Shown piece after piece: positions 1 through 42,976 of a stretch of DNA of 42,976 nucleotides. The position numbers and the translations under genes are program-made. Source of the stretch: Nitrospirota bacterium (GTDB lineage: Bacteria; Nitrospirota; Thermodesulfovibrionia; Thermodesulfovibrionales; Dissulfurispiraceae); contig JAJZPZ010000012.1 of NCBI GenBank assembly GCA_021847795.1, positions 1 through 42,976 of the forward strand, read 5' to 3'. The number at the start of each line of letters is the position of its first letter. Position 1 is the first letter of the stretch. Below the pieces are notes generated by a model that ran no database searches, had not been told where the DNA came from, and saw only the letters and a program-made list of their open reading frames with translations.

Positions 1-630
1 AAATTTACCCTGTTTCCATTTTACCATTCTGGGGATGCGGATTTCTGGGCGTGTCCTTTTTTGCACGCGGACCATGACACATTCTCTCGGAAATCTTGCG
101 TCTATTGAACAGTCGACACGTGCGGACCTGCCACTGCTATCGACACTGCCACGGTGTTAAATATCGAAAATAATCTTGCGTATGGTCAATGTCGTGCAGA
201 CTGAACAGTCCTTGGTGTAACAGCTTATAATATGTACTACATATACCTAATAGTTTCAGGCTCATGCAACTCGTCAAGAGTTCCGCCAGCACGTCGCACA
301 AATCAGAATGGGACTGAAGATGTGGGTTTCTTCCGGAATTTTAGTGTCTCCGTGAGGTTCATCGCTGAAGTAATTCATCTTTACTTTTAAGAACCCATTT
401 TCTATATTATTGAAGTAGTTCTATTGCGGATCAATATGTAAGGGCACATCAGTGGAATATTAGTCACGCTCTTATTAATGTCGTATGTTGAATATTAGTC
501 CCTAGAGAAAGTCAATAGGATCAAGTAGTAATATTGAGTCGCCCAGTTTTGTGCATTGCGGAAAGACCGTAGATCACGTTGTTAGCAGATTAACCGCCTT
601 AATTACTGGTTGAACCTGGAAGGAATAAAA
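1..630. other. Gene-poor AT-rich stretch upstream of the nuclease/ATPase operon
   Basis: I see no credible coding sequence, RNA gene or complete mobile element in these bases. Reading frames are short on both strands, and the composition is AT-rich compared with the core genes further right. The last 20 bases carry the ribosome binding site of the next gene. A promoter for that gene must lie here, but no clean -35/-10 pair stands out to me. Confidence 0.5.
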
Positions 631-1821
631 ATGACGCACGGATTAACTCTATCGGAAAAGTTCATTGCTAGTCTCTGCCAGCGAGCGTTTCTAAAATTGT
701 GGACACATCCAAATCCAAAAGGAAAAAAGGATAAGGAGCTTTGCGACTGTTTGGTAGTGTGCGGTCCCCATATCGTTATCATCTCTGTGAAAGAGAACGA
801 ATATAAAGACACAGGCGACAAAACCGGCTGGGAACGATGGCAAAAGGCCGCAATTGAGAAGTCTGTATCACAAATATGGGGTGCTGAACGTTGGCTAGAA
901 ACTGTTAATGAAATTGTTCGACATGACGGAAGAAAAGTTACTCTGCCAAATAGGGATGAACGGCAATATCACCGTGTGTCAGTCTCTCTTGGCGGTAAAG
1001 GCCACGTCCCGCTAAAATGGGGCGATTTCGGAAATGGATTTGTACATGTCTGTGATGAATATAGCGTTGGAGTTGTTTTTGGCGCTCTTGATACAATTAC
1101 GGATTTTATTGAGTATTTGACTGCCACAGAGTCTCTAATCAAATCTGGTGTACAACTCTCATTCGCCGGTGGAGGTATCGAGGATCTGTTAGCACTCTAC
1201 CTCTCACGCGGCCATTCATTTGACATTAGGCCAGACTCGCCCCATTTTGACAGGCTCATTTTGCTTGATGACATGTGGAAAGGCTTTTCTGAATCTGAAG
1301 AGTATGCCGCAATCAAAAAAGACCTCGACAATTCATATATTTGGGACAGGTTAATTGAGTTTTATGTGACTGATTTGCTTACAGACGGAATGTTCGATAT
1401 GCACAGCAAGGAAGTAACTAAAAACGAACTTGCCCTAGTAACAATGGCTCTACAGCCAAGAAGCGCCCGCGCAGTACTAGCAGAATCATTTATAGAATTT
1501 CTTGGAAACCCAGAATTAAAAGTTGCTTCTCGGGCTGTTAAAGGTTATGCGGACACAGCTTTTGTTTTCTTTATCGGTAAAAGTTCGGATAGGGAATACA
1601 GAATGAAGGAGCTTTCTCTGAGATGTTTAGTCATTCGCGGCAGGATTCCAGGTGTCATAACGGTGGTGGGTATCGCTACTGATCGGCCAGGAACATCAGA
1701 GATAGGTTACTCATCTGACATCGTATACCTCCACCTTCCCGATTGGACTACAGAAGACGAAGATAGAGTCATCGGGATTCAGAGCGACTTGGGGTACTTT
1801 AAGAATGTTCAGTGGACATAG
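631..1821 (+). CDS. Nuclease-like hypothetical protein (possible PD-(D/E)xK fold) of an accessory operon
   Basis: I do not recognise a named family. The N-terminal part has a pattern typical of restriction-endonuclease-like folds: an acidic-strand segment (KELCDCLVV, about residues 34-42) followed by a hydrophobic strand ending in SVKEN (about residues 51-55). This could supply the D...(D/E)xK active site, but that is an inference from motif shape. The rest (about 300 residues) shows no signal peptide, membrane segment or repeat. I chose ATG 631 (396 aa) because a GGAAGGA ribosome site sits 6-7 bases upstream; a TTG at 610 would add 7 residues. The gene lies directly upstream of an AAA/TOPRIM ATPase on the same strand, a context seen in phage-defence and restriction loci. 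Lower GC than the housekeeping genes fits horizontal acquisition. Confidence 0.7.
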   Translation: MTHGLTLSEKFIASLCQRAFLKLWTHPNPKGKKDKELCDCLVVCGPHIVIISVKENEYKDTGDKTGWERWQKAAIEKSVSQIWGAERWLETVNEIVRHDGRKVTLPNRDERQYHRVSVSLGGKGHVPLKWGDFGNGFVHVCDEYSVGVVFGALDTITDFIEYLTATESLIKSGVQLSFAGGGIEDLLALYLSRGHSFDIRPDSPHFDRLILLDDMWKGFSESEEYAAIKKDLDNSYIWDRLIEFYVTDLLTDGMFDMHSKEVTKNELALVTMALQPRSARAVLAESFIEFLGNPELKVASRAVKGYADTAFVFFIGKSSDREYRMKELSLRCLVIRGRIPGVITVVGIATDRPGTSEIGYSSDIVYLHLPDWTTEDEDRVIGIQSDLGYFKNVQWT

Positions 1822-1952
1822 ATACAGAAAGGACAAAAGGTCCAACAAATCGCTGGGCCTGGCCGGATAAAGTCGCGGCAGGTCAGCTCTCAGGCTTTGA
1901 GCGGCAGAGGAGGATGAATGAAAATCAAGGAAATTCGACTTACAAACTTTAA
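1812..1952 (+). CDS. Possible 46-aa protein bridging the nuclease-like and ATPase genes
   Basis: A GTG-initiated frame starts 10 bases before the end of the nuclease-like gene and runs 35 bases past the ATPase start codon. It therefore spans the whole 96-base gap between them. The central part (RWAWPDKVAAGQLSGFERQ) looks protein-like, with Trp residues and a charged helix instead of random sequence. Overlap at both ends fits translational coupling in a three-gene operon. No family is recognised, and no clear ribosome site precedes the GTG, so it could also be a chance frame. Confidence 0.35.
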   Translation: MDIDTERTKGPTNRWAWPDKVAAGQLSGFERQRRMNENQGNSTYKL

Positions 1953-2361
1953 AAGATTTACTGACGCAACCATCACTGATATCCCCGAGACAACTCGGCT
2001 GGTGATCCTTGTTGGCCCTAATGGGTGTGGCAAATCTTCTCTGATTGATGCAGCGCACATGTGGTATCGGCACCATTGGGCGCATAGCGGTAATTGGGAC
2101 GATACCTATTACAGAAAACAGATGCCTGGCATCGCGGCAACATGGCAGAACGTCGTTAATGTTATCTTCCATGATCCTCAGCCCACGACAGATGAGCAGC
2201 GCAGGAAGGCAATCTATGCCCGCTCAGCATATCGTAATGACCCGGAATTCCAGTTCGACAGCCTCTCTCGCGTTTCTCCGGCTGTTCAAGAGTTTCGAAT
2301 TAATCGTCTGATTGATAATGATCAAGCTGTAAGCCTCAATTATCGACGTCTTGTTTCATAG
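1918..2361 (+). CDS. AAA ATPase (SMC/OLD type), N-terminal half, ended by an in-frame TAG
   Basis: This is the N-terminal ATP-binding half of an SMC/OLD-type ATPase. It begins with the usual IRLTNFKRF strand, and a Walker A motif GPNGCGKSS lies at residues 33-41. Start ATG 1918 has an excellent ribosome site (AGAGGAGG) just upstream. The frame stops at TAG 2359-2361, but translation in exactly the same frame continues as GFEEVYERATPDL into the C-terminal half that holds the signature and Walker B motifs. The break is thus one nonsense codon, not a frameshift. A CAG or TGG to TAG change would explain it. As read, this 147-aa product lacks Walker B and would be inactive alone. Confidence 0.75.
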   Translation: MKIKEIRLTNFKRFTDATITDIPETTRLVILVGPNGCGKSSLIDAAHMWYRHHWAHSGNWDDTYYRKQMPGIAATWQNVVNVIFHDPQPTTDEQRRKAIYARSAYRNDPEFQFDSLSRVSPAVQEFRINRLIDNDQAVSLNYRRLVS

Positions 2362-2397
2362 GGATTCGAAGAGGTCTACGAGCGAGCTACACCTGAT

Positions 2398-3516
2398 TTG
2401 ACGATCGGCGAGTTTCGTGAGCGCTCAATTGGACAGATACGCGACGCCACCCAGCGACTGTTTCCTGGCCTTGTCCTCAATAGTCTCGGGAATCCACTTT
2501 CTGCGGGCACATTTCGATTTGACAAGGGTGACAGTAAAGCGTTCCTTTATAAGAACCTTTCGGGCGGCGAAAAGGCAGCCTTTGACCTTCTGCTCGATAT
2601 GTTGATAAAGAAAAATGAGTTCGACGATACAGTGTTTTTCATTGATGAGCCGGAGGCCCATATGTCACCGGGGCTGCAAAGCGTGCTACTGGATGAGCTA
2701 TTTTTGGCTGTGCCGGCAAACTCTCAGCTATGGTTAGCAACACACTCAATAGGGATGATGAGGCGTGCACGTGACCTAGCACAAGCCCATCTTGGCTCTG
2801 TTGTATTTCTAGATTTCGACGGTGTGAACTTTGATCTGCCTACAACACTACGCCCAATTGAACCAGGTCGGCCGTTTTGGAAGCGGGCAATGCAAGTAGC
2901 GCTTGATGATCTCGCAGGATATGTCACTCCTGAACGTGTTGTGCTATGTGAAGGAGCTCGCCTCGACGGTGGGTCTGATTTTGATGCCGAGTGCTACAAC
3001 AGCATATTTGAAACTGACTATCCCCAAGTCGTCTTTCTGGGTGCAGGCAACTCTAACGACATCCAGAACGACCCTCGCGGGGTCACGGGGCTATTAGCCG
3101 CACTAGCACCTGGAGTACGTGTAACAAGAGTTATTGATCGTGATGATCGGACGGATGAAGAAATTCAACAGTTGAGGGCTCGAAATGTACGTGTACTTTC
3201 TCGCAGGACAATAGAATCTTACCTTCTCGATGATTCTATACTTCAAGGCATATGCGAAGGCTTTGGTCAACCTGAGCTTGCACCTGAATTACTTGCGGCA
3301 AAGCAAGAGGCATTAAGAAATAGCATTGCGAATGGCGGCCCAGCAGATGATCTTAAACGACCTGCGGGAGATATCTACAATGCAGCAAAACGTCTTTTCC
3401 CGAATCGAAAGCTTGGTAGCGATAGAAGAGCTTTTATGAAGGGTATTTGTGCCCCTTTAGTTCGTCAAGGAGCGGCGATTTATGCGGAACTACAGCGGGA
3501 CATTTTTGGTGAGTGA
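2398..3516 (+). CDS. AAA ATPase C-terminal half with TOPRIM/DUF4435-like domain
   Basis: This is the C-terminal continuation of the ATPase that begins at 1918, in the same frame. It opens at 2362, and the first possible start is TTG 2398. It contains the ABC signature LSGGE, a Walker B FFIDEPEAH, a D-loop VLLDELF and an ATHS switch histidine. After these comes a TOPRIM-like region with VVLCEG and VIDRDDR acidic motifs, then RRTIESYLLDD, which resembles DUF4435 proteins. ATPase plus TOPRIM nuclease is the layout of OLD/GajA proteins and of the PARIS AriA/AriB pair, so a defence role is plausible but inferred. Its stop lies 2 bases before an IS remnant at 3519. Without the N-terminal Walker A half it could not bind ATP; stop-codon readthrough or a sequencing error would restore a roughly 532-residue protein. 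Confidence 0.75.
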   Translation: MTIGEFRERSIGQIRDATQRLFPGLVLNSLGNPLSAGTFRFDKGDSKAFLYKNLSGGEKAAFDLLLDMLIKKNEFDDTVFFIDEPEAHMSPGLQSVLLDELFLAVPANSQLWLATHSIGMMRRARDLAQAHLGSVVFLDFDGVNFDLPTTLRPIEPGRPFWKRAMQVALDDLAGYVTPERVVLCEGARLDGGSDFDAECYNSIFETDYPQVVFLGAGNSNDIQNDPRGVTGLLAALAPGVRVTRVIDRDDRTDEEIQQLRARNVRVLSRRTIESYLLDDSILQGICEGFGQPELAPELLAAKQEALRNSIANGGPADDLKRPAGDIYNAAKRLFPNRKLGSDRRAFMKGICAPLVRQGAAIYAELQRDIFGE

Positions 3517-3518
3517 CT

Positions 3519-3579
3519 CGTAAGCTTCCCCATTAGGTTGACAGTTGTAAAGTAGAGGTTCCGGCATTTTGCTCCATAT
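3519..3579 (-). repeat. Right-end remnant of an older, inverted copy of the IS
   Basis: These 61 bases are the exact reverse complement of 4723-4783, the right end of the intact IS next door, including the last codons of its transposase. They begin with the terminal CGTAAGCTTCCC and end in ATAT, where the intact copy has inserted. With 4788-4798 they make up what is left of the earlier element. Perfect identity means both copies are recent. Confidence 0.9.
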
Positions 3580-3654
3580 CGTAAGCTTCCCTAAAAAGTA
3601 GACAGCAGACAAGTAGAGCTTTCTGGCAAAATAAACGACCAGGAGGTTCTAGGG

Positions 3655-3921
3655 ATGAAGAAGGGAAGATTCACCGAAACACAGATCGTGACGATCCTCA
3701 AAGAAGCAGACAGCGGGATGTCTGTGAAGGATATCTGCCGCAAGTACGAGATCAGCGATGCGACCTACTACAACTGGAAATCGAAGTATGGCGGCATGGA
3801 AGCATCCGATCTGAAGAAGATGAAAGAGCTTGAGCAGGAACTGAGCCAGATGAAACGCATGTATGCGGATATGGCTCTTGAGAACAGGGCATTAAAGGAT
3901 CTGCTCGGAAAAAAATCGTAA
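3655..3921 (+). CDS. IS3-family transposase OrfA
   Basis: This 88-aa protein is the DNA-binding subunit. An N-terminal helix-turn-helix (TETQIVTILKEADSG to ATYYNWKSKYGG, residues 6-42) is followed by a leucine-zipper-like coiled coil (residues 44-82). Start ATG 3655 is preceded by an AGGAGG-like ribosome site. The sequence is of the IS407/IS2-like HTH_Tnp_1 type. Its C-terminus overlaps the A-rich slippery site that lets some ribosomes shift into orfB and make the OrfAB transposase. Confidence 0.92.
   Translation: MKKGRFTETQIVTILKEADSGMSVKDICRKYEISDATYYNWKSKYGGMEASDLKKMKELEQELSQMKRMYADMALENRALKDLLGKKS
3909..3915 (+). promoter_or_regulatory. -1 programmed frameshift site (A AAA AAA) of the IS
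   Basis: Seven adenines sit in the orfA frame as GGA AAA AAA, the standard A_AAA_AAA slippery heptamer, five codons before the orfA stop. Slipping back one base enters the orfB frame, which is open from here (KKIVRPSDKREAVRYLVVEH), giving the OrfAB fusion transposase usual in IS3 elements. Confidence 0.8.
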
Positions 3922-3944
3922 GGCCGTCTGACAAACGCGAGGCA

Positions 3945-4769
3945 GTGCGGTATTTGGTTGTTGAGCATCGTCTGTCAGTGCAGAGGAGCTGCAAGTGCAT
4001 CGGGTTATCCCGAGCGGCCTATTACAACAGCATGAAAGCAGAGCTTAACCGGGATGCCGAGGTTATCGCGGCAATCAATGCAGTATTGGAGAGGCATCCC
4101 CGGTGGGGCTTCTGGAAGTGCTATAAAGCGCTCAGGAAGAAGAAGTATCACTGGAATCATAAGCGAGTGTATAGGGTGTACTGTCAGATGAGGCTGAATC
4201 AGAAGCGTCGGGCAAAGAGGAAGCTGCCCAAGAGACTACGGCAGCCCCTAATGGTGCCACAGAGGCCGAACCACGTATGGTCGGCTGATTTCGTAAGCGA
4301 TGCATTGTATGCGGGGAACCGCTTCAGGACCTTTAATGTGATCGACGACTTTAACCGGGAGGTCGTGGCTATTGAGATTGATACCTCTCTAACGGCCAAG
4401 AGGCTGATTAGGGTGTTTGAGCGACTGCAGCTGACCCGTGGGCTGCCTGATGTGCTTCGGGTCGATAACGGCCCTGAGTTTTTGAGCAGTGAGTTTGTGA
4501 CATGGGCTGAATCAGTGGGGATGCTGATTCAGTATATTCAGCCCGGGGAACCGAATCAGAATGCGTATATTGAGAGGTTCAATCGGACGTACCGGGAAGA
4601 GGTGCTTAACCTGTACCTGTTTGAGAGCCTAGCGGAGGTGCGGGAAACGACGTACTGGTGGATGATCGACTATAACGAGGATAGGCCCCATGATGCTCTG
4701 GGCGATTTGACACCGGCAGAATATATGGAGCAAAATGCCGGAACCTCTACTTTACAACTGTCAACCTAA
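3945..4769 (+). CDS. IS3-family transposase OrfB (DDE catalytic domain)
   Basis: This is the catalytic part of the transposase. It has an HTH_21-like N-terminal region (RWGFWKCYKALRKKKYHWNH) and an RNase H-like integrase core with the three acidic residues in WSADFVSD, LRVDNGPEF and NAYIERFNRTYREE. The GTG 3945 start is formal: the frame is open from the slippery site at 3909, and the functional product is OrfAB made by -1 frameshifting. The stop codon lies inside the right terminal repeat, 14 bases from the element end. There are no internal stops. Confidence 0.92.
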   Translation: MRYLVVEHRLSVQRSCKCIGLSRAAYYNSMKAELNRDAEVIAAINAVLERHPRWGFWKCYKALRKKKYHWNHKRVYRVYCQMRLNQKRRAKRKLPKRLRQPLMVPQRPNHVWSADFVSDALYAGNRFRTFNVIDDFNREVVAIEIDTSLTAKRLIRVFERLQLTRGLPDVLRVDNGPEFLSSEFVTWAESVGMLIQYIQPGEPNQNAYIERFNRTYREEVLNLYLFESLAEVRETTYWWMIDYNEDRPHDALGDLTPAEYMEQNAGTSTLQLST

Positions 4770-4783
4770 TGGGGAAGCTTACG

Positions 4784-4798
4784 ATATATTCTGCCGGT
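4784..4798 (-). repeat. Second part of the older inverted IS copy
   Basis: These 15 bases equal the reverse complement of 4712-4726 inside orfB. They are the expected continuation of the older copy at the other side of the ATAT target duplication. Identity stops at 4798, where the REP-associated element begins, so the older IS was truncated at that boundary. Confidence 0.85.
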
Positions 4799-4799
4799 T

Positions 4800-5556
4800 C
4801 CGAATTCCGGAATTCCGGGGACACTTTACTTAATTACGACGATAAAATCCCGTTAAAAAGTATTATCCGTATATGGCGAGAGTTGCACGGGTGGTAGCGC
4901 CAGCTATCCCTCATCATATCACTCAACGCGGAAACCGCAGGCAAAAGACCTTTTTCTGCGCCGATGATTACCGTTCGTATATTCACTTAATGGCTGAATG
5001 GTGTGGCCGATGCGAGGTGGAAGTCTGGGCATATTGTTTGATGCCGAATCATATTCATATGATCGCGCGTCCTGATTCTGAGGATGGGTTACGTCGTGCA
5101 ATCGGGGAGGCACACCGCAGATATACTCGACAGATCAATTTTCGTGAAGGCTGGCGAGGGCATCTGTGGCAAGGGCGGTTTAGCTCTTTTCCCCTGGATG
5201 AAACCTATTTATTGGCAGCAGCACGGTATGTGGAGCTTAATCCAGTGAGGGCACAACTCGCTGGAAAGGCGGAGGATTATCCCTGGAGCAGTGCCGCTGC
5301 ACACCTGGCAGGACAGGATGACCAGCTTGCGAAGGTTTCGCCACTCCTAGAAATAGTTGGAGACTGGCGGCTTTTTCTGCTAGGGGAATCTGAAGACAAA
5401 ATGACAAAAAAGATTCGTTATCATGAGCATACCGGGCGTCCTCTTGGCGGCAAAGAATTCATAGACAAGCTTGAAAAAGCTCTAAACCGCTCTCTCCACC
5501 GTCAGAAGCCAGGGCCGAAAAAGAAGGGAGATAAGTAAGGCGTCCCCGGAATTCGG
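4800..5556 (+). mobile_element. REP-associated tyrosine transposase element with palindromic ends
   Basis: A Y1 transposase gene is bracketed by related inverted sequences: GAATTCCGGGGAC at 4810-4822 and its inverse GTCCCCGGAATTC at 5542-5554. The left end has an extra CCGAATTCCGG palindrome before it. After the left palindrome comes ACACTTTACTTAATTAC, a flank often found beside such transposases. The element directly abuts the truncated old IS copy at 4798. Confidence 0.7.
4873..5538 (+). CDS. REP-associated tyrosine transposase (Y1/HUH, IS200-like)
   Basis: This 221-aa single-strand transposase of the TnpA_REP type contains HHITQRGNRRQ near the N-terminus and the metal-binding HUH motif in CLMPNHIHMI (His60 and His62). 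A downstream helix, DETYLLAAARYVELNP, holds candidate catalytic Tyr residues. The C-terminus is basic (KPGPKKKGDK). These proteins nick and join at imperfect palindromes, and the flanking CCGG-rich palindromes are the likely substrates. The gene appears intact. Two other members of the family, different in sequence, occur at 31.5 and 42.3 kb. Confidence 0.9.
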   Translation: MARVARVVAPAIPHHITQRGNRRQKTFFCADDYRSYIHLMAEWCGRCEVEVWAYCLMPNHIHMIARPDSEDGLRRAIGEAHRRYTRQINFREGWRGHLWQGRFSSFPLDETYLLAAARYVELNPVRAQLAGKAEDYPWSSAAAHLAGQDDQLAKVSPLLEIVGDWRLFLLGESEDKMTKKIRYHEHTGRPLGGKEFIDKLEKALNRSLHRQKPGPKKKGDK

Positions 5557-5575
5557 CTTTATAAATTCCTTGCCC

Positions 5576-5884
5576 TCAGCATGATGTAGCACATTCCGAA
5601 GAAAAAGGGCGTATTGCGGCAACTTCCTTACTCTTCTGTCTCGCTACTTCCTCAAGATCATAGAGCGTCTGCAGGTTCATCCAGAATTCAGGGCCGGTGC
5701 CGAGAAATTTTCCGATCTTGAGTGCGGTTTCAGCGGTGATGCCCCGCTCTCCCCTGATGATCTGGCCTATCCGGGTCTGGGAAAGCCCTGTTTCCTTTGC
5801 AATGCGATAAACAGTGATTCCCATGGGGTCGAGAAACTCTTCTTTTAATACTTCTCCCGGATGGATATTTTTTAAATGTCTCAT
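5576..5884 (-). CDS. higA: HigA-type antitoxin, XRE-family HTH
   Basis: This 102-aa protein has the HigA signature: HPGEVLKEEFLDPMGI, an HTH (YRIAKETGLSQTRIGQIIRGERGI) and GTGPEFWMNLQTLYDLEEV. It binds and neutralises the HigB toxin encoded 11 bases upstream and represses the shared promoter. The C-terminal tail SSECATSC is unusual and close to the end of the neighbouring transposase element, so the last residues may have been altered by that insertion. Confidence 0.9.
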   Translation of the reverse strand: MRHLKNIHPGEVLKEEFLDPMGITVYRIAKETGLSQTRIGQIIRGERGITAETALKIGKFLGTGPEFWMNLQTLYDLEEVARQKSKEVAAIRPFSSECATSC

Positions 5885-5895
5885 TATGTCACCTC

Positions 5896-6183
5896 TTAAT
5901 GGTAATCGGTTATCTCTACATCATGGGCAGCGCTGCCCTGCCATCGAAAGCAGATCCGCCACTGGTCATTAATCCTGATGCTCCACTGTCCCTCCCTATC
6001 TGCATGCAGCCGTTCAAGGCAGTTCTTTGGAGGGATTCTCAGTACATCCAGGGTCATAGCGGCAGCAATCATCCTTAGTTTGCGCCGCGCCAGGTTATGT
6101 AGGTTTGTAGGCAGCTTAATCTTTTTTGAAAAGCTCCCCTGCCACACGAGCTGTGTTTCATCATCCTTAAACGATGCTATCAC
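5896..6183 (-). CDS. higB: HigB-type mRNA interferase toxin (RelE/ParE superfamily)
   Basis: This 95-aa toxin of the RelE-like fold carries the HigB hallmarks RKLRMIAAAMTLDVLRIPP, LERLHADREGQWSIRINDQWRICFRW and a C-terminal VEITDYH. HigB enzymes cut mRNA on the ribosome. The gene starts at GTG 6183, precedes higA as is usual for higBA, and sits behind a promoter with a perfect TTGACA. The length is normal and the gene appears intact. Confidence 0.9.
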   Translation of the reverse strand: MIASFKDDETQLVWQGSFSKKIKLPTNLHNLARRKLRMIAAAMTLDVLRIPPKNCLERLHADREGQWSIRINDQWRICFRWQGSAAHDVEITDYH

Positions 6184-6187
6184 ACAT

Positions 6188-6218
6188 TGATACTATCACT
6201 AGCAGGTATTATTGTCAA
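6188..6218 (-). promoter_or_regulatory. higBA promoter with overlapping palindromic operator
   Basis: On the minus strand, TTGACA (6218-6213), a 17-base spacer and TAGTAT (6195-6190) form a sigma-70 type promoter just upstream of higB. A perfect palindrome TGATACTATCA (6188-6198) covers the -10 box and is a good candidate operator for HigA autorepression. The assignment of HigA as its ligand is inferred. Confidence 0.65.
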
Positions 6219-6284
6219 GGCAGAGGCAGCGAAAGACTTTCTTTTTTGATAAATCAGAAATCGAATCAAAAATCGAGTAGGCGA

Positions 6285-6302
6285 GGGGGCCTCACGGCCC
6301 CC
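6285..6302. repeat. GC-rich hairpin GGGGGCC/GGCCCCC
   Basis: Seven perfect pairs with a 4-base TCAC loop lie in an otherwise gene-free interval (6219-6478). There is no flanking T-tract on either strand, so it is not a typical intrinsic terminator. I cannot assign it to a known element. Confidence 0.5.
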
Positions 6303-6478
6303 CACGGGGCACAGGGGTCGGACCAAGCGAATACATTGATCATCAATGGTTATCGCCTGAAAAAGAAAAGTTTTATCGTCTTAAACTGTCACTTCTATGC
6401 CTAGAAACAAGGCTCTTACTGACACCGATAATTCCTTAAAGGACACTATGCCGGGGAAAAGCTGTCTCTCGTAAAGAC

Positions 6479-7036
6479 TCAAGGTGTTTGAGTACCGGAG
6501 TCTTTTCTGCAGGGCTTTCGTCTGGAACGGAAATAACGAGCTGCCATGGGCACGACGATCATAGCGCCGAGAACTACCCAGATTGTAGTGTTTGGGTCAC
6601 GAAAGTACCTGTTCAGGCGCAGGGTCGTGAGCGCGATGACAGCATAGTAAAGCATATCGCCGGCAATAGCAAAGGCCCAGCCCATCAGGAATCCATGACC
6701 CGCAGCAAGGGCCGAGGTCCGTCCTGTCATCGGGTCCACGCCAAAGGAGATCATGAGGAGAGTAAGGGGGCCTGCACCGGGGCCGCTGAAATGGGCCGCG
6801 CTGCGGGCCATTGCAATTTTCAGCGACGTACTGAGGCGGTTTAGAAAAGGGACTTTTCTTCCCACCGATGCGAGAAGTCGCAGGACCGGCTCAAATGCGA
6901 ATGCCAGGATCACATCTGAAACAAAGTAAAGCACAGCGGTAATTGGCCAGGCCAGGCCCTTGCTCCGGGCGAGCAACACGCCGGCTGGAATACCGCCCCC
7001 GACAGGGAGAAGGAAGAGCATCAACACTGCGATCAT
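6479..7036 (-). CDS. Multi-pass membrane protein of unknown function
   Basis: This 185-aa hydrophobic protein has about four to five predicted membrane segments (residues 1-23, 28-50, 90-110, 112-140 and 150-165) and a basic C-terminal tail (RSRRKP). Glycine/proline-rich GGGIPAG near the start and SGPGAGPLTLL in the middle might line a substrate path, but I do not recognise a family with confidence. The small multidrug export-like group is one possibility. It lies between the higBA locus and gyrB on the gyrB strand, separated from gyrB by an intrinsic terminator. Confidence 0.65.
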   Translation of the reverse strand: MIAVLMLFLLPVGGGIPAGVLLARSKGLAWPITAVLYFVSDVILAFAFEPVLRLLASVGRKVPFLNRLSTSLKIAMARSAAHFSGPGAGPLTLLMISFGVDPMTGRTSALAAGHGFLMGWAFAIAGDMLYYAVIALTTLRLNRYFRDPNTTIWVVLGAMIVVPMAARYFRSRRKPCRKDSGTQTP

Positions 7037-7207
7037 GATGGCTATTAACCGGACCAGGCGCCTGTGCCTGAGTCTAAGTTGAGCGCTTGGTGGTTATCCG
7101 GCATGGGCGTGAACTTGTGCGGTGAAAGTCCCTTGCATGAAAAATAAAAGATGTTCATGAATATGGATAGTAACAAAAGAGCCGGCCGAAGGCAAGGTGC
7201 ATGTCGG

Positions 7208-7242
7208 AAAAAAGGGGCTATCTCCATTTCTGAAGGTAGCCC
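7208..7242 (-). terminator. Intrinsic terminator of gyrB
   Basis: On the minus strand, GGGCTA pairs with TAGCCC about 38 bases after the gyrB stop and is followed by a run of six T. This fits a Rho-independent terminator ending the dnaA-dnaN-gyrB cluster. Confidence 0.65.
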
Positions 7243-7279
7243 TTGTTTTCACTTTATGCGCCATCCCACAGCTATCGCC

Positions 7280-9697
<2,418 letters not shown>

Positions 9698-9772
9698 TTA
9701 AAAATTGCAATGAGCAGCGGGCGGGTGGAGAAAAGTTTCTCCTCTCTCCTCACCGGTCCCCCATCACAGTAA

Positions 9773-10876
9773 TTACAGCCTCATCGGCATTACAACGTAT
9801 TTATAATCTTCCCTGCCGTCTTCCATAATCAGGGTGGGATTCAGCGGTTCGTTCATTTTCAGGACTATCATTGCAGAGTCCATAACATTCAGCGCATCGA
9901 GGATGTACTTCGCGTTGAAGGCCAGGGTGATCGGCTCTCCCGTATAATCCACTGCGAATTCATCTTTTGCCTCGCCGAGATCGGGATTTGAAGCCGAGAT
10001 GCCCATGCTCTTTGCATCGATGTCGACCTTCACGGCGCTGCTTCTTTCCTTGCTCATGATGGAGACCCTGCGCAGGGACTTCATCAGCAGGACCTTGTCA
10101 ATGTGCATGGTCTTGGTGCTGGCAGAGGGAATCACCTGTTCGTAGTTCGGGTAGGTGCCCTCGATCAGTCTCGTCAGGAACTGTATGGCATCAACCTCAA
10201 AGAGGATATGGTTTTTCCCGATGGAAACCTTCACCGGCTTTGCCTCTCCGTCAAGGAAGCGCCGCAGTTCCGACAGGGACTTCCTCGAGAATATCACCCG
10301 TTTCTCTTCTTTGGGGTTGAATCCCACGGTCTTCTGGAAAAGGGCCAGCCTGTGCCCGTCCGTCCCTACGACGGTCAGCGTGCCGTCGGGCTTGATATTA
10401 AAAAGCAGGCCGTTCAGGACATAGCGCGTGTCCGATTCTCCGGCTGCATAAAGGGTCTTGTCTATCATTTCCAGGAGCACAAGGGAATCGATCTCCAGGT
10501 TTTCGGCATCGCCTGTCATGGGAGGCCAGACAGGGTACTCTTCGTGGGAAAGACAGGCCAGCCTGAAATGGCTCTTACCGCATTTGACCTTCAGCCACTT
10601 TCCATCTACTGATTCGAGGGTTATCTCCCCATCCATTTCCCTTACGATTTCAAAAAGTTTCTTTGCAGGGATGCATATCCTGCCCTCATCTATGACATTG
10701 AGCGTAAGGGGTTCCTTGAAAGCTGTTTCAAGATCAGTAGCGGTGATGTACTGCCCCTCTTTTTCCGCTACGAGAAGAAAATGGCTCAGTATCGGCATGG
10801 TATTCTTCTTTTCGACAATGTTCTGGATATCGGAAAGTTTCTTTTGCAATTCATCTTTTTCTACGGTTACCTTCAT
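9773..10876 (-). CDS. dnaN: DNA polymerase III beta sliding clamp
   Basis: This 367-aa subunit forms a dimeric ring that holds replicative polymerase on DNA. The three-domain clamp fold is recognisable from NTMPILSHFLLVAEKEG, TDLETAFK, AGESDTRYVLNGLLF, VGTDGHRLALF and the C-terminal EDGREDYKYVVMPMRL. The start ATG has a GGGAGG ribosome site. It is 55 bases downstream of dnaA and 87 upstream of gyrB, on the same strand, in the usual origin-linked order. Confidence 0.98.
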   Translation of the reverse strand: MKVTVEKDELQKKLSDIQNIVEKKNTMPILSHFLLVAEKEGQYITATDLETAFKEPLTLNVIDEGRICIPAKKLFEIVREMDGEITLESVDGKWLKVKCGKSHFRLACLSHEEYPVWPPMTGDAENLEIDSLVLLEMIDKTLYAAGESDTRYVLNGLLFNIKPDGTLTVVGTDGHRLALFQKTVGFNPKEEKRVIFSRKSLSELRRFLDGEAKPVKVSIGKNHILFEVDAIQFLTRLIEGTYPNYEQVIPSASTKTMHIDKVLLMKSLRRVSIMSKERSSAVKVDIDAKSMGISASNPDLGEAKDEFAVDYTGEPITLAFNAKYILDALNVMDSAMIVLKMNEPLNPTLIMEDGREDYKYVVMPMRL

Positions 10877-10931
10877 TATTCCTCCCTTTTCCTGCCCTGA
10901 AGATTTATTTCAATCGAATCCTTAGCTGCTT

Positions 10932-12266
10932 TTAAATGCCCGTTATGCGCCTGATGATGTTCTCTATGCTCTTATTGAGGTTCTCATCTTTGCCGCGTTT
11001 TTCCTCTATCTGCCTGCAGGCGTAAATCACGGTTGCGTGGTCCTTTCCGCCGAAGTACTTCCCTATCTCGCTCAGGGAAAGCGACGTGTGCTGCTTCGAT
11101 ATATACATCGCGATCTGCCGGGCGTTCGCTATTTCCTTAGTCCTCTTCTTTGCCTTCATGTCCTGGATCTTTACCCCGAAATATTCGCAGGCAACCTTTT
11201 GTATCGTGTCCACGGTCACCGGCTTGTCGTCTTCCGCGATCAGGTCCTTCAGCACCCTCTTTGCCATCAGGGTGTCTATGGGCATTCCTGTCAGTGAGGC
11301 ATGGGCCCCGATCTTTATCAGGCAGCCTTCGAGTTCCCGGATGTTCGATTTCACTTTTGTTGCGAGGAACAGCACGACATCATCGGGTATGGCCATCTTT
11401 TCAAGGGCGGCCTTTTTATAGATGATCGCCATTTTCGTTTCTATTTCAGGGGCCTGTATATCGGCAATGAGTCCCATACTGAACCTCGACCTGAGCCTGT
11501 CGGTGATGTCCGAGATCTCCATGGGCGCCCTGTCGCTGGATATCACGATCTGCTTCTGTTTCTCGTAAAGGGAGTTGAAGGTATGGAAAAACTCCTCCTG
11601 GGTCGTGGTCTTGCCGGCTATGAACTGGATGTCATCGATGAGCAGGACATCGACATTCCTGTATTTCTCTTTGAAATCGCTCATCTTCTCATGCCTGAGC
11701 GCAGAAATGACCTCATTGGTAAACTGTTCTGCGGATACATAATAGACCGTAACCCCGGGGTTCTTGTCTACAATGTTATTGCCTACCGCGTTTATCAGGT
11801 GCGTTTTCCCGAGCCCGACCCCTCCATAGATAAAGAGCGGATTATAGGAAAACCCCGGATTTTCGCCGACCCTTTTTGCAGCAGCATGGGCAAACTGGTT
11901 GGACGGACCCACAACAAAGGTATCGAAGGTGTATTTGGGGTTCAGATAAATACCCCTGTTCGCGAGTTTGGTCTTTCTGTTCTCCAGCTTCGTGTCCATC
12001 TTCCGAAGGGCCGCATCTTCTTTTTCTGCAGTCTTGTATTTCACCGTGACCGGATAGCCGAGCACCCCTTCCATTGCTTCGGTAATGACCGTGGGGTAGT
12101 AGTCTTCTATCCACTCCCTGAAAAACCTGTTGGGGATTTCAACAACAGCGCTTTTATCTTTTATTTGAAGGAGCTTCATAGGCTTAAACCACAGCTCGAA
12201 CAAACTCCCGCCGACTTTTTGCGCTATAGTCGTAAGCCCTTTATTCCATATTTCTTCAGTGTTCAT
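10932..12266 (-). CDS. dnaA: Chromosomal replication initiator DnaA
   Basis: This 444-aa AAA+ initiator binds DnaA boxes and melts oriC. Visible are the N-terminal domain I (IWNKGLTTIAQKVGGSLFELWF), a Walker A GGVGLGKTHLINAVG, a Walker B LLIDDIQFIAGK, a sensor region (TDRLRSRFSMGL) and the domain IV DNA-binding signature KDHATVIYACRQI. The start ATG lacks a strong ribosome site. The upstream region carries DnaA-box-like sites, one within the likely promoter spacer, so DnaA autoregulation is expected. Confidence 0.98.
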   Translation of the reverse strand: MNTEEIWNKGLTTIAQKVGGSLFELWFKPMKLLQIKDKSAVVEIPNRFFREWIEDYYPTVITEAMEGVLGYPVTVKYKTAEKEDAALRKMDTKLENRKTKLANRGIYLNPKYTFDTFVVGPSNQFAHAAAKRVGENPGFSYNPLFIYGGVGLGKTHLINAVGNNIVDKNPGVTVYYVSAEQFTNEVISALRHEKMSDFKEKYRNVDVLLIDDIQFIAGKTTTQEEFFHTFNSLYEKQKQIVISSDRAPMEISDITDRLRSRFSMGLIADIQAPEIETKMAIIYKKAALEKMAIPDDVVLFLATKVKSNIRELEGCLIKIGAHASLTGMPIDTLMAKRVLKDLIAEDDKPVTVDTIQKVACEYFGVKIQDMKAKKRTKEIANARQIAMYISKQHTSLSLSEIGKYFGGKDHATVIYACRQIEEKRGKDENLNKSIENIIRRITGI

Positions 12267-12606
12267 AAGTGGTGTATTGGTTCTCCGGTATAGATTCCTG
12301 TGTTTTATTTATCCCTTTATCAACAGGATTTCAACAATTGTTAGTAACTTGGAATTTTTGTGCATGCTCATTATATCCTATCTGTGAAAACAAGGGCAAT
12401 AAATTGTTAGCTATCCTGTTCATAAAAAAATCCTTTTTCAAAATGTTCTTAAGGCAAAAAGAGCAGCGCCACTTGTACTCTCCGCAAGACGCTGCCAAAC
12501 AATAAAAGTTCCGCATTTTTAACTTCTGAACAGCGCCTATTACTACTACTTCTTAAGTATCTGCAAAAAACAACAATAGTAGTAAAGTACCCAAATTGTT
12601 CAATAG
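12260..12606. other. oriC: Replication origin region (oriC) between dnaA and prfB
   Basis: This AT-rich gap upstream of dnaA contains three sites one base off the DnaA-box consensus TTATNCACA: TTATGAACA (12268-12260 and 12425-12417, minus strand) and TTATCAACA (12317-12325, plus strand). All three share TTATSAACA, suggesting a lineage-specific box. Near prfB lie two DnaA-trio-like runs in opposite orientation: AAGTAGTAGTAAT (minus strand, 12551-12539) and TAGTAGTAAAGTA (plus strand, 12577-12589). Such TAG repeats act as unwinding elements next to DnaA boxes in characterised origins. Position and content support oriC; the exact unwinding site is inferred. Confidence 0.8.
12306..12334 (-). promoter_or_regulatory. 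Likely dnaA promoter with a DnaA box in the spacer
   Basis: On the minus strand, TTGAAA (12334-12329), 17 bases and TAAATA (12311-12306) form a plausible sigma-70 promoter about 40 bases before dnaA. The DnaA-box-like sequence at 12317-12325 lies inside the spacer, where bound DnaA would block polymerase. The -10 match is moderate. Confidence 0.5.
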
Positions 12607-12608
12607 TA

Positions 12609-13716
12609 CTACCTGGAAACACTGGAATTCATAAAACCTTTAATGAATATATCAATATCTCCGTCAAGGACAGCATCTACGTTTCCAACCTCGATGTTCG
12701 TCCTATGATCCTTTGCCAATTTGTACGGCTGAAGGGTATAGGACCTTATCTGGTTACCCCAGGATATTCCCTTTTTATCACCTATGATGTCCTCCATCTT
12801 TTTTTCCTTTTCTTTGGAAAGGAGATCATAGATCCGCGATTTGAGGATCTTCATGGCCATTTCCCTGTTCCTGTGCTGTGACCGTTCACTCTGACAGGCA
12901 ACAATGATCCCTGTAGGAATATGGGTGATCCTGACTGCAGAGGAGACCTTGTTCACATGCTGCCCGCCTGCGCCTGAAGCCCTGTAAGTATCCATTTTCA
13001 GGTCTTCTTCCCTGATATCGAGTTCAATGTCGTCTTTTACCTCAGGGTACACCAGGACAGCTGAAAAAGAGGTATGCCGTCTCTTGTTTGCATCAAAAGG
13101 CGATATCCGCACAAGCCTGTGTATCCCGGCCTCGACTTTAAGGTACCCATAGGCATAAGGGCCCTCTACCGTAAAGGTAACTCCTTTTATTCCCGCCTCG
13201 TCCCCTGGCTGCACATCGGCAATCTCTGTCTTGAAGCCGTGGCGTTCTGCCCATCTGAGATACATGCGCATGAGCATTTGCGCCCAATCCTGGCTCTCTG
13301 TGCCACCTGCGCCGGGATGGATGGATACAATTGCATTGTTCTTATCCACCTCTCCTGAAAGGAGCATCCTGATCTCAAGATCTTCGAAATCTTTTTTAAG
13401 GTCCCCGATCTCTTTTTTGAGGTCCTCGAAGAATATATCCCCTTCATCTTCACTTAATATGCTCAGGGACTCTTCGAGGTAAAGGATTTTTTCGAGAGTG
13501 TTTTCTATCGGTTGAAGGGTTTCCAGTATCTCTGATTTGGTTTTCTGCAGCGCTCTCATCTTTTCCGGAGAGGTCCAAATCTCTTCGGAAGCAAGGTTTT
13601 TTTCGATCTCAGATAATTCAGACTTCAGTTTATCAACATCAAAGATAACCTCTGAGAAAGAGTACTTTCTCTTTCAGGTTTGCTATGTCGTCTTTAATTT
13701 CATTCTGCAGCTGCAT
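12609..13716 (-). CDS. prfB: Peptide chain release factor 2 with programmed +1 frameshift
   Basis: RF2 recognises UAA and UGA and triggers peptide release. The start is ATG 13716 with a GGAGG site. After 25 codons (ending RGYL) the frame meets UGA at 13641-13639; a +1 slip on CUU continues as DVDKLKSELSEIEKN through to the stop at 12611-12609, giving about 368 aa, the normal family length. The body shows SPFDANKRRHTSFSAV and the catalytic SGAGGQHVNKVSSAVR (GGQ loop). Reading only the uninterrupted frame would begin falsely at 13559 and lose about 52 residues. It is 23 bases after lnt, probably co-transcribed. Confidence 0.95.
13639..13653 (-). promoter_or_regulatory. RF2 +1 frameshift signal (AGAGG..CTT TGA)
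   Basis: On the minus strand an internal Shine-Dalgarno-like AGAGG (13653-13649) precedes TAT CTT TGA (13647-13639). This is the standard prfB autoregulatory site: when RF2 is scarce the UGA is read slowly and ribosomes slip +1 to make RF2. The stop is UGA, the codon RF2 itself reads, as expected. Confidence 0.9.
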
Positions 13717-13739
13717 ATCTTGGTCCTCCAAATTGCAAT

Positions 13740-15338
13740 TTATTTTTTTTTCATAATAAGCAAGAGCAAAGCGCCCACAATGCAGAAGTATGCAAAAATA
13801 TCGCCGTATTTTGTGTAGGGGGCCAGAGTGCTGTCGGTTCTTATGGTCCTCGTAAGGAACGTCCGCTGGAAAAGAGCTGTTTTATCAAGGATTCTTCCAC
13901 TGCTATCGATAAAACCCGAGATCCCGGTGTTTGCGGCCCTGACTACGGGCTTCCTGTTCTCTATTGCCCTGAATACCGCCATGCTGAAATGCTGATACGG
14001 TCCGTGCGTCCTTCCAAACCATGCATCGTTTGTTATGTTTACGATAAAATCTCCTCCCTTTACAAAGAACTTCCTTACAAGACCGGGGAATATGGCCTCA
14101 TAGCAAATAATGGTCCCGAAGCTTCCAAAAGGGGTCACTGCCTTGATATAATTATCCCCAGGAAAATAATCACCTATCCCGACAGTCAATTTATTTATGA
14201 AGAACAATAACTGTCTCAGGGGAACATATTCTCCAAAAGGCACCAAATGTATTTTATCATAGATATAGGTAATATTTCCACTTTTATCAAGGAGAACTGA
14301 ACTGTTTGCATACCCGACCTCTGCGGACCGAAGGTGGATTTCAGGCTTCTTTCCCGGATCCTCCGGCAGGGCTTCCTCGTACTTCTGTTCTTTAACCATG
14401 ACACTCCCGAAAAGAAGATAGGAATTCAACTGCTTTTGAAAGCTGGTAAGAGAATCGGTCAACTCCTTGTTTTTTCTAAAGAAGAAAGGCAACGAAGTCT
14501 CGGGCCAGACGATCATGTCGGGTTTTGTCTGCGCAGCGGCAACGGACAGGTCCCGGTACGCGGTCATGACCTCCTGCTGGTAGGCAGGGTCCCACTTTTT
14601 GTCCTGCTCGATGTCTCCCTGGACAACAGAAATTCTCACGGCATGACCCGGACGGGTCTGGTAGAGCCTGTAAAAGCCGTAAGCAAAGGTCAGCACAAGG
14701 GCAAGACCCAGGACAGCGTAGCTGCTGTATATGGGCAATAATGAGGCAAGGGGCTTATCAACCTGCCTGCGCTTGCTCAAAAGGATATCGGTCAGGGCGC
14801 CGTTGACCGCGACTATAAGAAAGGAAATCCCGTAAACACCTGTGAGGTCCGCTACCTGGATGAGCGGCAGGAATTTATACTGGCTGTATCCCAGGCTCGA
14901 CCAGGGGAAGCCGCTCAGGGCATAGGAGCGCAAAAATTCCAGGGCCGTCCAAAGGACAGGGGCAACAAAAGTGGCGGGGATAACGGCCTTTCTCGTGCAG
15001 GAAGAATAAAGATAGGCAAAAAGCGCGGGATACAGGCTGAGGTAGAGGCACAAGAGCATAACGATGAAAAGGCTCGGCACAAGGGGGATCGAACCATACT
15101 TGTTTATGGAGTGATAGATCCAATAGATAGTGCCGAAGAAGTAGATGATCCCCAGGAGGAAGCCGGCCCTGAACGCTGTATGCTTGTCACTGTCATAGAG
15201 AAATACAAGAAAGGGGACCAGGGCAATCCAGGCAAGCGGATAGAGGTTTATCTCGGGGAAAGCCAGAAAGAGCAGCACCCCCGACAACAAGGCATACCAG
15301 TATCCCCGGTGCTCCTTTGATTTCAACAAATCGTACAT
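13740..15338 (-). CDS. lnt: Apolipoprotein N-acyltransferase
   Basis: This inner-membrane enzyme adds the third acyl chain to lipoproteins, the last step of lipoprotein maturation in Gram-negatives. About six N-terminal membrane segments (first 210 residues) precede a nitrilase-like periplasmic domain. The catalytic Glu is in IVWPETSLPFFF, a Lys follows in the HLVPFGEYVP region, and Cys is in GTIICYEAIFP. A final membrane segment is followed by a KKK tail. I prefer ATG 15338 (532 aa) over the upstream TTG 15347 because AAGGGG lies about 10 bases ahead. It is divergent from kdsB and upstream of prfB. Confidence 0.95.
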   Translation of the reverse strand: MYDLLKSKEHRGYWYALLSGVLLFLAFPEINLYPLAWIALVPFLVFLYDSDKHTAFRAGFLLGIIYFFGTIYWIYHSINKYGSIPLVPSLFIVMLLCLYLSLYPALFAYLYSSCTRKAVIPATFVAPVLWTALEFLRSYALSGFPWSSLGYSQYKFLPLIQVADLTGVYGISFLIVAVNGALTDILLSKRRQVDKPLASLLPIYSSYAVLGLALVLTFAYGFYRLYQTRPGHAVRISVVQGDIEQDKKWDPAYQQEVMTAYRDLSVAAAQTKPDMIVWPETSLPFFFRKNKELTDSLTSFQKQLNSYLLFGSVMVKEQKYEEALPEDPGKKPEIHLRSAEVGYANSSVLLDKSGNITYIYDKIHLVPFGEYVPLRQLLFFINKLTVGIGDYFPGDNYIKAVTPFGSFGTIICYEAIFPGLVRKFFVKGGDFIVNITNDAWFGRTHGPYQHFSMAVFRAIENRKPVVRAANTGISGFIDSSGRILDKTALFQRTFLTRTIRTDSTLAPYTKYGDIFAYFCIVGALLLLIMKKK

Positions 15339-15430
15339 AAAGATCAAACCCCTTATAACAAGCCCAAAATGGATTTATATGCTGACAGCAGGCAATTAAA
15401 TTATGTTATCATAGTTATCATAAAAAAGTT

Positions 15431-18157
<2,727 letters not shown>

Positions 18158-18210
18158 AAGGGGTCTGCCCGGCCGCTAATCCGCTGGAGAGCGGGAGCCC
18201 TTTTGAAACA

Positions 18211-18253
18211 AAGAAAAAAGCCCCTGCGGATGAAGGGGGAGACCGCAGGGGCT
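18211..18253 (-). terminator. Strong intrinsic terminator after the small exported protein
   Basis: On the minus strand, AGCCCCTGCGG pairs perfectly with CCGCAGGGGCT (11 bp) and is followed by TTTTTTCTT. It lies 18 bases past the stop of the 18271-18588 gene and ends the cytochrome/small-protein transcription unit. Confidence 0.9.
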
Positions 18254-18270
18254 TCTCACGTCCTGGCTGC

Positions 18271-18588
18271 TTAGCAGCCGGCTTTCGTGCCTTTCAGGTC
18301 GTTTGAGCCTTTGATGATATTCTTACCGTCTTTGCTGGAGTATTTGATTTTTACCTCGTCGCCTTTATCAAGCCTGTCTCCCAGTTTCTTGCGAGCTGTT
18401 TCGTTTTCAACAGCAAAGGTCATATCTTTGCCGTCAGCAGTGGTTACGATCACGGTTTTATTGTCGACATCATAGTCTTTGATATGTCCTTTGATTTTTA
18501 CCATATCTCCTGCCAGTACTGCGCCGGCAAATAATGCCACACAGAAGATCGCCAATGCTAAAACCGCCGTAAGTCTCGAAATCTTCAT
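18271..18588 (-). CDS. Small exported protein, OB-fold-like, unknown function
   Basis: This 105-aa protein has a clear Sec signal peptide (MKISRLTAVLALAIFCVALFAGAVLAG, cleavage after about residue 26). The mature 79 residues are lysine- and aspartate-rich beta-type sequence: VKIKGHIKDYDVDNKTVIV, then DEVKIKYSSKDGKNIIKGS. This alternation resembles small periplasmic OB-fold or DUF5666-like proteins. Start ATG 18588 is fixed by an AAAGGAGG site; a longer upstream frame has no signal. A single Cys is the last residue. It follows the octaheme cytochrome by 49 bases on the same strand, so it may be co-expressed and act in the periplasm, but no function is known. Confidence 0.85.
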   Translation of the reverse strand: MKISRLTAVLALAIFCVALFAGAVLAGDMVKIKGHIKDYDVDNKTVIVTTADGKDMTFAVENETARKKLGDRLDKGDEVKIKYSSKDGKNIIKGSNDLKGTKAGC

Positions 18589-18637
18589 GTTGTCCTCCTT
18601 TAAGTTGGCGGGGCAGCCCGCCCTTGATGTTTTCTGT

Positions 18638-20095
18638 CTACCTCTTAGCTGTCTTTTTTCCCTGCTTGCTGTTTTCATCGCGTTCTTTCTTTTCGAACCT
18701 TCCGCCGGTCCTCATGGGATCGCCTGCGTAGCCCAATGCCTTCCAATTAAGCCGCTTGTTTCCGCCGAAATGGCAATCTCCGCATTGCAGGGCCTTGTCT
18801 TTCGGCGCAACCTCATGGTTTATGCTGCCGTAAAACGCGGTAGAGACGAATTCATACTTGCCGCTGTATGGAAGCCCTGAAGCCTTTGCCCCATCGGCAA
18901 GGGCCTTCTCCCAGTTGTAATGCGTCCATAACCCGCCGAAGTTCTGAAAGATCGAGAGATACTTGTATTTTGAGTCCATGGGCTGTTTGCCGGTATGCAC
19001 TTTAAAGGGATAGATCCTGGAATTCCTGTCTTTGATATTTCCCACGGGCTTTGATATGTAGACCACCTGCTTCGGGTCCTTTATTTTCTCCCCTTTCAGG
19101 TACCGCTCTGTCTTGCCGTTATACCACACATAGACAGGAATCACGTCCTTGCCCCACACAAAGGTCCCCTTATGTTTTGCATACGTTTCTTTGCCATACT
19201 GCTCCTGGATATCTTCAATATCTTTGCCGACTGTTGACCAGTCCCAGCTCATCTTTGTCGCCTGCGCCCGCGCAAAGGTCGGGATATGGCAGGTCTGGCA
19301 GGCAACGGTTTTCTGGTGTCTTGCAAGAACTCTGTGAGAGGGTGAATCCTTATGGGGGTCCCTGTGGCAATCCTCGCAGGATACCCTGCCGTCATTGGTT
19401 GCAAGAAAAGTCGATGCCCCTGCTATCCTGTGGTCCTTTGCGATATGGCAGGCCTGGCAGTTCATGTCCATGGGTTTGCCCATATGCACATCCATGTCCT
19501 TTGTGGGCTTGCTGAGGGATGAGTCCAGATCGCCATGCTTGACGGCATCTCCGCCGCCGCCGAAGAAATGGCAGGCGCCGCAGTTGTCCCTGTTCGGGCT
19601 GCTTACGCTCTGGGCTGCCTTTTCAAGGTTGACCCTTCCTTTTGCAAGGTCCTTCTTGTCCACATCCCCGCCCAGGCCTTTCCTGTAGTTGCCCTCTTTT
19701 GCATGGCATACGAGGCAATCTGTTTTGGACTTCTCTTTCGGGAGTTTGTCGTTCTCCGTCCAACCGTATCCTGCATGGCACTTGACGCAGAAGGGCCTGC
19801 TTCCCCCCTCAACATCGGTGCAGAAATTATTCAGCAGGTTCGCTTTTCCATATTCTTCTTTGCTGTCTTCCAATCCTTTGACAGTCCGGGGAACGCCTTT
19901 CCATTTATAATGAGGGGTCTGCATTAAATCCTCAGCCTGTTTCTCATGGCATTGCAGACAGGCCTTGGTCACCTCTTCGCCGCTATTAAAAGGCCCCTTT
20001 ACAAATTGTGCATGATCTACTGCTGCTGCCGGCCCTGTTGCATACATGCATAGCGCCATGGCGGCTAAAATTGTCAAAACGATCCGTGCTTTCAC
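18638..20095 (-). CDS. Octaheme c-type cytochrome, tetrathionate reductase (OTR) family
   Basis: This 485-aa periplasmic protein has a signal peptide (residues 1-26) and exactly eight CxxCH heme sites, starting at about residues 46, 103, 127, 172, 213, 240, 266 and 438. The long gap before the last site, the early KACLQCHEKQAEDLMQTPHYKWKG and the overall size match the OTR family, whose Shewanella member reduces tetrathionate, nitrite and hydroxylamine in vitro. The true substrate here is unknown. The start codon is GTG 20095, overlapping the stop of a leader ORF as GTGA. A basic C-terminal tail follows the last heme. Expression probably starts from the promoter at 20331-20359. Confidence 0.92.
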   Translation of the reverse strand: MKARIVLTILAAMALCMYATGPAAAVDHAQFVKGPFNSGEEVTKACLQCHEKQAEDLMQTPHYKWKGVPRTVKGLEDSKEEYGKANLLNNFCTDVEGGSRPFCVKCHAGYGWTENDKLPKEKSKTDCLVCHAKEGNYRKGLGGDVDKKDLAKGRVNLEKAAQSVSSPNRDNCGACHFFGGGGDAVKHGDLDSSLSKPTKDMDVHMGKPMDMNCQACHIAKDHRIAGASTFLATNDGRVSCEDCHRDPHKDSPSHRVLARHQKTVACQTCHIPTFARAQATKMSWDWSTVGKDIEDIQEQYGKETYAKHKGTFVWGKDVIPVYVWYNGKTERYLKGEKIKDPKQVVYISKPVGNIKDRNSRIYPFKVHTGKQPMDSKYKYLSIFQNFGGLWTHYNWEKALADGAKASGLPYSGKYEFVSTAFYGSINHEVAPKDKALQCGDCHFGGNKRLNWKALGYAGDPMRTGGRFEKKERDENSKQGKKTAKR

Positions 20096-20286
20096 GACAA
20101 ACCTCCGTTAAAACTTTCATAGGGATTGCTGTAAAGCAGCAATCTGAGAAGATTCTCCCGAGGGGATACTCTATAGTTGAAAATCTGATTTTTTGAAAGG
20201 GTCCGGCTGATAAGAGGGCTGATACCGGAGTGGAGATGCAGCAACGGTGTTGTTTGCAGCATTTTAAAGTTACCTTGGGGCATCAC
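20092..20286 (-). CDS. Possible 64-aa leader ORF coupled to the octaheme cytochrome
   Basis: An open frame of 64 codons lies in the 5' leader of the cytochrome transcript. It ends TCG TGA, with TGA overlapping the cytochrome GTG start (GTGA). The overlap and the shared GGAGG site suggest translational coupling. The peptide (starting MMPQGNFKMLQ, with LLRLLLYSNPYE near the end) matches nothing I know, and its own ribosome site is weak. It could be a regulatory leader peptide or a chance frame. Confidence 0.35.
   Translation of the reverse strand: MMPQGNFKMLQTTPLLHLHSGISPLISRTLSKNQIFNYRVSPRENLLRLLLYSNPYESFNGGLS
20124..20144 (-). promoter_or_regulatory. Hairpin in the octaheme cytochrome leader
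   Basis: GATTGCTG and CAGCAATC form eight perfect pairs around a 5-base loop, about 30 bases before the cytochrome start. It lies inside the leader ORF, so translating ribosomes would open it. It has no T-tract, so attenuation by termination is not supported; an effect on ribosome access or RNA stability is possible. Confidence 0.45.
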
Positions 20287-20330
20287 AGCAATTCCCGTCT
20301 TAATGAATTGAATAAATGCTTGTTGCTGTA

Positions 20331-20359
20331 ATTCTACATAACGGTAGTCTAGTTGTCAA
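20331..20359 (-). promoter_or_regulatory. Strong sigma-70 promoter for the octaheme cytochrome unit
   Basis: On the minus strand a perfect TTGACA (20359-20354), a 17-base spacer and TAGAAT (20336-20331) give a near-consensus promoter. Transcription would start near 20324, leaving a leader of about 230 bases before the cytochrome. Beyond it, 20360-20576 holds no gene I can support. Confidence 0.75.
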
Positions 20360-20576
20360 TAGGTTTCTAAACAACTAAACGGGCTGTTGATAAATATTGT
20401 TTAATTTCAAGGATTTTAACCGAATTGTCGCGTGGATTCACCCAGGGGGATTGCACAATGCCTGATATCTTTGCGCAGGGCGGCTGATTGCAAAAGTAGG
20501 CATGCACCCGCCACTGATGCTATGTGGGCCTGCTCCACGGGACCGGTATTCACCGGGCCCTTATCCCCGGGTGTTT

Positions 20577-22001
20577 TCAGGAGTCTATTCCAAACAGCCG
20601 CAACCCGCGCCTGATAATGCGCGTGTGTTTCCAGAGCGGCGGGCGTATTCCCATCTTATACCCGATCCGGTGCAGGAGGGGCAGAAAGGACATGCCGATA
20701 GAGTCGGAGTTCATGAAATTCAGGTGGCTGCTCATGGAGTTTTTAATCTGAGAGACCATCCAGGCGAAATCTACTTCAGGCGACATATAAAACACAGGGG
20801 TGAGCATGTCCCTGGGCGAGGTGGTGAGAATGCCCTGCGTCCGCGCAACGGATTCAAGTTCTGTCCCGGGGTAGATGCGGATGCCGAGGTTGAAGAACAC
20901 CACGTCCCGGGGATGGACGCTGCTTTCAGCGAAACGGAGGGTATCTCTTACGGTTGACTCTGTTTCACCCGGACCTCCAAGCATGAAGATCCATACGCAG
21001 GGCAGCCGGTGGCGTTTGACGACCTCTGCGGCGTTATAGACATCCCGGGCAGTAAACCCCTTCCCCAGTCTGCAGAGCACAGCATCGGATGCGTTCTCCA
21101 CCGTTATGCCTATCCCGGTAAAACCGGCGCTTTCCATGGCCCCGAGGAGTGCATCGTCAACAAAAAGAGGGTTCAGCTCCAGGCTCTGCAGGCGGACATT
21201 ATTCGACCGCTGCGCGAGCGCTTCGCATAGGGTCATCGCGTTCGCATAGGGAGAGTTGAATACATTGTCCACGAATTCGATGTCACGGAACCCCGCGGAT
21301 GCAAATCGCTCAATTGCCTCCAGGATACTTTCATGATTGAAGAGGCGGTAATGAGGGCCTTCAATTTTCCGGTAGGTGCAGTAGATGCATTTGAAGTGGC
21401 ACCCCAATTTGGTCTGGAGCGGCACTGTCGCCAAGCCGGACTGATAGGCTTTTGCATTGATCCACCGGGGAAAGTCAGGGGCCGGACAATTGGTGCATGA
21501 AGCGCCGGACAGTTCGTTCTTCCCGAAGATATCGTCTTCAATCCATGCAACCCCGGGCGCCTGTTTCAGCGATATGCCTTTTGCAAGGTTTTCGAGAAGA
21601 TGGGGGAATACCACCTCGCCTTCACCGAGCACTGCATATGATACCCGTGTGTAGCGCATGATCTCTTCGGGCATTACTGCGAGCGCCGCGCCCCCGAGAA
21701 TAATGGGGACTGTTGTTGCTCTGCGTATGGTATTTACGAGGGGGACGATGTCGCGGATGAAAAAGGCGGGGTTCCGGATATCATTATTATCGAGATTCCG
21801 CACCGAAAGCCCGATAACATCCGGGCCGGTATTGCTGATTTCCTGTTCAACCGCATGCAGGGGGTTCCGTTCGAACATCAGATCAAGGACCCTCACGTCA
21901 TGTCCGGCCAGCTCCGCGGCTTCCGCCACCAGGCAGGCCCCCAGGGGTATGACCGGCATGGGAAAGGCGTTCCGGTTGGTATTTATGATGAGGACATTCA
22001 T
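20577..22001 (-). CDS. B12-binding-domain radical SAM protein
   Basis: This 474-aa protein has an N-terminal cobalamin-binding Rossmann domain (residues 1-140, LIINTNRNAFP, VIGLSVRNLDNND, ILGGAALAVMP). A radical SAM domain follows with the cluster motif CHFKCIYC (Cys201, Cys205, Cys208). Such proteins methylate or rearrange unactivated carbons in lipid, cofactor or natural-product synthesis; the substrate cannot be read from the sequence. It begins 11 bases after the Yip1-like gene, so the two probably form an operon. An extra CTNC pair at about residues 169-172 precedes the SAM motif. Confidence 0.9.
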   Translation of the reverse strand: MNVLIINTNRNAFPMPVIPLGACLVAEAAELAGHDVRVLDLMFERNPLHAVEQEISNTGPDVIGLSVRNLDNNDIRNPAFFIRDIVPLVNTIRRATTVPIILGGAALAVMPEEIMRYTRVSYAVLGEGEVVFPHLLENLAKGISLKQAPGVAWIEDDIFGKNELSGASCTNCPAPDFPRWINAKAYQSGLATVPLQTKLGCHFKCIYCTYRKIEGPHYRLFNHESILEAIERFASAGFRDIEFVDNVFNSPYANAMTLCEALAQRSNNVRLQSLELNPLFVDDALLGAMESAGFTGIGITVENASDAVLCRLGKGFTARDVYNAAEVVKRHRLPCVWIFMLGGPGETESTVRDTLRFAESSVHPRDVVFFNLGIRIYPGTELESVARTQGILTTSPRDMLTPVFYMSPEVDFAWMVSQIKNSMSSHLNFMNSDSIGMSFLPLLHRIGYKMGIRPPLWKHTRIIRRGLRLFGIDS

Positions 22002-22012
22002 AAGAGATGTAT

Positions 22013-22546
22013 TCAGATGCTCCTCGACCCGCTGCCCGTGAAGAAAAGCAAGGCGCCGATAAGAAGCGCCTGAATGAGCCAGCCTATAATGCAGACCCCG
22101 ACTGCGCGCAGAGTGCTCGTGTAATCAAGCGCCTGCCTGACCGCGACTACCATTGCCGCGAGCATCCAGAGGGAGGTGATGAAGAAGATCAGCCCCGTGA
22201 GCCCGGGAATAACCCCGAATATCCTGAGCAGCCCCGGCGAGCTTGCAAAGCCGATGGTGCGCAGGAGTTCGCCGACATTCGATTCGGTCTGCGGCTCGGG
22301 AAGCAACTTGGCGCCGATTAAAAAGGTGATGTATGCCCAGACGAACCACCCGATAAGGGAGATTACAGTCCCGGCCAGGATGCCGAAGCCTCCGCCCTTT
22401 TCAATGCTGCCGATCCCTGCTGCGATACTGGCAAGGATTACAATGCCCATTGCCTGATTTGTTGCGCTCTTGTCTGCCTCGACCTCTTCGTAAACACCAG
22501 GCTGCAGTTTGGCGGCGCGGATCAGGCGATCTATAAAGGTGGTCAT
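22013..22546 (-). CDS. Yip1-family membrane protein
   Basis: This 177-aa protein has a soluble N-terminal segment (FIDRLIRAAKLQPGVYEEVEAD) followed by five hydrophobic stretches typical of Yip1-domain proteins: about residues 30-45, 50-75, 95-105, 112-135 and 145-170. The pattern GFASSPGLLRIFGVIPGLTGLI is characteristic of the family. Function in bacteria is unclear; membrane organisation or transport has been suggested. It lies immediately upstream of the radical SAM gene. Confidence 0.8.
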   Translation of the reverse strand: MTTFIDRLIRAAKLQPGVYEEVEADKSATNQAMGIVILASIAAGIGSIEKGGGFGILAGTVISLIGWFVWAYITFLIGAKLLPEPQTESNVGELLRTIGFASSPGLLRIFGVIPGLTGLIFFITSLWMLAAMVVAVRQALDYTSTLRAVGVCIIGWLIQALLIGALLFFTGSGSRSI

Positions 22547-22659
22547 GAGGGCCCCCGGAGAATGGCAAAATTGATAAGCCCGTGCTATTACCGACGTTCT
22601 TAAGTTAATTATACCGCTTTATGGAAAGTATGCAATGCAGGTGAAAGGCCTTTGGAGTA

Positions 22660-23028
22660 TTATTGCCGCCGGTCCTGTTTTCCCGGCGCCTTTTCCCTGT
22701 CCCTCAGGTATTGGGCCACCTCTTTTTTTACCTTGCGATAGGAGAAAGGGAAAAGAAAACAGTTGAGCTGGGTCAGCAAAAACTCCGGCATCCCGAGCTT
22801 CCTGCCCACGCACCTTTTGAGATTTACCAGGGAGTGGCGGCTCATTGAGGTCGCGCCGAGCCAGAGAAAGCCGGACACAAGGCCTGCCGGGAGTAGTGCG
22901 GAATGTATCTCCCCGGCAAAGAGATAGAGCGAGAGGAGCAGGAGCAACAGAATAAATGATCCTGCAGCAGCAAGTCCCCATACGAGGTACTCGGTAAGCA
23001 ATTCTTCCGGGGTTTCCGTTGTGTTCAT
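22660..23028 (-). CDS. Small membrane protein of unknown function
   Basis: This 122-aa protein has two adjacent hydrophobic segments (about residues 15-38 and 43-60) followed by a charged cytoplasmic tail ending DREKAPGKQDRRQ. No family is recognised. The frame is maintained for its full length and is divergent from dusB. The ribosome site is weak. It could be a lineage-specific protein. Confidence 0.55.
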   Translation of the reverse strand: MNTTETPEELLTEYLVWGLAAAGSFILLLLLLSLYLFAGEIHSALLPAGLVSGFLWLGATSMSRHSLVNLKRCVGRKLGMPEFLLTQLNCFLFPFSYRKVKKEVAQYLRDREKAPGKQDRRQ

Positions 23029-23139
23029 AGCAGAGGCCTGCTTTTATTGAAACAGAAATACCGGGATAAGTCAAAGAAGGGCCGTAACCTGTAATGGTTA
23101 ATGGCATTAAGAGAGCGGATAGAGGTAAAATATTCCCCT

Positions 23140-24174
23140 ATGTTGAAGATCGGCAACACCCTATTTTCTACTCCCTGTCTCCTTGCGCCTATGGCTGGAA
23201 TAAGCGATCTGCCTTTCCGCATGATCAACCGGGCCTTTGGCTGCGAATTCGCCTTTGTGGAGATGGTCAGCGCCCGCGCATTGGTGTACGGTAACAAAAA
23301 TACCCGTGAAATGCTTTCCACGGTCCCTGCAGACAGGCCCCTTGGAATACAGCTGCTCGGCGATGATCCCCGGGTCCTGCGCGAAGCATTGGACATCCTA
23401 AGGGATTACCGGTTCGATATCCTTGACTTGAATGCAGCCTGCCCGGTGGGCAAGGTGACCGGCAGGGGAGAGGGCGCCGGGCTTCTCAAAGATCCCCGCA
23501 AGACAGGAGAGTTGCTGAGAGTGCTTGTTGACAATTCCCCGGTCCCTGTTACGGTAAAAATACGTGCAGGCTGGGACGAAAGCTCACGGAATGCAACGGA
23601 AATAGCGCGTGCCGCCCGGGACGCCGGGGTGTCGGGCCTCTTCATTCACGGCAGGACCAGGGAGCAGGGATACAGCGGAAGAGTTGATTACCGGATCATC
23701 CGGGAAGTAAAGGAAGCGCTTGATATTCCGGTTATAGCGAGCGGGGATGCCTTTTCCCCCCACCTGGTGAAGAGAATGCTCGATGAAACAGGCTGCGACG
23801 GCGTTGCCATTGCCCGGGGCGCGCTGGGCAATCCCTGGATATTCCGGGAGACCCGTGAATTCCTCAGGAGCGGCATTACTCCACAAAGGCCGGGCCCGGA
23901 TGAAATTGCCGATACCATGACCAGGCACCTTGACCTCTGTATAGATTTCTACGGCGAGACAGTAGGCGTTATGATCTTCCGCAAGTTTTTTTCCTGGTAC
24001 ACGAGGGGTCTCCCTGCTATGAAGCCCCTGAGGGGACAGGCGTTCCTGGCAAAAACGCGGGAGCAGCTGCTTGCAGTCGCCGGCGCAATGCGCTTAGCAA
24101 GAGACTCTGTCCCATGTCATGGCGCATTTGCCGGGAATCCTGATTTCTATCTTTCTATGTATGAATCTTTTTAA
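23140..24174 (+). CDS. dusB: tRNA-dihydrouridine synthase
   Basis: This FMN-dependent enzyme reduces specific uridines in tRNA to dihydrouridine. The TIM barrel starts TPCLLAPMAGISDLPFR. The catalytic Cys lies in DLNAACPVGKVTGRGEGAGLL, a HGRTREQGYSGRVDY segment follows, and the FMN phosphate loop is ARGALGNPWIF. I prefer ATG 23140 (344 aa) because family members begin close to this point; ATG 23101 would add 13 residues. The 3' end overlaps the convergent flavoprotein gene by 20 bases. Confidence 0.95.
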   Translation: MLKIGNTLFSTPCLLAPMAGISDLPFRMINRAFGCEFAFVEMVSARALVYGNKNTREMLSTVPADRPLGIQLLGDDPRVLREALDILRDYRFDILDLNAACPVGKVTGRGEGAGLLKDPRKTGELLRVLVDNSPVPVTVKIRAGWDESSRNATEIARAARDAGVSGLFIHGRTREQGYSGRVDYRIIREVKEALDIPVIASGDAFSPHLVKRMLDETGCDGVAIARGALGNPWIFRETREFLRSGITPQRPGPDEIADTMTRHLDLCIDFYGETVGVMIFRKFFSWYTRGLPAMKPLRGQAFLAKTREQLLAVAGAMRLARDSVPCHGAFAGNPDFYLSMYESF

Positions 24175-24730
24175 GAAGCCATGCCATGTTCTGTCCGAGG
24201 TCTTTCATGGTCCGGACGCCCTCTTCGTCCTTCAGGACGTCACCGGCCTCCCTGCCGATAGCCACATTCCAATAGCTTGACCCGGGAACGATCATCTGCC
24301 CGATAAGGAAAAAATAGTTGAGGGAGTTGAATACGCTGATGGCCCCTGCGCGGCGCACTGCGACCACTCCTGCCCCGACCTTGCGTTTGAACAGATCCCC
24401 ATTTGCACGGGACACCATCCCGCACCTCTCGATAAGGGCCTTCATCCCGGCGGAGACATCTGAAAAATAGGTGGGAGATCCCAGGAGGATCCCGTCTGCC
24501 CCGGCCATTTTCGCGATATAGTCATTCACAGCGTCTTTCTCAACAGCGCATCTCCGGTCCTTGGTTCCAAAGCATTTGAAACAGGCGCTGCATCCCTGGA
24601 TCTGTGTCCCTGCAAGCTGCACCAGTTCGGTCTCGATACCTTCTTGCTTCAACTCTCCCAGGACCATATTAAGCAGTATCGCGGTATTGCCCTCTTTGCG
24701 CGCACTGCCGTTAAATGCCACAACTTTCAT
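24155..24730 (-). CDS. Iron-sulfur flavoprotein / NADPH-dependent FMN reductase family
   Basis: This 191-aa flavodoxin-like protein has the FMN phosphate loop NGSARKEGNT and a second loop LGSPTYFSDVSAGMKA. The compact cysteine motif CSACFKC..C (about residues 47-60, CX2CX2CX6C) is the mark of iron-sulfur flavoproteins (Isf), which carry a 4Fe-4S cluster next to FMN in anaerobes. The physiological partner is unknown; O2 or peroxide reduction and electron transfer have been proposed. Start ATG 24730 has an AGGAGG site. It overlaps dusB tail to tail. Confidence 0.9.
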   Translation of the reverse strand: MKVVAFNGSARKEGNTAILLNMVLGELKQEGIETELVQLAGTQIQGCSACFKCFGTKDRRCAVEKDAVNDYIAKMAGADGILLGSPTYFSDVSAGMKALIERCGMVSRANGDLFKRKVGAGVVAVRRAGAISVFNSLNYFFLIGQMIVPGSSYWNVAIGREAGDVLKDEEGVRTMKDLGQNMAWLLKKIHT

Positions 24731-24744
24731 ATCCGTCCTCCTGA

Positions 24745-24790
24745 TTTTAGATTAAATTCCAAATCTCAAGCGCCAAATCACAAAGCTCCG
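24745..24790. repeat. Dispersed AT-rich repeat, family 2
   Basis: The stretch reads AAATTCCAAATCTCAAGCGCC then AAATCACAAA, a run of 7-base-spaced AAATCnC units. Its reverse complement resembles the end of the repeat at about 39.05-39.1 kb (GGTGCTTAGGATTTAAAATTT). It lies between the flavoprotein start and the Cys-rich small gene. Confidence 0.5.
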
Positions 24791-24825
24791 GAAATCGGGA
24801 GCGGTCCTCATAAGGCAGCATCTTT

Positions 24826-24990
24826 TTAATAAGGGCGGAAAAGGGGCTTGTGCTCCTTTTTCTTTTTATCTTTCTTGTCTTTCCTGCATACTGCGGGACG
24901 GCACATTGCGCAGCGTGTCTCACTGCAACACTGGCAAAACGTGCAATCAGGACAAGGGTTCTTCTTCTGTTTTTTCTGCTCTTCTTCCAC
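24826..24990 (-). CDS. Cys-rich 54-aa protein
   Basis: A GTG-initiated frame encodes a 54-aa product with nine cysteines, eight of them in NPCPDCTFCQCCSETRCAMC (residues 11-30), plus one at 35. It ends in a very basic tail (RKDKKDKKKKEHK). The spacing CxxCxxCxCC...CxxC suggests metal binding. An in-frame stop lies about 16 codons upstream of the GTG, and no good ribosome site is visible, so the exact start is unsure. It lies 45 bases after the zinc-ribbon gene 25036-25461 on the same strand, so the two may be co-transcribed. No family name is offered. Confidence 0.55.
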   Translation of the reverse strand: MEEEQKKQKKNPCPDCTFCQCCSETRCAMCRPAVCRKDKKDKKKKEHKPLFRPY

Positions 24991-25035
24991 GGTTACAGCA
25001 CACTTGATGTTGCTGCGCGGCGGCCAAGGTGTTGC

Positions 25036-25461
25036 CTAGGTGTTGGACGATACGAGCATCCGCTCCTTGTCCCTGAAGATCACCAGGCATTTCCTGAACT
25101 CTGTCCTCTGCACAATCCCCTTGCCGAATACGCTGTGCCCGATAATGTCCCCGACTTTGAATGCTATCCCCATATTGTACGGCACTTCCGGACCCCTTGC
25201 CTCTGCAATGCCGGCCTGCCAGACAGCCTCGATTGTCGCCACCATGCTTGTCGCCTTTCTTTCAGAAGCTCCCGTCCTCCTGACAGTGCTGCTGATCCTG
25301 GACACTCCCGTGCTTCTGAAAGTATGCGTGCTGCCGCAGGTTTTGCATTTTACCTTGACGATCTTGTCCCCGATCATGGCAATGATAATATGCCCGAGAT
25401 CAAGCCTGCACCGGGTGCAATAGGAATCAACGTCATCCCCTGCTGAAAGTTTTTTATCCAT
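25036..25461 (-). CDS. Zinc-ribbon protein with CarD/Tudor-like C-terminal domain
   Basis: This 141-aa protein has an N-terminal zinc ribbon (YCTRCRLDLGH then VKCKTCGSTHTF, CxxC...CxxC). A Ser/Thr- and Arg-rich linker follows. The C-terminal module FKVGDIIGHSVFGKGIVQRTEFRKCLVIF resembles the small SH3/Tudor-like barrels of CarD and of UvrD/PcrA tails. This suggests a nucleic-acid- or RNA-polymerase-associated protein, but the specific role is unknown. Start ATG 25461 has a GAAGGAG site. It lies downstream of ywbE and upstream of the Cys-rich small gene. Confidence 0.75.
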   Translation of the reverse strand: MDKKLSAGDDVDSYCTRCRLDLGHIIIAMIGDKIVKVKCKTCGSTHTFRSTGVSRISSTVRRTGASERKATSMVATIEAVWQAGIAEARGPEVPYNMGIAFKVGDIIGHSVFGKGIVQRTEFRKCLVIFRDKERMLVSSNT

Positions 25462-25491
25462 AAATCTCCTTCATTTCCTTTTTTCTCTCCA

Positions 25492-25689
25492 TCAATTCCC
25501 TACAATTTCTTTGACTCTTCCGATCTTTCCATCTGCCAGGCGCACCTTGATCCCGTGGGGATGAGATGCGCTGTTCGTCAGAATGTCCTTAACGATACCC
25601 TCGGTCAATTGCCCTGATTTCTGGTGCTGCTTTTGTACAATTCTGACCCTGAGCCCGGCCCTGATATCCTTGCGTTCGGCGCCTGTCAT
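25492..25689 (-). CDS. ywbE: YwbE-family protein
   Basis: This 65-aa protein is typical of the YwbE family (DIRAGLRVRIVQKQHQKSG, LTEGIVKDILTNSASHPHG, IKVRLADGKIGRVKEI). The fold is likely an SH3-like barrel; its biological role is not established. Its start overlaps the stop of maf by 4 bases (ATGA), so the two are translationally coupled. Confidence 0.85.
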   Translation of the reverse strand: MTGAERKDIRAGLRVRIVQKQHQKSGQLTEGIVKDILTNSASHPHGIKVRLADGKIGRVKEIVGN

Positions 25690-26261
25690 AATACATGAAC
25701 CCCGAATTTCTTAAGACCGTCGGCAAGCGCGCTGAGCGGAAGGCCCATTACATTGAAGTAGTCGCCTTCTATCTTCCGCACAAGAACAGCCCCCAGCTCC
25801 TGGATAGCATATGCACCGGCCTTGTCCAGGGGCTCCTTTGACCTGACGTATGTTTCTATCTCCTTCGGAGTAAGCTTTTTGAAAAACACCTTTGTTTCCA
25901 TAGAGCCGGACAACTTTTTCCCGGCGCCGGTGTCCAGAATCGTAAAGCCTGTAATAACAACATGCGCCTTGCCGCTGAGCATCACCAGCATCTTCCGCGC
26001 TTCCCCGGCGGTGCGGGGTTTGCCAAGCAGCTTGTCTTTGAACACGATAAAGGTGTCCGCTGCAATGATGATGGCGTTCCCATACCTGCCCGCCACTGCC
26101 CTTGCTTTTTCCCGGGACAGAAAACGTGCCAGTTTATGCGGCTCCAGGCCGAGGTCCATCTTTTCTTCGTAATCGCCCGCATCAACGCGGAATTCCAGGC
26201 CTGTTTTGGCGAGTATCTCCCTCCTCCTTGGAGATGCTGATGCGAGTATAAGCTCCTTCAT
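25686..26261 (-). CDS. maf: Maf-family nucleoside triphosphate pyrophosphatase
   Basis: This house-cleaning enzyme hydrolyses non-canonical or pyrimidine nucleotides (dTTP/UTP type) to monophosphates. Family motifs are ILASASPRRREIL, IIAADTFIVFKDKLLGKP (catalytic Asp) and AGAYAIQELGAVLVRKIEGDY. I place the start at ATG 26261 (191 aa) because a GGAAAGG site precedes it; the open frame runs 45 codons further upstream but without similarity to the family. It is followed by ywbE with a 4-base overlap. Confidence 0.93.
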   Translation of the reverse strand: MKELILASASPRRREILAKTGLEFRVDAGDYEEKMDLGLEPHKLARFLSREKARAVAGRYGNAIIIAADTFIVFKDKLLGKPRTAGEARKMLVMLSGKAHVVITGFTILDTGAGKKLSGSMETKVFFKKLTPKEIETYVRSKEPLDKAGAYAIQELGAVLVRKIEGDYFNVMGLPLSALADGLKKFGVHVL

Positions 26262-26373
26262 AAATCCTTTCCTTGGCGCTCCTTCCCAGGATTCCGGCCT
26301 GCAGGCCGAATATACATAATAACTATTCCGGAGGACTTTGCACAAATTTACGAGTGGCCCCGCTGCCGATAAT

Positions 26374-27549
26374 TCACACGTACCGGCCCGCTGCATGACC
26401 CGAGGCCCAGGCCCAGTGGAGATTGTAGCCCCCGAGTTGCCCGGTCACATCAACAACCTCGCCGATGAAATAAAGGCCGGGGACTTTCTTTGCCTCCATT
26501 GTCTTGGATGACAGCTCGTCAGTGTCCACTCCGCCGCGCGTGACTTCAGCTGTTTTATAGCCCTCTGTTCCCTGCGGCCCGATGATCCAGGCGTGGATGT
26601 TATCGGCTATTTGCTTCAGCTCTTTTTCGGTGCATTGGTTCACGGGTCTCGCAGCCGACTGCGGGATCTGCGCTGCGCTCCATTTCCTGATAAACCGCTT
26701 CGGAAGACATCCGGACAGCAGGTTTTGTATTTCTATTTTGCCTTTCCGCTTCTCCATGAGCCATGCAAAAATGTCCATATCCGGCAGAAGATTGATGGAA
26801 AGCGCATCGCCCTCTTCCCAGTATGATGAGATCTGAAGAACGGCAGGGCCGCTCAGCCCCCTGTGCGTGAACAGGACAGGTCCGCGGAAATGCCTGCCCT
26901 TGCAACTGACTACGGCGTCGAGGGAGATCCCGCTCAGTTCATGGAATACTTTCAGGGCTTCAGGGCCGAAGGTGAACGGGACAAGGGCCGGGCTAACCCC
27001 GGTTACCTTTATGCCGAACTGCCTGGCTACCCGGTGCCCGAAATCCGTTGCCCCCAGCTTTGGATACGACAGTCCTCCTGTAGCAATCACAAGGGACTCC
27101 GACTCAAATGTCCCCTGGCTTGTGGTAAGGGAAAAGCGCCCGTCTTTTCTTATTTCCTCTATCCTGCAGCGCAGCAGGATTTCCGCCCCTGCCCGGCTGC
27201 ATTCACGGTGCAGCATCTCTATGATCTCCCCGGAGCCTTTCCTGCAGAAGAGCTGCCCCGGCTCTTTTTCGTAATAGGGGATGCCGTGCCTTTCCACCAT
27301 GCAGATAAAGTCATGGGGCCCGAAACGCGCAAGGGCGGATTTGCAGAAATGCGGGTTCCCGGACAGGTAATTATCAGGATGCATGCTGGTATTGGTAAAG
27401 TTACAGCGCCCGCCTCCGGAAACACGGATCTTGCTCCCTGTTCTCTCCCCGTGATCGAGGATGAGGACCGAACGGTTCCGTTTCCCTGCCGCAGCAGCGC
27501 ACATCATGCCCGCTGCTCCGGCGCCGATTATAAGGACATCTTTTCTCAT
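26374..27549 (-). CDS. BaiN/RdsA-family NAD(P)/FAD-dependent oxidoreductase (HI0933-like)
   Basis: This flavoprotein of about 391 aa has an N-terminal FAD dinucleotide fold (VLIIGAGAAGMMCAAAAG), the family segment GSKIRVSGGGRCNFTN, ATGGLSYPKLGATDFGH and a C-terminal GEVVDVTGQLGGYNLHWAWASGHAAGRY. Members are widespread; some reduce unsaturated steroids or recycle flavin, but most are uncharacterised. I chose ATG 27549, where the FAD motif begins at once, over the ATG at 27621 that adds 24 unconserved residues. It is upstream of maf on the same strand with a 112-base gap. Confidence 0.93.
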   Translation of the reverse strand: MRKDVLIIGAGAAGMMCAAAAGKRNRSVLILDHGERTGSKIRVSGGGRCNFTNTSMHPDNYLSGNPHFCKSALARFGPHDFICMVERHGIPYYEKEPGQLFCRKGSGEIIEMLHRECSRAGAEILLRCRIEEIRKDGRFSLTTSQGTFESESLVIATGGLSYPKLGATDFGHRVARQFGIKVTGVSPALVPFTFGPEALKVFHELSGISLDAVVSCKGRHFRGPVLFTHRGLSGPAVLQISSYWEEGDALSINLLPDMDIFAWLMEKRKGKIEIQNLLSGCLPKRFIRKWSAAQIPQSAARPVNQCTEKELKQIADNIHAWIIGPQGTEGYKTAEVTRGGVDTDELSSKTMEAKKVPGLYFIGEVVDVTGQLGGYNLHWAWASGHAAGRYV

Positions 27550-27810
27550 CGCTGCGGGGGCGCGCTCCAAAGCGTACACATTGTTCCAACTCTTTTTTTG
27601 CTCATAAAGGGAAGCAGGCACATCATATTTTCATTATACCTGTCCGGGGGAAAAGATTGTTTGTAACCGCATCAGCTACAGGCATAACTCAGGCATTGCC
27701 CCATACTTCATAGCTGCCGCACCTTTTGTCCGGCCCATGAAAAAGCGCGTTTGCACGGGATTTCCGAATGCCTCGGATGTGTTGTGTTTTGATAAACCTT
27801 TCGGATAAAC

Positions 27811-27836
27811 TTCCGATAACAAAATAATTGTCGGAA
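27811..27836 (+). promoter_or_regulatory. Palindrome just before the 27841 gene
   Basis: TTCCGATAA and TTGTCGGAA form an imperfect 26-base inverted repeat ending 4 bases before the ATG. It might be a repressor site or an RNA hairpin covering the ribosome site, since no normal Shine-Dalgarno is visible. Its function is not shown by the sequence. Confidence 0.4.
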
Positions 27837-27840
27837 ACAG

Positions 27841-28644
27841 ATGGAAATACTAAAAATAAACGGCGCCGCATACCTGCAGAGCGACTCAGCAAAAAAAGAA
27901 GCATACAACCTTTCAGGCAAGCGGATTCTCCTTGAAGACGACACCCCTGTTTTTCAGTTTATCGACAACGCGGGCCTTGACGGCAATTCCATCCACAAGA
28001 TCAGGGCAGCAAGAGAAATCCTTTTCTATTTCAATACCTGTTTAAAGCACAAGCCCACCGGAAAGGTCCTTCAGAAGCCGACAAGCCTCAGCGAATTAAT
28101 CCAGCGCCTCGACGAGGCGGAGCTGCCTGATTACCGGTTTGTCCTGGAAACCGAGAATAAAGAGGTCCTGAGCAAGATCATCCAGCATTTGCTCTATCTG
28201 GATATAGATATAGAGGTGATGCTGAAAAAAGAAGAAGCGGAAATACGGAAGATGGAACTCTTCATGGAGCTGGCCGGGGAACTGGGGCGCGCACTGGAGA
28301 GCGCAAAGAGCGGCATCGAGCAGCTGATGAGGTACATCAATTATATTGCCATGGAAAAAGCGCATATAGAGCTTTTCAACCATAAGATGTCCATCGTGGA
28401 CAAGAAGCTCGGGGAGTTCCGGCAGGATTTTATCGACAACCTGCTGGGCCGCCTTGAAGAAGACAGCAATGCCCTGGAAAATACGATCAGCGATATTACA
28501 CAATTTACCGGAGCGATAACGGAAGCCGTGAAACAGGACTTCCATCCCGGAGAGTTCCTGGACAAAATAGAAAAAGACATCGGACTGGCACATAGATCCC
28601 TAGGACAAATGCTGCCTTTGAAAATGATTGCAAGGCCGTATTAA
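27841..28644 (+). CDS. Hypothetical coiled-coil protein, C-terminus lost by frameshift
   Basis: I do not recognise this 267-aa protein. It is charged and helical, with likely coiled-coil stretches (LKKEEAEIRKMELFMELAG at about 130-150, and about 165-245), and has no signal or membrane segment. The last 14 residues (GQMLPLKMIARPY and neighbours) look unnatural. In the frame one base back, an open and similarly charged helical sequence continues from 28596 to 28805. The gene therefore seems to have lost one base near 28.60 kb; the intact protein would be about 320 aa. A palindrome overlaps the start region. Confidence 0.65.
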   Translation: MEILKINGAAYLQSDSAKKEAYNLSGKRILLEDDTPVFQFIDNAGLDGNSIHKIRAAREILFYFNTCLKHKPTGKVLQKPTSLSELIQRLDEAELPDYRFVLETENKEVLSKIIQHLLYLDIDIEVMLKKEEAEIRKMELFMELAGELGRALESAKSGIEQLMRYINYIAMEKAHIELFNHKMSIVDKKLGEFRQDFIDNLLGRLEEDSNALENTISDITQFTGAITEAVKQDFHPGEFLDKIEKDIGLAHRSLGQMLPLKMIARPY

Positions 28645-28805
28645 ACGATTTCATCAATGACCTGAATGCATTGAGAAAGGAAATCGAGGCGAAAATCGGT
28701 TTCCTAAGGGAGGCGGAAAAGGGAATAGAGCGCTTTTCCGCTCTCTGGCACGGGATAAAACAGCCGGACCAGGAAAACGATGAGAATAAAGGCAGTGAAA
28801 AGTGA
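28596..28805 (+). pseudogene. Frameshifted C-terminal continuation of the 27841 gene
   Basis: This frame encodes FENDCKAVLNDFINDLNA, then LRKEIEAKIGFLREAEKGIE and a tail ending ENKGSEK. It has the same helical, charged character as the upstream gene and no plausible start of its own near its beginning. No slippery heptamer is visible at the junction, so a 1-base deletion is more likely than programmed frameshifting. The stop TGA at 28803 abuts a dispersed repeat. Confidence 0.55.
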
Positions 28806-28905
28806 CGAGTTTAAAACAGTGGCTGAGGACGAGGAACAAGGACAAGTATGCGGATTCTCTTTTATCCTTTAACTCGTTACTTGTTACTCGTTACTGCCTC
28901 TGGTA
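28803..28905. repeat. Dispersed palindromic heptamer repeat, family 1
   Basis: The left arm GTGACGAGTTTAAA (from 28803) and the right arm TTTAACTCGTTACTTGTTAC.. (ending near 28898) are inverted relatives. The right-arm side, read in reverse (AGTAACGAGTTAAAG then GATAAAAGAGAATCCG), closely matches the repeat inside kdsB at 15950-15985. It lies directly after the frameshifted gene's stop codon. Confidence 0.65.
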
Positions 28906-28998
28906 TCGCAGGGAAACCCTTTCCGGCAAGACTGCCCAACTCTGCCGGCACATGAGCATTCCTCGACTCCGGATGATGAGTATTGTATACTTTGACTC

Positions 28999-29535
28999 AT
29001 GAATACCCTTGTTGTCTGGATAACGGGTCTGCCCGGGAGCGGCAAGAGCACGGTTGCAGACGGGATAAAAAAAGACTTTCCCGATTTCGTTGTCCTCAGA
29101 ATGGATAAGCTGAGGGAAATCGTGACCCCCGAGCCCTCATATTCCGATTCAGAAAGAGATATGGTGTACCGCGCCATTGTCTACATGGCAAAAACCCTTT
29201 CGGACCTCGGACATAAGGTGATCATTGATGCAACCGGGAATATGCGGAAATGGAGAGAGTATGCCCGGCAGCTCATACCCGGGTTTGCCGAGATCTATCT
29301 GGAATGCCCTCTCGATATCTGCACCGGCAGGGAGGCCTCCCGTAAGGACACCCGGGGAGCGCCCAGGGACATCTATAAAAAAGGCGGAGAAGGGTGGCCG
29401 GTCCCCGGAGTGCAGGCCCCTTATGAAGCACCCCTGAACCCGGAACTGGTCATAGATGCCGGCAGGATGCCGCTGGAAGAGATTCTGCCCCTCATCCATA
29501 AATTCATCGAACAGAGAAGCAAAGCGCCGCAATAG
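28999..29535 (+). CDS. P-loop kinase similar to adenylylsulfate kinase
   Basis: This 178-aa protein starts with a strand and Walker A (WITGLPGSGKSTVADGI, residues 7-23), followed by VVLRMDKLREIVTPEPSYS, VIIDATGNMRKWRE, and a lid region (EASRKDTRGAPRDIYKKGGEG). These features match the APS kinase-like family, which phosphorylates adenylylsulfate or other small molecules. GAPRDIYKK differs from the usual KGLYKKA of true APS kinases, so the substrate is uncertain. It stands 53 bases before an isochorismatase-like gene, perhaps in an operon. Confidence 0.8.
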   Translation: MNTLVVWITGLPGSGKSTVADGIKKDFPDFVVLRMDKLREIVTPEPSYSDSERDMVYRAIVYMAKTLSDLGHKVIIDATGNMRKWREYARQLIPGFAEIYLECPLDICTGREASRKDTRGAPRDIYKKGGEGWPVPGVQAPYEAPLNPELVIDAGRMPLEEILPLIHKFIEQRSKAPQ

Positions 29536-29588
29536 CGTTTTCATGTTCCGTATATAATAGAAAGAAACATTGATGACCGGAGGATTTT

Positions 29589-30140
29589 ATGGACAGGTTT
29601 TCTCTTGATCACAAAGATAGTTTTCTCCTCATTGTCGATATCCAGGACAGGCTTGCAACAGTGATGAAAGCACGGGACGAAGTCGTCGGGAACTGCCTTC
29701 ACCTCATAGAGCTTGCAAAGATGCTGAACATTCCGGTAATCCTGACCGAGCAGTACCCGAAAGGCCTCGGTCCGACAGTCAGCGAGATACGGGATGCCCT
29801 GCCTTCGTACCAGCCAATCGAAAAACTGACCTTTGATTGCTGCGGAGAGCCGAACTTCCTGAAGGAGATAAAAAAGCTCGGGAAGAAGACCGTCCTCCTT
29901 GCCGGCATGGAGACCCACATATGTGTTCTTCAGACCTGCATCGGCCTCCTGAACAAAGGGCTCAAGGTCCACCTGGTACGGGATGCCGTGTGTTCCCGCA
30001 CGGAAGAGAACCGGAAGACCGGTACAGAGTTCATGCGCGATGCGGGCGCTGTGGTCACCTGCACGGAAACGGTCCTGTTCCAGTTGTTGAGAATCGCAGG
30101 AACTGAAGAATTCAAGGCGATATCGAAGAGGATCAAATAA
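29589..30140 (+). CDS. Isochorismatase-family cysteine hydrolase
   Basis: This 183-aa protein of the nicotinamidase/isochorismatase fold has its catalytic triad visible as Asp in LLIVDIQDRL, Lys in PIEKLTFDC and Cys in GMETHICVLQT. The cis-peptide and helix regions are normal (LTEQYPKGLGPT). Members cleave small amides or isochorismate; many, such as this stand-alone type, have unknown substrates. The start ATG has a CGGAGG site. It follows the P-loop kinase gene closely. Confidence 0.9.
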   Translation: MDRFSLDHKDSFLLIVDIQDRLATVMKARDEVVGNCLHLIELAKMLNIPVILTEQYPKGLGPTVSEIRDALPSYQPIEKLTFDCCGEPNFLKEIKKLGKKTVLLAGMETHICVLQTCIGLLNKGLKVHLVRDAVCSRTEENRKTGTEFMRDAGAVVTCTETVLFQLLRIAGTEEFKAISKRIK

Positions 30141-30155
30141 GCGGAGCGATAATTT

Positions 30156-30620
30156 TTATTGTACCTGCTTCACTGCTTCATTTGAATAGACGCTTTCATT
30201 GCCGCCGGTATCATAGGCTGTAGCGGCAAAATAGTACGTACCCGGCCGGAGCCCGTCAACTTTATAGGTGGTTACGTTGCCCACGGTGATTACCACGGCA
30301 TAGTTTGCGGAGGATGTGCCGTAATACAATTTGTATCCTGCCAGATCAGTGAGCGGCGTTCCATCAGCATTTGTGGTCGGAGCATCCCACGTGAGGGTTA
30401 CGGAACTGCCGGGGCGGTCCGGCGAGGACGGTGCGGAATTTGCTGAAGAACCCGCAGAAGGGGCTGCAGAACTGCTTACCCCCCCGCTGCTGCTGCTTCC
30501 TCCTCCGCTGCCACCCCCGCAGCCGAAGAGCAGCAAAAGAAGCAGTGTTAAAATTATTCCTGCTGAAAATAAGCTCCCGAAATGCCGGCCAACAACGCGT
30601 CCTTCGTAAATTCTGTTCAT
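30156..30620 (-). CDS. Lipoprotein with a fibronectin type III domain
   Basis: This is a protein of about 154 aa. A basic N-terminus and hydrophobic stretch end in a lipobox (LLLLFGC), so the Cys near residue 34 would be lipidated. A Gly/Ser/Ala-rich low-complexity linker follows, then one FnIII domain (SVTLTWDAPTTNADGTPL, AGYKLYYGTSSANY, YYFAATAYDTGGNESVYSNE). Such domains bind carbohydrates or proteins at the cell surface. The start ATG 30620 is preferred; an upstream ATG at 30635 is possible. It is convergent with the isochorismatase-like gene. Confidence 0.85.
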   Translation of the reverse strand: MNRIYEGRVVGRHFGSLFSAGIILTLLLLLLFGCGGGSGGGSSSSGGVSSSAAPSAGSSANSAPSSPDRPGSSVTLTWDAPTTNADGTPLTDLAGYKLYYGTSSANYAVVITVGNVTTYKVDGLRPGTYYFAATAYDTGGNESVYSNEAVKQVQ

Positions 30621-30722
30621 AATGCAGTGAATCACGGATATGGCATTTACGCGCAGAGAGCGGCATCTACTGCCTTACTGCGGTTTTCTTTCCTTCAGGG
30701 AGTTTCATAGATTTAGAATAAA

Positions 30723-30766
30723 GGAACAATGGTGTGAAAAAATGTGATTTGAATCACCATTGTTCC
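30723..30766 (-). terminator. Likely terminator of the ferritin gene
   Basis: GGAACAATGGTG and CACCATTGTTCC form twelve perfect pairs around a 20-base loop that holds a smaller GTGATT/AATCAC hairpin. On the minus strand it follows the ferritin stop by about 30 bases and is followed by TTTATT. A regulatory role of the nested hairpin is possible. Confidence 0.6.
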
Positions 30767-30796
30767 CGAAAAACACAAGATATTCAATGCGGGAAT

Positions 30797-31348
30797 TTAT
30801 GCAGCAGGCGTTCCCTTTATTGCGGCCTCAACGCCTTTGCTGAATTCAGTGGGAACAGTCGTCATTCTTGAGGCAAGCTCCCTGTCGAGCATCATGAGGC
30901 CCTGGGGATTATCTTTGATGATCTGCAGCTGGGCAATGATTTCGTTGTCATTGCCCTCCTCTTCGACCTGCTCGGTCACATACCACTGGAGAAAGATCCG
31001 GGTGGCATGGTCCTTTCCGGCAATGGCAAGCTCCATCAATTCGTTAATGGATTTTGTAATGAACTGCTCATGCTCAAGGGTCTTGGTAAACATATCCAGC
31101 GGAGATGCGAATTCGGACGGAGGCTGCTGTATTGTATTGAGAACCGCCCGGCCGCCCTGATGGTTTATGTATTCATAAAATTTCATGGCATGAAGCATCT
31201 CCTCGTGATATTGGACCATGAACCAGTTTGCAAAGCCTTTCAACCCTTTATTGGTACAGAAAGATGACATGGACATATAAAGATACGCAGAATACATTTC
31301 ACGATTCATTTGCTCGTTTAAGGCGTCTTCCATTTTCTTGCTCAGCAT
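30797..31348 (-). CDS. ftnA: Bacterial non-heme ferritin
   Basis: This 183-aa iron-storage protein assembles as a 24-mer shell. Ferroxidase residues are visible: Glu in EQMNREMYSAYLYM, the E..H pair in VQYHEEMLHAMKFYEY, Glu in TLEHEQFITKSINEL and Gln/Glu in WYVTEQVEEE. The start ATG has an AGGAG site, and a perfect 12-bp hairpin follows the stop. In anaerobes ferritin protects against iron and oxygen stress. There is no obvious operon partner. Confidence 0.95.
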   Translation of the reverse strand: MLSKKMEDALNEQMNREMYSAYLYMSMSSFCTNKGLKGFANWFMVQYHEEMLHAMKFYEYINHQGGRAVLNTIQQPPSEFASPLDMFTKTLEHEQFITKSINELMELAIAGKDHATRIFLQWYVTEQVEEEGNDNEIIAQLQIIKDNPQGLMMLDRELASRMTTVPTEFSKGVEAAIKGTPAA

Positions 31349-31512
31349 AATTGATCTCCTATTACCGTTTTTTAACTCAGCAGTTGCTGTTAAGAAAGCT
31401 TTTAATCACAAATCAGGCAGTTGTATTCAGTATATCACATGTGCAGGCATTTGGAAGAAGGGTGGTTTTGATAACCTAAAATTGACCAGCAAAAGGGGTT
31501 TTAAGAAGGAAT

Positions 31513-32493
31513 GGGGTCAGGTTTGCAAATGTGCATTTAGCTTTTTCAACATCTTCTTCATTCTCTCTTTCGTACTCTCCTCCATTGCTACACGCGATAG
31601 TTTTGACAGTACGGAGTAATCCCTTTTGAGCACCCCATGCAGGTCTGCCAGCCGATAGCCGTGTTCCCGCGCCGCAACAGCCAACAAACTCCGTGCAAAC
31701 ACTGCCTCTTTCCCTCTGCTGCGGGAGATCATTTCATATCCTGATACGCCAGTGATCTCCTCTACTGTACGGAATATTTTAACCAGAGGCGGTCTCCTAT
31801 AGGAACGTCCATGTCCTTCGACCTTCTTTTCAACTTTTTCAACAAAAGTATCATCACCCACGATTTGCTGTCCTACAGCTGTGTACAATTCCTCGTTCCT
31901 TCCTGTTCCAATACCCTCATTAACAAACTCTCCATAAAGTTTCCGCGCACGAGAAACACTTTCCGAAAAAAGCCGCAGCACACTGTCGGGCTGCACGAGA
32001 TCAGATTTTCCTTTCAAATAGTCGTTATGGCTGCTCCAGTCGTACTCTCCAGGTTCCTTCACTATGCCTGCACGCACGGGATTCAGATGTATATACCGTA
32101 CCAGGCTCAGTAGATATTCATCCCGGTCGCAAAGAAATGACTTGTATCGTCCTTGGAAAAGATGCCCCACCTTGTCGTACTTCCGGTTGAAATACTGAGT
32201 ATAGGTGAGGCTGATGAGCTGCATGATGCGGGAGATTGGCGAAAGGGGTGTCTCTATCAGCAGATGAACATGATTGGTCATAAGGACATAGGCGTAGAGT
32301 ATGAAACCGCGCTCTTTTCTGTATCGCTGTATCCGCGCAAGATACTCGCTCCTGTCTTGATCGTCAAGAAAGATGTCCTGTTTCCGATTCCCACGGACGA
32401 TAATGTGATAAAATGCTCCAGGGAACTCTATGCGAGGCGGCCGAGCCATGTTCCATCATACCATTCTATTTGCACATTTGCAAACCCGACCCC
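31513..32493 (-). mobile_element. REP-associated transposase element with 23-bp inverted ends
   Basis: The ends are near-perfect inverted repeats: 31513-31535 starts GGGGTCAGGTTTGCAAATG, and 32471-32493 reversed starts GGGGTCGGGTTTGCAAATG (22 of 23 equal). They enclose one Y1 transposase gene. The right end lies inside the HEPN gene and supplies its last codons. A third copy of the end repeat is at 33118. Confidence 0.82.
31517..32449 (-). CDS. REP-associated tyrosine transposase with C-terminal DnaA-like HTH
   Basis: This 310-aa Y1 transposase has YHIIVRGNRKQDIF near the N-terminus, the HUH motif in VLMTNHVHLLIE (His60 and His62) and GHLFQGRYKSFLCDRDEYLLSLVRYIHLNPVRA with candidate catalytic Tyr. 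After about residue 200 a second domain follows (IFRTVEEITGVSGYEMISRSRGKEAVFARSLLAVAAREHGYRLADLHGVL), resembling the DnaA domain IV-like helix-turn-helix of longer members. It is intact, and both ends of the gene nearly touch the element ends. Its start overlaps the chimeric HEPN gene by 22 bases. Confidence 0.9.
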   Translation of the reverse strand: MARPPRIEFPGAFYHIIVRGNRKQDIFLDDQDRSEYLARIQRYRKERGFILYAYVLMTNHVHLLIETPLSPISRIMQLISLTYTQYFNRKYDKVGHLFQGRYKSFLCDRDEYLLSLVRYIHLNPVRAGIVKEPGEYDWSSHNDYLKGKSDLVQPDSVLRLFSESVSRARKLYGEFVNEGIGTGRNEELYTAVGQQIVGDDTFVEKVEKKVEGHGRSYRRPPLVKIFRTVEEITGVSGYEMISRSRGKEAVFARSLLAVAAREHGYRLADLHGVLKRDYSVLSKLSRVAMEESTKERMKKMLKKLNAHLQT

Positions 32494-32745
32494 ACGACCC
32501 CTGAGTGACAGCAGTGAAGGCTCTTTCTTCCCGCAAATCTTCAGCAGGGTAATCAGGTTATGTATTTTCTCAAATTCGAGATCGTAGGCGGCTATAAATG
32601 CTTTGAGGTATTTCTCTGCTGACTGTTGGAAGTGGAAACAGATTTGAGAGTAGAACTTGTTGTCTTCTTCGAGATTTATCTTTGCGAAGTTGAAGTCTTC
32701 TTCCGCCTTGTTCAGCCATTCCCTGACGATTTTGGGATCAGCCAT
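32428..32745 (-). CDS. HEPN-domain protein, C-terminus replaced by transposase-element sequence
   Basis: This 105-aa protein begins MADPKIVREWLNKAEEDF and has a HEPN helix HFQQSAEKYLKAFIAAY, which is typical of the HEPN half of HEPN/MNT toxin-antitoxin pairs. From about residue 80 (RGRGVGFANVQIEWYDG) the codons lie within the inverted end of the REP-associated element, so the normal last 30-40 residues are lost. Start ATG 32745 overlaps the MNT gene by 8 bases and has a GGAAGGG site. The R-x4-6-H active region of HEPN RNases is not obvious, so toxin activity is doubtful. Confidence 0.8.
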   Translation of the reverse strand: MADPKIVREWLNKAEEDFNFAKINLEEDNKFYSQICFHFQQSAEKYLKAFIAAYDLEFEKIHNLITLLKICGKKEPSLLSLRGRGVGFANVQIEWYDGTWLGRLA

Positions 32746-33064
32746 AGAGGACCCTTCCCTCTTTGTATATTTTCCTGATAAAAGGATCGCCGAGGGAAAG
32801 TCTTTCCTCTGCCTCTTCAGGTGTATAGACAATGAAGTCAATGGGCGCGCCGAACTCCGTCATGCGGTATAGTTCGATAATCCGGTCTGCTCCGTAATAG
32901 GGAATATCTCTTTTGATTATGAAGATATCTATGTCATTGATGTCATCCCCTCCCCAGGCGGAAGAGCCGAATAAGATTATCTTTTCAGGCTTATATTTCT
33001 CGATAAGCTGGTTCCTGATGTCGTCAATTATTTCTAAGGCCGCTGCCCTTTTCATTAATAACAT
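32738..33064 (-). CDS. mntA: MNT-type nucleotidyltransferase (antitoxin partner of HEPN)
   Basis: This 108-aa protein of the minimal nucleotidyltransferase family carries the pol-beta motif GSSAWGGDDINDIDIFII (residues about 33-50), with the paired Asp residues needed for metal binding. In characterised MNT/HEPN pairs such enzymes add AMP to the HEPN toxin to silence it. The gene precedes and overlaps the HEPN gene by 8 bases, the normal order for this pair. The partner's C-terminus is damaged, so the pair may be inactive. A second Met at residue 4 is an alternative start. Confidence 0.88.
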   Translation of the reverse strand: MLLMKRAAALEIIDDIRNQLIEKYKPEKIILFGSSAWGGDDINDIDIFIIKRDIPYYGADRIIELYRMTEFGAPIDFIVYTPEEAEERLSLGDPFIRKIYKEGRVLYG

Positions 33065-33117
33065 TTTATCAAATAAACGAAATTTTTATATATAGGGAAT
33101 TTCAATTGGTGGAATTG

Positions 33118-33194
33118 GGGGTGAGGTTTGCAAATGTGCAGGTCCGATAGTCGATAGCCGTGTTCCCGCGCCGCAACGGCAAACAAGCTCCACA
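33118..33194 (-). repeat. Deletion derivative of the 31.5-kb transposase element
   Basis: The first 23 bases repeat the element end (GGGGTGAGGTTTGCAAATG...), with one change from 31513-31535. The sequence then jumps at a TGCA to match 31642-31695 (CGATAGCCGTGTTCCCGCGC). The 106 bases between are missing, as if deleted between two TGCA copies. Several substitutions show it is older than the intact copy. Confidence 0.78.
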
Positions 33195-33272
33195 GTTTCA
33201 TATTGAATATATGGGAGATGAAATACAGAAATCGCTGCCTGATGAAGAAAGAGACAACTGGTATTACGCAGC

Positions 33273-33626
33273 TTACCGTTTTACCCTGAAGCGGTCATGC
33301 TCAAGGATTATCAGGGAATGATGAATGGCTTCAGCAGGGGTGGCAGTGAGAAACAAGGCGATAAGGCGATTTATGCCGGAGGGGGGCAGAGCGTGAACCT
33401 TAAGAACTATTATTCCCGGAAATTGTTGGGGCGGGTATAAAAGTATGTTGGCAAAGTCCTGGTCACGAGTCAGAATAACCCTTTTTTCCGCTAATGCCAA
33501 TGACGCAACATCCGCATCCGGTGCGGCGGGTGGGAGGACATCCCTGCCATCAATTACATTGTGTCCGAGGGATTCGAGGACGGATTTTGTGGAGCGGGGG
33601 ATATTGGCATCAATCAGAAATTCCAA
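33273..33626 (-). CDS. DUF5615 PIN-like toxin-type protein
   Basis: This 117-aa protein with a PIN-like fold has MEFLIDANIPRS (acidic residue for metal), the central VILTRDQDFANIL and a C-terminal SLIILEHDRFRVKR. Members are usually encoded next to DUF433 antitoxins, as here, where the partner ends 6 bases upstream. They are thought to be RNase toxins. The start is TTG 33626, with its ribosome site inside the end of the partner gene. The ORF appears intact. Confidence 0.85.
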   Translation of the reverse strand: MEFLIDANIPRSTKSVLESLGHNVIDGRDVLPPAAPDADVASLALAEKRVILTRDQDFANILLYPPQQFPGIIVLKVHALPPSGINRLIALFLTATPAEAIHHSLIILEHDRFRVKR

Positions 33627-33632
33627 GGGCTG

Positions 33633-33860
33633 TTATCTCGGGTCAAGGGCTACTTCTTCTTCCTGGGCAAGGACCGATGCATAATAAATGCATGCCCTGA
33701 TGTCATCGTCGGTCACAGGAGGGTACTCGGCCTTGATTTCATCATAGGTCATGCCGGCTGCAAGGGAATCGAGGACGACAAACACGGGGATCCGGGTGCC
33801 TTTAATGCAGGGTTTCCCATGGCAGACAGCAGGGTTTATGGATATTCTTTCAAGAAGCAT
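33633..33860 (-). CDS. DUF433 antitoxin-type protein
   Basis: This 75-aa protein matches the DUF433 pattern: ISINPAVCHGKPCIKGTRIPVFVVLDSLAAGMTYDEI, then YPPVTDDDIRACIYYA. It is a small HTH-like DNA-binding protein that pairs with PIN-like DUF5615 toxins. Start ATG 33860 has a GGAGGTGAT ribosome site. It precedes the toxin gene in the usual order. Bases 33861-34061 beyond it hold nothing I can support. Confidence 0.88.
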   Translation of the reverse strand: MLLERISINPAVCHGKPCIKGTRIPVFVVLDSLAAGMTYDEIKAEYPPVTDDDIRACIYYASVLAQEEEVALDPR

Positions 33861-34061
33861 TTACCATCACCTCCATGGGTTAACGATAGCACAGAAGGAA
33901 TGAAGGAGGCAACAGAAAGAAATGGGGTCTTTTTCATCCAATCCTCTGATCACTACAGAAGGGAAGGAGATGAAGACAAACCATCTGTCACTCAACAAAC
34001 CGGGCCTTCGACTCTTTCTGTGGTGGAAGTTGAGGCGAACACGGGGCTTTAAGCTCGTGTG

Positions 34062-36158
34062 TTACTTGCTTTTGACTTTTACTTTTTTTGCCCTGCCGGG
34101 GGCCTGTCTTTTAGTCTGCTTTTGAGGTGCAGTTGGGGCGGGTTTTGACATTTCCGCGCTGCCGAGGGTGAGCATTTTGTTTCTCAGTTCTTTTATCTTG
34201 TCCCGTAGCTGGGCAGCCTTCTCAAAGTCGAGCTTCTTCGCAGCATCCCTCATCTCGGTCTCAAGGTTCTTGATAGCGCCCTCGCTCAATTCGTATTCCA
34301 CCGGCTCTTCAGCTGCAGCTGAGACCGTGAAGTAATCGGCCTCATAGATGGAGCCGAGGATATCTTTTATCTGGCTCTTCACTGTCTCGGGGGTGATATG
34401 CATTTCTTCATTGTATTTCGCCTGGATAGCCCTTCTTCTTTCGGTCTCGTCCATTGCCTTCTGCATCGACCGTGTGATCCTGTCGGCATAGAGCACGACC
34501 TGGCCGTTGATATTCCTTGCAGCGCGCCCTGCAGTCTGTATCAGTGAGCGTTCTGAGCGGAGGAAGCCTTCCTTATCAGCATCAAATATCGCAACTAGCG
34601 AAACCTCGGGGAGGTCCAGCCCCTCTCGGAGCAGGTTGACCCCGATCAGGACATCAAAGGTCCCGAGCCGCAGATCCCGCAGGATCTCTATGCGCTCAAG
34701 GGTGTCGATATCGGAATGCAGGTACCGTGCCCTGACCCCGAGTTCCAGGTAGTAATCCGTAAGGTCTTCCGCCATTTTCTTCGTCAAAGTGGTCACAAGA
34801 ATCCTTTCCCCTTTTTCAGCCCTCTCTCGTATCTCGCCGAACAGATCATCCACCTGTCCGCTTATGGGCCTGACAACCATGCGGGGGTCCATGAGGCCTG
34901 TCGGCCGTATGACCTGCTCAACAACCTTGCCCTGGGCTTTATCGAATTCATAGGCGCTCGGAGTTGCGGATATGTAAATCCGCTGGTTTGCGCGATGCTC
35001 AAACTCCTCGAATCTCAACGGCCTGTTATCAAGGGCTGAAGGCAGCCTGAAACCGTAATCGACAAGGGTCTTTTTCCTTGAGCGGTCACCTTCGTACATG
35101 CCGCCGATCTGGGGGATGGTTGCGTGGGATTCGTCGATAATCGTAAGGAAATCTCCCTTTGAAGGTCCGCTTTTGATGTAGTCGAGCAGGGTAAAGGGCG
35201 GCTCGCCCGGCAGCCTTCCGCTCAAATGCCGGGAATAATTCTCTATGCCGTGGCAGTAGCCGAATTCCTTCAGCATTTCCAGGTCAAAGCGCGTCCGCTG
35301 CTCGATCCTCTGGGCATAGGCGATTTCACCCAGGTTCCTTAAATCCCGGGTCCTCTCCTCCAGCTCTTTTTCGATACCCTTAAAGGCCTTTTTCAGTTTT
35401 GCTTTCGGGGTGATCCAGTGGCTGTTCGGGTAGAGCGCCACTTTGTCCATCCTCGCCAGTTTTTCTCCTGTGAGGGTGTCGAATTCGTGTATGCGGTCTA
35501 TATCGTCTCCGAAAAACTCTATTCTTACTGCCCGGTCCTGGCAAAAGGCCGGGAAGATCTCAACAGTATCTCCCCTTACCCTGAAGTTTCCCCTCTTGAA
35601 TTCCGCATCAGAGCGCACGTACAGGATATCCACGAGCTTTTTCAGAAAGACGTCCCGCTTTGTCCGCATCCCCTCCTCTATAAACAAATGCATGCCCAGG
35701 TAATCCTCGGGGGAGCCGATGCCGTAAATGCAGGAGACCGAGGCGACAACGATCACATCCCTTCTTTCGAGAATGGACATGGTGGCCGAATGCCTGAGCC
35801 GGTCGATATCGTCATTGACCATGGAATCCTTTTCTATATACGTGTCCGTTGTGGGAATATAGGCCTCGGGCTGGTAGTAATCATAGTAGCTGACGAAGAA
35901 CTCAACGGCATTCCCGGGGAAAAGCTCCTTAAACTCCCCATAAAGCTGGGCGGCAAGCGCTTTATTATGGGCAATTATGATGGCGGGCTTGTTCAGGTTG
36001 GCAATGACATTGGCTATGGTGAATGTCTTGCCGGAGCCCGTAACCCCCAATAAAACCTGGTGTTTCTGGCCCTCTTGCGCCCCCCTGGTCAGCTGCTCTA
36101 TGGCCTTCGGCTGATCGCCTTTGGGAACAAAGCCTGTTTGTAATTTAAATTCGCTCAT
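34062..36158 (-). CDS. uvrB: Excinuclease ABC subunit B
   Basis: UvrB is the damage-verifying helicase-like subunit of nucleotide excision repair. The 698-aa protein shows Walker A ([15 protein letters not shown]), the beta-hairpin region [22 protein letters not shown], a DESH Walker B ([12 protein letters not shown]), helicase motifs ([39 protein letters not shown]) and a C-terminal UVR domain ([23 protein letters not shown]) that contacts UvrC/UvrA. It ends in a basic tail, has normal length and stands alone. Confidence 0.97.
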
Positions 36159-36376
36159 GGGTTTATGGTAAAATAATTTAATGTTTCACATGGCGATGGC
36201 TGCATACGCATAAAACATCACCGTTCCCTTATTATAAATGAGCTTGAGATATTTTCTCTAATACGTGAAATGAGGCCCCTCAGAAAAGCTCGGATATACT
36301 GTCCCAGTGGGTTGCCCGGCATGCCGGCCATGAAACTGCCTTACGATAGAATGAGAGATAGCTGGATTAGGATTAT

Positions 36377-37810
36377 ATGAAAGCAAAGACATGTCGGGGC
36401 CTGGCATTGCCGTTCCATGATATCCATGAGGAATGCGGTATTTTCGGAGTTTACAATCACCCCGAGGCGGCAAACCTCACCTATTTAGGCCTCTATGCGC
36501 TCCAGCACCGCGGTCAGGAAGGCGCAGGCATCTGCTCTTCTGACGGGAAAAGCCTTTTTATCGAAAAGTCCATCGGTCATGTGGCTGACATATTCAGTGA
36601 AAAACGTCTTAAGCGCCTGCCGGGCGCCATAGCTATAGGCCATAACCGGTACTCCACCGCGGGCGGCGGCGGACTGAAAAATGTACAGCCCCTGATGGCT
36701 AATTATTCCCTGGGCTCTATCGCCATTGCGCATAACGGAAACCTTGTCAATGCCGAACAAGTGAAGACACAGCTGGAATCCGAAGGAGCGATCTTCCAGT
36801 CATCCTCGGACAGTGAAGTTATACTGCACCTTATTGCACGGTCGCGAAATGACGATCCCTACGAACGCATTGCAGAGGCGCTGAGGAATGTACGCGGCGC
36901 ATTCAGCCTGCTTTTTTTAAGGGAGTCCGAAATGATTGCGGTGCGCGACCCTTTCGGGGTGAGGCCGCTCTCCATCGGAAGAGTGGACGGCGCATACGTT
37001 ATTGCGTCCGAGACCTGCGCCTTTGACCTCATCGGCGGCGAACATATCAGGGATGTGGAGCCCGGTGAAATGGTAATCATAAACCAGAGCGGCCTGCGCT
37101 CCATAAAGGCGCTGCAGAGCACAAGAAAGGCCCACTGTATCTTTGAGTTCATCTATTTCGCCCGGCCTGACAGCTACATTTTCGATCATGTTTGCGTGAA
37201 CACCACAAGGAAAGAACTGGGAAGGCAGCTTGCGCGGGAGTCCATGGTGGATGCCGATATCGTAATTCCCGTACCTGATTCAGGGGTTCCAGCAGCAATC
37301 GGTTTTGCCGAAGAGGCCGGCATCCCCTTTGATTTCGGGCTGATCAGGAACCATTACATAGGCAGAACATTCATCGAGCCGAAACAGAATATACGGCACT
37401 TCGGAGTAAAAATTAAACTGAACCCTGTCCGGGACCTCCTGCAGGGCAAGAGGGTTGTTGTTGTGGACGACTCTATTGTCCGCGGGACAACGAGCAAGAA
37501 GATCGTCAAGATGATCAGGGAAATCGGAGGGGCAAAGGAAGTCCACATGAGAATATGTTCTCCCCCGACTGTAAGCCCCTGCTTTTACGGCATCGATACT
37601 CCCACACGGCACGAACTCATTGCCTCAAGCCACAAGACAGAAGAGATCAAAAAGTACATAACTGCCGACAGCCTCGCCTACCTGGGCCTCGGTGGACTGA
37701 GAAAAATCATCCCGGGTCCTGAAAACTATTGTACTGCATGCTTTGACAACAACTACCCGATCATGTTTCCCAAGGACAGCCTTGAGCAGTTGGAGCTGAT
37801 ATTCGCATGA
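36377..37810 (+). CDS. purF: Amidophosphoribosyltransferase
   Basis: PurF makes phosphoribosylamine from PRPP and glutamine, the first committed step of purine synthesis. A propeptide of about 19 residues precedes the nucleophile in [14 protein letters not shown]. The glutaminase domain has HRGQEGAGI and [10 protein letters not shown]; the PRPP loop is [18 protein letters not shown]. Cysteines in [17 protein letters not shown] and NYCTAC fit the four ligands of the B. subtilis-type 4Fe-4S cluster. Start ATG 36377 follows a weak GGAT site. It is followed 40 bases later by the aminopeptidase gene. Confidence 0.96.
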
Positions 37811-37850
37811 ACATTTCCCTATCCTGCACGCTTTCCCTTGCCCACAGGCC

Positions 37851-38981
37851 GTGATAACAAAAGCGATCCGCTCCATCTATAAGACAAACCTCGGCATACA
37901 GCAGGACGAGTCTGTCCTTGTCTTCACAGACAGGCCGTCTCCTGCAGAAATCATGACCGGCTCAGAAGGCGGCAGGAGAGACCGGCTCAGGGACATCGCA
38001 TTGCTGACTGCCGAGGCCGGGAAAACCTTTACGAAAAAAATCGCCTCCCTCGAATACACCGCTACAGGCAGCCACGGGGCAGAGCCCCCTGAAGAGGCAT
38101 GGGCAGCTGCCTTCGGGCAGGGAGCAGTAAAGGCATTGAAGGAAGCGCGACTCCTGTCCCCCCTGATCAAAAAGACCATTACCCCTTCGGCAATGGAGAA
38201 GGCAGAGGCCATTATCCGCAGGCACAGGAAATCCGCAGTAAACGCGGTTATCGCCCTTGCCAACTACTCCACAAGCCATACCGGTTTCAGGGATCTTCTG
38301 ACGCGGCTCTGTGAATGCCGGTATGCCAGTATGCCCCTCTTCGATATTTCCATGCTCGAAGGCCCTATGGCAGTGGACTGGAAGGCGCTGGCAAAGAGGA
38401 CAACAGCAATAGCGCGGGTTGTAAACAAAGCAGAAAGCATAGAGATCAAATGCCCCAACGGCACCCATGTAACTCTGTCCAAAGCAGGCAGACAGGCATT
38501 GTCCGACACCGGGATGCTCACCCAAAAAGGGGCCTTCGGCAATCTTCCTGCAGGTGAGGTCTTTCTTGCGCCCCTTGAAGGCACTGCACAGGGAAAGCTC
38601 GTTATCGAATGGGCTCCCACACGGCAACTCACAACGCCCCTGACCCTCACGGTCGGAGATGGAGCAGTAACGGAGATCTCAGGCGATGAGCCCTATGCCG
38701 CTCTCCTGCAGGCGAAGCTCGATGAGAAAAAGGAAAACAGGAATATCGCTGAACTCGGCATCGGAACAAACGACAGGGCAAAGAGACCTGATAATATCCT
38801 CGAGTCCGAAAAGATCTTCGGGACAATACATATTGCCCTTGGAGACAACAGTTCCTTCGGCGGCACTGTAAAGACCCCCTTTCACCAGGACTTTGTTTTT
38901 TTCAGGCCGACTGTTATCCTTAAAGCAAAGGACGGCACACACACATACCTGCTCAGGGACGGCATATTATGCAAATCCTGA
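37851..38981 (+). CDS. M29-like aminopeptidase
   Basis: This 376-aa protein is similar to thermophilic metallo-aminopeptidases of the M29 family. The C-terminal region holds the metal-site motifs NIAELGIGTNDRAKRPDNILESEKIFGTIHIALGDNSSFGG, then TPFHQDFVFF. The N-terminal half is less conserved, with NLGIQQDESVLVFTD at the start. The enzymes trim N-terminal residues of peptides using two metal ions. The start codon is GTG 37851. It follows purF by 40 bases, possibly in the same transcript. Confidence 0.85.
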   Translation: MITKAIRSIYKTNLGIQQDESVLVFTDRPSPAEIMTGSEGGRRDRLRDIALLTAEAGKTFTKKIASLEYTATGSHGAEPPEEAWAAAFGQGAVKALKEARLLSPLIKKTITPSAMEKAEAIIRRHRKSAVNAVIALANYSTSHTGFRDLLTRLCECRYASMPLFDISMLEGPMAVDWKALAKRTTAIARVVNKAESIEIKCPNGTHVTLSKAGRQALSDTGMLTQKGAFGNLPAGEVFLAPLEGTAQGKLVIEWAPTRQLTTPLTLTVGDGAVTEISGDEPYAALLQAKLDEKKENRNIAELGIGTNDRAKRPDNILESEKIFGTIHIALGDNSSFGGTVKTPFHQDFVFFRPTVILKAKDGTHTYLLRDGILCKS

Positions 38982-38984
38982 ATT

Positions 38985-39098
38985 TGAAATTCTAAGTCTA
39001 AACAAATTCAAATGATCAAAGTTCCAGACGGTTTAGGGTTTAGTGCTTCGAATTTAGTGCTTGCCTTGGAGCTTGGTGCTTAGGATTTAAAATTTATC
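38985..39098. repeat. Dispersed AT-rich repeat, family 2 (long copy)
   Basis: This intergenic stretch has a left part (AATTTGAAATTCTAAGTC, AAACAAATTCAAA) and a right part with TTTAGTGCTTCG, AATTTAGTGCTTG and GGTGCTTAGGATTTAAAATTT. The two halves are loosely inverted relatives, with about 7-base periodicity. The last segment resembles the reverse of 24745-24790. It lies between the aminopeptidase stop and the cutA ribosome site. Confidence 0.55.
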
Positions 39099-39111
39099 TG
39101 GGGAGGACCGT

Positions 39112-39426
39112 ATGGAAGCAATCATTGTTTATGTCACTGCGCCTAATGAGGAAGAAGCGGCAAAGATAGCAAAGGCCCTGGTTGGGGAACGGCTTGCCGG
39201 CTGCGCCAATATCATCAGGGGAATCCGCTCGATATACAGCTGGCAGGGCAAGGTTGAGGATGATCCCGAGGTCCTGATGATCATCAAGACACAGCGCCGC
39301 CTTTTTGAACCCCTGCAAAAGCGCGTGAAAGAACTGCACAGCTACACCGTTCCCGAGATTATCGCCATGCCTGTCACCGGGGTATCGGAAGATTATCTCA
39401 AGTGGCTGCAGGAAGTAACGGGCTGA
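39112..39426 (+). CDS. cutA: Divalent-cation tolerance protein CutA
   Basis: This 104-aa trimeric protein is identified by YVTAPNEEEAAKIAKALVGERLAGCANI, SIYSWQGKVEDDPEVLMIIKT and HSYTVPEIIAMPVTGVSEDYLKWL. CutA has been linked to copper and other divalent-cation tolerance, although its precise role is unclear. Start ATG 39112 has a GGGGAGG site. It is followed 15 bases later by a small Cys-rich protein on the same strand. Confidence 0.96.
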   Translation: MEAIIVYVTAPNEEEAAKIAKALVGERLAGCANIIRGIRSIYSWQGKVEDDPEVLMIIKTQRRLFEPLQKRVKELHSYTVPEIIAMPVTGVSEDYLKWLQEVTG

Positions 39427-39441
39427 GGAGATTGAAATGGT

Positions 39442-39753
39442 ATGAAGGACCGTGCTTACACAAATATCATCTGCAAAGGCTTCTGCCGGTTCTATAAAGA
39501 GGGAAGAGAAGAGCTCCATTGCGGGACCTATAATTTCCTCAGAAGGAATCTCACTCCCAACGAGCTTACGGCGTTCCTGAAACGGCCGGAGAATGCAAAG
39601 AAAAGTCCAGTGCCTGATTTTTCAAGAGACAAAGAAATCAAAGAGATTGTTTGTGATGGATGTGAATTTCTGATGGACGGGTGTGATTTCAGGGAGGATG
39701 GGTCACATCCCCCCTGCGGTGGATATATCCTTCTGGAGCGGCTGCTCGGTTAG
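39442..39753 (+). CDS. Small Cys-rich protein of unknown function
   Basis: This 103-aa protein has seven cysteines, in ICKGFCRFY, LHCGTYNF, VCDGCEFLMDGCDF and PPCGGY. The CxxxC and CxxC...C spacing suggests a zinc or Fe-S site; the central part is charged (LKRPENAKKSPVPDFSRDKE). I recognise no named family. ATG 39436 is an alternative start two codons upstream. It follows cutA closely and may share its transcript. The 3' end overlaps the convergent 39750-40082 gene by 4 bases. Confidence 0.75.
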   Translation: MKDRAYTNIICKGFCRFYKEGREELHCGTYNFLRRNLTPNELTAFLKRPENAKKSPVPDFSRDKEIKEIVCDGCEFLMDGCDFREDGSHPPCGGYILLERLLG

Positions 39754-40082
39754 CGCATCCCCTGTGCGGCTTTTGCCGATACGCTTTGAACGGCTCCCTG
39801 GGATGCCGCAGCTATTACATTCGCATTCCTGTATGCCTGGATTGCCTTCTGCACCTCAGAGTTCGGAGCATTTCCGTCCTCTTGTGCTGCAGGCTCTGCT
39901 TTCTTTACCCCGGCATTTTGCTTTCCGCTGATCGTGACTTTTACGCCTTCTGAACCCGACCTTTTGGCAGCAGGCTTTTTGCCCGGCTGTGCGTTTTTAT
40001 CTTCTACAAGCTTTTTCTGGTTCCGCTGTGCTTCTGCGACATCCGCTTGCGGGTTGCTGCTGACTCCTTGAATGACCGGCAT
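39750..40082 (-). CDS. Lys/Ala/Gln-rich hypothetical protein
   Basis: This is a 110-aa protein of low complexity: PVIQGVSSNPQADVAEAQRNQ, a basic middle (KKPAAKRSGSEGVKVTISGKQ) and an alanine-rich end (ANVIAAASQGAVQSVSAKAAQGM). It resembles flagellar or motility-associated linker proteins in composition only. Start ATG 40082 is fixed by a GGAGGAAAT ribosome site; an upstream frame start at 40130 lacks one. No family is recognised. It is downstream of hisD by 63 bases on the same strand. Confidence 0.65.
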   Translation of the reverse strand: MPVIQGVSSNPQADVAEAQRNQKKLVEDKNAQPGKKPAAKRSGSEGVKVTISGKQNAGVKKAEPAAQEDGNAPNSEVQKAIQAYRNANVIAAASQGAVQSVSAKAAQGMR

Positions 40083-40145
40083 AATTTCCTCCTTCCCAAC
40101 ATTTGTCGTCCATACGAAAACGTCCGACAACTAACTGAATCAACT

Positions 40146-41417
40146 TCACTTTTTTCTTACCCTCACGGTATTGGCATGGGCCTCGAGCCCCTCGATGTCC
40201 GCAATGGCTTCTACCGTATCCGCCAGTAGCATATACCCCTCTTTGCTAAAATGCAAGAGGCTCGTCCTCTTAATAAAGTCATACACTCCAAGGGGAGAGG
40301 AGAACCGCGCAGTGCCGCCCGTAGGAAGAGTATGATTGGGACCTGCCGAATAATCTCCAAGGGGCTCCGGCGTCCATTGCCCGAGAAAGACGGCCCCGGC
40401 ATTTTTTATTGATGCAACATCCTTTTCGGGGTTACGCGTCATGATCTCAAGGTGCTCGGGTGCAACCTCGTTCGCTATCCTGATTGCCGCGCTCATGCCG
40501 GTTGTCTTTATCACTGCGCCGTATCTCTTCAGGGATTTTTGCGCGATTGCTTTTCTCTTTAAGGCCTTGAGCTGCGTATTCAGTTCCCGGACCACACGGG
40601 TGATAAGGGCATTTGAATCAGTGATCAGGATGCTGGACGCCAGTTCATCGTGCTCTGCCTGGCTCAGCATGTCTGCTGCCACAAAGGCCGGGTTCGCAGT
40701 TCCATCGGCAATGATCAGTATTTCACTGGGGCCGGCTATCATATCAATGTCCACTTCTCCGAAAACCATCTTCTTTGCCATTGCAACAAAGATGTTCCCG
40801 GGCCCCACTATTTTATCCACCTTTTTTATGGTTCCGGTTCCGTACGCCATGGCGCCTACGGCCTGGGCCCCTCCTATCCTGTAGACCTCCTTTACTCCCA
40901 GGAGATCAATCGCCGCCATGACATAGGGATTGACTTCACCGGCAGGGGTGGGCACGCACAGGGCGATCTCGCTGACTCCCGCCACCTGCGCCGGGATAAC
41001 ATTCATCAAAACAGTTGAGGGATAGGAGGCCTTGCCGCCCGGCACATAGATGCCTGCCCTTTCTATGGGCCTGATGATCTGGCCGAGAAGTGCGCCTTCC
41101 TTTTTAAAAGACCAGGAGCTTTCCTGCTGCTTCTCATGAAAATCCCTTATCCGCGCGGCCGACAATTTAAGGGCCTGCACGATTTTTTTGTCCGCTTTTT
41201 TTGCATGCGCCTTTATCTCTGAAGGCATGATCCTTATCGGAAGGCTATGCTTGTCGAACCGGCGGGTATATTGTTCGACCGCCCGGTCGCCCTTTTTTTG
41301 AACGTCTGCAAGGATGCTCTTCACCGCACGCTCGATGTCGGGGTACCCTCCGGCAGCCCTTTTTCTGAGCAGCTTCAGAAAGGCAGCGATCTCTTTTGTG
41401 CTCTTTAAAATCCTCAT
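40146..41417 (-). CDS. hisD: Histidinol dehydrogenase
   Basis: HisD catalyses the last two steps of histidine synthesis (histidinol to histidine, NAD+). The 423-aa protein has RPIERAGIYVPGGKASYPSTVLMN, RIGGAQAVGAMAYGT, KIVGPGNIFVAMAK, IDMIAGPSEILIIADG, the metal-site region MLSQAEHDELAS and APEHLEIM, and GPNHTLPTGG. The length and motifs are complete. The ribosome site is weak. No other his genes are in the window. Confidence 0.97.
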   Translation of the reverse strand: MRILKSTKEIAAFLKLLRKRAAGGYPDIERAVKSILADVQKKGDRAVEQYTRRFDKHSLPIRIMPSEIKAHAKKADKKIVQALKLSAARIRDFHEKQQESSWSFKKEGALLGQIIRPIERAGIYVPGGKASYPSTVLMNVIPAQVAGVSEIALCVPTPAGEVNPYVMAAIDLLGVKEVYRIGGAQAVGAMAYGTGTIKKVDKIVGPGNIFVAMAKKMVFGEVDIDMIAGPSEILIIADGTANPAFVAADMLSQAEHDELASSILITDSNALITRVVRELNTQLKALKRKAIAQKSLKRYGAVIKTTGMSAAIRIANEVAPEHLEIMTRNPEKDVASIKNAGAVFLGQWTPEPLGDYSAGPNHTLPTGGTARFSSPLGVYDFIKRTSLLHFSKEGYMLLADTVEAIADIEGLEAHANTVRVRKK

Positions 41418-41471
41418 CGTTTGTAATTATAGCATAACAACTGAGCAGCAATGGCCCCGGGCAGCCTGGCT

Positions 41472-41681
41472 CTACATCCCCAGGATTCTGAGGATGTGCG
41501 ACATATGCTGAATTACATCGAGCGCTTTTTTTGAGTCCTTGCACTCGCCCTGCAAAAGGGTCATGTCGTTCCTCAGGAAATGGCTGATGTAGTTCCTGAC
41601 CTGGCGGGGAGTATACTGCTTTGAGGCCAGGGCATCGTCTATGATGTCCTGCTCTTCTTTAAATCTCCCTTTTACCATCAC
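41472..41681 (-). CDS. Small helical hypothetical protein
   Basis: This 69-aa soluble, charged, helical protein runs MVKGRFKEEQDIIDDALAS, YTPRQVRNYISHFLRNDMT, then LQGECKDSKKALDVIQHMSH. No family is recognised. ATG 41681 and ATG 41678 are both possible starts. It lies between hisD and the second higBA locus on the same strand and ends 54 bases before the hisD start. Confidence 0.6.
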   Translation of the reverse strand: MMVKGRFKEEQDIIDDALASKQYTPRQVRNYISHFLRNDMTLLQGECKDSKKALDVIQHMSHILRILGM

Positions 41682-41772
41682 GGCAGACCTCCTGCCCTTT
41701 TATACGTATGGTATCAGGATAAGATGAAAATGAATGTGATGCACACCACAAAATCCTGCTTTTGCCGCCTTC

Positions 41773-42069
41773 CTACCGGGACACGGCATGTGGTGATGGC
41801 CGGGCGTGTTGGAGCCTTCCCTTCAGCGACTTGCGGAGGTCCTTCATTTGCCAGAGATCATAAGCAGTTTGCATGTTCATCCATGTCTCCGCGGTTGAAC
41901 CAAATACTATTTCTATCCTCAGCGCCATTTCCGGAGTGATTGCCCCACGACCGTTGATAATCTTGGAAACCGTTTTTCGGGCAACTCCAAGGTGTTCGGC
42001 GGCCTCTGTGGGCTCAAGCCACAGTTTCTTTAAAACTTCGCCCGGATGGGTTGGGTTCTGCATAGCCAT
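41773..42069 (-). CDS. higA: HigA-type antitoxin, second locus
   Basis: This 98-aa XRE-family protein has [41 protein letters not shown] and [19 protein letters not shown], the HigA signature. Start ATG 42069 follows an AAGGAGG site that overlaps the stop of the toxin gene. The antitoxin seems intact, while its toxin partner upstream has lost its N-terminus. It may now act only as a regulator or be a relic. Confidence 0.88.
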
Positions 42070-42082
42070 AAATACGTCCTCC

Positions 42083-42337
42083 TTAATGGTAATCCTCGTA
42101 ATTGACAATTTCGGCATTTCCGGCAATAAACCTGAATGTTACCCGCCAGTTGGCCTGGACTGTTACCGCCCGGATATCTTTTTTATCTCTTTTCAACCGG
42201 TGTAGTCCTAAGCCGGGAGCGTTCGTCCCTTTGGCTTCTGTTGCTGCATCAAGGAGCGTGAGGATCAATCGTAATTTCCCGGCATGAATGACCTGGATTC
42301 CTGAGGTATTGCCGGTGCGGTAAAACTTCTCAAGTCC
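42083..42337 (-). pseudogene. higB: HigB toxin gene lacking its start, fused to a transposase fragment
   Basis: The frame reads GLEKFYRTGNTSGIQVIHAG, then KLRLILTLLDAATEAKG and a C-terminal [18 protein letters not shown]. This matches HigB from about its ninth residue to the end. The codon before GLEKF is TAG (42340-42338), and no good start lies between. The missing MI(R/K)SF.. start is replaced by the end of a decayed transposase gene. A TTG at 42268 would give only 61 aa. The toxin is therefore most likely dead. Confidence 0.75.
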
Positions 42338-42339
42338 CT

Positions 42340-42537
42340 AAGCTTTCTTGTTCTGGGGGTTCCAAAAGCAGATGGAAATGATTGTCCATGAGGCAATAAG
42401 CCCATATGTCAGTCTTTGTCTTTGCAGCAAAAAAAACGCCGGTCTTCGTCATCAAGGAAAATAGCTGTTCTGTTTGTCCCGCGCTGGGTGATGTGGTGTG
42501 GATATTTCGGGACGACTACACTTGCTATTCCCGGCAT
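42340..42537 (-). pseudogene. Decayed REP-associated transposase fragment
   Basis: From ATG 42537 the frame gives MPGIASVVVPKYPHHITQRG and the expected FLDDEDRRFF. It then hits TGA, and in another frame continues IWAYCLMDNHFHLLLEPPEQ. Those are the N-terminal strand and the HUH (HFH) motif of Y1 transposases, so the intervening 15-20 residues were deleted with a frame change. The 3' part is lost at the junction with higB. Confidence 0.78.
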
Positions 42538-42733
42538 ATGAATAATTTACGCATACGGATTAAGGTTGTCAATAAAATATGGTGGTTGTCCCTATGTTTC
42601 CCTATGTTTCCTTAAGGCGGTTTATAATTTCAGGTTCAAGTCCCCTTACAAGTAATTGGGCCATTGCTCACCTCCATGCTTAACGGTTGATAGCAAAATG
42701 ATATAACCGATGCAAACCTTCAGGCACCCGGTT
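42538..42733. other. Intergenic stretch with a short tandem repeat
   Basis: This holds no gene I can support. CCTATGTTTC occurs twice in tandem at 42591-42610. It separates the transposase relic from the rodA-like gene. Confidence 0.5.
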
Positions 42734-42976
42734 TTACGGGTAAAAGAGCTCGAATCTCCGTGTCCGTATGTTGATCAGGACGCCGGCTGCAATGAAGTTG
42801 CTCAGGAGCGCGGTGCCCCCGTAGCTCACAAAAGGAAGGGGCACCCCGACAACGGGCATCATTCCGAGGGTCATGCCGATGTTTACGCAGAAGTAGACAA
42901 AAAACATCCCGGTTATCCCCAGGGCCATGAGCCTGCCGAATTCATCCTTTGCCCTGACAGCAGTGTCCAGCGCGAG
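42734..42976 (-). CDS. rodA: Rod shape-determining protein RodA (SEDS family), C-terminal end, partial
   Basis: Only the last 80 residues are in the window; the gene continues beyond it. It shows AVRAKDEFGRLMALGITGMFFVYFCVNIGMTLGMMPVVGVPLPFVSYGGTALLSNFIAAGVLINI, the signature end of SEDS glycosyltransferases. GVPLPFVSYGG and the NI..RRF ending favour RodA over FtsW, but FtsW cannot be excluded from this part alone. RodA polymerises lateral-wall peptidoglycan with PBP2. Confidence 0.85.
   Translation of the reverse strand, partial: LALDTAVRAKDEFGRLMALGITGMFFVYFCVNIGMTLGMMPVVGVPLPFVSYGGTALLSNFIAAGVLINIRTRRFELFYP

Follow-up and report, generated by a model that had tools for sequence, protein, structure and literature searches.

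The window, by which we mean the whole 42,976-nt stretch of Nitrospirota DNA analysed here, carries a nuclease-like gene followed on the same strand by an ATPase-TOPRIM gene (Table 1). The initial annotation spoke of three proteins; two genes are present, the second split in two by a stop codon. Translation of the frame from 1918 to 3516 gave 533 codons, with the TAG as the sole internal stop and a terminal TGA. The earlier description of this frame as continuous save for one TAG was confirmed, and 44 relatives align with it over its whole length. The translation also bore out the order of motifs reported before, with Walker A preceding the TAG and the LSGGE, Walker B and TOPRIM motifs following it in the same frame. 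The chance of finding 384 stop-free codons after the TAG is about 2e-9, given the local composition.

Table 1. Features of the nuclease and ATPase-TOPRIM locus and of the element that adjoins it.
Feature	Position	Strand	Remark
396-aa PD-(D/E)xK-type nuclease-like protein	631..1821	+	Intact, TAG end; stand-alone family
Gap between the two genes, 96 nt	1822..1917	+	AGGAGG 4 nt before the ATPase start; from sequence
ATPase-TOPRIM gene, N-terminal part, Walker A lobe only	1918..2361	+	147 codons plus TAG
Walker A GPNGCGKS, residues 33-40	2014..2037	+	Core invariant across 45 aligned sequences
In-frame TAG, codon 148	2359..2361	+	Within predicted helix 137-154
ATPase-TOPRIM frame, remainder	2362..3516	+	384 codons, TGA end
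ABC signature LSGGE, residues 214-218	2557..2571	+	
Walker B VFFIDEPEAH, residues 239-248 (IDEPEAH 242-248)	2632..2661	+	
TOPRIM/DUF4435-like core: CEG 344-346 (E345), DRD 407-409 (D407, D409), IESYL 432-436 (E433)	2947..3225	+	Invariant columns; hhalign to DUF4435 proteins
IS3-like element, 62-nt perfect inverted repeats	3518..4784	+	Starts 2 nt after the ATPase stop codon

The third-position GC was 0.40-0.46 in the nuclease and ATPase genes, compared with mostly 0.55-0.7 in the surrounding core genes. Given this low third-position GC and the transposons alongside, the locus looks like a horizontally acquired, decaying patch near the origin, next to dnaA-dnaN-gyrB. No other full copy of the IS3-like element was found in the source genome. 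Further downstream, a HigB-like toxin and an HTH antitoxin are encoded as a pair at 5576-6183, after a Y1 (IS200-like) transposase gene. The genes gyrB, dnaN and dnaA lie on the minus strand at 7280-12266, about 4 kb beyond the ATPase, and a replication origin is likely near.

Pfam, NCBIfam and PADLOC all gave no match to the 396-aa protein. The initial annotation had called it nuclease-like, and its fold supports this: a PD-(D/E)xK core is present in the structure predicted by AF2 (pLDDT 76, pTM 0.80), and the top structural matches of the model were PD-(D/E)xK enzymes (N.BspD6I, Z 9.4; R.BspD6I2, 8.2; Can2, 7.1; McrC, 6.6). Foldseek alone returned weak matches only, with no E below 0.001. 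Among the relatives, E36 and D39 are invariant, and a later K is found in most and R in a few. The protein shares its N-terminal fold and an E-x2-D...(S/D)xK-like motif with enzymes of the BspD6I/McrC/Can2 type; unlike these, it has a C-terminal region of its own, which bears a SEC-C motif in some relatives. The relatives were found in 141 plasmid records, 14 phage-like contigs and a few chromosomes of the same phylum. Judged from the predicted fold, a PD-(D/E)xK nuclease is thus the probable identity of the 396-aa protein; its family is a different one from that of the ATPase and is common on plasmids and phage-like contigs.

The initial annotation had also united the two genes in a defence operon of unusual partner composition. 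Their arrangement is compatible with a single two-gene defence system: they lie on the same strand, 96 nt apart, and a scan of 1822-1917 found no plus-strand terminator-like site; moreover, OLD-type ATPases paired with PD-(D/E)xK enzymes have been reported elsewhere (PMC12839542). However, no relative of the 396-aa protein occurred near any of the 51 ATPase loci, in flanks of about 8 kb if the contig was long enough, and the compact ATPase-TOPRIM family was absent from all 22 nuclease loci. The nearest relatives of the nuclease (L029, 56% identical; G191, 66% identical and with an IS inside) have no ATPase-TOPRIM gene, and an ATPase relative on a Zymomonas plasmid (44%) has no nuclease gene. 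A search run without a positive control found no nuclease in six genomes of ATPase relatives. The 22 nuclease loci had no shared neighbour beyond near-identical elements, and only one of them (L108) has an adjoining AAA_21 ATPase, which is a different protein. Since homologues of the 396-aa protein turned out not to be linked to such ATPases at these 51 and 22 loci, the operon of unusual composition is unsupported. A two-gene system is largely refuted and we regard it as very improbable; juxtaposition in an acquired patch fits better than an operon.

Two side observations concern the nuclease family. At L108 (4195-8983), the nuclease-family gene has a HerA-like ATPase gene close upstream and the AAA_21 ATPase gene close downstream; this sets it apart from the other nuclease loci, and the three genes may form a system. 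A further genome from the phylum of the source genome carries a 66%-identical nuclease-family gene split by an IS3-like insertion (L036:3971-6474).

Read through its stop, the window ATPase exceeded the Pfam cut-offs for AAA_15 (58.5 bits) and AAA_21 (56.8 bits), and AAA_15, AAA_21 and SMC_N matched all 45 members of the family. Pfam DUF4435 matched six of the 45, and no DUF4435 match was found elsewhere in the source genome. When the C-terminal domain was compared with DUF4435 proteins by hhalign, the probability was 94% and the E value 1e-7, on only five comparison sequences; the CEG and IESYL glutamates were in register with those proteins. The window ATPase keeps the TOPRIM catalytic E, DxD and E. 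The top PADLOC model was fused AriAB, which was matched by 45 of 45 members. In the published rules, single-gene fusions of ATPase and DUF4435 are counted as PARIS, and a fused PARIS is scored at 80 bits for AAA_15+DUF4435 or 20 bits for AAA_21+DUF4435 (PMC9122126). The PADLOC AriAB models gave 91.5 and 37.5 bits on the window ATPase, and these models may differ from those of the published rule. On the AriAB model, two clearly fused PARIS-like proteins from the same phylum scored 256 and 422 bits against 91.5 bits for the window protein, indicating that the compact ATPase-TOPRIM family lies further away. The predicted fold of the ATPase (pLDDT 88) matched retron Eco8, GajA, PtuA, AriA and Rad50/SMC heads, a list filled by the ATPase domain; no solved structure matching the TOPRIM part by sequence was found. 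The earlier view of an SMC/OLD-type ATPase of defence type is supported by Pfam, PADLOC and fold, and the hhalign comparison makes a DUF4435-type C-terminal TOPRIM domain probable. The ATPase is a compact (~530 aa), divergent fused ATPase-TOPRIM protein, AriAB/PARIS-like and of a known kind of defence protein.

Comparison with known systems placed the family more closely. As in fused AriAB of PARIS, an OLD/ABC ATPase is followed, in one polypeptide, by what is probably a DUF4435-type TOPRIM domain. In contrast to AriAB, the window family is shorter (~530 aa; the AriAB model has 694 positions, part of which is covered by the best stretch, 305-530), Pfam detects no DUF4435 in the window copy, and the frame of that copy is interrupted at codon 148. 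Class 1 OLD proteins (P2 Old; TsOLD, 6P74, which is in the PDB match list) are likewise encoded by a single gene with the ATPase before the TOPRIM domain, but the C-terminal domain of the window family resembles DUF4435. In addition, class 1 OLD genes stand alone according to their published description (PMC10568477), whereas many relatives of the window ATPase lie in restriction-modification (RM) operons. The ATPase-TOPRIM anatomy is also shared with GajA of Gabija, the second-ranked fold match; unlike in Gabija, no UvrD/PcrA-like GajB lies beside the window ATPase, whose neighbours are the nuclease-like gene and the IS3 element.

In a scan with one genome per species, relatives of the ATPase were found at 49 loci in at least 10 phyla, including Pseudomonadota, Bacteroidota, Actinomycetota, Chloroflexota and Poribacteria. 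In a sample of one phylum, the family was present in two of 397 other genomes. The complete relatives are 37-48% identical over their full length. The 45-sequence alignment has 45 invariant residues, among them the nucleotide-binding motifs, C344-E345-G346, D407, D409 and E433. The window ATPase keeps 85 of the 90 columns with at least 90% conservation, 24 of 26 before the TAG and 61 of 64 after it. Because both sides are equally conserved, the change must be either recent or an artefact. The residue at codon 148 had been suggested for comparison with relatives, with CAG or TGG in mind. The relatives are full-length and Gln is the most frequent residue (17 of 44), but the position is otherwise variable, and none of the 44 has a stop there. 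Given this variability, the aligned family probably does not depend critically on this site for its function, and the truncation would be the source of damage.

The initial annotation left open whether the gene was recently inactivated, read through or affected by a base-call error. We weighed these options by the usage of TAG, the tRNA genes and the state of other relatives. First, at least six of the window's ORFs end normally in TAG, the adjoining nuclease gene among them. In addition, the search for a suppressor tRNA found no CUA anticodon among 37 tRNAs, a set that is incomplete (for example, tRNA-Ile and tRNA-Asp are missing). Finally, several relatives are broken as well: frameshifts occur in L080, L081 and L084, and the frame of L156 is open but for two TAA codons. 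The apparent break in L082 was rejected as real damage, as it is a run of N and hence an assembly gap. A selenocysteine tRNA gene was also noted in the source genome (G000:C6:640-820, L147).

Amber readthrough or suppression would yield a low level of full-length protein and so regulate a toxic effector, and a single TAG with conserved coding sequence downstream is what it would look like. It is the least probable of the readings, with hardly any likelihood left to it, because neighbouring genes end in TAG, no CUA-anticodon tRNA is among the 37 found, and none of the aligned relatives has a stop at codon 148. Scarcely more probable is a natural two-piece protein, consisting of the 147-aa Walker A lobe and a piece of about 372 aa with the signature, Walker B and TOPRIM motifs. 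Separate N and C lobes likewise make up SMC and Rad50 heads, the break lies between the two ATPase lobes, where SMC/OLD proteins have inserts, and L080 and L081 are broken near codon 126, close to 148. However, translation beyond the TAG could first begin at a TTG (2398), which no ribosome-binding site precedes at a suitable distance, and L084 (about codon 235) and L156 are broken elsewhere. No slippery site was evident at the near-126 breaks of L080 and L081, and the clustering of breaks at one possibly programmed site was not significant (three among about six, by a rough estimate).

An artefact of base calling, consensus or strain mixing, with the gene intact in the living organism, deserves more weight, although we consider it unlikely. 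On either side of the TAG the frame is flawless, and all family hallmarks are kept; furthermore, the assembly is fragmented (273 contigs) and has 2.94% contamination. Against this, a consensus error of a single base should rarely happen to place a stop in one particular gene, and several ATPase relatives have real-looking breaks. Since TAG ends other genes of the window and no CUA anticodon was found among the 37 tRNAs, recent nonsense inactivation is the simplest reading of the TAG, and the ATPase gene is probably a recent pseudogene. Taking the two genes together, we think it likely that a nonsense change at codon 148 has lately inactivated the ATPase-TOPRIM gene, which lies beside a functionally untied nuclease gene in an acquired patch.

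All that the window copy would yield is a fragment of 147 aa that includes Walker A; as this fragment would be without the signature motif, Walker B and the nuclease, no activity is expected from it. For the intact relatives, the domain anatomy and the catalytic residues can be read from the alignment, and PARIS serves as the model for trigger, substrate and growth arrest. The TOPRIM target in PARIS is host tRNA. By analogy, the ATPase of the intact relatives would sense a phage trigger, and an ATP-dependent rearrangement, the likely mechanism, would release the TOPRIM domain. The freed TOPRIM domain would then cut nucleic acid and, as in PARIS, may arrest growth.

The relatives of the ATPase often lie in RM operons. 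ATPase-TOPRIM genes lie inside type I restriction operons at L034, L041, L042, L073 and L085, and at the first three of these the ATPase start overlaps the HsdS end by 4 nt. The ATPase overlaps a type III Mod gene by 4 nt at L063 and L083, and at L061 (5883-9557) type III Mod and the ATPase-TOPRIM protein are fused in one 1225-aa frame. RM homologues were found in the flanks of 15 of 51 ATPase loci compared with one of 22 nuclease loci, which are different collections and give a rough control only. Some ATPase relatives look solitary. BREX and RM-like systems are known to include TOPRIM-linked OLD-ABC ATPases (PMC12839542), and the HsdS and Mod overlaps and the Mod fusion likewise place relatives of the window ATPase in RM operons. 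In contrast to those systems, the window copy has no RM genes alongside. No homology to an HsdS or Mod remnant was found in the 96-nt gap.

The ATPase of PARIS detects an anti-restriction protein, and the coupling of the compact family to HsdS and Mod fits this logic. A tentative possibility is that the compact ATPase-TOPRIM protein is a guard that rides on the HsdS or Mod subunit and is triggered once that subunit is inhibited by a phage; if so, the copy in the window may be a detached, dead member.

By itself, the window locus is ordinary and of limited weight, one more defence gene in decay. It also gives a caution that neighbouring nuclease and ATPase genes need not make a system. More is to be gained from the wider family than from the window copy: the coupling of its members to HsdS and Mod, including one fusion, gives a testable form to the idea that PARIS-like proteins may watch over restriction enzymes, and this coupling is the part that deserves experiment.
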